Source: Minisyncoccota bacterium (lineage in GTDB: Bacteria > Patescibacteriota > Minisyncoccia > Phycocordibacterales > CAIZLB01). Taken from it: DNA of 50,787 nt. Made by a program: the position numbers and the translations under genes. Under the pieces are notes generated by a model. It was not told the DNA's origin. It was given only the letters and a program-made list of their open reading frames with translations, and searched no databases. The stretch covers positions 1-50,787 of the forward strand of contig JAGOSK010000004.1 of the NCBI GenBank assembly GCA_018062305.1. The letters are read 5' to 3'. Of the stretch, positions 1 through 50,787 are shown one piece after another (position 1 is the stretch's first letter; each line of letters starts with the position of its first letter).

Positions 1-75
1 AATAAAGGCCTGTTTGAGCAGTTCTTTGTTCTTAAACTCTATGCCAATGCTTGTTTCGAATACTCCAAAATCCAT
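1..75 (-). CDS. rnc: Ribonuclease III, N-terminal 25 residues (cut by window edge)
   Basis: The first 25 codons run off the left edge of the window. They read MDFGVFETSIG, then IEFKNKELLKQAFI, which matches the first helix of RNase III, where the family has a pattern like (I/Y)xFKNxxLLxxAFxHRSY. RNase III cleaves double-stranded RNA in rRNA and mRNA processing. The gene starts 51 nt downstream of the stop of the NusB-Nudix gene on the same strand, so the two are probably co-transcribed; a nusB-rnc pairing of RNA-processing genes makes sense. No Shine-Dalgarno site is visible. The catalytic acidic residues lie outside the window, so the call rests on the N-terminal motif only. Confidence 0.72.
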   Translation of the reverse strand, partial: MDFGVFETSIGIEFKNKELLKQAFI

Positions 76-126
76 ATATTATGTAAATTATTAACTATAT
101 TGTCGCGAGCGATACCGTCTGTACCC

Positions 127-1047
127 CTACGCTACCACATTTTGCCGTTTTAGCAATATTTGAATAGCCTTGGTAACTATTGGCAAAATGTCATTATAAA
201 AATTGAGAGTCAGAATATCTTTCACATTAAACCACTTCGCGTCTGTCAGTCCCCCGCTGGTACCAAGAGTAAGTGGCGCGTACTCAGCCTTTCCAAGAAA
301 ATATGCCACTTGTTTTCGTAATTTTCCCTCTTCAGGATGAGAGGCAATGTACTCATTGTTTGCAAGCTCATCCTCGATAACAATATCAATTCCCATTTCT
401 TCTTTTATTTCTCGAATTACACCTTCTTTCACCGATTCACCAGTTTCAAGTTTCCCTTTTGACAAAGTCCAATGACCAAACACATCATGTACCAATGCAA
501 GATACATTTCACCTTCGTGGAAAGCGTATACAACTGAGCCACCTAGAACTTTGATTGGCATTTCCTCGTAGGGCACTTCTTTTTTCTTTTCTTTCTCTTT
601 TCGAGTAGAAACTTCTTCTTTTCCAGGTTCACCCATTTCTTTATACACAGCACCGAGTACTCCGTTGACAAACTTCCCGGACGTCTCTCCCCCAAATGAT
701 TTTGCGAGTTCAATAGCTTCATTGATTGCCACTTTTGCAGGCACTTCTTTTCTATCTCCAAAAATGAGCTCAAAAAGACCGATTCTAAGTACATTTCTAT
801 CCACCATAGCAATCTTGTCGATAGGCCACTCAGGTGCAGCTTTTTCGATAATAGTGTCTATATCCTTTCTCTTCTTCAGAACTCCATCAGCAAGGTTTTT
901 TACAAATGAAAAATCACCCATACCAGGCGCAAACTCATCCACATGTCGGTGGAGTATTTCTTCTATTGTATTATCGGGAGCATTACGAAAGTCTCTCTCG
1001 AAGAGTGATTGGAGAACTATTGATCTGGATAGGTGCCGGTTTGCCAT
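127..1047 (-). CDS. nusB: NusB antitermination factor fused to a Nudix hydrolase domain
   Basis: A 306-residue protein with two domains. Residues 1-140 are NusB (starting MANRHLSRSIVLQSLFE, with the typical IDKIAMVDRNVLRIGLFEL and VAINEAIELAKSFGGE segments), the RNA-binding antitermination factor needed for rRNA transcription. A Lys/Glu-rich linker at about 145-160 leads into a Nudix hydrolase domain (about 165-295) with an intact Nudix box: G198, E204, then R212-E213-I-K-E216-E217-M-G219. The box residues bind metal, so the domain should be active on a nucleoside-diphosphate-linked substrate, which cannot be named. I start at the ATG at 1047 because NusB homology begins there; an upstream in-frame start at 1128 would add 27 unconserved residues. 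NusB is normally about 140 residues and free-standing, so the fusion is the unusual feature. Confidence 0.9.
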   Translation of the reverse strand: MANRHLSRSIVLQSLFERDFRNAPDNTIEEILHRHVDEFAPGMGDFSFVKNLADGVLKKRKDIDTIIEKAAPEWPIDKIAMVDRNVLRIGLFELIFGDRKEVPAKVAINEAIELAKSFGGETSGKFVNGVLGAVYKEMGEPGKEEVSTRKEKEKKKEVPYEEMPIKVLGGSVVYAFHEGEMYLALVHDVFGHWTLSKGKLETGESVKEGVIREIKEEMGIDIVIEDELANNEYIASHPEEGKLRKQVAYFLGKAEYAPLTLGTSGGLTDAKWFNVKDILTLNFYNDILPIVTKAIQILLKRQNVVA

Positions 1048-1170
1048 AAGGTGCAATTGATACTTGGTGCAATATTTGAATAAACTTAATTCGAATTTAA
1101 TTATAGGATAGGTTGAGACGAATAGCAAATGTATGTGGTTTTTTTATGAGAAGATATGACAGCGTACAGT

Positions 1171-1214
1171 ATGTATCAAGTATCCAACGTGTATCCTTTA
1201 GATACTTGATACAT
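1171..1214. repeat. Palindromic intergenic repeat, copy 1
   Basis: Perfect 14-bp arms (1171-1184 and 1201-1214) flank a 16-nt asymmetric spacer. The spacer read on the minus strand is TAAAGGATACACGTTG, almost the same as in the other five copies. The copy sits between the stop of the surface-protein gene (1281) and the nusB start (1047). Confidence 0.85.
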
Positions 1215-1229
1215 ATACAATACCTAACA

Positions 1230-1265
1230 CAAAACTACCCCGCACTTTCGTACGAGGTAGTTTTG
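1230..1265 (-). terminator. Hairpin terminator after the VPATG surface-protein gene
   Basis: CAAAACTACC (1230-1239) pairs with GGTAGTTTTG (1256-1265) around a GC-containing loop, 15 nt beyond the stop of the gene at 1281-2675. The T-rich 3' side fits an intrinsic terminator, and the symmetry would work on both strands. Confidence 0.7.
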
Positions 1266-1280
1266 ATAGATAGTGTTCCC

Positions 1281-2675
1281 TTACCCAATAATCCCTTTCT
1301 TTTGCATATTAGCAAGTTTGAAAGCGTTGATTTTTTGAGCAAAGGCACCGTTCTTCTTTCGAGAGATCATGTATGCTGCGAAGAGACTCCAAAGCACTAG
1401 ACCCACTGAGAAGAGTGTCATCTTGAGACCGAAGCTAATACCTGTAGCTGGAACCTGTGAAAGGAATACTCCTGACACTGGTGTTCCAAGGTTTTGATCT
1501 CGAATCACTGTGACGTTAGACTGATTAGTAAGTACGCCATTGATGTTTGTAGAACATGTAGCTGTTACTGACTGACCATTACCATACATAGTTACAGTAG
1601 CAGTCTTGTATCCAGGTGTGTTATATGACCGTGAGATAGACTGACCGTTTCCATAGAGGTTATCAGAACCTGTCCATGAGTATGAGTAGTTATTGTAATA
1701 TCCGTTTGTGTTATTTGCGTACGCTGTCCATGTAACGTTCTGGTTGATACCAGCGTTTGTTGGGTTAGCTACACAGTATGCACCAACAGTACCAGGGTTG
1801 TAGTTATCTTGGATATTTACTCCACACGTTCGTGTAATAGAATCAGAACCAGATCGGATAGTCACTGTAGCAGTCTTGTATCCAGAGTATGAGTATCGTC
1901 CAGTAAAGTTCTGAGCATTTGAGTTAATACCATTGTCACCTGTCCATGAGTATGAATAACTTCCGTTACCGCCTGATGCTGAAGCAGAGAATGAAATATC
2001 CTGGTTTATATATCCAACCGTTGGACTAATAACGCAGTTACCAGTAAGTGCTGGTGTTGGAGCTGGTGTAGTTGAACCACCGCCTCCGTATACGATCAAG
2101 TTGATTCGCGCATCGTTGTTGTTGATGTTTGTTGGGTTGAATGTATTCGTTACAGTATTCGTGTTTGTATTATCGTTCGCATTAGCGTTAGCATTGTTGT
2201 TTTCGTTTGAACTATATACATACTGTGACTGAGGAGCAGATGAACCACCACCATAACTTGGTGCACGTGACGGTGTGTTGTACACGTAATCGTAAATAGG
2301 CTGTGAAGCGTATCCACTTCCATATGAAGGAGTTGAGTATCCACCACCGTATGATGGAGTTACGTAGTTGTTGTATGAAGGAGTATCATACGCATAACTT
2401 CCATAGTAATTTGGTGTGAAGTCGTAAGTATAATCATCGTTTGCATAGCTACCATAATAGTTAGGTGTGAAATCGTATGTATAGTCGTCATTAGCATAAC
2501 TACCGTAATAATTTGGGGTAAAGTCATAAGTATAATCATCAGAAGCTCCCCAACCCCCATAACTCCAATCACTGTCACCAAAGGCCAATGTGGTCTGAGG
2601 TACAAAAACAGCAGATAGAATAAAGAGAGAAACTCCCAAAGACATGAATTTGATAAATGTATGTGTTTTTTTCAT
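1281..2675 (-). CDS. Surface protein with PKD-like domains and a VPATG sorting-type C-terminus
   Basis: 464 residues. A signal peptide (about 1-31, ending near TTLAFG) leads to a Tyr/Gly-rich region that includes three perfect-length 17-residue repeats (46-96), then an Asn/Thr-rich low-complexity stretch, then two PKD-like beta domains (about 212-290 and 300-380) with the SYSWTGxN and GYKTATVT segments. The C-terminus holds VPATG (408-412), a hydrophobic segment, SRKK and a 20-residue tail ending KLANMQKKGIIG. The motif-hydrophobic-basic order resembles an LPXTG sorting signal, although the cytoplasmic tail is unusually long. The same C-terminus recurs in the gene at 33030-34397, and a sortase is encoded at 7631-8431. 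The role is probably cell-surface attachment or a pilus/S-layer-like structure; this is inference. Confidence 0.85.
   Translation of the reverse strand: MKKTHTFIKFMSLGVSLFILSAVFVPQTTLAFGDSDWSYGGWGASDDYTYDFTPNYYGSYANDDYTYDFTPNYYGSYANDDYTYDFTPNYYGSYAYDTPSYNNYVTPSYGGGYSTPSYGSGYASQPIYDYVYNTPSRAPSYGGGSSAPQSQYVYSSNENNNANANANDNTNTNTVTNTFNPTNINNNDARINLIVYGGGGSTTPAPTPALTGNCVISPTVGYINQDISFSASASGGNGSYSYSWTGDNGINSNAQNFTGRYSYSGYKTATVTIRSGSDSITRTCGVNIQDNYNPGTVGAYCVANPTNAGINQNVTWTAYANNTNGYYNNYSYSWTGSDNLYGNGQSISRSYNTPGYKTATVTMYGNGQSVTATCSTNINGVLTNQSNVTVIRDQNLGTPVSGVFLSQVPATGISFGLKMTLFSVGLVLWSLFAAYMISRKKNGAFAQKINAFKLANMQKKGIIG
2388..2540 (-). repeat. Three tandem 51-bp coding repeats
   Basis: Three direct units encode DDYTYDFTPNYYGSYA(N/Y), residues 46-96 of the surface protein. 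The units differ mostly at synonymous positions, so the copies are not brand new. Aromatic-rich repeats like this are typical of extended surface stalks. Confidence 0.9.
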
Positions 2676-2684
2676 AATGTATAT

Positions 2685-2712
2685 ATTATATAGTGAAATA
2701 TAAAAATGTCAA
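2685..2712 (-). promoter_or_regulatory. Sigma-70-type promoter giving a leaderless transcript (surface-protein gene)
   Basis: On the minus strand: -35 TTGACA (2707-2712), 16-bp spacer, -10 TATAAT (2685-2690), then exactly 9 nt to the ATG at 2675. The expected transcription start is within 0-3 nt of the start codon. Confidence 0.8.
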
Positions 2713-2726
2713 GTGTTTAACGATAA

Positions 2727-2754
2727 AGACCAGTGTTCCTGGGAACACTGGTCT
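2727..2754 (-). terminator. Terminator of the L,D-transpeptidase gene
   Basis: A perfect 13-bp stem, AGACCAGTGTTCC with its complement, around a 2-nt centre. It is followed on the minus strand by TTTATCG and lies 22 nt beyond the stop at 2777. Confidence 0.8.
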
Positions 2755-2776
2755 AAAAAGCTCATATTTAGAGCCA

Positions 2777-3586
2777 TCATTTGTATCCGCCACCAAGATG
2801 CTTTCCGTTGAACTTTTCTTCTTCCGTAAGGGTGATAGCCTCGAAGCTGGAGAGTGCAACTCTCGTGCTAGGTGGTAAGAACGGCATCCCGACGACGGGA
2901 TTTTTACTGGCACTCTGTACAAGGATCTGACGGTTGAAGAAAGCCTCCCTAGCTACTTTGACGTTTACCTCAGAAGGATCACTGAGTATTTTCAACTTAT
3001 AGGATCCATCAGGTAATTTGTCATACAGACGCCGGACGATATCCGACTCGGTAACAAATTCACCAGTTGATCCTATGATCTTGACCGGGGTGCCAATTGA
3101 GACTAACTCACTCAGCCTCTTTGCATCTTGAACGAACATTCGTACGCAAGCGTGAGATTGCGGAATGCCGATGTCGACATTGTCGACTCTGAGAGGCTTG
3201 AAGTCGGGTGAGCCGTGGATGAACATGTTGGTAGCATCAAGCTGCATTGCATAAGGCATAGGTGCGCCTTTGTACAGATGAGATGTTCTACCAACTCCCT
3301 CTTTGGTCGTAATCTTGTAATTACCTGGGGTTGTCTCCAGATCTTTAGCAAGACCACTACCAGTACCGCAAGGTACCATCATCAAAGACATATTACCGTC
3401 CAAGACGTAGAGGAGTTGCGTGGTTATGTCGATCACGATTCTCTTACCTGACGTATAAGGAACAACTCCCATCGGCGCAATAGACTGCGCTTTTGGAACT
3501 TCCTGAGCTGATGCACAGGAAGCGAAGCCGATGTTGATGGCAAGAGCCACGAGCATGACGAAGAACTGACAAGGAACATTTTTCAT
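2777..3586 (-). CDS. L,D-transpeptidase (YkuD family), exported
   Basis: 269 residues starting MKNVPCQFF. A signal peptide (about 1-27, ASA before Q28) leads to a YkuD catalytic domain (about 48-172). H124-G in FIHGSPDF and S144-H-A-C147-V-R149 form the active-site motif, with C147 as the nucleophile. The family usually has SHGC, so alanine at 146 is a mild departure. The enzyme would form 3-3 crosslinks in peptidoglycan or attach proteins to it. A further domain of about 100 residues follows. I start at 3586 because the signal peptide begins there; the upstream in-frame start lies in the leader. Codon choice and base composition are less AT-rich than in neighbours, and the gene has its own promoter and terminator. 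Confidence 0.87.
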   Translation of the reverse strand: MKNVPCQFFVMLVALAINIGFASCASAQEVPKAQSIAPMGVVPYTSGKRIVIDITTQLLYVLDGNMSLMMVPCGTGSGLAKDLETTPGNYKITTKEGVGRTSHLYKGAPMPYAMQLDATNMFIHGSPDFKPLRVDNVDIGIPQSHACVRMFVQDAKRLSELVSIGTPVKIIGSTGEFVTESDIVRRLYDKLPDGSYKLKILSDPSEVNVKVAREAFFNRQILVQSASKNPVVGMPFLPPSTRVALSSFEAITLTEEEKFNGKHLGGGYK

Positions 3587-3623
3587 TTGGAATAACTGGG
3601 TTGTAGGTTTGACTGATATATAT

Positions 3624-3652
3624 ATTATATAACACATATCGAAATAAAGCAA
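3624..3652 (-). promoter_or_regulatory. Promoter of the L,D-transpeptidase gene, with a leader of about 35 nt
   Basis: -35 TTGCTT (3647-3652), 17-bp spacer, -10 TATAAT (3624-3629). The leader contains CAGTCAAACC and no Shine-Dalgarno site. The promoter and leader resemble those of the lipoprotein gene (7546-7575): both have TTGCTTG, then TGTTATATAATAT, then CAGT(C/T)AAACC. Confidence 0.75.
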
Positions 3653-3670
3653 GCAACCTGATCCAACAAA

Positions 3671-3697
3671 AAAACCGCATGTACTTCACGCGGTTTT
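3671..3697 (-). terminator. Terminator of the proline-rich membrane protein gene
   Basis: AAAACCGC (3671-3678) pairs with GCGGTTTT (3690-3697). On the minus strand the stem is followed by a run of T. It lies 40 nt beyond the stop at 3738. Confidence 0.8.
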
Positions 3698-3737
3698 GAA
3701 CTTATTTTGAGCCAGTTCAATGGGCCTTTCGTCAGCT

Positions 3738-4403
3738 TCAGCGATTGGGTCCAGGCATTTGACGACCTTGGGGGTCGAAGTAATTGCCCTTTTCGTTCCA
3801 GTGCCACTTTTTGGCTTGGTCCTGAATTCGCTTTGCCTCCTCAGGTGACACATTCGTCCCAAGAACGACTCGTTCACCTGTACGGTTGTTTGTCCTGCCC
3901 ACCACGAAATCCCGCGGTGGTTGATTGAAAACTACGCGACGCTCCCCTTGTGGGACCATTGGTGTTTCGATGACAGGAACAGCCTGGACCACGGAGGGCT
4001 GGACTTCGATAGCTGCTGGAACTGGCGGCGTGACCACTGGGGGTGCCACAGCCGGTTGACGAGCTGGGATCACTGCGACCTCAGCAGGCTTTGACCATGA
4101 CGGCCAGGCCAAACTGATGAGCTCGAATGCGATGAGCAACACGAGCAGGATCGACACGACGCCAACAATCCATCCCAGAATCTGTTTAACCACGGGATGG
4201 AAAAACGGACCTGGAGTTGGGGTAGTTGTTGATTGTGCAGCGGGGATGCTGGCAACCACTTGACGTGCAATCCGTTGCACGTCGGCATCTGTCAGCGTTT
4301 GGACAGCCGGCTGAGGAGAACGTGGTTGGGGGGCTGGTGCTGGACGTGGTGGAGGATTTCCACCTGTGGGTTGAGGGGGTGGTGGCAGGGTGGGTGGATT
4401 CAT
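3738..4403 (-). CDS. Proline-rich single-pass membrane protein, unknown function
   Basis: 221 residues from MNPPTLPPPP. Residues 1-70 are Pro/Gln-rich, one membrane segment follows (about 72-96, LGWIVGVVSILLVLLIAFEL), then a Pro/Val/Ala-rich linker and a short basic C-terminal module (ERVVLGTNVSPEEAKRIQDQ, then WHWNEKGNYFDPQGRQMPG). I chose the ATG at 4403 because the best promoter (TTGACA-17-TATGAT, 4549-4577) has its -10 box over the alternative ATG at 4553, so transcription should begin downstream of that codon. The gene is clearly richer in G+C than its neighbours and has a private promoter and terminator. I recognise no family. Confidence 0.65.
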   Translation of the reverse strand: MNPPTLPPPPQPTGGNPPPRPAPAPQPRSPQPAVQTLTDADVQRIARQVVASIPAAQSTTTPTPGPFFHPVVKQILGWIVGVVSILLVLLIAFELISLAWPSWSKPAEVAVIPARQPAVAPPVVTPPVPAAIEVQPSVVQAVPVIETPMVPQGERRVVFNQPPRDFVVGRTNNRTGERVVLGTNVSPEEAKRIQDQAKKWHWNEKGNYFDPQGRQMPGPNR

Positions 4404-4548
4404 GGGTTCTGAGTAGGTTCGGGTTCTCTGACGTTTTTTGTTTTTACAAGGTGCTTTACCAACTCCATCCGGAGCGGCACTTGCCCTCGCGGTTTTTTGA
4501 CTAGGAGTTAGATCAGATTGGGTTTTACCCCTATATCTTGATGCATTA

Positions 4549-4577
4549 ATCATATCACCGTTAATGACTATTGTCAA
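4549..4577 (-). promoter_or_regulatory. Promoter of the proline-rich membrane protein gene
   Basis: -35 TTGACA (4572-4577), 17-bp spacer, -10 TATGAT (4549-4554). It implies a leader of about 140 nt if translation begins at 4403. Confidence 0.7.
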
Positions 4578-4665
4578 GCACACTCAAAAGCCCTTATTTT
4601 AAAACCTAGAATATAATTTCACATTAAAAAACGTCGCTCCACCGCTCCGATCCACTTCCCTTTCA

Positions 4666-4905
4666 CTATCTCTCCTTACCAGCAAGGTCAAGTACAGCAT
4701 TATTCAAACTTTCATCCAACTCTGCTTGAATTTGTGCCAAATTTTTGCTCTCATCTTGATCTTCCTTTTCTTCTATATCTTCAAGGGCTTCAGCTTTTTT
4801 CAATAAAGTATCCGAATCTTTTTCAAAAACATCGCCTTTCTTTGTGGCGTCTTGAAGGTCTTGTTCGAGCTTCTTTTTTACCTGTTGTATATCAAAATCA
4901 GTCAT
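4666..4905 (-). CDS. Small acidic coiled-coil protein
   Basis: 79 residues, almost entirely charged and helical (for example VKKKLEQDLQDATKKGD and AEALEDIEEKEDQDESKNLAQIQAELDESLNNAV), with no signal peptide or membrane segment. It starts 31 nt after the stop of the 610-residue gene on the same strand, so the two probably form an operon and the products may interact. No known family recognised. Confidence 0.7.
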   Translation of the reverse strand: MTDFDIQQVKKKLEQDLQDATKKGDVFEKDSDTLLKKAEALEDIEEKEDQDESKNLAQIQAELDESLNNAVLDLAGKER

Positions 4906-4936
4906 ATGTTTTTAGATTATTTTAGTAATTATATAT

Positions 4937-6769
4937 TTATATTGAAATCCAATCTGGTAGGCGTCGGATAACTTTGTTGAGTATATCTTTCTTCAATCGT
5001 TCTCTATCTGCTGGAGTAGTCATATCAAGGCGATTGTAGTCACGTTTGATTTCTCCAAATCCTTTAGCAAGTCGTGTAGTTTCTTCTTTCGTAAATGCGT
5101 CTTCATGTTCTGCAACTGTATTACCCAGTGCTATTGTTTTATATAACATCTCAAAGGCTTTGAGCTTTTGTTTTGGACCAGAATCGGTTTTTGAATTATT
5201 TGTAGTAAGTAATTCATATAGATGAATTAAATCATTCGATAGTGCTTCATTTGCAGATTCTCTACGAGCTTCAGTCAGCTCTATTTCTTCAGACTCATCT
5301 TCTTCATTTTCTACCAGAGCATCTTCTTGTGAGGATGCTAATTTTTTAGGAACAAGTGTTTCATTTGCAAGAGTATCAGACTGAGCTCCACCATCACGCT
5401 CGATAGTCATATTAGTAGGTGCTTTTGAAAATAATTGAGAACCATCAGATTTAATCGGTGATGTTTTAACAATACTATTATTCTCGACTTCTTCCTCGAC
5501 TACAGACTCTCCGTCACTCAAAGGAGCCTCCTCATCTACTTCCTCTACCGTTGTCAGATCTTCATTAGGCTGAGTTTTATCTACATCATCTATTACCGGC
5601 ACTTCGTTATCTAAATCGTCTACCGGTATTTCATTTTGTTCTTCTTCAGTTGGCACACCCTCGTCCACCTGATCTACGCCGTTGTTATCGACTGGTGTTT
5701 CATCAACTACATCATATTCATCTTGTTCACCATCGTCATGTACATCAAGCGTATCAGACCCGTCAGCTTCAGATATATCTTGTGCATTAGATTCATCAAC
5801 TTCAGGTATATCTAAATTCGGCTGTACCACAGAAGTTTCAATTCCCATCTTTCGTTTCATTTCATCATACTTTGCTGTCTTTTTATCTATCTTCCTGATC
5901 TTATCTTGAAGACCTTCGGCTATTTTGTACAATTTTTTCATAGTCTTCCCCGCTGATTTCTTTTTGGTATGAAACTCCGCAATACCATTTTTCAAAGTTT
6001 TGCAATCAGCAGGACTAACCCCTATCTCTACAGCTACGGATAAAGCCTGTGTGTATTCAGCAATTTTCTCATCACAGTACTGGTCATACACATTACCTTT
6101 CTGTATTTCATCATTTACCTGACCTAAGTACTCTTGTCTTTCATAATATCCATTCCCCTCACGAATCTTTTCAATGCGATTGTCGACTTTTTCCCCAAAG
6201 ACAACACCAGCCTCACTTACTTTTTGCTGAAAACTAACAATCTCGCGTGCAAATTGCATTGTTGTCTGGTCAATGTGTTCGATAATAGTTCGTGAATTGA
6301 GAATGTTATTATTGGAGTGAACAGTCTTTTCACCCCATGTACGTTTGAATATTTCTCGTATAGTTGAATCTCTTGCGGACTGTACTGTAGGTCCAAACTT
6401 TGCATCATCTGATGCTTTGATACTTTCAAAGAGTGCAATATTTTGTTCTTCTGTCACAGCCCTTCCTTTAAGATCAGCGATATCATTAACTTTAAATTGA
6501 ATCAACCTATTGGTCTCTTCTTTTTCATCCATAAGCTTCCACTTATCTACAGTATTTAACTTAATTGTCTCCACTACATTGTCTTTCCATTTGGAAGCTA
6601 CAGATTTAAACTTCTCATACTTTGCTTCAACCCAATCAGCGTGACTATTGAAATCGACTACTTTACCTAGAGCCTCTAGTCCCTTTCGTGGAATGCTTCT
6701 TGCTGTCTCAAATGGAGCGTCTAAGTTGTCACCCTCAGACATTTGATTTTCAAAATTTTGAGTTGTCAT
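4937..6769 (-). CDS. Large acidic, helical cytoplasmic protein, unknown function
   Basis: 610 residues from MTTQNFENQ. Three regions are visible: a charged helical N-terminal part (about 1-310) with heptad-like stretches, a very acidic low-complexity linker (about 315-500, rich in D, E, V, P), and a compact helical C-terminal part (about 520-610) ending RRLPDWISI. There is no signal peptide or membrane segment. An upstream in-frame extension to 7210 overlaps the next gene and is not protein-like. The start at 6769 is supported by a promoter, TTGAAT-17-TATAAT, whose -10 box ends 16 nt before the ATG. It could be a structural or scaffold protein; no family is recognised. Confidence 0.75.
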   Translation of the reverse strand: MTTQNFENQMSEGDNLDAPFETARSIPRKGLEALGKVVDFNSHADWVEAKYEKFKSVASKWKDNVVETIKLNTVDKWKLMDEKEETNRLIQFKVNDIADLKGRAVTEEQNIALFESIKASDDAKFGPTVQSARDSTIREIFKRTWGEKTVHSNNNILNSRTIIEHIDQTTMQFAREIVSFQQKVSEAGVVFGEKVDNRIEKIREGNGYYERQEYLGQVNDEIQKGNVYDQYCDEKIAEYTQALSVAVEIGVSPADCKTLKNGIAEFHTKKKSAGKTMKKLYKIAEGLQDKIRKIDKKTAKYDEMKRKMGIETSVVQPNLDIPEVDESNAQDISEADGSDTLDVHDDGEQDEYDVVDETPVDNNGVDQVDEGVPTEEEQNEIPVDDLDNEVPVIDDVDKTQPNEDLTTVEEVDEEAPLSDGESVVEEEVENNSIVKTSPIKSDGSQLFSKAPTNMTIERDGGAQSDTLANETLVPKKLASSQEDALVENEEDESEEIELTEARRESANEALSNDLIHLYELLTTNNSKTDSGPKQKLKAFEMLYKTIALGNTVAEHEDAFTKEETTRLAKGFGEIKRDYNRLDMTTPADRERLKKDILNKVIRRLPDWISI

Positions 6770-6875
6770 AGATTTTATGAATATAATTATATACCACATA
6801 ACTTGTACATTCAAATAAATTATCGGGGTACGCTTTTGATACAAAAGTATTAGCTCAAAAAAATAGTAAACAAAA

Positions 6876-6937
6876 ACTCCGAGTCTCGCAGGTAGTACAC
6901 AATGATTGAAAGTGTAAAACCTTTTGAAACTCGGAGT
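6876..6937 (-). terminator. Terminator with a long loop after the lipoprotein gene
   Basis: ACTCCGAGT (6876-6884) pairs with ACTCGGAGT (6929-6937), 35 nt after the stop at 6973. It is followed by TTTTTGTTTAC on the minus strand. The loop is 44 nt, longer than usual. Confidence 0.65.
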
Positions 6938-6972
6938 GGTTTTTGGTGATGGAGGGTGTGCGTTTGCAACAC

Positions 6973-7482
6973 CTATTCCCATCGACCGGTTCGAGGATTG
7001 TATCGACCCGGTTGGGGTCGTGATCCGCCAGTAGTTGCAGTCGCACTGTTGTTGGTATTTTGGTAATACCGATAGACAGGCGGTTGCTGCGGCTGGTAAC
7101 CGAACATTGGTGCTGGTTGATACTGTGGGTATCCGCCGTATCCACCGCCGTATCCGACATTTGAGGGACAAGGCTGGGGGCGATAGCCACACGGATTGAC
7201 CTGACCCCAACCCTGCGGTATGGGGTTGACGCGGATTCCACCACGCGCCTGAAACCCGTGAGGGTCACAGAGCGAGTTGGTGCTGAAGCTACCTTGGACT
7301 AATGGATGTTGTCCACGGCGACCAGTGATCGATTCATACGGATGTCCAGGACCGAAAGCTCCAACATGGACTGGTTGTTGAACCATGCCACAGACCCTGT
7401 TGTTGTCATCAACGATGACCGTACATGACGCGAGGAGCAGTGCGAACATTGCTCCGATTAAAAGAACGATTGAATTTTTCAT
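6973..7482 (-). CDS. Gly/Pro/Tyr-rich lipoprotein
   Basis: 169 residues. A signal peptide with a lipobox (LLLASC, Cys at 20) predicts a lipid-anchored exported protein. The mature part is rich in G, P, Q and Y (GYGGGYGGYPQYQPAP) and ends NPRTGRWE. No catalytic motif is visible. The gene has its own consensus promoter, a leader of about 60 nt and a terminator, and its base composition is richer in G+C than neighbours. A surface or matrix role is plausible but not shown. Confidence 0.8.
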   Translation of the reverse strand: MKNSIVLLIGAMFALLLASCTVIVDDNNRVCGMVQQPVHVGAFGPGHPYESITGRRGQHPLVQGSFSTNSLCDPHGFQARGGIRVNPIPQGWGQVNPCGYRPQPCPSNVGYGGGYGGYPQYQPAPMFGYQPQQPPVYRYYQNTNNSATATTGGSRPQPGRYNPRTGRWE

Positions 7483-7545
7483 GAGTCTGAGTTTCTGGAT
7501 GGTTTCTGAATTTTTTGTAGGATGACGGGTTTAACTGACCAAAAT

Positions 7546-7575
7546 ATTATATAACATGATTTACCTACATGTCAA
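7546..7575 (-). promoter_or_regulatory. Promoter of the lipoprotein gene
   Basis: -35 TTGACA (7570-7575), 18-bp spacer, -10 TATAAT (7546-7551). The leader begins with CAGTTAAACC and is A/C-rich. Confidence 0.8.
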
Positions 7576-7630
7576 GCAAGGCGTAATCCTCCCGCGCCAG
7601 ACATCGCAGGCACTCTTGCTCTTGCATCCT

Positions 7631-8431
7631 CTACCCCACAAACTCCGCTACCACCACGAATCTATCAGCTTTTGAACCAAAACTGTTGCACGTTGAAAGT
7701 GTGAGCAAATGTGCCTTTGTATCAAATGTTACAAGCGTCTCGTCTTTGTCCACCTTATCAACCGAACGAACACGATATGTAAACCTCTTGCCTTCTGATT
7801 CGACATAGATGATGTCGCCTTTGTTGAGGTTTTTTAATTCATTAAAAACTTTGTACGCTTTGTTGATGACGACTGCATGCCCTGTACTATGACCGAAAAT
7901 AAACATATTACCGGTATTGATTGTGCCAGACCCTGGATAATACACCGGACCTTTTGTGAGAGTGGAGTCTAATACAGCAGTCGAGGTGTTACGTGGTGTA
8001 TATACTTGAGTATCAACAGCAATCGAAGGGATTACGAGTCGAGTTGGTAGACCTATTTGGGTTAAATTATTTGAGTTAGTATCCGCACCTGAACCTGAGT
8101 TTGTGCCAGAATTCGTGCTAGCTCCGCCAGATACTTGAGTCGATGGCTTACTTGTACTATTCAAAATTCCTAAAGCTGATTGTGAAAAAGGTAATCCTAT
8201 CGGATCGTTGGTCTGAGGATCGATTTGAGAATTGGGCTGCTCAGAATTGCCGCCAAGCACACCATCAGCAATCCTTTGAGAAAATGTCTGCCCATTTGAT
8301 TGCTCAGTGAGCTCATTTGGAAGCAGCCCAAAAACAGCCAAAAGCCCTGCTGAACCAAGGAAAATAACCATAAACCAGCCTATAAAGCTGGCTTCCTTTG
8401 GTGAGAACATGATGCTTAGTGGGTTTTTCAT
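7631..8431 (-). CDS. Sortase (membrane-anchored cysteine transpeptidase)
   Basis: 266 residues from MKNPLSIMF. One N-terminal membrane segment (about 14-37), a Ser/Asn/Gly/Gln-rich linker (about 45-125), then a sortase domain (about 128-266). The catalytic triad is visible: H181 in FGHST, C248 in TLSTC, R257 in KADRFVV. Sortases cleave a C-terminal sorting signal and join the protein to a cell-surface amine. Likely substrates in this window are the two VP(A/S)TG proteins at 1281-2675 and 33030-34397. The leader carries AAGGAGAATA twice in tandem, though the nearer copy is 17 nt from the ATG. It is transcribed divergently from the CARDB gene through overlapping -35 boxes. Confidence 0.93.
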   Translation of the reverse strand: MKNPLSIMFSPKEASFIGWFMVIFLGSAGLLAVFGLLPNELTEQSNGQTFSQRIADGVLGGNSEQPNSQIDPQTNDPIGLPFSQSALGILNSTSKPSTQVSGGASTNSGTNSGSGADTNSNNLTQIGLPTRLVIPSIAVDTQVYTPRNTSTAVLDSTLTKGPVYYPGSGTINTGNMFIFGHSTGHAVVINKAYKVFNELKNLNKGDIIYVESEGKRFTYRVRSVDKVDKDETLVTFDTKAHLLTLSTCNSFGSKADRFVVVAEFVG

Positions 8432-8464
8432 TTGATTTCGCTTATATTCTCCTTTATTCTCCTT

Positions 8465-8517
8465 ATTATACGCCCTAGCCCTGACATTTGACAAGTACAC
8501 ATAGTGTATGATATAAT
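8465..8517. promoter_or_regulatory. Back-to-back promoters with overlapping -35 boxes (sortase / CARDB)
   Basis: Plus strand: -35 TTGACA (8488-8493), 18-bp spacer, -10 TATAAT (8512-8517), then 9 nt to the ATG at 8527. Minus strand: -35 TTGTCA (8489-8494), 18-bp spacer, -10 TATAAT (8465-8470), with a leader of about 30 nt to 8431. The two -35 hexamers share five bases, so polymerase can probably use only one promoter at a time. Confidence 0.85.
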
Positions 8518-8526
8518 ACTTCCATT

Positions 8527-9846
8527 ATGCAAACACTTCTTAGAGTAATCGTCATCGCGGCTATTTTATTAATATTGGTCTTTTTGAGTATTGGTATTGT
8601 TAAAATCGTACCAAAGGCTCTCTCTTCACTCGCTTCTGCAACTGTATCAATCAGTTCTATTTTTAGTGGTGATGAAAATGCTACTTCTACAAACAATGGT
8701 GCAAATAACGGCACGAACAACAACAACGGAACTGTTGTACCAAACGGAAACGGTTTTATTATCGTTTCAAGTTCTACAAGTAATGGAGCAAACAACAGTG
8801 GTACCGACAACACAGGAAAAGCTACAACTTCCCTCTTGGATCTCATTACTCCAAAGTTTGGATCATATCCTCCAAATAACTACGTTCCAACTCCTGCTAC
8901 TTCTACAAACACAGGAGCGTATACAACACAGAATAATTCTCAGAACAATTCTGGAGCAAATACATATGTCGCACGTTCAAATGCATGTACTGCTGGCGAA
9001 CAACCTGATCTTGCAATCTCAATCTTGAGTCGAGGTGTTATCAGTAAAACTACTGGTCAATATATCGAAACAAACAACTTCACAACAAGTGATACTGTTT
9101 CTCTAAAATTTAAAATTGAAAACCGTGGAATCTGTTCTACAGGTACATGGAATTTTAAAGCTGACATGCCATCAAATAATACGACTGATCAACTTCGAAC
9201 AGTTTCAAATGTTGCATCTATCCCTGCTGGACGAGCTGTTACTGGACAAGCAAACTTTGACTCACCTCGAGCAGGTTCTTCAAATGTAATACTTACAGTT
9301 ACAGATACAAGTGGACGAGATGGTAATACATCTAACAACACCGCAACATCTGCACTCGTTGTTACAAACAATGGAACAGGTACTGGTGGAAATGGCGGCA
9401 ATGGTGGAGTTATAACTCAAGGTGACGGACGAGCTGATCTAGCTGTGCGAATCCTTCAGACTGGTGTCCTCTCTTACAACAATCAGTTTGTACCAGCAAG
9501 TACTGTAAATAGTAATGGTATGTATGGAAACAGTGCCGCGTATGGAGGAAACTTCCGAGCCGGTGATCGTGTAGCAGTTCAGTTTGAAATCACAAACCAA
9601 GGACGAACAGCGTCAGGTATATGGAACTTCAGAGCAGAGCTCACTGATAACCCTGTGAAGAATTATGAAAACCCACAGTATGAATCATCTATTCCAGCTG
9701 GTGGACGAGCGGTATACACTATCGCATTCGACAATGTTCGAATCGGCTCAAACACAATCACTATTTTCCTCGATAGTCAGAATCAAGTAAATGAATTCAA
9801 CGAAGGAAACAATATTGGAAGTGTTGGGTTTAATGTGAACTATTAA
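8527..9846 (+). CDS. Membrane-anchored exported protein with two CARDB domains
   Basis: 439 residues. A single N-terminal membrane segment (about 5-30) is followed by Asn/Thr/Gly-rich low complexity (50-150) and two CARDB-type beta domains (about 158-280 and 300-438). These have the pattern DLAVxIL, VSLKFKIENRG or VAVQFEITNQGRTASG, IPAGRAV and NEFNEGNNIG. CARDB domains are adhesion-related folds on bacterial and archaeal surfaces. There is no VPxTG signal at the C-terminus, so it is probably held by the N-terminal anchor. Divergent transcription from the sortase suggests they work together, perhaps as a surface scaffold or pseudopilus-like component; that role is inference. Confidence 0.87.
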   Translation: MQTLLRVIVIAAILLILVFLSIGIVKIVPKALSSLASATVSISSIFSGDENATSTNNGANNGTNNNNGTVVPNGNGFIIVSSSTSNGANNSGTDNTGKATTSLLDLITPKFGSYPPNNYVPTPATSTNTGAYTTQNNSQNNSGANTYVARSNACTAGEQPDLAISILSRGVISKTTGQYIETNNFTTSDTVSLKFKIENRGICSTGTWNFKADMPSNNTTDQLRTVSNVASIPAGRAVTGQANFDSPRAGSSNVILTVTDTSGRDGNTSNNTATSALVVTNNGTGTGGNGGNGGVITQGDGRADLAVRILQTGVLSYNNQFVPASTVNSNGMYGNSAAYGGNFRAGDRVAVQFEITNQGRTASGIWNFRAELTDNPVKNYENPQYESSIPAGGRAVYTIAFDNVRIGSNTITIFLDSQNQVNEFNEGNNIGSVGFNVNY

Positions 9847-9872
9847 AAATAAATCGGAAGTTTAGAAAAAGA

Positions 9873-9906
9873 AAAAACCGCAAGGAGCAATTCCCTGCGG
9901 CTTTTT
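9873..9906. terminator. Terminator between CARDB gene and gyrB (convergent)
   Basis: CCGCAAGG (9878-9885) pairs with CCCTGCGG (9893-9900) with one mismatch, flanked by AAAAAA on the left and CTTTTT on the right. It can end transcripts from both sides. Confidence 0.8.
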
Positions 9907-9971
9907 CACTTCCCAACTTTTAATATTTCATCGCGAAAATTTATCGAAACTTTTTTCCTTGCGTTCCAAAA

Positions 9972-12188
9972 TCAAACATCCAACCTTGCTGTCCGTGCAT
10001 TTGTCTGGATGAATGTCTTTCGTGAAGGTACATCGTTACCCATGAGTACTTCGATGATCTTATCAGCTTCTTCTGCGTCTTCAATAGCAACCTGCTTGAG
10101 TACACGCTTTGTGATGTCCATAGTAGTTTCGCCGAGTTCTTCTGCATTCATTTCTCCAAGACCTTTATATCGCTGAACTCGGGGTGGTTTACCTGCGCCC
10201 TTTGCGTCTTTGGCATCTTTGCCTTTTTTACCTTTAGCGCCCTTTTCATCTGCATTTGCATCAGCACCTTCTGCATTCTCCTCACCTTCTTCCACTTCAG
10301 CATTTGCGTCAGCTTCTTCTGATTCATCAGAAATCTCTACTGCATCTACATCAAAACCAAGACTCTTGATGTATGCATTTTTTGTTTCGTCAGCATAGAA
10401 ATAGCTCACCTCTTTTCCTTTTGTAACTTTATACAATGGTGGCTGAGCGATGTATACAAAACCTCCATCGATGAGCGGTCGGAAATATCGGTACATCAAT
10501 GTGAGAATAAGTGTACGAATGTGTGCACCGTCCACGTCGGCATCTGTAGCGATGATAATTTTGTGATATCGGAGTTTCGAGATGTCGAATGTATCACCAA
10601 TAGCTGTACCAAGAGCAACTACAAGATTTCGAATCTGCTCAGACGCAAGCATCTTGTCGAGTCGAGCTCGTTCGATGTTGAGAATTTTTCCTCGTAGAGG
10701 AAGGATAGCCTGAGTACGTCGATCACGCCCCATCTTTGCAGTACCTCCCGCAGAGTCTCCCTCCACGATGAAGAGTTCTGATTCCTCTGCTCGTTTACTC
10801 TGACAGTCTGCAAGCTTTCCAGGAAGTGTCATACCTTCGAGCGCGCCTTTTCGGAGCACTGAATCTTTTGCGGCTTTAGCAGCCTTTCGAGCACGTAGAG
10901 CGAGCAACCCTTTTCCAATGATAGCTTTCGCATCATCCGGATTCTCTTCCATGAATGCACTGAATGCTTCTGAGAATACTGACGCTACAGCACCTTGTGC
11001 TTCTGTTGAACCGAGCTTTGCTTTTGTCTGACCTTCGAATTGAATTTCAGGAAGCTTCACAGACACAACAGCAACAAGACCTTCGAGTACGTCATCTCCA
11101 GTAAGGTTATCTTCTGAATCTTTGATAATGCCGTTTTTCTTTGCGTACTGGTTGATAGTACGAGTAAGTGCCATTTTGAAACCTTGGACATGAGTACCAC
11201 CTTCACTGTTGTAGGTGTTGTTTGCAAATGCAACTATCTTTGTATTGATATCATCTACATACTGGAGAGCCATTTCTACGTATACACTTTTGTTTCGAGC
11301 CTGACTCTGCTGAGCCTCAGCGTCTACTTCTCCTTTTCCTACAGTGTGTTCTTTGTCGATATGGAAAATATTTTTGTGAACTGGCTTTTGTGTTCGGTTG
11401 TAGAATGCAACAAGTGAACGAAGTCCCCCTTCGAAATAGAAAGTCATTGAAGGAACATCGAGCCCTGCTTCTTTTATAAAATACACATCATCATTTTTTG
11501 GATCGATGATTTTCTCGATTGCCTTTTCATCGTATCCTCGTGCATCAACTACGTTAATCTCAACACCCCGCACCAAGTACGCCTGCTGTCGGAGGTGATT
11601 TACAATCTTATTCCAATCAAAGTTAATTCCCTCTTTAAAAATTTCTACATCTGGTTTAAATAAAATAATGGAACCATGTTTTTTTGATGTGCCGATTTTC
11701 TTTGTTGGAGCTTTTGGTTTACCAATACCGTACTCCTGCATGTGAAGTCCGCCATCCTGATGCACTGTAACTTTTGTATGAACAGAAAGGGCGTTTACTA
11801 CAGATGCACCCACACCGTGCAAACCTCCAGAAACTTTGTAGGCTTCATTGTCGAACTTTCCTCCGGCATGAAGGACTGTCATGATAGTCTCAAGAGCTGA
11901 AACTTTTGTCTTTGGGTGAATACCTACGGGGATACCATTTCCATCGTCAGCGACTCGTACATAGCCATCTGGTAGAAGTGCCACCTCAATATGCGCACAA
12001 CGTCCTGCCATGGCTTCATCTCGAGCGTTATCAAAAATTTCCCAAATGAGATGATGAAGACCTTCTGGACCTGTCGTACCAATATACATACCCGGTCGCT
12101 TTCGCACCGGCTCAAGACCTTCGAGAACGGTGATGGATGACGCATCGTAGACGTCTTTGTTTTTTGGTTTTTTTTCTTCTTTTGCCAT
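9972..12188 (-). CDS. gyrB: DNA gyrase subunit B
   Basis: 738 residues from MAKEEKKPKN. The ATPase (GHKL) region shows WEIFDNARDEAMAG and the glycine-rich GGLHGVGASVVNALS. The transducer domain follows, then TOPRIM with VEGDSAGG and ATDADVDGAHIRTL, and the C-terminal RYKGLGEMN and final RTARLDV segments. With GyrA it introduces negative supercoils using ATP. Between TOPRIM and RYKGLGEM there is an acidic then Lys/Ala-rich insert of about 60 residues (EEADANAEVEEGEE to KGKDAKDAKGAG), which looks disordered and is not in model GyrB. The start at 12188 is where homology begins; a longer in-frame reading passes through a palindromic repeat and is not coding. Confidence 0.96.
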   Translation of the reverse strand: MAKEEKKPKNKDVYDASSITVLEGLEPVRKRPGMYIGTTGPEGLHHLIWEIFDNARDEAMAGRCAHIEVALLPDGYVRVADDGNGIPVGIHPKTKVSALETIMTVLHAGGKFDNEAYKVSGGLHGVGASVVNALSVHTKVTVHQDGGLHMQEYGIGKPKAPTKKIGTSKKHGSIILFKPDVEIFKEGINFDWNKIVNHLRQQAYLVRGVEINVVDARGYDEKAIEKIIDPKNDDVYFIKEAGLDVPSMTFYFEGGLRSLVAFYNRTQKPVHKNIFHIDKEHTVGKGEVDAEAQQSQARNKSVYVEMALQYVDDINTKIVAFANNTYNSEGGTHVQGFKMALTRTINQYAKKNGIIKDSEDNLTGDDVLEGLVAVVSVKLPEIQFEGQTKAKLGSTEAQGAVASVFSEAFSAFMEENPDDAKAIIGKGLLALRARKAAKAAKDSVLRKGALEGMTLPGKLADCQSKRAEESELFIVEGDSAGGTAKMGRDRRTQAILPLRGKILNIERARLDKMLASEQIRNLVVALGTAIGDTFDISKLRYHKIIIATDADVDGAHIRTLILTLMYRYFRPLIDGGFVYIAQPPLYKVTKGKEVSYFYADETKNAYIKSLGFDVDAVEISDESEEADANAEVEEGEENAEGADANADEKGAKGKKGKDAKDAKGAGKPPRVQRYKGLGEMNAEELGETTMDITKRVLKQVAIEDAEEADKIIEVLMGNDVPSRKTFIQTNARTARLDV

Positions 12189-12213
12189 AGGGTTTTTTCC
12201 AGATATTTTTACG

Positions 12214-12255
12214 TGTATCGAGTATCTAAAGTGTGCACTTCGGATACTCGATACA
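12214..12255. repeat. Palindromic intergenic repeat, copy 2 (gyrB leader)
   Basis: Perfect 13-bp arms TGTATCGAGTATC (12214-12226) and its complement (12243-12255) around a 16-nt spacer. The spacer is the most diverged of the six but still begins TAAAG and ends TTCG. It lies 26 nt upstream of the gyrB start. Confidence 0.85.
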
Positions 12256-12343
12256 TACATCGGCAGATATTTCGATTACTATATCTACTATATCACGCGA
12301 AATTACCTGATTATTATAGCAAATTTTCATAGTTTGGGTTGTC

Positions 12344-12371
12344 TTGACACTGTGGACGGGTGTTGTATCCT
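12344..12371 (+). promoter_or_regulatory. Candidate promoter of the 188-residue orphan gene
   Basis: TTGACA (12344-12349), 16-bp spacer, TATCCT (12366-12371). The leader of about 50 nt is A/C-rich. The -10 match is weak. Confidence 0.5.
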
Positions 12372-12428
12372 TTTGGTGTTATTTGACAAATCAACCCATA
12401 CACAGCAAACCCTCAGAAAGCACAGCTC

Positions 12429-12995
12429 ATGAACCCAGAACAATCTACAATGCCGCAGGAGTCAGCACTAGAAAAACTCAGGAAACAAGCTCTAGCAATC
12501 ATCGCCCTGCCTACATGGCCAGATGACGACATGCGTTATATCAAGGCCGAACGAACCAGGATGCTTCTATGCATCCTCATCCAAAGTCTTGAACTGTACT
12601 TTAAAGGCCAAGGCCCTTCATGTATAGCGAACGTCTGCACGGTTGCCTATGAAGTAGGCGTGCCAGCATTGGCCGCCAGAGAATTGATCAACAAGACAGT
12701 CGGAATCATCAATACTGAACATACCAACAGATGTGTTGATATGTCTCCTTGGTTGACAACGAGCCGAGAATCGATTGCTTCAGATTTTCTGAAGTTTTTG
12801 GGTAACGATTTCCACTTTCTGTTTTTAGTTTCCTCGAAGGGCACCAACTCACCAATACAAGCACTCAAAACTCTCTTTCCGAGTCTTTCAGCCCCATATT
12901 TGGGCAACCCGGGAGAATGTTTTGTCTGCTTTCCTGGTGCAGCATACTGCGAAGCAATCAAGCTGCCCGGAAATAAAGGCCACCTAGAGCCTTAA
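12429..12995 (+). CDS. Orphan protein, unknown function
   Basis: 188 residues from MNPEQSTMPQ. The sequence looks globular and soluble, with helices near the N-terminus (ALEKLRKQALAIIALP and ERTRMLLCILIQSLELYF), seven cysteines, and a C-terminal CFVCFPGAAYCEAIKLPG segment. No signal peptide, membrane segment or recognisable catalytic motif. It is a lone plus-strand gene between gyrB and murF, with its own promoter candidate and a strong terminator, and its codon use is less AT-biased than neighbours. I do not recognise a family. Confidence 0.65.
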   Translation: MNPEQSTMPQESALEKLRKQALAIIALPTWPDDDMRYIKAERTRMLLCILIQSLELYFKGQGPSCIANVCTVAYEVGVPALAARELINKTVGIINTEHTNRCVDMSPWLTTSRESIASDFLKFLGNDFHFLFLVSSKGTNSPIQALKTLFPSLSAPYLGNPGECFVCFPGAAYCEAIKLPGNKGHLEP

Positions 12996-13015
12996 ATCAG
13001 ATGCCTTACCACGTC

Positions 13016-13050
13016 GCCGTACCCTTCAAAAAGGTACGGCTTCATCTTTT
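13016..13050 (+). terminator. Terminator of the 188-residue orphan gene
   Basis: GCCGTACC (13016-13023) pairs with GGTACGGC (13033-13040), followed by TTCATCTTTT. It abuts the stop of the convergent murF gene. Confidence 0.85.
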
Positions 13051-14401
13051 ATTTAAAGCATTCAACAACCTCCCACATTTTTGCTCCATGGCTTCCCTTA
13101 CACAAAATGACATCGTTTACCTTCACACTTTTCTTTAAATAATCTACACATTCAACATTATCATTCACATAAATTAATCTAGTTTGAATATCAATATTTT
13201 CAAAAGTATCGGTGATACCTATAAGTACTAACTCGGCGACATCGTCTTCATTACATACATTTACAATTCGCTCATAACCAGTATGCAGATAGTCTCCCAA
13301 CTCTTTAAGAACACCGAGGCATACAATTTTGCGCTCATTCGGGAAAAGTTCTTTCGTCGCTTTTATAGCAGCAATAACAGAATCAGGGTTGGCATTGTAT
13401 GTGTCATCGATGATTGTTATAGGGAAAGTAGTCGACGCATTTGCCGTATTGCTTCCAACAGATTCAATTGCGAGACTAGCGATTTCTCGTTTCAAAATAT
13501 CAAACCTCCCTTTATCGTTTTTCGTCTCAGAAAGGCCTTTTAAAATCTGCTCCCCAGAAACACCTAGGTCGTGAGCAATAGCAGTTACAAGAAGCGCATC
13601 AGTGACAATATGTGGTGCACTTATGCCAATTTTATTTAATTTTGATTGAAAATTTAAAAACTCCACCCCGAGACATTCTATATGTTTAATATCGACGGCA
13701 GATTTTCGTGCGGAAGTCCGGTTGAGTAAATATTCTGAGTACTGATCATTTTTTGGTACTACATACAAACCAATTTTTGGCAGTGATAGAGCAATAGCAC
13801 CCTCTTCATCTGCAATAGCTTCTACTGTCCCAAAAAATTCTATGTGAGCAGCTCCGATACTTGTGGTAATACCATAAGTCGGTTTTGCGATGGCACAAAG
13901 GAACTCAATTTCTCCAGGATGATTTGAACCAAGCTCCAAAACAGCAATCTCGTCCGATGATTTTATAGAAAGGATTGATAACGGAAGCCCAATAAAATTA
14001 TTTAAATTACCTTTTGTATAGGCGACTTTTTCAACGTCAAACTTTTGTGTCAAAACACTTGCCATGAAATTTTTGGTTGTTGTCTTACCATTACATCCTG
14101 TGATTGCAATTACTGGGATTCCGAGTGTTTCACGATATTCTGTTGCGAGTTGTTGAAGTGCGCGTACTGTATCTTCAACTTTTAACAATCTTGAATCTTC
14201 TGTCCCAAAATCTGGGTTTATATAGCCAGCATCTACAACGCAAATAGAAGCGCCTTTTTCAAGCGCCTGTTGTACGAAATCATGCCCATCAAACTGCTCA
14301 CCTTTTATAGCAAAAAAGATATCTCCGACTTGTAGAGTACGAGTATCAGTCGAAATATTCGATTCGCCAGCTTTAAGTTTTGAAATTATTTGGTCGAACA
14401 T
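13049..14401 (-). CDS. murF: UDP-N-acetylmuramoyl-tripeptide--D-alanyl-D-alanine ligase
   Basis: 450 residues, the normal length for MurF. The N-terminal domain carries STDTRTLQVGDIFFAIKGEQFDGHDFV, the central Mur-ligase domain the ATP loop ITGCNGKTTTK (about 96-106) and ELGSNHPGEIEFL. The C-terminal domain follows (DDTYNANPDSVIAAI, typical of MurF). It adds D-Ala-D-Ala to the UDP-muramoyl tripeptide in the cytoplasm, the last soluble step of peptidoglycan precursor synthesis. The ATG at 14401 is the first residue of family homology. A palindromic repeat lies 13 nt upstream. Confidence 0.95.
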   Translation of the reverse strand: MFDQIISKLKAGESNISTDTRTLQVGDIFFAIKGEQFDGHDFVQQALEKGASICVVDAGYINPDFGTEDSRLLKVEDTVRALQQLATEYRETLGIPVIAITGCNGKTTTKNFMASVLTQKFDVEKVAYTKGNLNNFIGLPLSILSIKSSDEIAVLELGSNHPGEIEFLCAIAKPTYGITTSIGAAHIEFFGTVEAIADEEGAIALSLPKIGLYVVPKNDQYSEYLLNRTSARKSAVDIKHIECLGVEFLNFQSKLNKIGISAPHIVTDALLVTAIAHDLGVSGEQILKGLSETKNDKGRFDILKREIASLAIESVGSNTANASTTFPITIIDDTYNANPDSVIAAIKATKELFPNERKIVCLGVLKELGDYLHTGYERIVNVCNEDDVAELVLIGITDTFENIDIQTRLIYVNDNVECVDYLKKSVKVNDVILCKGSHGAKMWEVVECFK

Positions 14402-14413
14402 ATTAAAGTATTC

Positions 14414-14456
14414 TATATCAAATATCTAAAGGATACACGTTGGATACTTAATACAC
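14414..14456. repeat. Palindromic intergenic repeat, copy 3 (degenerate, murF leader)
   Basis: The arms TATATCAAATATC (14414-14426) and GATACTTAATACAC (14443-14456) no longer pair perfectly. The 16-nt spacer TAAAGGATACACGTTG is intact and is the exact complement of the copy 1 spacer. Confidence 0.75.
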
Positions 14457-14525
14457 ACATTTATTTTTAAATCGTTTGATTACAATAGGACTAAAACAAC
14501 AAACCTTAAACCTTTAATACGGACT

Positions 14526-15395
14526 CTATTTATTAAGCGACGCCTCAATACACATAAACATCGGAATCTCTTTTCGAGCTTCGTCTTCAGCTTTTGCCCG
14601 AGGACCACCCTGACTCTTTTTGTGTGAAGACCATTCTTCGAGACGTGTGATGACGAATCCGTGTTTTGATAATAATTTTACGAAAACTTGAAGTGGTCTG
14701 TGATATGAAATAGTATATTTCTTTTCCCGAGCACGTTCTTTTGGAATGCCAGGGTTCATATCTATTTTAATAGTTCCCTCACTCAAGTACTGATACACCA
14801 CACGACCTTGTCTGTCGCGATTTGTACTTGCTGGTCGATCATCATAAAACCAATCGGATGACTGAGGAATACGAAAAGCTGGGTGGTTGATGACAAGAAC
14901 TAAACGTCCAAAAGTAACAGCTGGGCTATCCTTGATATCTCTTTTATTTTTAATTGATAGACCAACAATATCTTGCTTCTTTGGTCGACGGAGGATTCGT
15001 GCGATTTCTTCAAATGTTTTGTCGAGCTCTTTTATATTTTGCAAAGCCAAAATACACATTGCTGTATCAACAGTAGATGATTGAATGACATTCAAATCAT
15101 CAGCACTTCCGACATGAAATTTGGCATTGTTGAGCTTTTTTTGAGCAAACCGTTCTTCTGCCTTTCCAATCAGTTCTCGAGAAATATCAACTCCAACCAC
15201 TCGTGCCTTCTGCAATGCAACAGCTTCAGAAAAATATCCTTGTCCACAAGCAATATCTGCTATATAGTCCCCAGCTCGCGGGTTCACAATACGGAGAATA
15301 TTTGGGAGGATTACGTTTTTTTGATAAGAATCCTCTGAACCTAGATATTCGTCATACCAATCTGCTACTTTTCCCCAAGATGTGTCGTGTTTCAT
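14526..15395 (-). CDS. Class I SAM-dependent methyltransferase
   Basis: 289 residues. A Rossmann-type methyltransferase core (about 35-160) shows motif I YIADIACGQGYFSEA, the acidic residue after the next strand in VVGVDIS, and the SADDLNVIQSSTVDTAMCILALQNI segment of motifs II-III. The C-terminal half contains a fatty-acid or quinone-methyltransferase-like extension with RPLQVFVKLLSKHGFVI. The substrate cannot be told from the sequence. It lies upstream of murF on the same strand, separated by about 120 nt that includes repeat copy 3. The start at 15395 is the only ATG near the beginning of the fold. Confidence 0.85.
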   Translation of the reverse strand: MKHDTSWGKVADWYDEYLGSEDSYQKNVILPNILRIVNPRAGDYIADIACGQGYFSEAVALQKARVVGVDISRELIGKAEERFAQKKLNNAKFHVGSADDLNVIQSSTVDTAMCILALQNIKELDKTFEEIARILRRPKKQDIVGLSIKNKRDIKDSPAVTFGRLVLVINHPAFRIPQSSDWFYDDRPASTNRDRQGRVVYQYLSEGTIKIDMNPGIPKERAREKKYTISYHRPLQVFVKLLSKHGFVITRLEEWSSHKKSQGGPRAKAEDEARKEIPMFMCIEASLNK

Positions 15396-15435
15396 ATAAT
15401 ATAGTTGATTTATACATGCAATATAGCATGGTAGT

Positions 15436-15464
15436 GAAAAAGCCCAAACTCTGCAGTCAGGGCT
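15436..15464 (-). terminator. Terminator of the Lys-rich membrane protein gene
   Basis: AGCCC (15441-15445) pairs with GGGCT (15460-15464), followed on the minus strand by TTTTTCAC. The stem is short but the T-run is clear, about 50 nt beyond the stop at 15514. Confidence 0.65.
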
Positions 15465-15513
15465 CCTTCTAGGACGTCTTTTATTATTCGCTCTATAAAT
15501 TTGACCGAGACGA

Positions 15514-15954
15514 CTACTTCTTCACCGCCTTCACTGCATCCTCTGCAACTTTCACTGTTGCCTTCTTTGCTTTAGCAACTGTCTTCTTTGCAACCTTTTT
15601 ACCAGCATTGAGTTCACGCTTGATATTTTTCCAATGAGACTTAAGTTCTTTTGCAACAGCTGATAGCTCTGTTGTATCGATTGATTTTACACCCTCATAT
15701 TTTTTCATAACAGCGTCAATTGCCTGCTGATATAAATTTTCATCTACTTCCTTTATTTTTTCAATTCGCTCCAATACTTCACCTTTAGCTTTTAGAGCCC
15801 ACCCCTTTACTTGCTTGATCTTTCTCTGAGCCGCCTTATTTCCATGTATAAAATATGCGCCTGCTGCAGCCGCAACGAGTCCTCCAATAATAGCGATACT
15901 AGCTGTAGATGCTGATGAACCTGATGTTGCTGATTTACTTTTTTTGTTTGTCAT
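15514..15954 (-). CDS. Single-pass membrane protein with a Lys/Ala-rich histone-like tail
   Basis: 146 residues. A short polar N-terminus, one membrane segment (about 18-37, IAIIGGLVAAAAGAYFI), then a helical basic region and a C-terminal tail (about 118-146) of repeated KKxVAKAKKATVK type resembling histone H1 tails. This layout resembles YtxH-like small membrane proteins and would place a basic cytoplasmic tail at the membrane, possibly touching nucleic acid. No precise family recognised. It follows the 120-residue membrane protein gene on the same strand. Confidence 0.7.
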   Translation of the reverse strand: MTNKKSKSATSGSSASTASIAIIGGLVAAAAGAYFIHGNKAAQRKIKQVKGWALKAKGEVLERIEKIKEVDENLYQQAIDAVMKKYEGVKSIDTTELSAVAKELKSHWKNIKRELNAGKKVAKKTVAKAKKATVKVAEDAVKAVKK

Positions 15955-16031
15955 GTGATTTGATATTTTGGAAATTACTAGAATCTTATTATTAAATATA
16001 AAGATAACTACGCGCTTACAAGTATATCACA

Positions 16032-16394
16032 CTAGCCTACTACCTCGTCATCCTTGGTGTTCTTTTTTGACCGTGCCTTGTCGGCGTGTGATTTTCGACC
16101 GCTATTTCCACCTTGATGCGATGTAAACTTTTCGGTGAATCGATTTAGAAAAAATCCTGTAACAAAACGCCAAAAAGCAGATACTTTGACACCCTCCTCT
16201 TTTACCTTACCTCGGAGCTCGGCGATATCCTCGACAACATTCTCGCTTTCTGTTTTGACTGTTTCAGCGATGGATGAAATGGTACGGACAATCTTTACTG
16301 CATACGCAAGCAAGACGATTAGTAACAAGACAAGTAAAATAACGGCGATTGTGGTAATAAAGAAAAAAATGTCAGCGTGTATTAGTGTGTTCAT
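16032..16394 (-). CDS. Small single-pass membrane protein, unknown function
   Basis: 120 residues. One long membrane segment (about 9-34, rich in I, V, L), then an amphipathic helix (TISSIAETVKTESENVVEDIAELRGKV) like those in DUF948-type proteins, then a basic disordered tail (about 90-115). It starts 11 nt after the stop of the DUF805 gene, so co-transcription is likely, but TATAAT also ends 10 nt before its ATG, which would allow a separate leaderless transcript. Confidence 0.7.
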   Translation of the reverse strand: MNTLIHADIFFFITTIAVILLVLLLIVLLAYAVKIVRTISSIAETVKTESENVVEDIAELRGKVKEEGVKVSAFWRFVTGFFLNRFTEKFTSHQGGNSGRKSHADKARSKKNTKDDEVVG

Positions 16395-16405
16395 GATTAC
16401 TTGTA

Positions 16406-17224
16406 TTATACATTAAAAATCCTTCTAAAAAATGAACCTCGACTACCGGGTAGTGGACCATATCTGTTTGGAGCAGGATTACCCTTTACGGTAATAAGTA
16501 CTATAAATAGTATCAAGAGCACAACCTCAAGAATCAAAAATCCAAACTCATACACTCGTCCGAAAGATGGTAAAAACCAAACGAGAAAGAGGAAGGCTAA
16601 TCCCCCAGGAAGTCCTAGATTGTGCAATCGTCTAACAATCAACGATAGCGACATTACGGTTATAGGAGCCAAGATAACAGGTGCGAGCATAAGTAGGTAA
16701 TTGTCTGTATCTGTGGCAACGGTATCGAGTATTATTGTCCATACTTCAGGTGCAAGTCGAGCAAGAAGGAGAGCACTAAATGCAAATGTAATATATCCAA
16801 TACCAAAAAAGAATAGAAAACCGATTACAAAATCTTTTCGGCGAAGCCGACCGGCGAACAGTCCCTTATGGATGGTCTCACCATTCACATCAACAGCCTT
16901 TGAAATATTTCTCCCAAACACATTTAGTGAGTGATGTCTTTGGGCACCCACTTTGGATCCTGCATAATCTTTTCTATGCTTTGATAAAGGTGGTAAAAAG
17001 TTGTTGATTGCGGCCAAATCCTGGTGAATATCTGTATACAACTCTCTAGCATGCTCAAACGCAGTATCTATATGACCCTCCTCAAAACCAGCACGTGACA
17101 GCATTTGCTTTATGTCTCGTGGATGAACTGCCTGCTCGAGTTTTATTTTAATAAAAGATAAAAGTCCTTTTTCTGGTTTAGGATTTTGCGGGGAAATATG
17201 ATGAGAATGTTCACGTTCTGACAT
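16406..17224 (-). CDS. DUF805 family membrane protein with a soluble N-terminal region
   Basis: 272 residues. The N-terminal 75 residues are soluble and helical (FIKIKLEQAVHPRDIKQMLS). From about 95 the DUF805 pattern appears: GRLRRKDFVIGFLFFFG, several membrane helices, and VRRLHNLGLPGG in place of the usual RRLHDxGxSG. It ends with a basic tail. The molecular role of DUF805 proteins is not known. It follows the EVE gene by 18 nt and is probably in one operon with it and with the Pro/Thr-rich protein gene further upstream. Confidence 0.8.
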   Translation of the reverse strand: MSEREHSHHISPQNPKPEKGLLSFIKIKLEQAVHPRDIKQMLSRAGFEEGHIDTAFEHARELYTDIHQDLAAINNFLPPLSKHRKDYAGSKVGAQRHHSLNVFGRNISKAVDVNGETIHKGLFAGRLRRKDFVIGFLFFFGIGYITFAFSALLLARLAPEVWTIILDTVATDTDNYLLMLAPVILAPITVMSLSLIVRRLHNLGLPGGLAFLFLVWFLPSFGRVYEFGFLILEVVLLILFIVLITVKGNPAPNRYGPLPGSRGSFFRRIFNV

Positions 17225-17242
17225 AACACACTAATGATATAT

Positions 17243-17770
17243 CTATTGTCTCTTTGTGACAATATAGTTGAAGTGTATTTCTGAAACTGGTTGGATAGAT
17301 AATCTACTTCCAGTTTGCCGAACAACCATTCCATCGAGTTTTGGATCTATTTTTATCTCCGCAAGAGTAAACGGGGCCCTAATTTTTTTGACAAATGAAA
17401 AATCTACAAGCATCCATGTTGGAACAAACTCCGTACCAGTCTTTTCAGCCAATTTCTTTTTAGCTAAAGAAGTTGGATCGAAATGTTCATCTTTGGGATC
17501 AAAGGCTGACGAGTCAGCATATGGAGCACTTGAAACTTTTGCTATACCATATACACCATTTGGTTTATCTGCATTCTTTGAACTGGAATGATAAAACAAG
17601 GCGAGGTCACCTACCTGCATTTGGTCACGCATAAAATTTCGAGCTTGGAAATTTCGAACGCCTGCCCACGGAGTTTTACCTTCTCGTTTCAAATCATCGA
17701 TAGAATAGCAGTCTGCTTCAGTTTTTATGAGCCAAAACTTTTTTTCTTTTTTTGACTTTTTCTCCGTCAT
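17243..17770 (-). CDS. EVE domain protein
   Basis: 175 residues. The EVE fold is recognisable from FWLIKTEADCYSIDDLKREG, TPWAGVRNFQARNFMRDQMQVGDLALFYHSS and NGVYGIAKV. EVE domains are PUA-like modules thought to bind modified bases in DNA or RNA. The ATG (17768-17770) is one base from the stop of the upstream gene (17772-17774), so translation is probably coupled. Beyond base reading, no activity can be assigned. Confidence 0.88.
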   Translation of the reverse strand: MTEKKSKKEKKFWLIKTEADCYSIDDLKREGKTPWAGVRNFQARNFMRDQMQVGDLALFYHSSSKNADKPNGVYGIAKVSSAPYADSSAFDPKDEHFDPTSLAKKKLAEKTGTEFVPTWMLVDFSFVKKIRAPFTLAEIKIDPKLDGMVVRQTGSRLSIQPVSEIHFNYIVTKRQ

Positions 17771-17771
17771 T

Positions 17772-18986
17772 CTATTTTTCCAAAAGAGAGAAACTTACAA
17801 TACTTACTTTGTTGGCAGTGTCTATACTAGCGACAGCAATGGCAGTATATGAATACGTACCATCTAGATACTGAACGATTGCACGATCTGGACCATCAAA
17901 TGTTACATCTGTTACTTCGTAAGATGTTCTTGATTTTGGATAAGCGAGCTTGTTGATATTGTTATATATATAGGTACTAACAGCATCTCTCTGCGCTTGG
18001 TTGAAGGGTGTGATCACACGAGTTGGCTTTGTAGTCTGTGCTGGTTTTGTTGTCTTTGTTGTCGTCTGTGTCGCGACCGGCTTCACGAGTGATGGAGCGA
18101 TAGGTGGTGTAGCTACAGGGAGCTTAGTAGCGGATGTTGGGAACAGTGAATTGTTACTACTAGTATTTGTTTGGACAGGCATTGCTCCAGTTGGATTTTG
18201 AGTGGTTTCTTCTGTATTCAAGGTGCTAGGCAAATACATGTATGTGTACCAATAGTACCCTCCACCTGCTAGAAGGAGTAATACGAGAATCGCACCAATT
18301 ATCCAAGCGATGGTTCCTTTATGTTTCTTTGATGTATTTTGCTGATTATTTAAAATAGCATTCACTTCATTTCCCAATTTTGCAGCAGTTACACTTGCTG
18401 ATGGTGCAGGTGGAATACCGTTTGTATTTGAATATGAATTAGTGATGGGTGCACCGACTTTGTATCCTGAAGTTGGCATTGCATTCAGAGCTGTAGCAGT
18501 AGCTGCTGGTGTTGGTGCTGATACTGGTTTTGAAACAGGTGAAGCTGGAGGTGTATATGGCTTGAATACTGAAGGCTGAACAGGGGTTTGGACTGAGGCA
18601 GACGAAGGCGCTGGTGATACTGGCGTTGGCGGCACCGCTGTATTTTGAGCTAAATTCGGATTCATTATACGATCGAGTGCAGATGGTGAGTGTGCAGAAA
18701 ATGGAGAAGATGAAGAAGATGTAGGTAGGTTAGATGGAGCTGTTGGAGCAGTTGGCTTTACTGCACCTGATGACATAATTTCTGAAAATGTGGGATGAGT
18801 ATCCGGAGTTTGCGACCTGAATTGAGTTTGGGTTGGAGTTGGAGTTCTGTTTGTTTGAGCTACACTTGGTAGAGGATTGGAGTTTACTCGTGGAGTCGAA
18901 GCAAGTGGTTGACCAGGTTTTGGCATACCGTGAAATACTGGCTCTGAAGATTCGTTATTTGAATTTGTATTTTTTGTTGGTTCCAT
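17772..18986 (-). CDS. Pro/Thr/Ser-rich single-pass membrane protein
   Basis: 404 residues from MEPTKNTNSN. Residues 1-215 are a disordered Pro/Thr/Ser/Ala-rich cytoplasmic region, a membrane segment follows at about 221-245 (IAWIIGAILVLLLLAGGGYYW), then a Thr/Pro linker and a small folded C-terminal domain (about 320-404, with QRDAVSTYIYNNINKLA and VTFDGPDRAIVQYLDG). Start at 18986 is fixed by a promoter whose -10 box ends 9 nt upstream. First gene of a likely three- or four-gene operon with EVE and DUF805. Function unknown. Confidence 0.75.
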   Translation of the reverse strand: MEPTKNTNSNNESSEPVFHGMPKPGQPLASTPRVNSNPLPSVAQTNRTPTPTQTQFRSQTPDTHPTFSEIMSSGAVKPTAPTAPSNLPTSSSSSPFSAHSPSALDRIMNPNLAQNTAVPPTPVSPAPSSASVQTPVQPSVFKPYTPPASPVSKPVSAPTPAATATALNAMPTSGYKVGAPITNSYSNTNGIPPAPSASVTAAKLGNEVNAILNNQQNTSKKHKGTIAWIIGAILVLLLLAGGGYYWYTYMYLPSTLNTEETTQNPTGAMPVQTNTSSNNSLFPTSATKLPVATPPIAPSLVKPVATQTTTKTTKPAQTTKPTRVITPFNQAQRDAVSTYIYNNINKLAYPKSRTSYEVTDVTFDGPDRAIVQYLDGTYSYTAIAVASIDTANKVSIVSFSLLEK

Positions 18987-18995
18987 AATACAAAC

Positions 18996-19024
18996 AGTAT
19001 ACCACCACAATATCTGGTCTACAA
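18996..19024 (-). promoter_or_regulatory. Promoter giving a leaderless transcript (Pro/Thr-rich membrane protein)
   Basis: -35 TTGTAG (19019-19024), 17-bp spacer, -10 TATACT (18996-19001), 9 nt to the ATG at 18986. Confidence 0.7.
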
Positions 19025-19070
19025 TTCTATAATAAAAAAAAGGGGGGTAGCAAAGAGTCTAGAAGACGGC

Positions 19071-19664
19071 TTACAGTTTTCGTATAACCGCTTTAACGAC
19101 GGCGGCGATCTTCATATCGTACTCTGGGTAGATATTATTAAAATTTTTATTTGCAGGCTCTAGGTACGGTCTCCCTCGCTTGTCTATTCGATAATATTTC
19201 ATAGTCCAGCCACCATCTACTTCTGCAATAACAATGTCACCGACCTTAGCAGATCTAGTACCTCCACCTGCTAAAGCTCTTTCAACCAAGACCATATCAC
19301 CCTCAGCGATATGAGCTTCAATCATCGACTCACCTTTTACCTCAAGCATGTATGTTGAGTTCTTTGAATCCCCAAGTAAAAAATCTTCTATACTTGTAGC
19401 ATCGAGCATTTGTTCTTCGGCGGCTGTCGGCATACCAGCTTCAACAAGACCGAGAAGAGGTACATCTCCATGCAATCTCGCGGGAGTCAACTTCCCTTTT
19501 GAATCTTTTTCGAAAATCCCTTCTTCAACAAGTTTATTGATGAGCTTATAGACTGCATTCTTAGACTTGAAGCCGACAAGACTCATGATCTCGCTGTAGC
19601 CAGGAACTCGCTTATGCGATTTGTAAAAGTCTGTTATTTTCTTTTTGTATGAGTCGTATGGCAT
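19071..19664 (-). CDS. lexA: LexA-type SOS repressor / self-cleaving protease
   Basis: 197 residues, normal LexA length. An N-terminal winged helix (about 1-62, with FYKSHKRVPGYSEIMSLVGFKSKNAVYKLINKL) and a C-terminal S24 protease domain. The self-cleavage site A76-G77 lies in LVEAGMP, the nucleophile is S113 (GES) and the general base K156 (TMKYY), so all catalytic residues are present. LexA represses DNA-damage genes until RecA filaments trigger cleavage. It follows a 67-residue gene by 88 nt; that gene's promoter carries a palindrome resembling a LexA box, which suggests autoregulation of the pair. An inverted repeat at 19681-19693 may be a second operator. Confidence 0.93.
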   Translation of the reverse strand: MPYDSYKKKITDFYKSHKRVPGYSEIMSLVGFKSKNAVYKLINKLVEEGIFEKDSKGKLTPARLHGDVPLLGLVEAGMPTAAEEQMLDATSIEDFLLGDSKNSTYMLEVKGESMIEAHIAEGDMVLVERALAGGGTRSAKVGDIVIAEVDGGWTMKYYRIDKRGRPYLEPANKNFNNIYPEYDMKIAAVVKAVIRKL

Positions 19665-19680
19665 TTGATTTAGCGAATTT

Positions 19681-19693
19681 ATGCGTTAAGCAT
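19681..19693. promoter_or_regulatory. Small inverted repeat just upstream of lexA
   Basis: ATGC-GTTAA-GCAT, a 13-bp inverted repeat 16 nt upstream of the lexA ATG and directly beside a candidate -10 (TACAAT on the minus strand). It could be an operator; it does not match the GAAC-N4-GTTC site further upstream. Confidence 0.35.
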
Positions 19694-19752
19694 ATTGTAT
19701 CAGAATTGCAGTTGAATTTATCGCACTCACTTACAATGAATCTTACATCGGG

Positions 19753-19956
19753 CTAGAAAAGAAAGCTGGCCATTGCAAATGTTCGAGCAAGTGAAGCTTC
19801 ACTTTCAATTCGTCGAAGTTGTGAGACAAGTGATCGGTGACGAGCAGATTCTTTTTCATAAGAAATTCCTTTTACAATTTTCTGATCAATCTTTTTGTTA
19901 ATTGATCGAAGTTCTCGGTTGATTGCAAACATTAGTGACATTCTTTTCATGTTCAT
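19753..19956 (-). CDS. Small basic helical protein upstream of lexA, probably SOS-regulated
   Basis: 67 residues, basic and helical (INRELRSINKKIDQKI and RHRSLVSQLRRIESEASLARTFAMASF), with no membrane segment or signal peptide. No family recognised. Its promoter (20029-20058) has an 18-bp palindrome filling the space between -35 and -10, matching the Gram-positive LexA consensus core GAAC-N4-GTTC. It lies immediately upstream of lexA on the same strand. By position it resembles small SOS-induced effectors next to lexA (for example YneA in Bacillus), but there is no sequence resemblance, so function remains open. An alternative ATG lies two codons downstream. Confidence 0.65.
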   Translation of the reverse strand: MNMKRMSLMFAINRELRSINKKIDQKIVKGISYEKESARHRSLVSQLRRIESEASLARTFAMASFLF

Positions 19957-20028
19957 ATGATTTTTAGTTATTGTTGTTTTTTATAATTTTTGGCGCCGGT
20001 CTCTGCGTCGTGTTTTCTGTATGTTTAT

Positions 20029-20058
20029 ATTATAGGTGAACTGTAGTTCACCTGTCAA
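20029..20058 (-). promoter_or_regulatory. Promoter with a LexA-box-like palindrome between -35 and -10
   Basis: -35 TTGACA (20053-20058) and -10 TATAAT (20029-20034) are both perfect. The 18-bp spacer (20035-20052) is GGTGAACTACAGTTCACC on the minus strand, with 8-bp arms around 2 bp and containing GAAC-TACA-GTTC. A repressor bound here would fully block polymerase. Confidence 0.8.
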
Positions 20059-20112
20059 AGGTAGGCGATAGGGAAGTTGGGGATAACTCCAAAATGCTTT
20101 TATTTTATTGAT

Positions 20113-20643
20113 TTATTTCTTCTTCAAATACATCAACGTGTCATACCCATTATGGACTCTTTCTTTTGTGTCCAAGCCAAAGCCTTCCAAAAACTCTAAC
20201 ATTTCCTTTCTAACTTTCTCAGTGTCCTCATCAGTTATCTTCTCGACTTCTACAAAATTACCTAAACCTTCGACTGAATCAAAGCAAATTTCATAGCCTT
20301 TAAAGTTTGTCTTTGTTCGAACTTTCTTAACTCTAACAGCTTCTTTGTAACCCATATATAAAATTGCATCTCTCATTTGAATCGGATCTGAGATTTCTAC
20401 TTCCCTTTCAATACTATCCATCTCTTCCCCACGCTTCAGGGTAAAAAACGATTTATCTTTAGTTTGTCTTATTCTCAAATAATTAGCTCCTTCTGGAAAC
20501 AGAGTGTATTCGCCTTCATAATTTATAAAGACCATATCATCTTGAAGTACAGGATTAGTAAATACACAACCCAGTTCCTTGAGCTTATTTTGGAATGTCT
20601 CAAATTCGGCGACTCGTATTTTGATTTCGATTTCTTTGTTCAT
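20113..20643 (-). CDS. CYTH-domain protein (class IV adenylate cyclase / triphosphatase type)
   Basis: 176 residues covering one CYTH domain. The N-terminal EIEIKIRV fits the ExExK signature, followed by YLRIRQTKDKSFFTLKRG and EREVEISD, KVRTKT, and ICFDSVEGLGNFVEVEKI, all tunnel residues that bind triphosphate and metal. Members include CyaB adenylate cyclases, thiamine triphosphatases and inorganic triphosphatases; the exact substrate cannot be told. It begins 9 nt after the stop of the phosphatase gene, so the two form an operon. Confidence 0.87.
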   Translation of the reverse strand: MNKEIEIKIRVAEFETFQNKLKELGCVFTNPVLQDDMVFINYEGEYTLFPEGANYLRIRQTKDKSFFTLKRGEEMDSIEREVEISDPIQMRDAILYMGYKEAVRVKKVRTKTNFKGYEICFDSVEGLGNFVEVEKITDEDTEKVRKEMLEFLEGFGLDTKERVHNGYDTLMYLKKK

Positions 20644-20652
20644 ATTTAAATT

Positions 20653-21114
20653 TTATAAAGAATGCTCAGCGATATATCCTCTAACCAAATCTTCAATCTG
20701 TTTAAGAATAATTCGATGTTCTTCGAGTGGTGTTCCTTTTGGATCTGCCACTTCCCAGTACACTGTTTTGGTAGAGTTCCTCAGATACTCCGGAATGGTA
20801 TGCTGTTCAGCCATGACTATTATCTTGTCCGCCCATTCTACCATCGTAGGGTCGAGTTGAGTTCTCACATTCTCTGATGCGTCGAATCCTTTCTCTTTTA
20901 ATGATTCGATAACAAAATTTGCAGCAGGCAGGTCTTTGAGTAATTGACCATGTCGACTTTCACCTTCCTTGCTCAGTACCCTCGTACCGCTAGACAACAC
21001 TGTATGTTTTTTATTTTTACCATATGCATCGCCTGAGTTAGTAAGCATGTTAAAGAGTACCTCACCCATTTGACTTCGCCCTACATTTCCACGACATATA
21101 AAAAGTATGTTCAT
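20653..21114 (-). CDS. Low-molecular-weight protein-tyrosine-phosphatase-like protein
   Basis: 153 residues. The N-terminal P-loop FICRGNVGRSQM has C7-x5-R13-S14, the phosphate-binding loop of the LMW-PTP/arsenate reductase fold. An Asp-Pro (EVADPKG) near 120 fits the general acid loop of the phosphatase. It removes phosphate from protein tyrosine or reduces arsenate; the DP loop favours phosphatase. First gene of an operon with the CYTH protein, and transcribed from a promoter whose -10 ends 9 nt before the ATG. Confidence 0.83.
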   Translation of the reverse strand: MNILFICRGNVGRSQMGEVLFNMLTNSGDAYGKNKKHTVLSSGTRVLSKEGESRHGQLLKDLPAANFVIESLKEKGFDASENVRTQLDPTMVEWADKIIVMAEQHTIPEYLRNSTKTVYWEVADPKGTPLEEHRIILKQIEDLVRGYIAEHSL

Positions 21115-21123
21115 ATCAAATAA

Positions 21124-21153
21124 ATACTACCACGCCCCACACTTAAAACACAA
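21124..21153 (-). promoter_or_regulatory. Promoter giving a leaderless transcript (phosphatase-CYTH operon)
   Basis: -35 TTGTGT (21148-21153), 18-bp spacer, -10 TAGTAT (21124-21129), 9 nt to the ATG at 21114. Confidence 0.6.
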
Positions 21154-21200
21154 AAGACCCACTTTCGTGAGTCCTTTGGGTATCTTTCTCCTACTTCCGA

Positions 21201-21298
21201 AAAATAAAAATATTATGTGGGACTTGCGAGGACGACGGTCCGAGTACGAGGAATTTTCTAGCAAGAAAATATCCGTACCCACATAATATTTTTATTTT
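21201..21298 (-). ncRNA. Structured 3' element after the DEAD-box helicase gene (large branched hairpin)
   Basis: Perfect 21-bp inverted repeats (21201-21221 and 21278-21298) enclose 56 nt that can fold into two further hairpins: GTACG..ATTTTC with GAAAAT..CGTAC, and GGAC-CGTC-GTCC. On the minus strand the element begins 5 nt after the helicase stop and ends in ATTTTTATTTTT. It could be an elaborate intrinsic terminator, an mRNA-stabilising 3' end or a processed small RNA. Confidence 0.5.
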
Positions 21299-21303
21299 GA
21301 GGA

Positions 21304-23049
21304 TTAATGCCCTGGAACAAACGTCAACGCCTTCCCTACTGCGCCTGCACGTCCTGTTCGGCCGATTCGGTGAACATAGTCGTCGTAGGTCATAGGAAGT
21401 TCGTAGTTGATCACGTGAGATACACCTCGAACATCGATTCCTCGAGCAGCAACGTCAGTCGCTACAAGAATGTTCAATGCATCGCTCTTGAATGAAGCAA
21501 GTGCCTTCTGTCTCTGATAGTGATTTTTATCACCGTGGATAGAAGCTGCTTTGTGTCCGAGCTTGATGAGATCTTCTGTGAGTCGTTCTACTCCGTGCTT
21601 TGTCTGTCCGAAGATGAGAACTTTTTTGAATTCATCTTTATCAGTAAGAAGTGAATGGAGTTTATCCATTTTATTTTCACCTCGTCCGATTCGTACGACG
21701 TCCTGATCAACACTCTTTGAAGTGTCACCAGTTTTCACTGAAACAGTTATAGGATCATTGAGGAATTCATGAACAAGGTTCTGAATTTCTTTTGACATGG
21801 TCGCTGTAAAGAAAAGAGTTTGTCTTGTCTTTGGCATTTGTCCAATGATGAATCTCATTTCGTTGATGAATCCCATGTCCAACATTCGATCAGCTTCATC
21901 AAGAACCACGTTAGTGAATTTTGAGAAGTTAATATATTTTCGTTCACCAAGGTCTTTGAGTCGTCCAGGTGTACCGATTACGAAGTTGTTGAAATATTTG
22001 AGGTCCATGATCTGTTTACGAATATGAGCACCACCTACGCAACATACTGAGTATATTTTTGTATCTCGGATAAGGATAAGAAGTTCATCTTCAATTTGCA
22101 CAGCGAGTTCTCGCGTAGGTGCCATGATAAGAATTTCTTCTTTAGGATTATTGATTACTTTGTTTACTAGTGGAATAAGGAAGGCCATAGTCTTTCCTGT
22201 ACCTGTGTTTGCAATACCAATAACGTCTTTACCTTCAATAACATATGGAATAGCCTGATCCTGAATAGGACTTGGATTTACATATCCCTTGAGTGCAATT
22301 CGTTTCTTGATATCTTCTGCGATATTAAAATCGTTGAATGTATGAGTTGGCTTGTATGCAGCTGCTTTTTTAGCTTCTTCTGTAATGTGCGTAGTATCAG
22401 CGATTTTGTTGATGTACTTATTTACATCAATATACTGACCTCGTCCACCTCCTCCTCTACCACCTCGGCCGCCGGAACTATAGCCACCTCTTCCACCGCC
22501 AAATCCGCCTGATGAGTATCCTCCTCGTGAACCTCCAGATGAATAGCCTCCCCGACCGCCTGAAGAGTATGATGAGCCACCTGAAGAGTAGCCTCCACGT
22601 GATCCGCCAGATGAGTAACCACCTGAACTATATCCTGATGATGTTCGTGGTGCAGATGAATATGAAGAGCCTGATCGTGATGGAGCGCTTGTTCCATATG
22701 AAGTCTGTGAACCACTGTATGATGGTCGTGAAGATGAGTATGAAGAAGAACCTCCAGATCGTGATGGAGATGAGTAACCTCCTCGTGATGAGCTTGATGA
22801 ACCGCCACCTGATGAGTATGAAGATCCAGATGAATATCCACCACGTCCACTGTCGCGTCCGCTTGATGAATAAGAAGAACCAGATCGTGCAGATGATGCA
22901 GAGCCTGTTCTTGATGCTGAATTATTTTGTGCTTTTGGTACAAACTGCTTTGCAAATGACAGAGCGTCTGCTTTAGGAGCCGGACGGAAAGTCGGCTTTG
23001 GTCCACGTGAATTTGCTCCACGTGAAAAACTTGATTTATTATTGTTCAT
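21304..23049 (-). CDS. DEAD-box RNA helicase with an N-terminal Gly/Ser/Arg-rich tail
   Basis: 581 residues. Residues 1-205 are low complexity, built from SGGYSSGGSRGG-like and RGG units, typical of RNA-binding disordered tails. The helicase core follows: Q motif (FNDFNIAEDIKKRIALKGY, NPSPIQDQAIP), motif I ANTGTGKT, Ia PTRELAVQ, II DEAD in VLDEADRMLDMGF, III TAT, IV and V ATDVAARGIDVRG, VI HRIGRTGRAG. It unwinds RNA in ribosome assembly or decay. The disordered tail is N-terminal, whereas many bacterial homologues carry it at the C-terminus, and the protein stops soon after motif VI. The tail may drive condensate formation, which is inference. Confidence 0.94.
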   Translation of the reverse strand: MNNNKSSFSRGANSRGPKPTFRPAPKADALSFAKQFVPKAQNNSASRTGSASSARSGSSYSSSGRDSGRGGYSSGSSYSSGGGSSSSSRGGYSSPSRSGGSSSYSSSRPSYSGSQTSYGTSAPSRSGSSYSSAPRTSSGYSSGGYSSGGSRGGYSSGGSSYSSGGRGGYSSGGSRGGYSSGGFGGGRGGYSSGGRGGRGGGGRGQYIDVNKYINKIADTTHITEEAKKAAAYKPTHTFNDFNIAEDIKKRIALKGYVNPSPIQDQAIPYVIEGKDVIGIANTGTGKTMAFLIPLVNKVINNPKEEILIMAPTRELAVQIEDELLILIRDTKIYSVCCVGGAHIRKQIMDLKYFNNFVIGTPGRLKDLGERKYINFSKFTNVVLDEADRMLDMGFINEMRFIIGQMPKTRQTLFFTATMSKEIQNLVHEFLNDPITVSVKTGDTSKSVDQDVVRIGRGENKMDKLHSLLTDKDEFKKVLIFGQTKHGVERLTEDLIKLGHKAASIHGDKNHYQRQKALASFKSDALNILVATDVAARGIDVRGVSHVINYELPMTYDDYVHRIGRTGRAGAVGKALTFVPGH

Positions 23050-23430
23050 TTTTATGTAGTGTAAGGCGTAAAGTCCTCGCCTGATTACAAAACATAGGCG
23101 TCGATGGTTTAGATATATTGCGCGGAGCGCGGAATCTAAAGCTTAATAAAGTGACGCAAAGTGGCCATATAGGCCGTAGGCAAAAACTTAGATATAACTT
23201 ACCTATACAACTTACACTAGGATACAGTATTTGTCAAATAGCAATATCTGTGTTAAAAAGGAGCCTCAGTCCCCTGAGCTTGCGCTGTACTATGGTGCCA
23301 AATAGGCATCTTCGGACACGCATGGCAAAGGAGTTGAAAAGAGAATAAGAAAAGGAACAAATGTAACCCAGCACAATATGTGTTTGGGTAAAGCAACAAC
23401 AGCAACCTACAACATCTAGAAACCGACATT
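23050..23430. other. Gene-poor stretch between the helicase start and a small plus-strand gene
   Basis: 381 bp without a convincing gene. On the plus strand it holds a possible -35 (TTGTCA, 23231-23236), a hairpin CTCAG-TCCC-CTGAG (23267-23280) and an eight-codon reading frame (MAKELKRE, 23322-23348). It is probably the long leader of the gene at 23431. No tRNA or known RNA family is recognised. Confidence 0.4.
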
Positions 23431-23604
23431 ATGGCGAAGAAATCTGCAAAGAAATCAAGTGCAAAAAAAATCAATGAAGAAGCCACTACGATGCTGGATG
23501 ACCTGCTCCGGCAGCGAAAAAGTCTTCTCGTACTGTTGATCCTGGCAATCGAGGATCCCACTCCTCGCAGGAAAGGAAAGACTGGCAATAAGAAGAAGCG
23601 TTGA
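23431..23604 (+). CDS. Small lysine-rich protein (57 residues)
   Basis: 57 residues: a Lys/Ser/Ala-rich N-terminus (MAKKSAKKSSAKK), a short helix with leucines (MLDDLLRQRKSLLVLLILAIED) and a Lys/Arg-rich C-terminus (PRRKGKTGNKKKR). The two basic ends suggest nucleic-acid binding, as in small histone-like proteins; the middle could pack as a helical dimer. Support for reality comes from a strong terminator directly downstream and from codon use without the CGA bias of neighbours. No family recognised, and no Shine-Dalgarno site is visible. Confidence 0.6.
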   Translation: MAKKSAKKSSAKKINEEATTMLDDLLRQRKSLLVLLILAIEDPTPRRKGKTGNKKKR

Positions 23605-23641
23605 TCATCCCCACGACGGATTGATCCTCAAAAAACCTACG

Positions 23642-23700
23642 GCTTGCGTGTTTTATCGGAATCGAAAGAAACTGATGAAACACGTGAGCTGTTTTTTTAT
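23642..23700 (+). terminator. Terminator of the 57-residue gene
   Basis: GC-TTG-CGTGTTTTATC (23643-23657) pairs with GATGAAACACG-TG-AGC (23674-23689) with wobble positions, followed by TGTTTTTTTAT. Confidence 0.75.
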
Positions 23701-23754
23701 TTAATGTGTATCAAGTATCTAAAGGATACACATTGGATACTTGATACACATTAA
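23701..23754. repeat. Palindromic intergenic repeat, copy 4 (longest arms)
   Basis: Perfect 19-bp arms (23701-23719 and 23736-23754) around the 16-nt spacer TAAAGGATACACATTG. It lies directly after the T-run of the preceding terminator, between convergent genes. Confidence 0.9.
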
Positions 23755-23801
23755 TACATTTAAAAGATGTACAAACACATAGGACTCGTCATTTTTACCT
23801 A

Positions 23802-24401
23802 CTAAAATATCGCAAACTTCATACCCTTCCGTATTTTCATATAATCCGGAATAGTACGTTCCACTAATTTCCAAAAGTTTGGACCGTGATTAAATTCTGA
23901 CAAGTGACAAAGTTCATGCACAACCACATAGTCTATTTCTTCCGGCCGGAGCTGTGCAAGCTTGTGGCTAAAATTCAAATTCCCTCGACGCGAACAACTT
24001 CCCCATCTTGTTGAAACTTTTTTAACCCTCACATCTTTATATGTAAAATTGTAGAACTGATTAAAGTGAGTGAGACGTTCTTGTACAATGGAGAGAGTCC
24101 GAAGCTTTAATTCTTTTTCAGATAATTTTGATATGGGTTGTGATGGATTCGTGGAATCGCCGTAAAGCTCGCCACGGGTTTTCCTTATCTTTTCTTGGAG
24201 TTTTCTATACTTTTCTCTTTGCACTTCTATCCACTCTTTTTTAGTAGCGACAAAATATTCCGCTTTTTTTATAAGCAAATTTTGAAAAATAGAAGAACGC
24301 CGATATGGTACAGTCACCACACAAGAACCATCACGTTTTACGGTGAGGCTGATTCGTTTTGATCGACGGTTGATTTTAATTGTGTAGTCTGTGTCTTCCA
24401 T
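23802..24401 (-). CDS. YgjP-type metal-dependent peptidase (M48-like, DUF45)
   Basis: 199 residues. The C-terminal half carries the zinc site HELCHLSEFNHGPNFW, where the two His and Glu of HExxH and the downstream His fit the gluzincin pattern, preceded by VSTRWGSCSRRGNLNFSHKLAQL, a hallmark of the YgjP/WLM group. The N-terminal part is basic (TIKINRRSKRISLTVKRDG). Related proteins are SprT-like proteases, and E. coli YgjP has also been reported as a UTP pyrophosphatase, so the physiological substrate is uncertain. A -10 TATATT ends 9 nt before the ATG, though no clear -35 is seen. Confidence 0.88.
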   Translation of the reverse strand: MEDTDYTIKINRRSKRISLTVKRDGSCVVTVPYRRSSIFQNLLIKKAEYFVATKKEWIEVQREKYRKLQEKIRKTRGELYGDSTNPSQPISKLSEKELKLRTLSIVQERLTHFNQFYNFTYKDVRVKKVSTRWGSCSRRGNLNFSHKLAQLRPEEIDYVVVHELCHLSEFNHGPNFWKLVERTIPDYMKIRKGMKFAIF

Positions 24402-24425
24402 TATTTATAAAATATAAAATCAAAC

Positions 24426-24456
24426 ATCCCCGGATACGCTAGTGTACCACGGGGAT
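24426..24456 (-). terminator. Terminator of the small membrane protein gene
   Basis: ATCCCCG (24426-24432) pairs with CGGGGAT (24450-24456), followed on the minus strand by GTTTGATTTTATATTTT, about 50 nt beyond the stop at 24509. Confidence 0.75.
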
Positions 24457-24508
24457 ATTACTTGATTTGTTCTCGATATAGATCATCTGGAAATGCATCG
24501 AGTACAAT

Positions 24509-24892
24509 TCAGTTGTTCAGTCTCCAACCTGCATGTCGCACATAATGAAACAGAAACAATGCGATTGGAATACTGAAAGGAGCTGTGACTGTGGTAATGG
24601 ACCTATTTAAAATACTCATACGCGAGATGTACTCAAAACCGGGAATCACTGCCCCAAATGAGAAATAAGTAGTGTATGAGATATAGGTACCAATCAGCAA
24701 CAGAAACCCTGGGATTGAGATAACCCAGGTTAAAAACAAAAGGAACCCGCCGAAGATCCCCAAGATGTTGTCATCATCATAATTGGCATAGTCGCCATGA
24801 TGTGCGAGTCTTGCACTCAGATCATCAGCTTTTTCATCAGCCATTTGATTGATGCCTAGAATTAAGTTTCCTAAAAAACGAAGAATTTTCAT
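24509..24892 (-). CDS. Small multi-pass membrane protein, unknown function
   Basis: 127 residues from MKILRFLGN. Two clear membrane segments (about 47-75, ILGIFGGFLLFLTWVISIPGFLLLIG, and 98-117) with a short acidic N-terminal loop (ADEKADDLSARLAHH). It has no recognised family. The upstream in-frame start at 24961 adds an unconserved-looking stretch, so I prefer 24892. It lies downstream of the ABC-F gene on the same strand with a gap of about 150 nt. Confidence 0.6.
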   Translation of the reverse strand: MKILRFLGNLILGINQMADEKADDLSARLAHHGDYANYDDDNILGIFGGFLLFLTWVISIPGFLLLIGTYISYTTYFSFGAVIPGFEYISRMSILNRSITTVTAPFSIPIALFLFHYVRHAGWRLNN

Positions 24893-25041
24893 AACTGAAG
24901 TCAAATTTTGAATTGAACGAACTATCGAGAATCTCTGTGAGACTGGTCTTGGACCACCCACATTTCTCAGAAAAATACTACAAACTCCAAGCTATAATGT
25001 CAAATTCACGGAGGCTCAAATTCGCCACAAGTTTATATCCT

Positions 25042-26637
25042 CTACTCCTCCTTAATCTTCGCCTCTGGCACCATACCGCTCACCTTCACGTCCCCACTCA
25101 TTTCATCGAGGAGCTCGCCGAGCTCTTTCCATCTTGGAGTCACAGTTTGATTGCCAATTACCCAAAAAAGTTCTGGTGCAAATTCTTGAATAAATTCGTA
25201 ATCGTGGCTCACGAGTAAAATAGTACTCTTTGAAACTTTACATGAATGTAAAAGCACTTCCCATGTCACTTCATCAATATGGTTTGTAGGCTCGTCGAGA
25301 ATTAGAAAGTCTGGTTTTTGTCCAAACACAATAGCAAATCGAAGTCGCATTCGTTCACCTCCAGAAAGTGAGCCGATTTTTGTTTGCATTTTTTTGAGAT
25401 CAAATCTCATAGCGCCAAGCGCAGAACGAGCCTCTACATCAAAACAATTGAGTTTTTTCATAACTACATCTACAGGATTTGCATCCGCATCAAATTGCAT
25501 ATGCTGATCAAAATACGCAAAGCTTACTGGTTTCTCAGGAACCCGAGAAGTTGGATCATATGCCCCTATCGCCCATGTCACTGTACCTTCTGTTGGCACC
25601 AAGTCGCCCGTCAAAGATTTTAGAAATGTTGACTTGCCTGCCCCATTTCGTCCAAGAAGTGCAATATGTGAACCACTTCGGACCTCAAGTGACACATCTT
25701 TAAATGTAAATGATTTTGAATCTGGATACTTGAATCCAAGCTTTGTGGTACGCATGAGCAACTTTCCATCATGAAAACCTTCTCCACCTTGTGCGATTTT
25801 CACTCGCGCTTTCTTATCATCAGGACGTCCGGTATCTTTATGACTCGCCTTGAGCTCGTTTAACTCTTTAAGTTTTCTCTGATATGCAGAAACTTCTTTT
25901 CCTCGAATTGCTTTTTGCTTCAAGATGACGATTGTATTTTGCAATTGTTTAATACGTTTTGTCTCAGTATCGAATGCTCTTTGCATTCCACCGATTCGTT
26001 CCATCTTACTTTCGATATAATCATCGTATCCACCTTCTGAAATATGAACTTGTCCACCAGCAAGCTCTGCAACTTTTGTTGCAATAGAATCAATAACCAG
26101 TCGGTCATGAGAAATGAAGACAACTCCTCCTCGATAATCTTGGAGCATTTGAATCAACACCATACGACTAACAATGTCGATGTGGTTTTCCGGCTCGTCC
26201 AGCAATATGAAATCTGGATTTCCAGCGAATGCAACTGAGAGCATGAGAATCTTTTGTTGACCTCCTGAGAATGATCCGCAGGTTGATGTCGGGTCGAGTT
26301 TTTCCAAATCAAATCCCAACTCTTTTGAAATACTAAATACTCTTTTAGTCAGTCCGACACCGATATTGTCATTGATATATTCAGCGACCGTCTTGTGTGT
26401 ACTGTCATGAGGAAATTCCTGTGGAATGTACACAGCTCGAATATGCCCACTCTTTTCAACTACTCCAGCATCTGCTTCTATTTCTCCACAAAGAATCTTG
26501 AGGAGTGTAGATTTCCCAGCGCCGTTTTCACCAAGAATACAAAGACGTTCATTTTCAGTACATTTTAAAGAAACCCCTGAAAATATGGTTCGGTCTCCAT
26601 AGGCATATTCAATTTTCTTGAGGTTTATGTATTTCAT
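25042..26637 (-). CDS. ABC-F family ATPase
   Basis: 531 residues with two nucleotide-binding domains and no membrane helices, as in ABC-F proteins. NBD1: Walker A GENGAGKST, signature FSGGQQ, Walker B ILLDEPENHID. NBD2: GRNGAGKST, LSGGERMR, LILDEPTNHID. A charged linker (about 215-270) joins them. ABC-F proteins act on the ribosome, relieving stalling or giving antibiotic resistance. Which subgroup cannot be told from sequence alone. The leader of about 50 nt carries two tandem 12-bp repeats that can form hairpins, as expected if the gene is controlled by attenuation. Confidence 0.92.
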   Translation of the reverse strand: MKYINLKKIEYAYGDRTIFSGVSLKCTENERLCILGENGAGKSTLLKILCGEIEADAGVVEKSGHIRAVYIPQEFPHDSTHKTVAEYINDNIGVGLTKRVFSISKELGFDLEKLDPTSTCGSFSGGQQKILMLSVAFAGNPDFILLDEPENHIDIVSRMVLIQMLQDYRGGVVFISHDRLVIDSIATKVAELAGGQVHISEGGYDDYIESKMERIGGMQRAFDTETKRIKQLQNTIVILKQKAIRGKEVSAYQRKLKELNELKASHKDTGRPDDKKARVKIAQGGEGFHDGKLLMRTTKLGFKYPDSKSFTFKDVSLEVRSGSHIALLGRNGAGKSTFLKSLTGDLVPTEGTVTWAIGAYDPTSRVPEKPVSFAYFDQHMQFDADANPVDVVMKKLNCFDVEARSALGAMRFDLKKMQTKIGSLSGGERMRLRFAIVFGQKPDFLILDEPTNHIDEVTWEVLLHSCKVSKSTILLVSHDYEFIQEFAPELFWVIGNQTVTPRWKELGELLDEMSGDVKVSGMVPEAKIKEE

Positions 26638-26654
26638 GCTTGTTTTTTAGTGTC

Positions 26655-26678
26655 GCAGTACGTCTGGCAGTACGTCTG
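26655..26678 (-). repeat. Two tandem 12-bp repeats in the ABC-F leader
   Basis: GCAGTACGTCTG occurs twice without a gap (26655-26666, 26667-26678). Each unit is nearly self-complementary around ACGT, so the two can pair with each other. They lie between a -10-like TATAAT (26689-26694 on the minus strand) and the ATG at 26637. Confidence 0.7.
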
Positions 26679-26733
26679 GCGTGTCCAGATTATATAGTAC
26701 TTAAACTTACCATATTAAAAAATTAAAAGAAAA

Positions 26734-26753
26734 CCACCCAGCGAACCGGGTGG
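26734..26753 (-). terminator. Terminator of the 185-residue orphan gene
   Basis: CCACCC (26734-26739) pairs with GGGTGG (26748-26753), followed on the minus strand by TTTTCTTTT. An overlapping alternative pairing with the upstream ACCCAAGCGAA is possible. Confidence 0.8.
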
Positions 26754-26821
26754 CTTCGCTTGGGTGGGGTATTTTTTTTTGGGGGGGTAAATGGGGGGTC
26801 ACAAACACCCCCCTCACTTCT

Positions 26822-27379
26822 TTAGGCAGCCATAACGTTGCCTTCATTGTCATAGAAGACGGTTTCGCCTGTTTTGGAGCAAAGACGAATCATACTGTAA
26901 CTGTCTGTGAGCAACGTGTCACCCTTCACAGGATTATTTCTGTTCCCTGGAAGACCCAAGGTGTGCCGAAGCGCCGCAGGAAGTGAAGGGACGCAAAGCC
27001 TATCTGCACAGATGATGACATCATGACAATCTACGAACCCCTTCATGTCATCAATGAGTTGTATCGAACGCAAAGGATGTGGCACTAAACCTCCACAACC
27101 AAGTTCGTCAATACTCACAAGTAAGTCTGCCACCTTTGTTGAGAGTGGCTTGCATCTTCCAACGAGAACACCAGCTGTCACAATAGTGTTCGAATCGGGC
27201 GATGAAAAGAATTTCATCTTTTTTCTTTTACTCTTAGCGGGTTTGATGATTCTGGTAAGACTCACCAACGTCTTTATACCCGAATGTTCGAGTTGAGTCA
27301 TTCGACGACTGCGACGATTGGCTGAGGTTGGGGTTGTAGGAAGAACCAAATAGATGAAGGTAGCATGCTTAGCTGGCAT
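26822..27379 (-). CDS. Orphan protein, unknown function
   Basis: 185 residues. The N-terminal 55 residues are basic (RRSRRMTQL and KPAKSKRKKMKFF), the rest looks globular, with the segments TKVADLLVSIDELGCGG, MKGFVDCHDVIICADRLCVPSLP and GETVFYDNEGNVMAA. No signal peptide, membrane segment or known motif. Downstream lies a terminator, upstream a 31-residue membrane peptide gene sharing a promoter. Start could also be the internal Met at residue 27. It is GC-richer than neighbours. Confidence 0.6.
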   Translation of the reverse strand: MPAKHATFIYLVLPTTPTSANRRSRRMTQLEHSGIKTLVSLTRIIKPAKSKRKKMKFFSSPDSNTIVTAGVLVGRCKPLSTKVADLLVSIDELGCGGLVPHPLRSIQLIDDMKGFVDCHDVIICADRLCVPSLPAALRHTLGLPGNRNNPVKGDTLLTDSYSMIRLCSKTGETVFYDNEGNVMAA

Positions 27380-27425
27380 AGGATTTGATGTTGAATTTTC
27401 GAAGAGCTTGAATTAATCGCTGACA

Positions 27426-27521
27426 CTATCTCACATAAGCTGCCCATACATAGTACAGAGCAGGGACTGCAATTAGAAGGCATACGATGAAAAGACGGGA
27501 AAGAACTGGGTGTTTGTCCAT
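27426..27521 (-). CDS. 31-residue single-pass membrane peptide
   Basis: MDKHPVLSRLF followed by one membrane segment (about 10-27) and a short WAAYVR end. It is the first open frame after a promoter at 27617-27644, and 46 nt upstream of the 185-residue gene. The leader is A/C-rich like those of the other orphan genes. Too short to be sure it is translated. Confidence 0.4.
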   Translation of the reverse strand: MDKHPVLSRLFIVCLLIAVPALYYVWAAYVR

Positions 27522-27616
27522 AAGGGGTAACAGGAACTTGAGCGGTGTTGTTGGGTTTGCTGAGAATCGCAGTTTGTCTGCGTGTCCATAAGTTGTAAGC
27601 AAGATGAACACTTATG

Positions 27617-27644
27617 ATTATGCATTGATATTGTAATAAGTCAA
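27617..27644 (-). promoter_or_regulatory. Candidate promoter for the 31-residue and 185-residue genes
   Basis: -35 TTGACT (27639-27644), 16-bp spacer, -10 CATAAT (27617-27622). Confidence 0.55.
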
Positions 27645-27731
27645 CATGCGTGATATATACACAGTATATTAATGTACAAATATAGTATAATAGTACTCAT
27701 ACATTATTATAATTATATTATTCGACTACCA

Positions 27732-28664
27732 ATGAGAAATACAAAAGCAAAAACATATTTTAAACTGACGATTGTTGCACTACTGCTTGTAAGTTTTCAA
27801 ATTGCGCAAGCAGAAACTGAGACTGCGCAACCAATAAGCACAGCAACGAATGTGCCATCAGTAGAAGCAACAACCAACGTCGCACCTGTGACACCTAGAC
27901 TAACTCCACGCAAGGACGCACTAGAAGTACGAAAAGAAATCCGTGCTGGAGCTCAAATAGAGAAGAAGGAAATCAAACGAATTGCTAGTTCAACTAAAAG
28001 GATGATTTTAAACAATCGAGATGGTGAATTAAAAGAAGCACAAGGTCAAATACGGGCAATTCGAGCATCTACAACAGAGGCATTACGTTCTATCCGTGCG
28101 AGCACAACGTCTGCTCTCAAAATCAACAGAGAAGAACTACTTAAAGATATAGAAGCAAAACGGGAAGCTCTCAAAAAACAGTTCGAGGTTAAATTTGAAA
28201 TCAAAAATGGCAAAAAGATAGAGAAAAAAACAGAAAAAAAAGAGAGGCTAGAAAAAAAGGCTGAAGAAAAAGTAAAGAAAACTTTAGAAAATATTTATAC
28301 ACGCCTAAGTAATAGACTTGCAGAATTAGTAAAAATTGAGACAAAAATCACAGAAAGAATCAATGTACTAAAAGCTAAGGGTGTGAATACAACGACATCT
28401 TCAACACTCCTCATTTCCGCTCATACAGCACTCACAAAAGCGCAAATCGATGTCGAAGCTACAAAATCAATTGCGATAGAACAAACCGCAACATCAACTT
28501 CTAAAGAGATTCTCAAAAGTCTAGTACAAAGTGCTGAAGTAAGTATCAAAACTACTGCAGATGCATACAAAAAAGTTGCTGAGAGTTTGCGTATAGAGGC
28601 AAAGACCTCAGGTTCAAATACCGCTACAAGCACTAGTTCAAGTACAGTCTCTGTTACACAATAA
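27732..28664 (+). CDS. Exported, highly charged coiled-coil protein
   Basis: 310 residues from MRNTKAKTYF. A signal peptide (about 1-27, cleavage near IAQA-E) leads to a Thr/Pro linker and a long Lys/Glu-rich helical region (about 60-215) with strongly coiled-coil stretches, then a Thr/Ser-rich end. No enzyme motif. Such proteins are common in Patescibacteria and may be envelope spacers. The next gene follows after 25 nt, giving a two-gene operon. Confidence 0.8.
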   Translation: MRNTKAKTYFKLTIVALLLVSFQIAQAETETAQPISTATNVPSVEATTNVAPVTPRLTPRKDALEVRKEIRAGAQIEKKEIKRIASSTKRMILNNRDGELKEAQGQIRAIRASTTEALRSIRASTTSALKINREELLKDIEAKREALKKQFEVKFEIKNGKKIEKKTEKKERLEKKAEEKVKKTLENIYTRLSNRLAELVKIETKITERINVLKAKGVNTTTSSTLLISAHTALTKAQIDVEATKSIAIEQTATSTSKEILKSLVQSAEVSIKTTADAYKKVAESLRIEAKTSGSNTATSTSSSTVSVTQ

Positions 28665-28689
28665 ATTATTAAATAATCTATCAATATAT

Positions 28690-29028
28690 ATGGATCCAAT
28701 TGTAAACAATCAAATGAACTCAATGTACCAAGCTCCCCTACAGTCTGCTGGCCATAGGACTTCTATACTTGCTGTCATTGTCCTCCTACTCATAGCTAGT
28801 ATTATTGCAGTCCTTGGTTTTGGAAGAATTAAAAATATGAAAGAAGAAGACATGAAAGCGCAACAAGCTGCGAGTGTTGTTCAAGCACAGAACGAAGCTA
28901 TGCAAAAACAAAATGCACAAAATGCAGACAATATTGCAACAGACGATGAATCAATACTCCTTGATATCGAAGCTGTTTCAGGTGCTTCAAGTGACGCAGA
29001 CATGAAAGTAATTGAAGCGGAGTTTTAG
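28690..29028 (+). CDS. Small single-pass membrane protein with helical outer region
   Basis: 112 residues. A polar N-terminus, one membrane segment (about 26-44, ILAVIVLLLIASIIAVLGF), then a Gln/Ala/Asp-rich helix. It is the second gene of the operon with the exported coiled-coil protein and could be its membrane partner. No family recognised. Confidence 0.7.
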   Translation: MDPIVNNQMNSMYQAPLQSAGHRTSILAVIVLLLIASIIAVLGFGRIKNMKEEDMKAQQAASVVQAQNEAMQKQNAQNADNIATDDESILLDIEAVSGASSDADMKVIEAEF

Positions 29029-29045
29029 TTTGACTTAACGCGCCT

Positions 29046-30887
29046 TTAACGCGAACCAGTTAAGAAATCCCTTATACGCTCATCGATTCGAACATCCTGA
29101 GCACGTAGGGGATTTTTTAGTGTAATACCTTGAAGACTTCGGACTCGTGAAAGTGCCACATAGGCTTGTCCATGTGCAAAGGTTCCTCTACCAAAATCAA
29201 TAATGGCTGTATCAAATGTCTTACCTTGACTTTTATGTATTGTAACTGCCCATGCAAGTTTGATGGGAATCTGCGTGTATTTGCCTACAACCTCGGAATC
29301 GAGCTGATCGTGTAACTCATCATATTCATAGCGCACCATTTCCCACGTATCACCAATCACCTCCTCCACTCGCCCATCTTCAAAGCGAATACGGACAGAT
29401 GCATCCAAAAGTTTTTCGACTGTACCAATGTCTCCATTAACCCATTTTCCTCCAGGATCGTTTTTGAGTGTCATTACTTGTGCACCAAGTTTCAACACTA
29501 GTTGTTCTGGTGCTGGAGCATTCTTTTGTTCGAACCTGCCGACCAAAGCACCTTTATATGTTTTTGATGGAGTTTTTATTTCTTCTAATTTTTCCGTATT
29601 AATTTTATCAGCCAAGGCATTTGTGGTTACTAAATACACAGTGAGTTTTTTTATACTCGCGGCATCTGATGTGTCTGTACCTTTAGTAGCAGCATCGGTC
29701 GTCGTCTTCATTCCGAAGCTAAGTCCCTTAATACCACTTAAATCGAATTGCTTCTTGAGGTCTTGAATTAGTTCCTCTTTTTTCGACGGCATGCTTGATG
29801 GTGTTTTTGATGTCATCTCATGCTTCACTACAATATTACCCTCTTCATCTCGCTCTTCATCGTCAATCGGAATACCTTCATCATTCACATACAAAGAATC
29901 CTCAATCACCACGTCCGCTGTTTGCACGTCAGTCATCGTCACTTTTTTTCCATCAATTTCAAGACACATTCGATTTATATATTCGACATGTTGCATATCT
30001 GCTTCGCCTGTTCGTATTTTATCAAGAATATCTATAAACACTGGGTCCTGTTGACGATAGACTTGAGTTAATTCGATCACTTGAAAATTACCCTGCTTGT
30101 ACGCTGGGGCATCAAAGAAATATGGGCTCTCGTATTTTGTTTCAAAAATATACCCTTCACCAGGACCGACAACAGGCGGAAGTTGGAAGAGGTCACCAAT
30201 AACGACTATTTGTACTCCGCCAAATGGCTCGCTCGGATTCTTGCCATTTAAACGCAAAAAACGATCTATACAGTCAAACATATCGGCTCGCACCATAGAT
30301 ATTTCATCAATGATGAGCATATCGATTTTTTTATACATCTTTTGATCTATTTCTGCGGTAATTTTTTTTACATCATGCACGGTCATTCCAATTTTGAATT
30401 TAAAAAATCCGTGAATTGTTTGGCCTCGGACGTTGAGCGCTGCTACCCCTGTAGGTGCAACAACTACAACATTCTTTTTTGTAGTTGAACGGAAATATCC
30501 AAGAAGTGTCGACTTACCTGTGCCAGCTCGTCCCGTGATGAAAAGGTTTTCACTCGAATTTTCCAAAGTATCTATTACATCTTTTGATTCATCGGAGAGT
30601 TTAAGATTTTTGTAAAATTCTTTTTCAGCTTCTTCCTTTTTGAGCTTCTCTTTTTGTCCTTGGTCTTTATCGACTTCAAAAGACATGCCGTCTATAATCT
30701 TTTTTCGAGCGTTACTCCGGGCGTCGCTTTTGGAGAACTTTGAGCCAAAACCTGAGCCTGACGACGCGCCAGACTTCGCGCTAAAATCCCCTCTTCGTGA
30801 AGCAAAACTACCTGAAGGGATTTTTCGGCTTGGCCATTTTGAGCCACTAGAAGATGTCGATTTTGAAAAAGAGTTTCCGAAAGTCAT
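29046..30887 (-). CDS. Pif1/RecD-like superfamily 1 helicase
   Basis: 613 residues. After a Ser/Lys/Phe-rich disordered N-terminus (1-85), the helicase core begins: Walker A TGRAGTGKSTLL, Ia APTGVAALNVRGQTIHGFF, II LIIDEISMVRADMFD, III VIGDLFQLPPV, then ELTQVYRQQD, and near the C-terminus AWAVTIHKSQGKTFD and YVALSRVRSLQGITL, which are motifs V and VI of Pif1/RecD2. A charged insert (about 330-400) separates the two RecA lobes. It would unwind DNA 5' to 3' in repair or replication. It converges with the small membrane protein gene, 17 bp between stops. Confidence 0.93.
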   Translation of the reverse strand: MTFGNSFSKSTSSSGSKWPSRKIPSGSFASRRGDFSAKSGASSGSGFGSKFSKSDARSNARKKIIDGMSFEVDKDQGQKEKLKKEEAEKEFYKNLKLSDESKDVIDTLENSSENLFITGRAGTGKSTLLGYFRSTTKKNVVVVAPTGVAALNVRGQTIHGFFKFKIGMTVHDVKKITAEIDQKMYKKIDMLIIDEISMVRADMFDCIDRFLRLNGKNPSEPFGGVQIVVIGDLFQLPPVVGPGEGYIFETKYESPYFFDAPAYKQGNFQVIELTQVYRQQDPVFIDILDKIRTGEADMQHVEYINRMCLEIDGKKVTMTDVQTADVVIEDSLYVNDEGIPIDDEERDEEGNIVVKHEMTSKTPSSMPSKKEELIQDLKKQFDLSGIKGLSFGMKTTTDAATKGTDTSDAASIKKLTVYLVTTNALADKINTEKLEEIKTPSKTYKGALVGRFEQKNAPAPEQLVLKLGAQVMTLKNDPGGKWVNGDIGTVEKLLDASVRIRFEDGRVEEVIGDTWEMVRYEYDELHDQLDSEVVGKYTQIPIKLAWAVTIHKSQGKTFDTAIIDFGRGTFAHGQAYVALSRVRSLQGITLKNPLRAQDVRIDERIRDFLTGSR

Positions 30888-30921
30888 AATTCCTCACATA
30901 ATACCACGCGCCGAAAGACAA

Positions 30922-30960
30922 AAAACAGCACCAACATGTCGATTTGCGTGGTGCTGTTTT
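30922..30960. terminator. Strong hairpin between the DoxX gene and the Pif1-like helicase gene
   Basis: Perfect 12-bp stem AAAACAGCACCA (30922-30933) with its complement (30949-30960); T-runs occur on both sides. Its position fits the end of the minus-strand DoxX transcript, just beyond repeat copy 5. Confidence 0.75.
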
Positions 30961-30976
30961 GAGAATTTTTTATCTT

Positions 30977-31020
30977 ATGTATCGAGTATCTAAAGGATAC
31001 ACATCGGATACTCGATATAC
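30977..31020. repeat. Palindromic intergenic repeat, copy 5
   Basis: 11-bp perfect arms ending ATCGAGTATC (30981-30990) and GATACTCGAT (31007-31016), extending imperfectly to 30977 and 31020. The spacer is TAAAGGATACACATCG. Confidence 0.85.
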
Positions 31021-31048
31021 CCTCTATTTTAAAGATTATTCTTAGATC

Positions 31049-31525
31049 TTATTTATTTTCACACCCTGAACAGTCACATCCCACATCATTTGCTGGGCAT
31101 ACACCATCCTTAACAGGACAGCCACATCGTGAACCGAGACTATATCGTCCAGGACCTGTGTATAGTAGACCAACTGAGACAGCAAAGAGAGCGAGGACAA
31201 ATTCGTAGCCATTATTTCCAACTGAAAAACCATTTGCTGCGTGTACTTTGATAAGAGCTGTAATCATAGTAAGTGCAAGGAGGAACGAAGCAACCTTTGA
31301 TCCGTAGCCAATGATAAGAGAAACACCTCCGAGAAATTCTACCCAAGCAACAATATATGCCATGAATGGGGCAAATCCGAGCATCCCAAAGAAACCGACA
31401 ACACCATCCATACCTTGCAACTTCTGATAACCATGTACAAGAAAGACAGCACCGATAATTACTCGAATAACTAGTAGTCCGAAATCTTTATTATGAAATA
31501 CACTTTTAAGTTCTACTTTTTTCAT
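31049..31525 (-). CDS. DoxX family membrane protein with a cysteine-rich tail
   Basis: 158 residues. Four membrane helices with the DoxX signature (VIRVIIGAVFLVHGYQKL, FMAYIVAWVEFLGGVSLIIGY). The final 27 residues contain six cysteines in CGC, C, CDC and a last C, a pattern suited to metal or thiol chemistry and absent from typical DoxX. DoxX proteins are linked to redox balance and thiosulfate or sulfide metabolism; mechanism is not established. It has a TATAAT (31576-31581) and a leader of about 40 nt. It is divergent from the HI0933-type flavoprotein gene. Confidence 0.88.
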   Translation of the reverse strand: MKKVELKSVFHNKDFGLLVIRVIIGAVFLVHGYQKLQGMDGVVGFFGMLGFAPFMAYIVAWVEFLGGVSLIIGYGSKVASFLLALTMITALIKVHAANGFSVGNNGYEFVLALFAVSVGLLYTGPGRYSLGSRCGCPVKDGVCPANDVGCDCSGCENK

Positions 31526-31637
31526 GTGTTTTTGATTTTGCCTTTTGAGCCTTTTATTAACTTGATATACCTACCATTATATCACGCACATAAGTATGCT
31601 ACCATGTGGAAATAAGTCATTTAGCAACCCATTCACC

Positions 31638-33038
31638 ATGTCTAACTCAGATACACAATCGAAAAAGACGTCTGAAAAATCACCCCTATGGGATCTGGTT
31701 GTTATTGGTGGTGGACCATCTGGAATGATGGCAGCAGGCAGAGCAGCGGAGCTTGGTGCAAAAGTCCTTATCCTCGAAAAAAATGAATCTCTTGGTAAAA
31801 AACTTCTCATAACTGGTGGAGGAAGATGCAATGTGACTAATTCAGAATTTGATACTCGTACCTTGCTCGCGAAGTTTAAAGACGGTGGAAAGTTCTTGTT
31901 TTCCCCTTTCTCGCAATATGGAGTAAAAGAAACTTTGGATTTTTTTCATTTACACAGCATGCCGACAAAAGTTGAAAATGAAAAACGAACATTTCCTGTA
32001 AGTAACAATGCAGCATCAGTACTCGAAGTTTTGGAAAAATATATAGCGAGTGGCCATGTGACTATTCGTTCAAATACCGAAGTAAAAGGATTTGTGTTGG
32101 ACTATAAAAGTGTGCAGATTACGGGCAAAAAAATCGCAGGCGTTCACATTAAAGGTGTGCAAATTAAAGGCGGTGAAATTATATATAGCAAAAAGTTTGT
32201 TCTAGCTACTGGTGGAAAATCTCGTCCTGAAACAGGTTCGACTGGCGATGGATTTGTTTGGGCAAAAAAACTTGGGCACACAGTCATCGAGCCGAGTGTT
32301 TCCCTTGTTCCTCTTAAAATAAAAGAATCTACATTCGTGCCATCCATTAAAGACCTTGCTGGCGTGTCGCTACAGAATGTAAAAATCACTATTTTGCAAA
32401 ATGGAGTAAGACAAAACAAACCAGTAAAAGGGAAAATCCTATTCACTCATGTTGGAATAAGTGGACCGACAGTGCTCAATCTAAGCAAGGATGTCGGCGA
32501 GCTTCTAAAATATGGTGAAGTTTTTGTTTCTATCGATGTATTGCCATCTATTGACCAGGCTACCCTTGATGCAAAGCTTAATACATTGTTTCGTACAGAA
32601 ATTAATAAAAAATTGAAGAATTGTTTAGGTATGATTGGTGACATGGGCTCATCGGATGAAAAATCTGACGCGCAAATTTCTAAGTCTCCTACATTACCAA
32701 CAGCACTCATCAAAGCTATTATCGAAATATCTGGAGTTCCTGGTGATACTCCCGCTCACAGTATTACAAAAGAAGATCGACGAAAAATTCTGGCGGTGCT
32801 CAAAGGGCTGACACTTCAAGTAAGCGGGTTGCTTGGAACTGATAAAGCTATTGTCACATCAGGAGGTGTAATACTCACTGAAATAGATCCTCGTACTATG
32901 CAATCACGAATTCACTCAAATCTATACCTCGTTGGAGATATGCTTCATATTGATAGACCGTCTGGTGGATATAGTTTGCAGCTCTGTTGGACTACGGGGT
33001 ATGTGGCAGGGAGTGATGTTGGTAAAAATCTAAATTAA
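31638..33038 (+). CDS. HI0933-family FAD-dependent oxidoreductase
   Basis: 466 residues from MSNSDTQSKK. The N-terminal FAD-binding motif LVVIGGGPSGMMAA is followed by LILEKNESLGKKLLITGGGRCNVTNS, the family signature, then GKILFTHVGISGPTVLNLS and the C-terminal TSGGVILTEIDPRTMQSRIHSNLYLVGDMLHIDRPSGGYSLQLCWTTG, all conserved in HI0933/BaiN proteins. These are flavoproteins of uncertain substrate, related to reductases of unsaturated rings. An alternative start 14 codons upstream (31596) cannot be excluded. Its stop overlaps that of the convergent surface-protein gene by 9 bp. Confidence 0.9.
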   Translation: MSNSDTQSKKTSEKSPLWDLVVIGGGPSGMMAAGRAAELGAKVLILEKNESLGKKLLITGGGRCNVTNSEFDTRTLLAKFKDGGKFLFSPFSQYGVKETLDFFHLHSMPTKVENEKRTFPVSNNAASVLEVLEKYIASGHVTIRSNTEVKGFVLDYKSVQITGKKIAGVHIKGVQIKGGEIIYSKKFVLATGGKSRPETGSTGDGFVWAKKLGHTVIEPSVSLVPLKIKESTFVPSIKDLAGVSLQNVKITILQNGVRQNKPVKGKILFTHVGISGPTVLNLSKDVGELLKYGEVFVSIDVLPSIDQATLDAKLNTLFRTEINKKLKNCLGMIGDMGSSDEKSDAQISKSPTLPTALIKAIIEISGVPGDTPAHSITKEDRRKILAVLKGLTLQVSGLLGTDKAIVTSGGVILTEIDPRTMQSRIHSNLYLVGDMLHIDRPSGGYSLQLCWTTGYVAGSDVGKNLN

Positions 33039-34397
33039 TCCTTTCTTCTTCATATTCGCCATTTTGAATAGTTCTATTTTTGATTGAACACCACTTGCGG
33101 AAAATGTAGCCGCAACATTAGTATTCGCACCCGATGGATTAGCCAGTGCAATCCCCTTTTTGTTTCTCACAATCATAAATGCAGCAAACATACTCCAGAG
33201 TAATAGACCCACTATGAAAAGAGTCATTTTCAAGCCGAAACTAATACCTGTTGATGGAACCTGTGAGAGGAATACCCCTGATACTGAGTTACCAACCCTT
33301 GAGCCACTAGTGTATGAACTACCTGAGTAATATGTAGTAGCTGGGTAAGTATAGGTTGTCGGATATGTGTATGTCGTTGGATATGAATAACTGTATGGAT
33401 ATGTGTATGTTGTGCCATTATATCCATTGTAATAATTACCGTTATAATAACTGCCATTGTAGTAATTACTAGAAACCGTTACATACAAACTTGCACACGA
33501 CATTCCACTATATTGTGAGCAAATATTTATTGTCGCAGAGCCAGGATTATTTCCATAAACTGTCACTGTGTTACCACTGATACTTGCTGAAAAATATTGT
33601 GAACCAGGATTATTTGCGATGTAATAATTTTGTGAGCCGTAATATTGCCCATTATTATATTGGTTACCGTAATAATTAGAGTCGTAATTATTAATATATA
33701 CAGTTTGAGTTTGGCCAGGTGCAACAGTTACAGAACTTGGATTCAAGTAAATCTGCCCTGAATTATTTCCATTATTTCCTCCCCATGATGAATTAACAGT
33801 TACTGCAATTGAAGCACAACTTGTTGTAGAACTTAATGAACATACATTTATTGTTACATACCCTTGTGTCAAAGCATTCAAAGTAAGTACACTTCCAGAA
33901 ATAGATGCACCGACAACACTTGAGTTTGAATTTGAATTTATATAATAGTTATTGCCGTTACCACCTGAAATACTCACTGAGGTATTTTGCCCTTGATTCA
34001 TTACTACAGATGATTGACTAAGATAAATATTTCCACCATATGTTGCCGGCCATGTAGCAGTAGTAGACTGCTGACCATTAACCACAACGTACACATTTGC
34101 ACCCGATGGAATATTGTACGCTCCAGTATTAAACGTATTACTAAAATAACCACTACTGTTTGTGGTACCAATTGAACCAACTGAATTGCTAATTGTTGTA
34201 CCAACATTGTAGTAATACAAATTTACCGCTTGATTCGGGTCACCATATACAGAGAGCTGTACGGTGTTGTTTCCAGATGAAGCAAAAGCAAGAGTAGGGG
34301 TTGCAGCGCTGGCTACTTGTGGAATCGCGCCGAATACCACCCCAAGACTAAGTACTAAAATGGCTAAAAGTAACGATATTTTTGATGTGTTCTTCAT
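33030..34397 (-). CDS. Surface protein with Big-type domains and a VPSTG sorting-type C-terminus
   Basis: 455 residues. Signal peptide (about 1-32, AAIP..ASAA), two or three Ig-like/Big_2 domains (about 120-200 and 210-310, with TINVCS and SCASIAVTV), then a Tyr/Asn/Gly-rich stalk (about 315-365, YTYPYSYSYPTTYTYP). The C-terminal VPSTG (380-384), hydrophobic helix, and KMANMKKKGLI tail match the gene at 1281-2675 almost residue for residue; the DNA is also closely similar there. It is thus a second likely sortase substrate. The final tail is longer here by about 19 residues. Confidence 0.85.
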   Translation of the reverse strand: MKNTSKISLLLAILVLSLGVVFGAIPQVASAATPTLAFASSGNNTVQLSVYGDPNQAVNLYYYNVGTTISNSVGSIGTTNSSGYFSNTFNTGAYNIPSGANVYVVVNGQQSTTATWPATYGGNIYLSQSSVVMNQGQNTSVSISGGNGNNYYINSNSNSSVVGASISGSVLTLNALTQGYVTINVCSLSSTTSCASIAVTVNSSWGGNNGNNSGQIYLNPSSVTVAPGQTQTVYINNYDSNYYGNQYNNGQYYGSQNYYIANNPGSQYFSASISGNTVTVYGNNPGSATINICSQYSGMSCASLYVTVSSNYYNGSYYNGNYYNGYNGTTYTYPYSYSYPTTYTYPTTYTYPATTYYSGSSYTSGSRVGNSVSGVFLSQVPSTGISFGLKMTLFIVGLLLWSMFAAFMIVRNKKGIALANPSGANTNVAATFSASGVQSKIELFKMANMKKKGLI

Positions 34398-34406
34398 AAT
34401 ATCTGC

Positions 34407-34435
34407 ATACTACACCTATCAGACAACGTTTTCAA
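34407..34435 (-). promoter_or_regulatory. Promoter giving a leaderless transcript (VPSTG surface protein)
   Basis: -35 TTGAAA (34430-34435), 17-bp spacer, -10 TAGTAT (34407-34412), 9 nt to the ATG at 34397. Confidence 0.75.
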
Positions 34436-34479
34436 GGGAACACTTAAGGGTAAGGGCACACTTATGCAAGGGTACACTT
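34434..34479. repeat. Three direct 12-bp repeats upstream of the surface-protein promoter
   Basis: AAGGGNACACTT at 34434-34445, 34452-34463 and 34468-34479. Start-to-start spacing is 18 and 16 bp. They lie just upstream of the -35 box of the gene at 34397 and could be activator sites. Confidence 0.6.
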
Positions 34480-34662
34480 GTCCTGTGGACAGAGCTAACT
34501 TATGCAAAGCTGTGCAAAGCCAAGCTCTTTCCAAATAAGATATTTATATGATAATCTGACGGCAAGAGTTCGACACCTTGTACTCCGTCATCGAGCTGTC
34601 TCTGCTACCCCAAAAGGCAAAACAGGGACGTGTTTAACTCTTACAATTTACAGCTCTTTATC

Positions 34663-35061
34663 ATGAACGCCTTGACCACCTCATACTCCATGAAGGAGGA
34701 CCCGAGGATTGTAAGCATTCTGAATTCGCAACCGAGAATTCGTCGAGTTGGTCTCATGCGATCTATTGGAAATTGGATCAACAGACCCATCCCATACAAA
34801 ATCAGCACTGGACCATGTCGCGCTCTTATCTGCCATTGTCCAATACACGATGAGAAGAGTCCTTCATTTCGCATGTGGAGCACTGGAAGCTTTTACTGCT
34901 TCGGATGTTGTTTTGCAGGCGATTGGATTGACCTTATCATTCATTTCTATCAACCGGCAGACACAGATGAGCTCTTGCGACTAGCTAGACAGTTCATCCG
35001 AGGATGTGGATCGGATTCAGATCAAGCAATCTTCGATTTTATGCGCACAAGCGCCAGTTAA
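34663..35061 (+). CDS. Stand-alone CHC2 zinc-finger protein (DnaG primase N-terminal-like)
   Basis: 132 residues from MNALTTSYSM. The core LICHCPIHDEKSPSFRMW followed by SFYCFGCCFAGDWIDLI is the CHC2 zinc ribbon of bacterial primases (C59-x2-H62, then C79-x2-C82). The TOPRIM catalytic domain is missing. In DnaG this finger recognises single-stranded DNA initiation sites. A free finger could help or block primase, or act as a transcription factor. It is a lone plus-strand gene with its own terminator, and no replication genes sit beside it. Start is the first ATG after the leader; an earlier in-frame GTG start at 34630 is also possible. Confidence 0.82.
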   Translation: MNALTTSYSMKEDPRIVSILNSQPRIRRVGLMRSIGNWINRPIPYKISTGPCRALICHCPIHDEKSPSFRMWSTGSFYCFGCCFAGDWIDLIIHFYQPADTDELLRLARQFIRGCGSDSDQAIFDFMRTSAS

Positions 35062-35096
35062 CACCCACGCTTAGTCGTGTGGTGTTTTCATTTTAT
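35060..35096 (+). terminator. Terminator of the CHC2 zinc-finger gene
   Basis: AACACC (35060-35065) pairs with GGTGTT (35081-35086) with extra inner pairing CACG/CGTG, followed by TTCATTTT. It overlaps the stop of the next gene on the other strand. Confidence 0.75.
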
Positions 35097-35371
35097 GCAC
35101 CTTGGGAGGCTATTCTGATATCGAGACTGTGATGCTCTAAAGCGTTTTGAGATATTAGTCTATCAATTCTTGTATTTGATTCGTCAATCTTTTTTTCTAT
35201 CATTTCAAATCTGCCATCAATCGCATTGAATCTCATCTCCAAAATCTCAAGTAAATCGTTTTTAAACTCCATCATAAACCCCATCGTCACATATTCAGTA
35301 CCATCAGGTCCATATACAGGAGGAACTGTAGTGACACTATTAAGTTTTCCATTTTCGTCTTTGTGAACCAT
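35093..35371 (-). CDS. Small coiled-coil protein, unknown function
   Basis: 92 residues. A polar N-terminus (VHKDENGKLNSVTTVPPVYGPDG) then a coiled-coil helix (FKNDLLEILEMRFNAIDGRFEMIEKKIDESNTRIDRL). No membrane segment. The pattern resembles small phage- or plasmid-type tail-fibre-like coils but no family is certain. It has a -10-like TATTAA 9 nt before its ATG. Confidence 0.6.
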   Translation of the reverse strand: MVHKDENGKLNSVTTVPPVYGPDGTEYVTMGFMMEFKNDLLEILEMRFNAIDGRFEMIEKKIDESNTRIDRLISQNALEHHSLDIRIASQGA

Positions 35372-35575
35372 ATTTTTATATTAATACTTTTAATTGCATT
35401 AGTATATAGAAATCACATGAAGCCACGCTCAAAAACTAATAAAGAAAATCTGAAGTAAAATATAAGTTTTCTGAACGTTAAAACCACTTTCTATAAGTTA
35501 TCCACAAGTTTCTTTTTCACGCTTTTTAGCATTTTGTCGAATATACCGGAGGATATCATCTACATCTTCCCTACT

Positions 35576-37459
35576 TTAGCTCTCCCTTTTATTATGCAGT
35601 AGCAAATCCATAGCGTGTTCAAATGATCCCGCTGGAGTTACCTTGCCTCCTCCTACGAAGAATATTTCATCTGCATCTTTAATAGTGTTGAGTCGATGAG
35701 CGATAATAACTTTTGTAGTATGCGGAGGAAGCTGACGAAGCACTTCTTCGAGCAAACTCTCAGTAATCGTATCAATATTGGCAGTAGCTTCATCGAGAAT
35801 TAATATATCCGGTTGGCGAATAATAGCTCTCATAAAAGCAATCAATTGTTTTTGACCAAGACTCATATCATCACCTGATCCTTTGACGACCGTGTCTATT
35901 CCATTCTCGAATGATTTAAGTAATGAATCAAATCCATTAATCTGCTTTTCTATTTCCGCTGATGCACTGTTCGCAGCAACTTCTATCACTTCATCTTCTG
36001 TCGCACCACCTGTCGTCATGCTGACATTTCCATACAAAATATTTTCACGAACGGTACCGCTAAACAAGAATGGTTCTTGTAATATGAATCCAATCTTTTG
36101 CGTACGCCCATCTTGAGTCACAGTACGAATATCTTCACCGGCCAATCGAACTGTACCTTCTGTCGGATCAAAAAGTCGAGCCATCAAAGATGCAGTAGTC
36201 GTCTTCCCTCCTCCAGTTGGACCCACAAGCGCATATGTCTTACCTTTGAGCAAATCAAATGTTGCATGTCTGATTACCCAAGAATCATCATCTATCGCAT
36301 TTGCCACGCCGACTTCGTTTGATTCTTTAGTCTTGTAGCTAAACGAGATGTCATCAAATGAAAGAATTGAATCAGGGTTTGAATTTGAGGTAATGCCAAT
36401 TTTATTTGCACCAGCCTCTTTCGCGCCGCCAGCCACCTCCACCTTATCCAACACAATCAAATTTGATTTAAGTTTGAGCACCTGACTGATTCGATCCCAT
36501 CCTGCAAGTGAAAGTTGAAATGAAGTCCAAATAGAGGCAAACTGTCGAAGAGGATAGTAAAACTTATCAGCATAGGTAAAGAAAGCTAATACAAGACCGA
36601 TGGTTATTTCTCCAGTACCAACAAGATAAATACCATATGTAAGCACAAGAAGTTGTGCTGCATTGGCAGCCAAGTCATAGAGTGGAGCAACGGTACTATT
36701 TGCAATACTTGCTTTCATATTCGCCTTGAATGTAGTCTGGTTCACCTCTTCAAACTTTTTCTTAAAATAATCTCGACGATTAAAAGCAACAATCACTTTG
36801 AAATTATTTAGGCTCTCTTGAATTTCAGAACTCATTCCACCAATTGATTGAAGGCTTTTTTTGTTTCGACTCTTAAGCCAGCCACCTATAAGCTTTGTTA
36901 TGATTAGCAAACAAACAGCAGGGAGAAGTAATGCTGTACCGAATTTTGGATTCACAATTAAGACTGTAATGGTAATACCAAGGAGCATGAAGATACTGTC
37001 CACAAAACGCGTGATATATTGAGAGAAAAATTGATTGAGAAGTTCTGTATCGTTGTTAATGCGCGAAATCAAATCACCCGTCTTGTTTTGATTGAAAAAT
37101 TGAATAGGAAGTTCCTGAAGCTTTTTGAAAATAGTGTTTCGAAGATTCCATACCACTCGCTGACCTATTCCTCCTGTTCGAATCATTTGAAAATACTGCG
37201 CAAAGAAACTAGCTGCATACATGAGGAGTAGAACGCCAGCAGAGAGCAAAATTCCCTGCATGTTCGCAGTGGTCACATAGTGGTCCACTGCATAAGCGAT
37301 AAGCAATGGTGCGGCCAAGTTCAGTGCAGAGTTGAACAGAATAATAAACAGCGTCACAATTGCAACCTTTTTCTCACCACTCATTAAAGCGAGTATCTCT
37401 TTTACTGAAAACCAGAGGCTTTTATTCTCATTTTCATGTATGTTTAAATCGTAGTTCAT
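35576..37459 (-). CDS. ABC exporter half-transporter, catalytic NBD partner
   Basis: 627 residues. An exporter-type membrane domain (about 20-330, six helices) fused to an ATPase domain (about 365-620). Walker A GPTGGGKTT, Walker B LILDEATANID with the catalytic Glu, H-loop IIAHRLNTI. The signature is MSLGQKQ rather than LSGGQ. It starts 2 nt after the stop of the upstream gene. The pair matches heterodimeric exporters of the TM287/288 or BmrCD type, where one site is degenerate. Substrate is unknown; such exporters carry lipids, peptides or drugs. Confidence 0.92.
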   Translation of the reverse strand: MNYDLNIHENENKSLWFSVKEILALMSGEKKVAIVTLFIILFNSALNLAAPLLIAYAVDHYVTTANMQGILLSAGVLLLMYAASFFAQYFQMIRTGGIGQRVVWNLRNTIFKKLQELPIQFFNQNKTGDLISRINNDTELLNQFFSQYITRFVDSIFMLLGITITVLIVNPKFGTALLLPAVCLLIITKLIGGWLKSRNKKSLQSIGGMSSEIQESLNNFKVIVAFNRRDYFKKKFEEVNQTTFKANMKASIANSTVAPLYDLAANAAQLLVLTYGIYLVGTGEITIGLVLAFFTYADKFYYPLRQFASIWTSFQLSLAGWDRISQVLKLKSNLIVLDKVEVAGGAKEAGANKIGITSNSNPDSILSFDDISFSYKTKESNEVGVANAIDDDSWVIRHATFDLLKGKTYALVGPTGGGKTTTASLMARLFDPTEGTVRLAGEDIRTVTQDGRTQKIGFILQEPFLFSGTVRENILYGNVSMTTGGATEDEVIEVAANSASAEIEKQINGFDSLLKSFENGIDTVVKGSGDDMSLGQKQLIAFMRAIIRQPDILILDEATANIDTITESLLEEVLRQLPPHTTKVIIAHRLNTIKDADEIFFVGGGKVTPAGSFEHAMDLLLHNKRES

Positions 37460-37461
37460 AA

Positions 37462-39267
37462 TTATTGTGATTCGTAGCTAGTAGTACTTTTTTGTGACTC
37501 AAAAATCTGTACATATTCAGGAGATTTTTCCATCAATTCCTGATGTGTTCCACTTGCCAATAATTCCCCTTCCATAAGTAAAATAATCTGGTCGTATGAT
37601 TCTACTGAATTGATTTTCTGCGTAACTGAGACAAGAGTAATATCCGGATAATTCCGAGCAATATTTTCGATAATCTTTTTCTCTGTCTGACCATCTACTC
37701 TTGCAGTAAAGTCATCAAGAAGAAGAATCTTTGGAGAAATCGCTAAAGCTCGAGCAAGCATCACTCGCTGTTTTTGACCACCTGAGAGCGTAGTACCTCT
37801 TTCAGAAACAAGCGTATCAAGTCCTTGTGGCAAACTTTTTACAAAATCACCAAGCTCGGCAGTTTCAATAGCCACTCTGAGCGATTCATCAGTAACATCC
37901 GAACTAAAAGCGATGTTTTCTTTGAGCGAAAGATTAAACAAAACGCTATCTTGAAATACAAAACCTACCTGACTATAGAGACTCGCCTTTTCGTATTCTC
38001 CGAGCAATACATCGTCAAATCGAATCTCACCAGATTTCGGCGTAACCAAACCAACAAGTGCATACATAAGTTGAGTCTTACCTGCTGCAGTTGGACCCAT
38101 TATAGCAGTACGTGTTTTTGGTTTAATTGAAAAAGAAACATCGTTGAGAATAATTTTGTTTGAGCTACTCAAACTGTTGGCGCCGGAATTACCAGCACCA
38201 CCATCAGTATCAGTACTTGCAGTACCTCCTGCACCACCCACTATAGTAAGATTTTTGACATCTATCGCACCTACAATATCTTTTACAACCGTACCTGTAT
38301 CTTTTTTTGTTTCAGCATACAGCACGCTTTGAATTCTTTTGAATGAAGCTTGCGAACGGCCGATCACACTCGACATGAATCCGATTATAAATATTGGGAA
38401 AATCAAAATAATGACGTATGAAAGAAACGCAGCAAAATCTCCAAGTGACATACTACCAGCGATCACAAATTGTCCACCAAGTGTGAGAATGATAATAGAA
38501 GCCAAACTTGATGCAAAAGATACAATCGGAATCATTACAGAAAAGAGCTTGAGAATCTGCATACCTGTATCTCGAGCCTCCGTGTTTGCAACAGAAAATT
38601 TATCAATCTCAGTCTTTCCTGAATTTACAACTCGAATAAGCGCCGCACCTAAAATACTTCCTGAGATTACCGTATTGAGTTTGTCGATAATACCCTGGCT
38701 TTTTCCAAACATTGGACCCATTTTAGAAAATGCTATAGCGAATACTACTGCAATAATTGGAATCACCGTAAGGACTGCCAGTGCAAGTTTCCAATTTATC
38801 AGTATGAGTAATGTAGACGCACCGATAAGAGTAAATACAGATACAATAATCTGAACACTCGCCTGAGATACGAAGGTCTTGATCGCATCAACATCAGAAG
38901 TGAGGTTCGTGAGAAGCTTTGCTGGCGTTTCAGTCTCAATAAATGAATACGGCTCATCAGCTATTTTGGAAGAAAGACTTCGTCGAAGATCTCTCGCCAC
39001 ACGCTCCGCAACATAACTTTGGAGCAACGCTTCGACATACATAAGTACAAGTATTGCAATTGCGGCCGCTCCGAATTGAAATACGAGAGTTTCGAGCACA
39101 AGCGTACCTGCAGAAAACGTATCAATTCCTCTTCGAATCAACTGAGGTAGAGTTAGGTTCAATACATTTACACCAATAGAGAAAAATAGAGACACTCCCA
39201 CAAGTGCCTTATATTCTTTTAATATGGAGAAAAGGGATTTAGACTTGCTATTTAATGTGTTAGACAT
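37462..39267 (-). CDS. ABC exporter half-transporter, degenerate NBD partner
   Basis: 601 residues. A six-helix membrane domain (about 15-305) and an ATPase domain (about 345-590) with Walker A GPTAAGKTQ, signature LSGGQKQR and Walker B ILLLDDFTARVD, where the usual catalytic Glu is Asp. This is the hallmark of the inactive site in heterodimeric exporters. The H-loop His is replaced: VSVTQKINSV has Gln. It is first in a two-gene operon. Its promoter -10 (TATACT, 39277-39282) ends 9 nt before the ATG and directly follows the terminator of msrB. Confidence 0.92.
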   Translation of the reverse strand: MSNTLNSKSKSLFSILKEYKALVGVSLFFSIGVNVLNLTLPQLIRRGIDTFSAGTLVLETLVFQFGAAAIAILVLMYVEALLQSYVAERVARDLRRSLSSKIADEPYSFIETETPAKLLTNLTSDVDAIKTFVSQASVQIIVSVFTLIGASTLLILINWKLALAVLTVIPIIAVVFAIAFSKMGPMFGKSQGIIDKLNTVISGSILGAALIRVVNSGKTEIDKFSVANTEARDTGMQILKLFSVMIPIVSFASSLASIIILTLGGQFVIAGSMSLGDFAAFLSYVIILIFPIFIIGFMSSVIGRSQASFKRIQSVLYAETKKDTGTVVKDIVGAIDVKNLTIVGGAGGTASTDTDGGAGNSGANSLSSSNKIILNDVSFSIKPKTRTAIMGPTAAGKTQLMYALVGLVTPKSGEIRFDDVLLGEYEKASLYSQVGFVFQDSVLFNLSLKENIAFSSDVTDESLRVAIETAELGDFVKSLPQGLDTLVSERGTTLSGGQKQRVMLARALAISPKILLLDDFTARVDGQTEKKIIENIARNYPDITLVSVTQKINSVESYDQIILLMEGELLASGTHQELMEKSPEYVQIFESQKSTTSYESQ

Positions 39268-39276
39268 TGAATATGA

Positions 39277-39282
39277 AGTATA
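39277..39282 (-). promoter_or_regulatory. -10 box of the ABC exporter operon (leaderless start)
   Basis: TATACT, 9 nt before the ATG at 39267. The upstream terminator stem (39286-39329) overlaps the region where the -35 must lie. Confidence 0.65.
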
Positions 39283-39285
39283 GCA

Positions 39286-39329
39286 AAAAACGTAAATCTT
39301 GTGACAAAACGAGACAAATTTACGTTTTT
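39286..39329 (-). terminator. Terminator of msrB, fused to the downstream promoter
   Basis: Perfect 12-bp stem AAAAACGTAAAT (39286-39297) and its complement (39318-39329), loop of 20 nt, T-run TTTTTT on the minus strand directly before the TATACT of the next gene. Confidence 0.8.
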
Positions 39330-39341
39330 AACACTGCATGG

Positions 39342-39752
39342 CTAACTGAGACACACTGAATTCATACAGTATCTCTTGCCAGTATCAGTTGGTCCGTCAT
39401 CAAAAACATGCCCAAGATGAGAGCCACAGACCGCACATACTGTCTCTGTGCGAGTCATACCATGAGCTGTGTCAGTTATCTCTCGAACGGCACCAGGAAG
39501 CGCCTGGTCAAAACTTGGCCAACCTGTTCCAGAATCAAATTTCGCATCAGCTTTAAAAAGTGGATTACTGCAAGCTGCACACTTGTATACACCATCTTCA
39601 GCTGGGGCGAGCTTTCCGCTAAATGGCGATTCAGTTCCCTTTTCTCGAAGTACGTGATATTGCTCTGGAGTAAGTTTTTCTTTCCATTCTTGTTCTGTTT
39701 GAGGGATATTATTTGGCATGATGCTATTATTTTGTGAGGTATTGTTTTTCAT
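39342..39752 (-). CDS. msrB: Peptide-methionine (R)-S-oxide reductase MsrB
   Basis: 136 residues. Zinc-binding CxxC pairs (CAAC and CAVC), [20 protein letters not shown] and the catalytic [11 protein letters not shown] are all present. MsrB reduces methionine-R-sulfoxide in damaged proteins. It lacks a signal peptide, so it is cytoplasmic. It follows msrA with about 100 nt between them, holding palindromic repeat copy 6. The ATG at 39752 precedes a short polar extension; an internal Met at residue 12 is another possible start. Confidence 0.94.
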
Positions 39753-39776
39753 ATTATATAGATGAGTTAATTATAC

Positions 39777-39830
39777 ACGTGTGTATCAAGTATCCGATGT
39801 ATATCCTTTAGATACTTCATATACACACGT
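39777..39830. repeat. Palindromic intergenic repeat, copy 6
   Basis: Left arm 39777-39794 and right arm 39811-39830 match except for a two-base insertion. The spacer read on the minus strand is TAAAGGATATACATCG. It lies between msrA and msrB. Confidence 0.85.
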
Positions 39831-39859
39831 ATTTTTAAAAAGACTACGATTACTTCAAA

Positions 39860-40444
39860 CTATTTCAACAACTCTGCAAATCGCTTCTGCACTTTCTCGA
39901 GCTTTGGGTTAATGACCACATAGCAATACATACTATCAGATTGGTTTGTAGCAAAATCCTGATGCTCATTCTCTGCATCGTAAAATGTCTCAAGCGGTAC
40001 AACCTCTGTAACGACAGGGTCACCAAACTCGCTTGATGAATCAATCTCCTGAATCATTTTCTCAGCAATTTCTTTTTGTTCTAGAGTAGTGTAGAAAATT
40101 ATCGAGCGATATTCAGTTCCGATATCAGCACCTTGCTTATTAAGTGTCGTCGGATCATGACTACCGAAAAATACAGTGAGAAGAGTTTTGTATTCTACAA
40201 TCGATGGATCATACTCAATATAAACAACCTCAGCGTGACCAGTTTTTCCAGTACACACTTGGTCATATGTAGGATTTGCAACAGTACCACCTGTGTATCC
40301 AGGCTTTACAAGACTCACTCCTTTCATCATTTTAAATACAGCTTCAGTGCACCAGAAACATCCTCCTCCGAAGACTGCTACATTTTTCAATACCGCAGTT
40401 GATCCTTGTGTTGGTGATTGTGTTAATGTTTGTACCTCATTCAT
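39860..40444 (-). CDS. msrA: Peptide-methionine (S)-S-oxide reductase MsrA
   Basis: 194 residues from MNEVQTLTQS. The active-site GGCFWCTEAVF, then GYTGGTVANPTYDQVCTGKTGHAEVV and the C-terminal DFATNQSDSMYCYVVINPKLEK are typical. It reduces methionine-S-sulfoxide. The start at 40444 is set by TATAAT ending 9 nt upstream and by family homology. It is divergent from the diadenylate cyclase gene, with start codons 43 bp apart, so the two promoters overlap. Confidence 0.95.
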   Translation of the reverse strand: MNEVQTLTQSPTQGSTAVLKNVAVFGGGCFWCTEAVFKMMKGVSLVKPGYTGGTVANPTYDQVCTGKTGHAEVVYIEYDPSIVEYKTLLTVFFGSHDPTTLNKQGADIGTEYRSIIFYTTLEQKEIAEKMIQEIDSSSEFGDPVVTEVVPLETFYDAENEHQDFATNQSDSMYCYVVINPKLEKVQKRFAELLK

Positions 40445-40453
40445 GCTAATTGT

Positions 40454-40459
40454 ATTATA
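40454..40459 (-). promoter_or_regulatory. -10 box of msrA (leaderless start)
   Basis: TATAAT on the minus strand, 9 nt before the ATG at 40444. The divergent cdaA promoter must overlap it, since only 43 bp separate the start codons. Confidence 0.65.
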
Positions 40460-40487
40460 CAATATCTCATTTCTAGTGGCTAATATA

Positions 40488-41813
40488 ATGGACGAATTGA
40501 ATAAAATGAGTACAATACATACATCAGGTGCGTTCGCGCCACAAATCCTTATGTTCAACCAACTCATATCATCAATCAGCATATCTTCCCTACTTGGATC
40601 AGCACCACAATCAGTGTCAGCTGCGGCATATGCATTACAAAATATTACACTTCGAGAGGTTGCGGACATCGCTGTAGTTTCTATCGCACTCTATGTGGTG
40701 CTACTATTTATTAAACAAACAAAATCATATTTCCTCATCGGAGTATCGCTTTTACTAGTTCTCGTCAGTATCGTTTCTCAAAATCTCGACCTTGCACTCA
40801 CTCGCACTATTCTCCAGCCCCTCTCTACCCTTACTTTTATTATCATTGCTATTGTATTCCAAAGAGAGATCCGTCGTTTTTTCAAATGGATTGTTACTGG
40901 ACAGAGTCATATCTTTTCTTTCAGTTCAAAAAATCAAATCAGTAAAGGTGCATCAGGTGAACTTGCTGAAGCGCTTCTACATATGTCCGCACACAAGATT
41001 GGAGGTATTGTGGTTTTTACAGGCAAACAAGACATCGACGACATAGTCGAAGGAGGTCAGAGACTTGGTGGCGAGATTACCAAAGAAATTATCCTCAGTA
41101 TTTTTAATACCAATTCTGCAGGACATGATGGAGCGATTATTATTGAAACAGACTCAATAAAACAATTTGGCGTGCACTTACCTCTTGCACGTGAATATTC
41201 TGATTATAGAAAAGTTGGCACACGACATCGCGCATCTGCTGGTATTACCGAGGACACTGATGCTATTGCACTGACAGTTTCTGAAGAGCGTGGAACTATC
41301 ACAATATTCCGAGATGGAAAAGGAGAAATAATAAAAGATGAGGAAGAACTTCGTGACTTACTCAAAACATTGACTGGAGAAATTGAAGACGAAAAGACAA
41401 ACTTTTGGAAATATTTTTTCCTCAGTAATCTTGGTGCCAAAGGTGTAGCGGTTGGCATAACTCTACTCGTATGGCTTCTTCTTTTTGTACAATCTGGTAT
41501 CACTCGAAAAGAATATACTGTCCCTGTTTCTTTTCAGCTCATTCCTGCTAGCCTCGAACTGGATAGCACCTCTGGTGTAAAGGAAATAACCCTAACTCTC
41601 GAAGGAAAGACTCGGGATATCGCACTTGTTGATGGTTCAAAACTCGAAGCAAAGATTGACGCAAAAGATTTTACACCAGGACTCAGACGAATCGAAGTTA
41701 CTCGAGGTATGATAAATGTACCTTCTTTCGTAGAAGTACTTACTATTAGTCCAAAAAGTATCAGTGTGAATTTGTTGGAAAAGAGAGAGAAAATTACAGC
41801 TCCTGTTGAGTAG
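40488..41813 (+). CDS. cdaA: Diadenylate cyclase fused to a YbbR (CdaR-like) domain
   Basis: 441 residues. An N-terminal hydrophobic region with three membrane helices (about 55-130), a DisA_N cyclase domain (about 135-290) with catalytic D214-G-A216 and G244-T-R-H-R-A249, another membrane helix (about 318-335), then a YbbR-type beta domain (about 341-430) that would lie outside the cell. CdaA makes c-di-AMP from two ATP; in Bacillus the YbbR protein CdaR is a separate regulator encoded next to it. Here both are one protein. Start may be 40488 or the Met six codons later. The order helix-cyclase-helix-YbbR is consistent with a direct signal from outside. Confidence 0.9.
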   Translation: MDELNKMSTIHTSGAFAPQILMFNQLISSISISSLLGSAPQSVSAAAYALQNITLREVADIAVVSIALYVVLLFIKQTKSYFLIGVSLLLVLVSIVSQNLDLALTRTILQPLSTLTFIIIAIVFQREIRRFFKWIVTGQSHIFSFSSKNQISKGASGELAEALLHMSAHKIGGIVVFTGKQDIDDIVEGGQRLGGEITKEIILSIFNTNSAGHDGAIIIETDSIKQFGVHLPLAREYSDYRKVGTRHRASAGITEDTDAIALTVSEERGTITIFRDGKGEIIKDEEELRDLLKTLTGEIEDEKTNFWKYFFLSNLGAKGVAVGITLLVWLLLFVQSGITRKEYTVPVSFQLIPASLELDSTSGVKEITLTLEGKTRDIALVDGSKLEAKIDAKDFTPGLRRIEVTRGMINVPSFVEVLTISPKSISVNLLEKREKITAPVE

Positions 41814-41844
41814 AAAGAATAAAAAAATAAATAGACCGAAATTC

Positions 41845-41880
41845 AAAATGCTTACCATCACTGGTAAGCATTTTATTTTA
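41845..41880. terminator. Bidirectional terminator between cdaA and the Cys-rich protein gene
   Basis: Perfect 12-bp stem AAAATGCTTACC (41845-41856) with its complement (41863-41874), 6-nt loop, T-rich on both sides. Confidence 0.9.
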
Positions 41881-41900
41881 GAATCTTTTGCTAAGAGTAC

Positions 41901-42419
41901 TTATTTAATAGTACAAACTTGTACACATTGCATTGTGCAAACCTGAGCATTCGGGTCGTTTCGGCAAGCAGATGCACATTCAGCAAAATCTCCACCGATA
42001 GACTCACATGTATTTTTATTTACACCTAGACATTCTCGTACTTTTTCAGACCACTGTCCGCCTTTTGAGTTACAAAGATTTTGAGCCATAGGATCTGAGA
42101 GTCTAATAGGAGTTGACGGCTTAGTAATTGTTGTGGCAGTTGTCGATGTTGAAATTTTTGAGGCGTGTACGCATGAGCCGATTTTTACATCCCATACAAA
42201 GTTAGCACTTGTGATACAACCATTTGCGTCTCTAGTCTGACCGTCGTTGATCTGTGAACCTGTCGCTGGAGTCGCGTCAGAAACTGTTGATGATGCTAAT
42301 CCATTTGCATTATCCACCAACTCTGCAGAATTTTTTGATTTTGTAGCCATCCAAATGCCTGTGATAATAAGGGCAAGAGCAACTACTCCAATAATTGTAT
42401 TTTTTGTATATGTATTCAT
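41901..42419 (-). CDS. Membrane-anchored cysteine-rich exported protein
   Basis: 172 residues. One N-terminal membrane segment (about 8-25), a Thr/Ser-rich linker, then a region with ten cysteines in regular spacing (for example LCNSKGGQWSEKVRECLG and CESIGGDFAECASAC, then VCTMQCVQVC). Even cysteine number suggests disulfides outside the membrane. No known family; the CxxxGGxW pattern resembles small disulfide-rich modules of bacterial surface proteins. Its promoter predicts leaderless transcription. Confidence 0.75.
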   Translation of the reverse strand: MNTYTKNTIIGVVALALIITGIWMATKSKNSAELVDNANGLASSTVSDATPATGSQINDGQTRDANGCITSANFVWDVKIGSCVHASKISTSTTATTITKPSTPIRLSDPMAQNLCNSKGGQWSEKVRECLGVNKNTCESIGGDFAECASACRNDPNAQVCTMQCVQVCTIK

Positions 42420-42428
42420 AGTGGGTCA

Positions 42429-42457
42429 ATTATAGTATTTTGCCACTTATTTAGCAA
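42429..42457 (-). promoter_or_regulatory. Promoter giving a leaderless transcript (Cys-rich protein)
   Basis: -35 TTGCTA (42452-42457), 17-bp spacer, -10 TATAAT (42429-42434), 9 nt to the ATG at 42419. Confidence 0.75.
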
Positions 42458-42503
42458 AATCTAGTAAATTTAGTGAAATCAAACACCATGCTCGTGACAC
42501 GGG

Positions 42504-43607
42504 CTAGCAAAATAAAGTCTCCCGCACCACCCGAGCCACCTCTTCTATGGCTTCAGGTAAGGGTTTCTTTATGGTCGCGCCGGCTGCCGATTTGTGTCCT
42601 CCACCACCAAGTGCTAATGCCACTTTTGAGACATCAAACTCTACCTGATCGCGTGTTCTAAAACTGCATTTTACTTCTCCAGGATTTACTTCAATCATCA
42701 TTGCCGTAACATTCCAGCCAACAACTGCCTTTATCATATGACTTACAATATTTCCGTTCCAATAATCCTCTAGAGTTAGACCGAGTCTCTGAATATCATT
42801 ATACGAAACATAGCTAATAACAAAAGATCCTTTTTTACTTTCAGGATTTGTATCAATTGAGTTAAAGATTTTCTTTTGGGTCAATGCGAGCCCCATAAAA
42901 TCTACTGAATTTTTTGAAGCACTGTTTTCAAGTACTTCTATAACTTTTAGTAAATTTGAATTATATGAATACATCACACCAGCCATATAAAATGAATGGT
43001 CTGTAATTCGATCATATCTGAATCCTCCTCCGTCTGTGAAAAGGCCGACATATAGATTCGTTGCAATTTCTTTTGAAAATGAGATGTTCCATTCTTGGTA
43101 TAAATCAAAAAGTATCTCCGTCGTCGATATATATTGATTCACCACAAGGTTAATATCTCCATAGCCTTCATTCGTCGCATGATGATCAATGACAATGGTT
43201 TTCAGATTTGGGTTTGAGACTGGAGGAAAGACGACATCACCTTTTCTTGAAATCATACTTGGTGATCCACTATCAAGAATAATAAACGTATCAAATTGTG
43301 TTAAATCAGTTTCGAAATAGTTTCGAGGAAGAATTTCTGGCGCGCCAGGAAAATGCATAAAAGCTTCAGGAATTTTTGAATCTCCGGCAATGATGGTAAC
43401 TTTTTTTCCAAGAGTTTCGAGTGCAAACTTTGTTGCCAATGTAGAGCCTAGACTATCTGGATCTGGTGAAGGGTGGCAGTGCATGAGGATGGACTTTGTA
43501 CCATCAGCCTGTAAGTGATCAAAAATCTGTTTAGCGATTTGCTTTTGGTCTGGAGTTAGTATGTTTGTACGGACTGGATTAGATTGTGTGGTATTGGGAT
43601 TATTCAT
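42504..43607 (-). CDS. DHH/DHHA1 phosphoesterase (NrnA-like)
   Basis: 367 residues from MNNPNTTQSN. The DHH domain shows MHCHPSPDPDSLGS (about 42-55), ILDSGSP and TIVIDHHATN; the DHHA1 domain ends GGGGHKSAAG. These motifs fit NrnA-type nano-RNA or pApA phosphodiesterases. Such enzymes complete c-di-AMP breakdown, which fits the nearby diadenylate cyclase 2 kb away, but nano-RNA degradation is equally possible. No PAS or GGDEF domain, so it is not GdpP. The nearest start is fixed by the first Met before the conserved ILTPDQKQIAK region. Confidence 0.87.
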   Translation of the reverse strand: MNNPNTTQSNPVRTNILTPDQKQIAKQIFDHLQADGTKSILMHCHPSPDPDSLGSTLATKFALETLGKKVTIIAGDSKIPEAFMHFPGAPEILPRNYFETDLTQFDTFIILDSGSPSMISRKGDVVFPPVSNPNLKTIVIDHHATNEGYGDINLVVNQYISTTEILFDLYQEWNISFSKEIATNLYVGLFTDGGGFRYDRITDHSFYMAGVMYSYNSNLLKVIEVLENSASKNSVDFMGLALTQKKIFNSIDTNPESKKGSFVISYVSYNDIQRLGLTLEDYWNGNIVSHMIKAVVGWNVTAMMIEVNPGEVKCSFRTRDQVEFDVSKVALALGGGGHKSAAGATIKKPLPEAIEEVARVVRETLFC

Positions 43608-43640
43608 AAGTGTCACCTATTTTAGCATACAATTTAGACC

Positions 43641-43669
43641 TAGACTCTGATTCATATTTGATGTATAAA
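43641..43669 (+). promoter_or_regulatory. Candidate promoter of the 220-residue orphan gene
   Basis: TAGACT (43641-43646), 17-bp spacer, TATAAA (43664-43669). The leader contains CAGTAAAC and an AACCAACAAACCAACA stretch before AGGGGG (43720-43725), a Shine-Dalgarno-like site 9-10 nt before the ATG. Confidence 0.5.
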
Positions 43670-43735
43670 ATGAGGGTTCTTTGTCAGTAAACAAGGTGTA
43701 ACAAAAACCAACAAACCAACAGGGGGATATACGTT

Positions 43736-44398
43736 ATGATCACGGAGATTATGAACGGAAAGATTATGAATAAAAAGGGCCTTAGAGACTGTAGACCTAC
43801 CGTCGCAGAATATTTGGCCGCGGTTCATCGAGATGTCTGGAAAACCAGTGAGGAAATCTTCACTGGTGTATCCAGGAGAACAACTATTCGTGTCGCGCAT
43901 AGTGCAGCCGACAAGAAGATGTGCATCTCTGTGCGAGATAGTCAAAGTCGATCAGAGGATCAAATGAGTCTCTGTTTTATTGACAGTCCTGTCATTGATG
44001 GACGAGCGATGATTTTGGGATATTTCATCGACTCAAATTCCGGAAATTGGTGTGGACATTGGGATCTCGAAACCAAGAGATTTATTCTCACAAAAGCATC
44101 GAGTTTTCATTCTTCAGTCCCTACTGAAGCTGAGTGTGAGGTGTTGGTGTTTAACCCCGACAGTCTCAGAGACGACCAAAGTAGCAAGCAGGTGCCTCCT
44201 ACACGGAAATGCGGACCGATCTTCCTTGACCAGGTGGAAAAGTCCCCTATTCGCTATATCCACAATGGAGTCGTGAATGATACTGCTGGTGTCGAGTTTT
44301 CCATCGCACGACTTGTGATGCATCCTGCATTCAATGTTCCCGTGTGGGTGTCCGATGACAACCCTGATCCCGTCGCTAAATGGAAAGGACGGGCGTAG
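43736..44398 (+). CDS. Orphan protein, unknown function
   Basis: 220 residues. Soluble and globular in appearance (PTVAEYLAAVHRDVWKTSEEIF, RTTIRVAHSAADKKMCISVRD, CFIDSPVIDGRAMILGYFIDS), no signal peptide, membrane segment or recognised catalytic motif. It is one of few genes here with a Shine-Dalgarno-like site (AGGGGG). Its base composition is richer in G+C than neighbours, and it has its own promoter candidate and terminator. I do not recognise it. Confidence 0.65.
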   Translation: MITEIMNGKIMNKKGLRDCRPTVAEYLAAVHRDVWKTSEEIFTGVSRRTTIRVAHSAADKKMCISVRDSQSRSEDQMSLCFIDSPVIDGRAMILGYFIDSNSGNWCGHWDLETKRFILTKASSFHSSVPTEAECEVLVFNPDSLRDDQSSKQVPPTRKCGPIFLDQVEKSPIRYIHNGVVNDTAGVEFSIARLVMHPAFNVPVWVSDDNPDPVAKWKGRA

Positions 44399-44420
44399 TC
44401 ACGAGACTCCTTCAACCAAG

Positions 44421-44463
44421 CCACTTACATAGTAATCCACAGGGATTCGTGTAAGTGGTTTTT
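44421..44463 (+). terminator. Terminator of the 220-residue orphan gene
   Basis: CCACTTACA (44421-44429) pairs with TGTAAGTGG (44450-44458); an inner hairpin AATCC-ACA-GGGATT (44434-44447) sits in the loop. Followed by TTTTTC. Confidence 0.85.
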
Positions 44464-44470
44464 CATATTT

Positions 44471-45364
44471 TTAATATTCTATAATAATCGGAAACGAGAT
44501 TGAGGCGTCATGTTCAGGTAAACCAGATGGATTGTCTTTGTGAAGAACGAGTGTCGCGGGACCGATATAGCTTTGTGGGATTTTTATATCAGATTTAAAA
44601 TTCACAAAGTTAGTGGTCATCCAATTCTCGCCGTTTCGTGGTTGCGCAATACTTATCGCGAGAGACTTTCCATTTTTATCTAGTACTTCTATAGGAAATG
44701 AAGCTTCAAAAAACCAATTTCCTCGAGCTTTACCAATTACACTAAAATCTTTTCCAACAACCGCACCTGGAAATGGTAGTTCGACTTGTATGAGATCTGC
44801 TGTTGCGTTTGTGTAGGTAATATATTCAGTGCCAGTATTTCCACCACCACCATTGCCGACAGCAACACTTTTCAAGTCAGCTTTTATAAAAGGAGTTGAA
44901 AAAGCTTTACACCAAACCCACACACTGTCGTACTGATTCAAATCCAGATTGGCTGGGATTTCATAATTTTGAGCTCCAATATTTCCTTTTAGTTTGGAAA
45001 TCTCACTCCCCTTCACGTACTGACCATTTTTACCAAAGCCAACATATAGATCAGGACCGTTATTTACCTGAAATCCATCTTCAAATCTTAGGAAAAATCT
45101 CTCACGCCCGTGTTCTTCCTTGTCAGCACCCGCAAATTGGTAAACAGACACGGTACCCGTGCCATTGTGGATTTTATCGAAACCAACAAAAGTGCCACTC
45201 ATGGTGATGAGACTTTCAGTAGAAATATTTGAACCTTCAACTTTTTTCATCACTGCTGGGGGTAGAGGCTCTGCAACCATTACGTCAGTAAAAAATGGAA
45301 TGACGAGCCAGTAGCCTGTTGTTACAACCGCAACCCCGATGATTAGTATGATAATTTTTTTCAT
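44471..45364 (-). CDS. Exported protein with DM13 and Gmad2-like domains
   Basis: 297 residues from MKKIIILII. Signal anchor (about 3-22), a DM13 domain (about 55-165, GTFVGFDKIHNGTGTVSVYQFAG, FEDGFQVNNGPDLYVGFG, VWCKAF) and a C-terminal beta domain (about 185-297, with VELPFPGAVVGKDFSVIGKARGNWFFEASFPIEV) like the Gmad2 domain of spore-germination-related proteins. DM13 is thought to have redox or electron-transfer roles, with a conserved Cys, here in WCKAF. The stop of the TspO gene overlaps this ATG (ATGA), so the two are coupled. Confidence 0.88.
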   Translation of the reverse strand: MKKIIILIIGVAVVTTGYWLVIPFFTDVMVAEPLPPAVMKKVEGSNISTESLITMSGTFVGFDKIHNGTGTVSVYQFAGADKEEHGRERFFLRFEDGFQVNNGPDLYVGFGKNGQYVKGSEISKLKGNIGAQNYEIPANLDLNQYDSVWVWCKAFSTPFIKADLKSVAVGNGGGGNTGTEYITYTNATADLIQVELPFPGAVVGKDFSVIGKARGNWFFEASFPIEVLDKNGKSLAISIAQPRNGENWMTTNFVNFKSDIKIPQSYIGPATLVLHKDNPSGLPEHDASISFPIIIEY

Positions 45365-45765
45365 ATGTTTAGAATTGTAATCGTAATTTGCAAAACAGTC
45401 GCAAAAGAAACCCAAACAAGATATGGAATATTTACAAGCGTCACCCACCGCATATTTTTGTATTTCCAAATAGCAGTCATAAACCAAATGAGGGTTGCAA
45501 GTATGAGTAAAATATCGAATGATGCCAAAAGATTATTTTTGAGTCCAAATTGGAGGGGTGTAAAAAGTCCGTTGAATATCAAGTTCAGTACAAAAGGCCA
45601 CGCGAGTTTTGAGGGTAGTTCTTTTTTGAAAATTTTATAAAATACTGTTCCAAAAGAAACTGCTATAATTGTGTATAACGTAGACCACACAGGACCAAAT
45701 AACCAACTAGGAGGCGCCCAGGTCGGTCTTATAAGAGTTGAGTACCAGTTGTATGCATTGTTCAT
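45361..45765 (-). CDS. TspO/MBR family membrane protein
   Basis: 134 residues, five membrane helices. Family signatures WYSTLIRPTWAPPSWLFGPVWSTLY and NLIFNGLFTPLQFGL are clear. TspO binds porphyrins and other ligands and is linked to oxidative stress. First gene of an operon with the DM13 protein, overlapping by 4 nt. TATACT ends 7 nt before the ATG. Confidence 0.92.
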   Translation of the reverse strand: MNNAYNWYSTLIRPTWAPPSWLFGPVWSTLYTIIAVSFGTVFYKIFKKELPSKLAWPFVLNLIFNGLFTPLQFGLKNNLLASFDILLILATLIWFMTAIWKYKNMRWVTLVNIPYLVWVSFATVLQITITILNI

Positions 45766-45850
45766 ACATACAAGTATACATCAAACTACTAGAGATTAGG
45801 TGACTATTGTGACAACCTACTCAGACTACCAATGCGCCCACGCACAGGTA

Positions 45851-46621
45851 CTACTTCTGAATAATATTCTTCACAAACCCTGAAAATGACTGAAGTGTTT
45901 CAAGAGGTACAGTAAACACTACTGTATTTGATGCGTCAGAAGAAATATCGTTGATAGACTGTAGAGTTCGTAGATGGAGTGCTCCAGGAACTGCTGAAAG
46001 TGTCGCAGCAGCTTGTGCCATGTTTTGTGATGCAGCGAGCTCTCCCTCTGAAGTAATAATCACCGCACGCTTTTCTCGTTCAGCTTCAGCTTGCTTTGCA
46101 ATAGTTCGCTCCATATTTTCTGGAAGCTTCACATCTTTGAGTTCTACACTTGAAACATCAAGTCCCCATGCCGTAGATACTTCTTCAACGAGTTGCTCAA
46201 TACGATTTGCAACATGTTCACGACTTGCAAGAAGCTCATCAAGAGTTACCTCACCCACCACATTTCGCATCGTCGTCTGAGCATATTGCATCACTGCATG
46301 TTGGAAGTCTTCGATTTCAAGAATAGCTTTTTCAGCCGCTACTACTTTGTAGTAAATAACAGCATTTACATTAACAGGCACGTTATCTTTTGTAATAGCA
46401 TTTTGATCAGGCACATCTACCGCTTTTGTTCGAAGGTCAATCTTTTGATATGTCTGGATAATTGGCCACACAAGTCTCCATCCTGGCTCCATAACTTTGT
46501 GGAATTTTCCGAACATAAACTTCACACCTCGTTCGTACTGATTGATTTGGCGAATAGACGTGATAGTGATAAAAGCCGCACCGGCGATTATGAAAAATAA
46601 GATTGGTAGGATGATAATCAT
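45851..46621 (-). CDS. SPFH/band-7 membrane protein (slipin/stomatin-like)
   Basis: 256 residues. One N-terminal membrane segment (about 1-24), then an SPFH domain (about 25-190; SIRQINQYERGVKFMFGKF, VDVPDQNAITKDNVPVNVNAVIYYKV, AQTTMRNVVGEVTLDELLASRE), then a helical region (EAEREKRAVIITSEGE) and the C-terminal part. Slipins assemble membrane cages and organise membrane domains. No NfeD partner gene lies beside it. It starts 20 nt after the ProRS stop, on the same strand. Confidence 0.92.
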   Translation of the reverse strand: MIIILPILFFIIAGAAFITITSIRQINQYERGVKFMFGKFHKVMEPGWRLVWPIIQTYQKIDLRTKAVDVPDQNAITKDNVPVNVNAVIYYKVVAAEKAILEIEDFQHAVMQYAQTTMRNVVGEVTLDELLASREHVANRIEQLVEEVSTAWGLDVSSVELKDVKLPENMERTIAKQAEAEREKRAVIITSEGELAASQNMAQAAATLSAVPGALHLRTLQSINDISSDASNTVVFTVPLETLQSFSGFVKNIIQK

Positions 46622-46641
46622 GGGATTTAGTTTAATTATAA

Positions 46642-48108
46642 TTAGTAAGCCTTCGCAAAAAGCACTCGTCTTGCTGATGGTTTACCAGATTTGATACACA
46701 CTCCTTCCCCTGCCTCGAACTCAAACGGCATACATCGAATAGTCGCACCTGTCTCTTCCTTTATCTGTGCTTCTACATCTGCATCGCCTGACCAGTGAGC
46801 ATTCACAAAGTTTCCAGCTTCGATTTCTTTTGCGAAATCGTCCCAAGAGTCAACAGTTCGAGTTTTAGCTTTTTGGTATTCAAGGGCTTTCGCAAAAAGA
46901 TTCTGCTGAATTTCAGCAAGGAGCTTCTCAACTGATGGTGCAAGATCTACGAGTGCGATCTTACTCTTTTCGCCAGTATCTCGTCGCACAAGCATAGCGC
47001 CATCATTTGCAATATCTTTTGGACCGAGCTCAATTCGAACTGGCACACCTTTCTTTTCCCATTCAAAATATTTTTCTCCAGGTCGTAAGTCTCGTGCGTC
47101 AACTTTTGATTTGATTCCAGCTTTTTTGAGTGTAGCGTTTAGCTCTTCAGCTTTTGCAACAATCATATCTTTCTGATCTGCAGATGGAACAATAGTTGTA
47201 ATGATAGTTTGAATAGAAGCAATCTTTGGTGGCATTACTAAACCTTTGTCGTCACTATGTGCCATGATGAGCCCACCGATAGTACGAGTACTGAGCCCCC
47301 AACTTGTTTGCCATCCATACTGCATTGTATTTTCTCTATCCAAAAACTTTACATCAAATGCTTTGGCGAAGTTTTGTCCAAGGTTGTGTGAAGTTGCATA
47401 CTGCAACGCTTTTCCATCTTGCATCATTGCTTCTACTGTGTAGGTTTTAAGTGCACCAGCGAATTTTTCTGATTCAGATTTTTGACCAGGGATAACAGGA
47501 ATGGCCATATAGTTTTCAGCAAAATCTTTGTACACTTCGAGCATTTGTCGAGCACGTGCATCTGCTTGGTCCTCTGTTTCATGCACAGTGTGACCTTCTT
47601 GCCATAGGAACTCTGTTGTTCGCAAAAAGAGTCGTGTTCGCATTTCCCATCGCACAACGTTTGCCCACTGGTTTATAACAAGTGGAAGATCACGGTATGA
47701 ACGAATCCATTTTGAAAACGCATCATACATAATAGTCTCTGATGTAGGTCGAACAACAATCGGTTCATCGAGTTTCTTTCCACCAGCATGGGTTACTACT
47801 GCAATTTCAGGTGCAAAGCCTTCTACATGACTCGCCTCTTTTGTAAGAAACTTTTCAGGAATAAACATTGGAAAGTATGCATTCTGAACATCAGATTCTG
47901 CAAATTTTGCATCAAGAATTTTCTGAGTAGCTTCCCAGATAGCGTACCCGTATGGCTTGATAATCATCGTACCTTTTACTGGACCGTAGTCGGCGAGATC
48001 AGCTGCATCAATAACATCAAGATACCACTGTGAATAATCTTCAGCTCGAGGAGTGATTTTCTTTTCTACTGGTTTATCAGTTCGGGCTTCGTCGGGTGTG
48101 TTTGACAT
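46642..48108 (-). CDS. proS: Prolyl-tRNA synthetase, archaeal/eukaryotic-like type
   Basis: 488 residues. Begins with RAEDYSQWYLDVIDAADLADYGPVKGTMIIKPYGYAIWE, diagnostic of the shorter archaeal/eukaryotic-type ProRS without the bacterial editing insert. Motif 2 RWEMRTRLFLRTTEFLWQEGHT, an anticodon-binding domain (IIVP..AKAEELNATLKKAGI) and the C-terminal domain ending ARRVLFAKAY are present. It charges tRNA-Pro. This type also occurs in Mycoplasma, Deinococcus and others. Start at 48108 follows TATACT by 11 nt. Upstream of slipin in an operon. Confidence 0.95.
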   Translation of the reverse strand: MSNTPDEARTDKPVEKKITPRAEDYSQWYLDVIDAADLADYGPVKGTMIIKPYGYAIWEATQKILDAKFAESDVQNAYFPMFIPEKFLTKEASHVEGFAPEIAVVTHAGGKKLDEPIVVRPTSETIMYDAFSKWIRSYRDLPLVINQWANVVRWEMRTRLFLRTTEFLWQEGHTVHETEDQADARARQMLEVYKDFAENYMAIPVIPGQKSESEKFAGALKTYTVEAMMQDGKALQYATSHNLGQNFAKAFDVKFLDRENTMQYGWQTSWGLSTRTIGGLIMAHSDDKGLVMPPKIASIQTIITTIVPSADQKDMIVAKAEELNATLKKAGIKSKVDARDLRPGEKYFEWEKKGVPVRIELGPKDIANDGAMLVRRDTGEKSKIALVDLAPSVEKLLAEIQQNLFAKALEYQKAKTRTVDSWDDFAKEIEAGNFVNAHWSGDADVEAQIKEETGATIRCMPFEFEAGEGVCIKSGKPSARRVLFAKAY

Positions 48109-48181
48109 AGAGACATAATAGTATAAAACAGGGTTTTTCTCAATTGAGGCAAGCCAAGTGCAGAACGCATTTCTTCAATGA

Positions 48182-48210
48182 TTGACATGTCTATAGATAT
48201 ATGTTATATA
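48182..48210 (+). promoter_or_regulatory. Promoter of the 232-residue orphan gene
   Basis: TTGACA (48182-48187), 17-bp spacer, TATATA (48205-48210). Leader of about 55 nt. Confidence 0.65.
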
Positions 48211-48271
48211 TCCTCTAGTTCCTTATACCTGTCAATCGTAGCTTTCAGTATATTTCGTCAAACTAACTCTC

Positions 48272-48970
48272 ATGATGAAGTACTTTGAAAGCTACGATTG
48301 CACAAACACATATACGCAATTGAGCACAGACAACGAAACCCACGACTATACAGACACCCTACTCATGAAAGCAGACGATCTCATCAAATTGATGTTTAAT
48401 GGCAAACCAGCCCAACATGAACCGACAAAGAAAAAGGACTCCAAAGACCACCCCTTGGGCCAGCTCAGTGAACAGATGAAGCAGTTCTGGGCTTCAATCA
48501 GGGAACTTGAAGGACCTCTCACGGAAGCTCTCCAGGCTTTCTCAGATCGCCTGAGCGTCTTTAATACCGAAGTCAGACAACTCGGCGACGGGATGGGACC
48601 CCAAGTGCTTGAAGAGCACAACACCGTAATTCGCGGGTTGCTCGACAAAGTGATCGAGTTGGCAAAGCCTTATACCATTCTGCACTCTTTTTTCTTCAGT
48701 GATTTGATTCACGGAGAATACAGCGCTGCAGCACAGGAACAAGGCAAATGCGTCATCGGCATCCGCGAAGGTTTTGAAGTGGTCTGTCGAGAACTCGACA
48801 ACCGCGGCGACACCGATTCAGTGATTGATCCCTACAAGGACGAACTCGCTCGATTCAGCGGCTGCAATTGCGGACAAACGAAGGCGCATCACATCGCCAT
48901 CCTTGTCCCAGTCCGCCCCAAAGCTGATGGTGTCGAAGCACCACCAGACGCTGGACCGCCTGCTGCCTGA
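48272..48970 (+). CDS. Orphan protein, unknown function
   Basis: 232 residues from MMKYFESYD. Mostly helical and soluble (LGQLSEQMKQFWASIRELEGPLTEALQAFSDRL; NTVIRGLLDKVIELAKPY), with a C-terminal FSGCNCGQTKAHHIAIL segment whose two Cys and two His could bind metal, then a Pro/Ala-rich tail. No signal peptide or membrane segment. Strong promoter, strong terminator, base composition richer in G+C than neighbours. No family recognised. Start could be either of the two adjacent Met codons. Confidence 0.65.
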   Translation: MMKYFESYDCTNTYTQLSTDNETHDYTDTLLMKADDLIKLMFNGKPAQHEPTKKKDSKDHPLGQLSEQMKQFWASIRELEGPLTEALQAFSDRLSVFNTEVRQLGDGMGPQVLEEHNTVIRGLLDKVIELAKPYTILHSFFFSDLIHGEYSAAAQEQGKCVIGIREGFEVVCRELDNRGDTDSVIDPYKDELARFSGCNCGQTKAHHIAILVPVRPKADGVEAPPDAGPPAA

Positions 48971-49002
48971 TCGACTCACCATCTCAATTGCAAAGACACA
49001 CT

Positions 49003-49034
49003 GCCGTCAGCCCTTTGGGTTGGCGGCGGTTTTT
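49003..49034 (+). terminator. Terminator of the 232-residue orphan gene
   Basis: GCCGTCAGCCC (49003-49013) pairs with GGGTTGGCGGC (49017-49027) with wobble pairs, then GGTTTTT. Confidence 0.85.
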
Positions 49035-49047
49035 GCATTATTAAATT

Positions 49048-49074
49048 GTGTGACTACTGACGCGCTAGTCACAC
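49048..49074 (-). terminator. Hairpin at the end of the VOC gene
   Basis: GTGTGACTA (49048-49056) pairs with TAGTCACAC (49066-49074). It touches the stop codon of the gene (49074-49076); the 3' side on the minus strand is AATTTAAT, only moderately T-rich. Confidence 0.6.
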
Positions 49075-49430
49075 TAAGCTAACTTATGAATCATAACCGT
49101 ATTCCCCTCTGAATCTTGTATCTGCGCCATCTGGCATTTAGGAAATTTCATTGGCTCCATAAAAATTTTCACCCCAGCTGATTTAAGCTTCTCCATCATT
49201 GCATCAAAATCTTCTACCTCAAATGCAAGTACTGGACCTTGTCCTGACGGCTCCCATCCATCCATTTTACCAAGACTCAAAGCGGAGTCACCAATAAGAT
49301 ACTCAGCCCAACTGTCACCAGCAGAATCAAACTCTGGATTTGGAGTAAGCTCAAATATTTCCTCATAAAACTTTTTTGCACGAGCCATATCTTTTACTGG
49401 GTATGTAATGAAACCGATTGATTTGATCAT
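49074..49430 (-). CDS. VOC superfamily (glyoxalase/bleomycin-resistance fold) protein
   Basis: 118 residues, one VOC module: IKSIGFITYPVKDMARAKKFYEEIFEL at the start, VLAFEVEDFDAMMEKLKSAGVKI in the middle and QIQDSEGNTVMIHKLA at the end. VOC proteins bind metal and act as lyases, dioxygenases or drug-binding proteins; the substrate is not predictable. It starts 24 nt after the Fic gene stop and probably shares its operator-controlled promoter. Confidence 0.88.
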   Translation of the reverse strand: MIKSIGFITYPVKDMARAKKFYEEIFELTPNPEFDSAGDSWAEYLIGDSALSLGKMDGWEPSGQGPVLAFEVEDFDAMMEKLKSAGVKIFMEPMKFPKCQMAQIQDSEGNTVMIHKLA

Positions 49431-49454
49431 ATGATTTGGGTTATTTTTTTACTT

Positions 49455-50525
49455 TTAAATTAAATAGTTTTTGCTTGAATAGATGTACTGATCAAAGAAA
49501 ATATCTCTAAACGGTACGAGCGAATTAAGCTCATAAAATACCAAGATAGCTTCTCGATACTCCTCCTCATCAACAATTCTATATGAGAGGGGCGCTAGAT
49601 TGTGTGCAAGGAGAATCGCATTTCCAACAAGGCGAGATGTTCTCTTATTCCCATCCTCAAATGGCTGAATATAAGATATTCCTAAAATAATCATCAAGGC
49701 TTTACTGTATCCATCTTTCATCCGAGATACCATTTCACATAATTTTAGAAGAGCCTCTTTTATTTGAAAGCTGTTATCAAGTGGTCTATATCTAGAACCA
49801 AGAATACCCACCGGTTTTGATCGTATATCGTGAGTTATACCAAGACCTTCAACTAGTATCTTATGGATTGTCTCGATTTTGGATACTGTTATGTCGGCAA
49901 ATGATTCCCTATTTTGATAAATAAAATCAAAAGCCTTTTTATGATTCAAAATCATAGTTGCTTCATCTTTTGTCTTACCTACGGCTTCAATTCCATCTTT
50001 AATCAATTTTTCTGTATCGAGAAGTGTATATGTATTCCCTTCTATCTGCGAAGACTTCCACGACAGTTCAATAATAAATCTTTCTAACTCTTTTTTATGT
50101 AATGTATCTGATACGTCTGTATTTTTTACATGATATTCTTTCGTGGTTGAATCTAGTATGTGTATATGGGATGCTGAAAATATACTTTCTGGAATACTTT
50201 CAAAGAGTGAAAAATTAAAACTTTCGAGACTGATTCTCTTTTTAACATCATCCTCACAGTATACCCGAGGATTAATTTGGAAATATAATCTACCAGTATT
50301 TGAAATAGAATACTTAACAGAACGACCTTTGCCAGTTTTGATTAAAGTTTGAGCTTCTGTAAGCTTTGATAATAGTCTCTTAATTGTAATCAGTGAGGTA
50401 TCGTGAGTTTGGCTTATTGTTTTATATAATTCTGACGCAGAAATACTATCGCCAGCCATAAAACAAGCAAGTGTAGTCCTTTCTATATTGTCCTTATATG
50501 TATCTTTATTTTTTGTCTCTTTCAT
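49455..50525 (-). CDS. Fic-domain protein with winged-helix N-terminus and altered catalytic motif
   Basis: 356 residues. An N-terminal winged helix (about 15-85; SASELYKTISQTHDTSLITIKRLLSKL), then a Fic domain (about 145-340). An inhibitory-helix motif S158-S-Q-I-E162-G163 is intact. The Fic core reads IQPFEDGNKRTSR: the usual catalytic His of HPFxDGN is Gln287 (codon CAG), while the phosphate-binding FEDGNKR is kept. Fic enzymes transfer AMP or other groups to Tyr/Ser/Thr; loss of the His usually removes that activity. The winged helix and the upstream four-site operator suggest a DNA-binding regulator. It is first in an operon with the VOC gene. Confidence 0.88.
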   Translation of the reverse strand: MKETKNKDTYKDNIERTTLACFMAGDSISASELYKTISQTHDTSLITIKRLLSKLTEAQTLIKTGKGRSVKYSISNTGRLYFQINPRVYCEDDVKKRISLESFNFSLFESIPESIFSASHIHILDSTTKEYHVKNTDVSDTLHKKELERFIIELSWKSSQIEGNTYTLLDTEKLIKDGIEAVGKTKDEATMILNHKKAFDFIYQNRESFADITVSKIETIHKILVEGLGITHDIRSKPVGILGSRYRPLDNSFQIKEALLKLCEMVSRMKDGYSKALMIILGISYIQPFEDGNKRTSRLVGNAILLAHNLAPLSYRIVDEEEYREAILVFYELNSLVPFRDIFFDQYIYSSKNYLI

Positions 50526-50548
50526 TTCAGTTAAAGTGGTTAAACAAT

Positions 50549-50615
50549 AATCGTATCAAAATAGCCATTTAATCGTATCATAATGATACGATTATGCAAG
50601 GTTTTTGATACGATT
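50549..50615. promoter_or_regulatory. Four-site symmetrical operator upstream of the Fic gene
   Basis: AATCGTATCA at 50549-50558 and 50571-50580, its complement TGATACGATT at 50584-50593 and 50606-50615. All four copies are identical. Spacing is 22 bp within each pair, and the two inner sites are 3 bp apart, so the whole array is a palindrome about 50582. A candidate promoter (TTGCAT 50594-50599, TACGAT 50572-50577) lies inside. The last site overlaps the stop of the upstream ATPase gene. Confidence 0.85.
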
Positions 50616-50787
50616 AAGATCTTGAAAACACCTTCCTCACCTCATCTACCACAACCACACTAGACGCAACCGCTAACACAACTATCCAGTCCCCTCCGTT
50701 CAACGGAACAGTCTTCAAGATAAATTGTAATGGCGCCCAATATACTGCCAATAGTTGTAGTACAAGAATAATACCAGTAGACCAAAG
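50614..50787 (-). CDS. Cation-transporting P-type ATPase, C-terminal 57 residues (cut by window edge)
   Basis: The last 57 codons of a gene that enters from the right edge. They show two membrane helices (WSTGIILVLQLLAVYWAPL and DWIVVLAVASSVVVVDEV) and the end EVRKVFSRS. The pattern of LQ..AVY.P.LQ..F.T.PL...DW, ending in E(I/V)RK, is characteristic of the C-terminal membrane region of P2-type Ca2+ or related cation ATPases. The catalytic domains lie outside the window, so the ion cannot be assigned. Its stop codon overlaps the outermost site of the Fic operator. Confidence 0.72.
   Translation of the reverse strand, partial: LWSTGIILVLQLLAVYWAPLQFILKTVPLNGGDWIVVLAVASSVVVVDEVRKVFSRS

Follow-up and report, generated by a model that had tools for sequence, protein, structure and literature searches.

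A Gln-type Fic protein of Patescibacteria with a predicted N-terminal winged helix and a conserved operator at its own promoter

Introduction

Among the Fic/Doc proteins, Khater and Mohanty described in 2015 a bacterial clade, D2, which is characterized by the motif Qx[FY]x[DE][GV]NKR; its members are 'usually single-domain' and of unknown function, and the authors argued that the clade may not be dead (PMC4454073). A Fic domain combined with a helix-turn-helix (HTH) is found in CccR from Yersinia pseudotuberculosis. This protein represses its own promoter via two inverted 10-bp boxes with a 26-bp spacer; it AMPylates FtsZ, is secreted, and loses its activity when the catalytic His is changed to Ala (PMC9755527). 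CbFic2 from Coxiella and SoFic from Shewanella are class II Fic proteins with a winged helix, and CbFic2 binds DNA (PMC10628234).

Here we analyzed a stretch of 50,787 nucleotides (the window), contig 30 of a genome of 778 kb with relatives in the Patescibacteria. It encodes a 356-aa Fic protein with a Gln in place of the catalytic His. The replacement is a published trait of clade D2 (PMC4454073), with which the protein also shares the motif, and is therefore no novelty of this gene. The protein differs from the description of the clade in that it has an N-terminal winged helix, which is missed by Pfam, and a conserved self-operator. The winged helix in the model departs from 'usually single-domain', although 'usually' is no strict criterion. 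The conserved self-operator appears to be the new element for this orphan Fic clade.

CccR is the nearest precedent for an autorepressing Fic-HTH protein. In both cases Fic and HTH (predicted as the DNA-binding domain here) occur in one protein and inverted 10-bp boxes are found at the gene's own promoter. There is also a notable parallel between the 26-bp spacer of CccR and the 25-bp spacer in each of the inverted pairs 2+4 and 1+3 of the window operator (sites are numbered 1 to 4 along the direction of transcription). However, CccR has its HTH at the C-terminus and a catalytic His, whereas the order of the domains is reversed here and the His is a Gln; and CccR has two boxes, whereas three or four sites are arranged here on a 22/13/22 grid. 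CbFic2 and SoFic differ by a C-terminal winged helix, an active catalytic motif and the absence of a known specific operator. FICD/HYPE is the best structural match and has the same class II inhibitory helix, but it contains the catalytic His, GNGR and TPR where the present protein has Gln, GNKR and a winged helix.

Results

The gene encodes a class II Fic protein without the catalytic His

The features of the locus are listed in Table 1. A Pfam search of the 356-aa ORF recognizes the Fic domain alone (PF02661, E 1.9e-12, 48.3 bits, cut-off 24); a bit score above the gathering cut-off, together with the Fic fold, places the protein in the Fic/Fido domain family. No match of the N-terminal residues 4-74 in Pfam or NCBIfam reached its cut-off. 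A winged helix is predicted in this part with high confidence; it comprises helices at residues 30-37 and 45-57 and strands at residues 61-64 and 71-74. The AlphaFold2 model of the protein has a mean pLDDT of 90.3. Its best structural match is FICD (Z 25.4, 234 residues, 2.4 A), followed by other Fic proteins including BT_2513, SoFic and CbFic2; CbFic2 and SoFic (PDB 8cil and 3eqx) give Z scores of 20.9 and 22.7, against 25 for FICD. According to the model, the fold is that of a class II Fic protein, and the winged helix sits at the opposite end compared with SoFic, CbFic2 and CccR.

The sequence SSQIEGN (residues 158-164) provides the helix with the pattern [ST]xxxE[GN], N-terminal to the core, which defines class II. 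The core motif is IQPFEDGNKR, in which Gln287 is encoded by CAG (49665-49667). The catalytic His of the AMPylating motif HPFx[DE]GN[GK]R is hence absent, and the second Gly of the catalytic motif is a Lys (GNKR). A preliminary description of the locus had reported this core with its Gln as well as a retained SSQIEG motif and winged helix, and the present data agree with it in all of these points.

Table 1. Features of the Fic locus in the window
Feature	Position	Strand	Basis or conservation
Winged-helix and Fic (Gln-type) protein, 356 aa	49455..50525	-	ORF, Pfam Fic match, AlphaFold2 model
Predicted N-terminal winged helix-turn-helix, residues 4-74	50304..50516	-	Predicted secondary structure
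Predicted recognition helix, residues 45-57 (S44-L-I46-T-I-K49-R50)	50355..50393	-	Predicted; operator position 4 varies most closely with 46, 49 and 45
Class II inhibitory motif SSQIEG, residues 158-163	50037..50054	-	S158, E162 and G163 the same in all 110 relatives
Fic active-site motif QPFEDGNKRTSR, residues 287-298, Gln replacing catalytic His	49632..49667	-	Q287 in 110/110
Predicted -35 element TTGCAT	50594..50599	-	TTG directly preceding site 2 in 76-84% (76 three-site loci)
Predicted -10 hexamer within site 3 (extended -10 TGATACGAT)	50572-50577	-	Consensus
Operator half-site 1 (outermost, upstream of -35)	50606..50615	-	Exact; in 15/83 distinct word-carrying relatives
Operator half-site 2 (within -35/-10 spacer)	50584..50593	-	Exact; conserved
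Operator half-site 3 (- strand reads TGATACGAT)	50571..50580	+	Exact; in 90/91 loci
Operator half-site 4 (transcribed leader)	50549..50558	+	Exact

The Gln is fixed across the family

An unbiased search of a phylum sample identified relatives in 34 of 380 genomes, which is a patchy occurrence. A scan of GTDB contigs, biased in that QPFEDGNK was among its seeds, yielded 80 further loci. The resulting set contains 110 Patescibacteria loci with 102 distinct proteins (36-54% identity), mostly from metagenome bins. Position 287 is Gln in all 110 loci, that is, in all 102 distinct proteins. The residues D291, G292, N293, K294, R295 and R298 are each present in 110/110 and E162 is likewise invariant. 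The D2 motif Qx[FY]x[DE][GV]NKR is matched by each of the 102 distinct proteins. Full-length relatives on Bacteroides and proteobacterial plasmids, with 28-41% identity, also carry the Gln in those examined, and a His at the catalytic position was not found among the full-length relatives examined.

The preliminary description had left room for homologues with His, which would have pointed to a sequencing error. Because Gln is fixed and His relatives did not emerge, Gln287 is not a sequencing error; a recent mutation is ruled out on the same grounds. The earlier statement that one base change explains the Gln is correct as arithmetic (CAG vs CAT or CAC), but misleading as an explanation because the residue is fixed in the family. 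Since Gln occurs throughout the Patescibacteria loci as well as in the relatives examined from Bacteroides and proteobacteria, the His-to-Gln change is ancient and selected.

Two of the four operator sites overlap the predicted promoter

Upstream of the gene are four exact copies of AATCGTATCA, which are symmetric about 50582 with offsets of 22, 13 and 22 (Table 1). The base composition predicts about 0.18 exact sites in the whole window and about 0.0002 per 67 bp. Four identical 10-bp sites, in two 22-bp pairs mirrored about 50582 and covering a promoter candidate, had been noted beforehand; the copies are exact, and the predicted promoter overlaps sites 2 and 3. These two sites, inverted with a 3-bp spacer, form the most constant pair. 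When the similarity between sites 2 and 4 (35-bp offset) was compared with that between sites 2 and 3, it was lower in 21 loci and higher in 28, so that either pair may be the one gripped by a single dimer. Most relatives have three sites rather than four. The four-site operator is compatible with a tetramer on one DNA face. Among the papers listed for the operator word, none linked it to a bacterial regulator; all of those listed were unrelated human-cell studies.

The gene upstream (50616-50787, - strand), in which the contig ends, encodes 57 last residues that resemble a P-type cation ATPase at its C-terminus; the stop codon of this gene and operator site 1 overlap.

The promoter was assigned by consensus alone. 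As an average of 76 three-site loci, the consensus TTGnnn-N17-TACGAT overlaps sites 2 and 3; the -35/-10 spacer is 16 bp in the window, compared with the family average of 17 bp. Site 3 drifts from C to T towards TATGAT in 10/83 cases, compared with 2/159 for sites 2 and 4 (p 0.0005), and in the lineage with the word TGAGCGATAA site 3 is TGAGCTATAA with a T after it, which makes TATAAT. In 39/76 loci a potential start codon is placed immediately after site 4 (distance 0). The predicted promoter seems, as judged from its letters, to be built out of operator words. Since site 2 fills the promoter spacer and site 3 is the extended -10, binding should shut the promoter off; it is conceivable, though less likely, that the operator-bound protein activates its own gene instead.

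The operator geometry is conserved while the word changes

In almost all of the aligned upstream regions, sites 2 and 3 are inverted at offset 13, and site 4 repeats site 3 in direct orientation with an offset of 22; site 1 occurs 22 bp before site 2 in some loci. We also used a motif-free test, which scores the mutual similarity on the 22/13/22 grid with the 99% level of dinucleotide shuffles as threshold. This level is exceeded by 96 of the 110 loci and by 88 of the 102 distinct upstream regions. The remaining 14 distinct regions mostly fit if the spacing is shifted by 1-3 bp or by one full turn; spacings of 21 and 23 bp are used in several lineages, and one of 32 bp in locus L023.

The operator word itself depends on the lineage. 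It is TGATACGATT in most and TGAGCGATAA in the Peregrinibacteria/Peribacteria group, and further lineages have TGTCGGGATA, TGTCGCAATA, TGAGACAATA, TGCAACAATA and others. A tree based solely on the Fic domain requires the word to have changed at least 20 times. An operator that coevolves with its protein is expected to look like this, with the geometry kept while the word changes, and we read the fixed geometry and the changing letters as the probable signature of a coevolving DNA-binding protein and operator. Of 60 residues tested, 46 and 49, followed by 45, show the closest relation to operator position 4; they are located in the predicted recognition helix. The raw covariation between this helix and the operator is 19/24 vs 2/78. 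After correction for the tree the trend persists, with the same direction in an average of 2.3 of four independent pairs, but with four well-supported independent changes it does not reach significance.

Seven of eight proteobacterial relatives tested have 3-5 copies of a repeated word of their own upstream, so that self-operators reach beyond the Patescibacteria.

The sites mark the gene's own promoter

A genome scan for exact copies of AATCGTATCA returned a fifth copy in the window (35765) and three elsewhere, all four inside ORFs. The composite palindrome, with up to 2 mismatches, was found in the 34 genomes with the gene 17 times at fic and 6 times elsewhere, the latter about as often as in the reversed control (4); these counts give no hint of a wider regulon, which we reject as a candidate. 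Direct pairs elsewhere were moderately above the reversed control (19 vs 11), all of them at 2-3 mismatches. No genome was found to contain a second full operator. A regulon of single half-sites or weak sites could escape these scans. The preliminary description had suggested a Fic-derived transcription regulator. The conserved architecture speaks for the part of this claim that concerns a DNA-binding regulator at its own operator, but not for control of other genes: the only promoter that the sites mark is that of the gene itself, and the protein therefore looks like an autorepressor.

We found neither a conserved neighbor or partner gene nor an adjacent antitoxin gene, as in FicTA or Phd-Doc, among ORFs of >80 residues in 109 loci; a very small partner could escape, because only ORFs above this size were examined. 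Carriage by viruses or phages was rejected, since the matches were distant and partial. The gene at 49074-49430 (- strand) encodes a protein of 118 aa, presumably glyoxalase/VOC-like as named from its sequence. It begins 24 bp after fic, has the same orientation and may be cotranscribed with it.

Discussion

It is rather likely, given the sequence evidence, that the locus encodes a solitary, self-repressing DNA-binding Fic protein, in which the Fic domain is a pseudoenzyme sensor or a dose-limited altered enzyme. We infer binding, repression and cooperativity, as well as ligand and effector role, as follows. The N-terminal winged helix would recognize the copies of the 10-bp word, which is TGATACGATT in the window, and cooperating dimers would probably line up on one face of the DNA. 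With the words at the -35/-10 spacer, at the extended -10, in the leader and, in the window, before the -35 as well, the bound protein would block RNA polymerase and so hold its own expression low. The C-terminal domain, a predicted class II Fic fold, retains both the SxxxEG inhibitory helix and the residues DGNKR..R that bind phosphate. As the pocket is kept, but with an invariant Gln for His and a Lys for the second Gly, a pseudoenzyme or an altered enzyme is most likely. The former would bind a nucleotide or another phosphate ligand and feed back on DNA binding; the latter would have an altered chemistry and a dose in need of a limit. These are two versions of the same explanation, which differ in the role of the Fic domain.

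It is quite conceivable, albeit short of probable, that the protein is a self-limited enzyme or toxin with an altered chemistry, like Doc or AnkX, in which autorepression by the winged helix holds the amount at a harmless level and so replaces the antitoxin gene. The gene is solitary without a conserved neighbor and patchy in its occurrence; several of the proteobacterial and Bacteroides relatives adjoin integrases, conjugation or toxin-antitoxin genes; and the self-inhibitory motif is retained. Furthermore, CccR is enzyme and autorepressor at once, and the authors of clade D2 saw reasons for possible activity. However, no member has kept the general base, and in CccR the His-to-Ala exchange is sufficient to abolish activity.

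The version with a one-component sensor, in which the Gln-type pocket binds a nucleotide or diphosphate and thereby alters the affinity for DNA, is one that we consider plausible but less than probable; it narrows to self-regulation the suggestion of the preliminary description that the pocket may sense a nucleotide rather than AMPylate. The phosphate-binding residues D291, N293, R295 and R298 and the inhibitory Glu162 are invariant in spite of the loss of the catalytic His, and among the related folds with solved structures, many bind ATP, ADP or farnesyl diphosphate. Because the genome scans revealed no other target promoter, which counts against a sensor, it would control itself alone. The extension of this idea to the whole Gln-type clade, as widespread one-component regulators in which the Fic pocket became a ligand sensor controlling a multi-site operator with the extended -10 as core word, strikes us as doubtful. 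If it were true, an entire Fic branch, one that is prominent in the Candidate Phyla Radiation, would have been repurposed from enzyme to transcription factor.

We regard it as very improbable that the repeats act at the RNA level, as a leader element or attenuator, instead of as a DNA operator. Sites 2 and 3 could form a hairpin and site 4 is within the leader, but only sites 3 and 4 are near or in the predicted transcript, where they cannot pair with each other because they are direct repeats; site 2 is upstream of the -10, and the spacing is kept in whole helical turns and not as the pairing of a stem. A dying Fic toxin, resulting from plain loss of the His in one gene or from a sequencing error, would agree with a CAG one base away from CAC or CAT, but it deserves practically no credence since the family alignment, with Gln in every locus of the Patescibacteria, in the other phyla examined as well, and with the rest of the pocket strongly conserved, already refutes it.

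The self-operator gives the Gln-type Fic proteins, an orphan clade since 2015, a first testable role and a DNA probe. The locus marks a whole family of Fic proteins, self-repressing in our reading, in a huge group of tiny uncultured bacteria. For the Patescibacteria, where transcriptional control has been little studied, it also adds a regulator together with its operator, a rare case with good support, and about a hundred naturally varied pairs of protein and operator can be used for studies of recognition.

Some individual loci deserve mention. The Fic proteins of L075, L099, L103 and L104 closely match those of other loci of the set, while the bins are labelled Ignavibacteria, Methylomirabilis, Deltaproteobacteria and Verrucomicrobia; these contigs look misbinned. 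L174, from a Bacteroides finegoldii plasmid, has lost the first half of the winged helix, and the protein appears truncated. On a Sulfitobacter plasmid (L176, 32% identity) the Fic gene is preceded by repeats of AATCGTTTCA, one base from the CPR word. L023 has four exact sites with 32 instead of 22 bp in each outer pair; this corresponds to one extra helical turn and provides a natural test of helical phasing.
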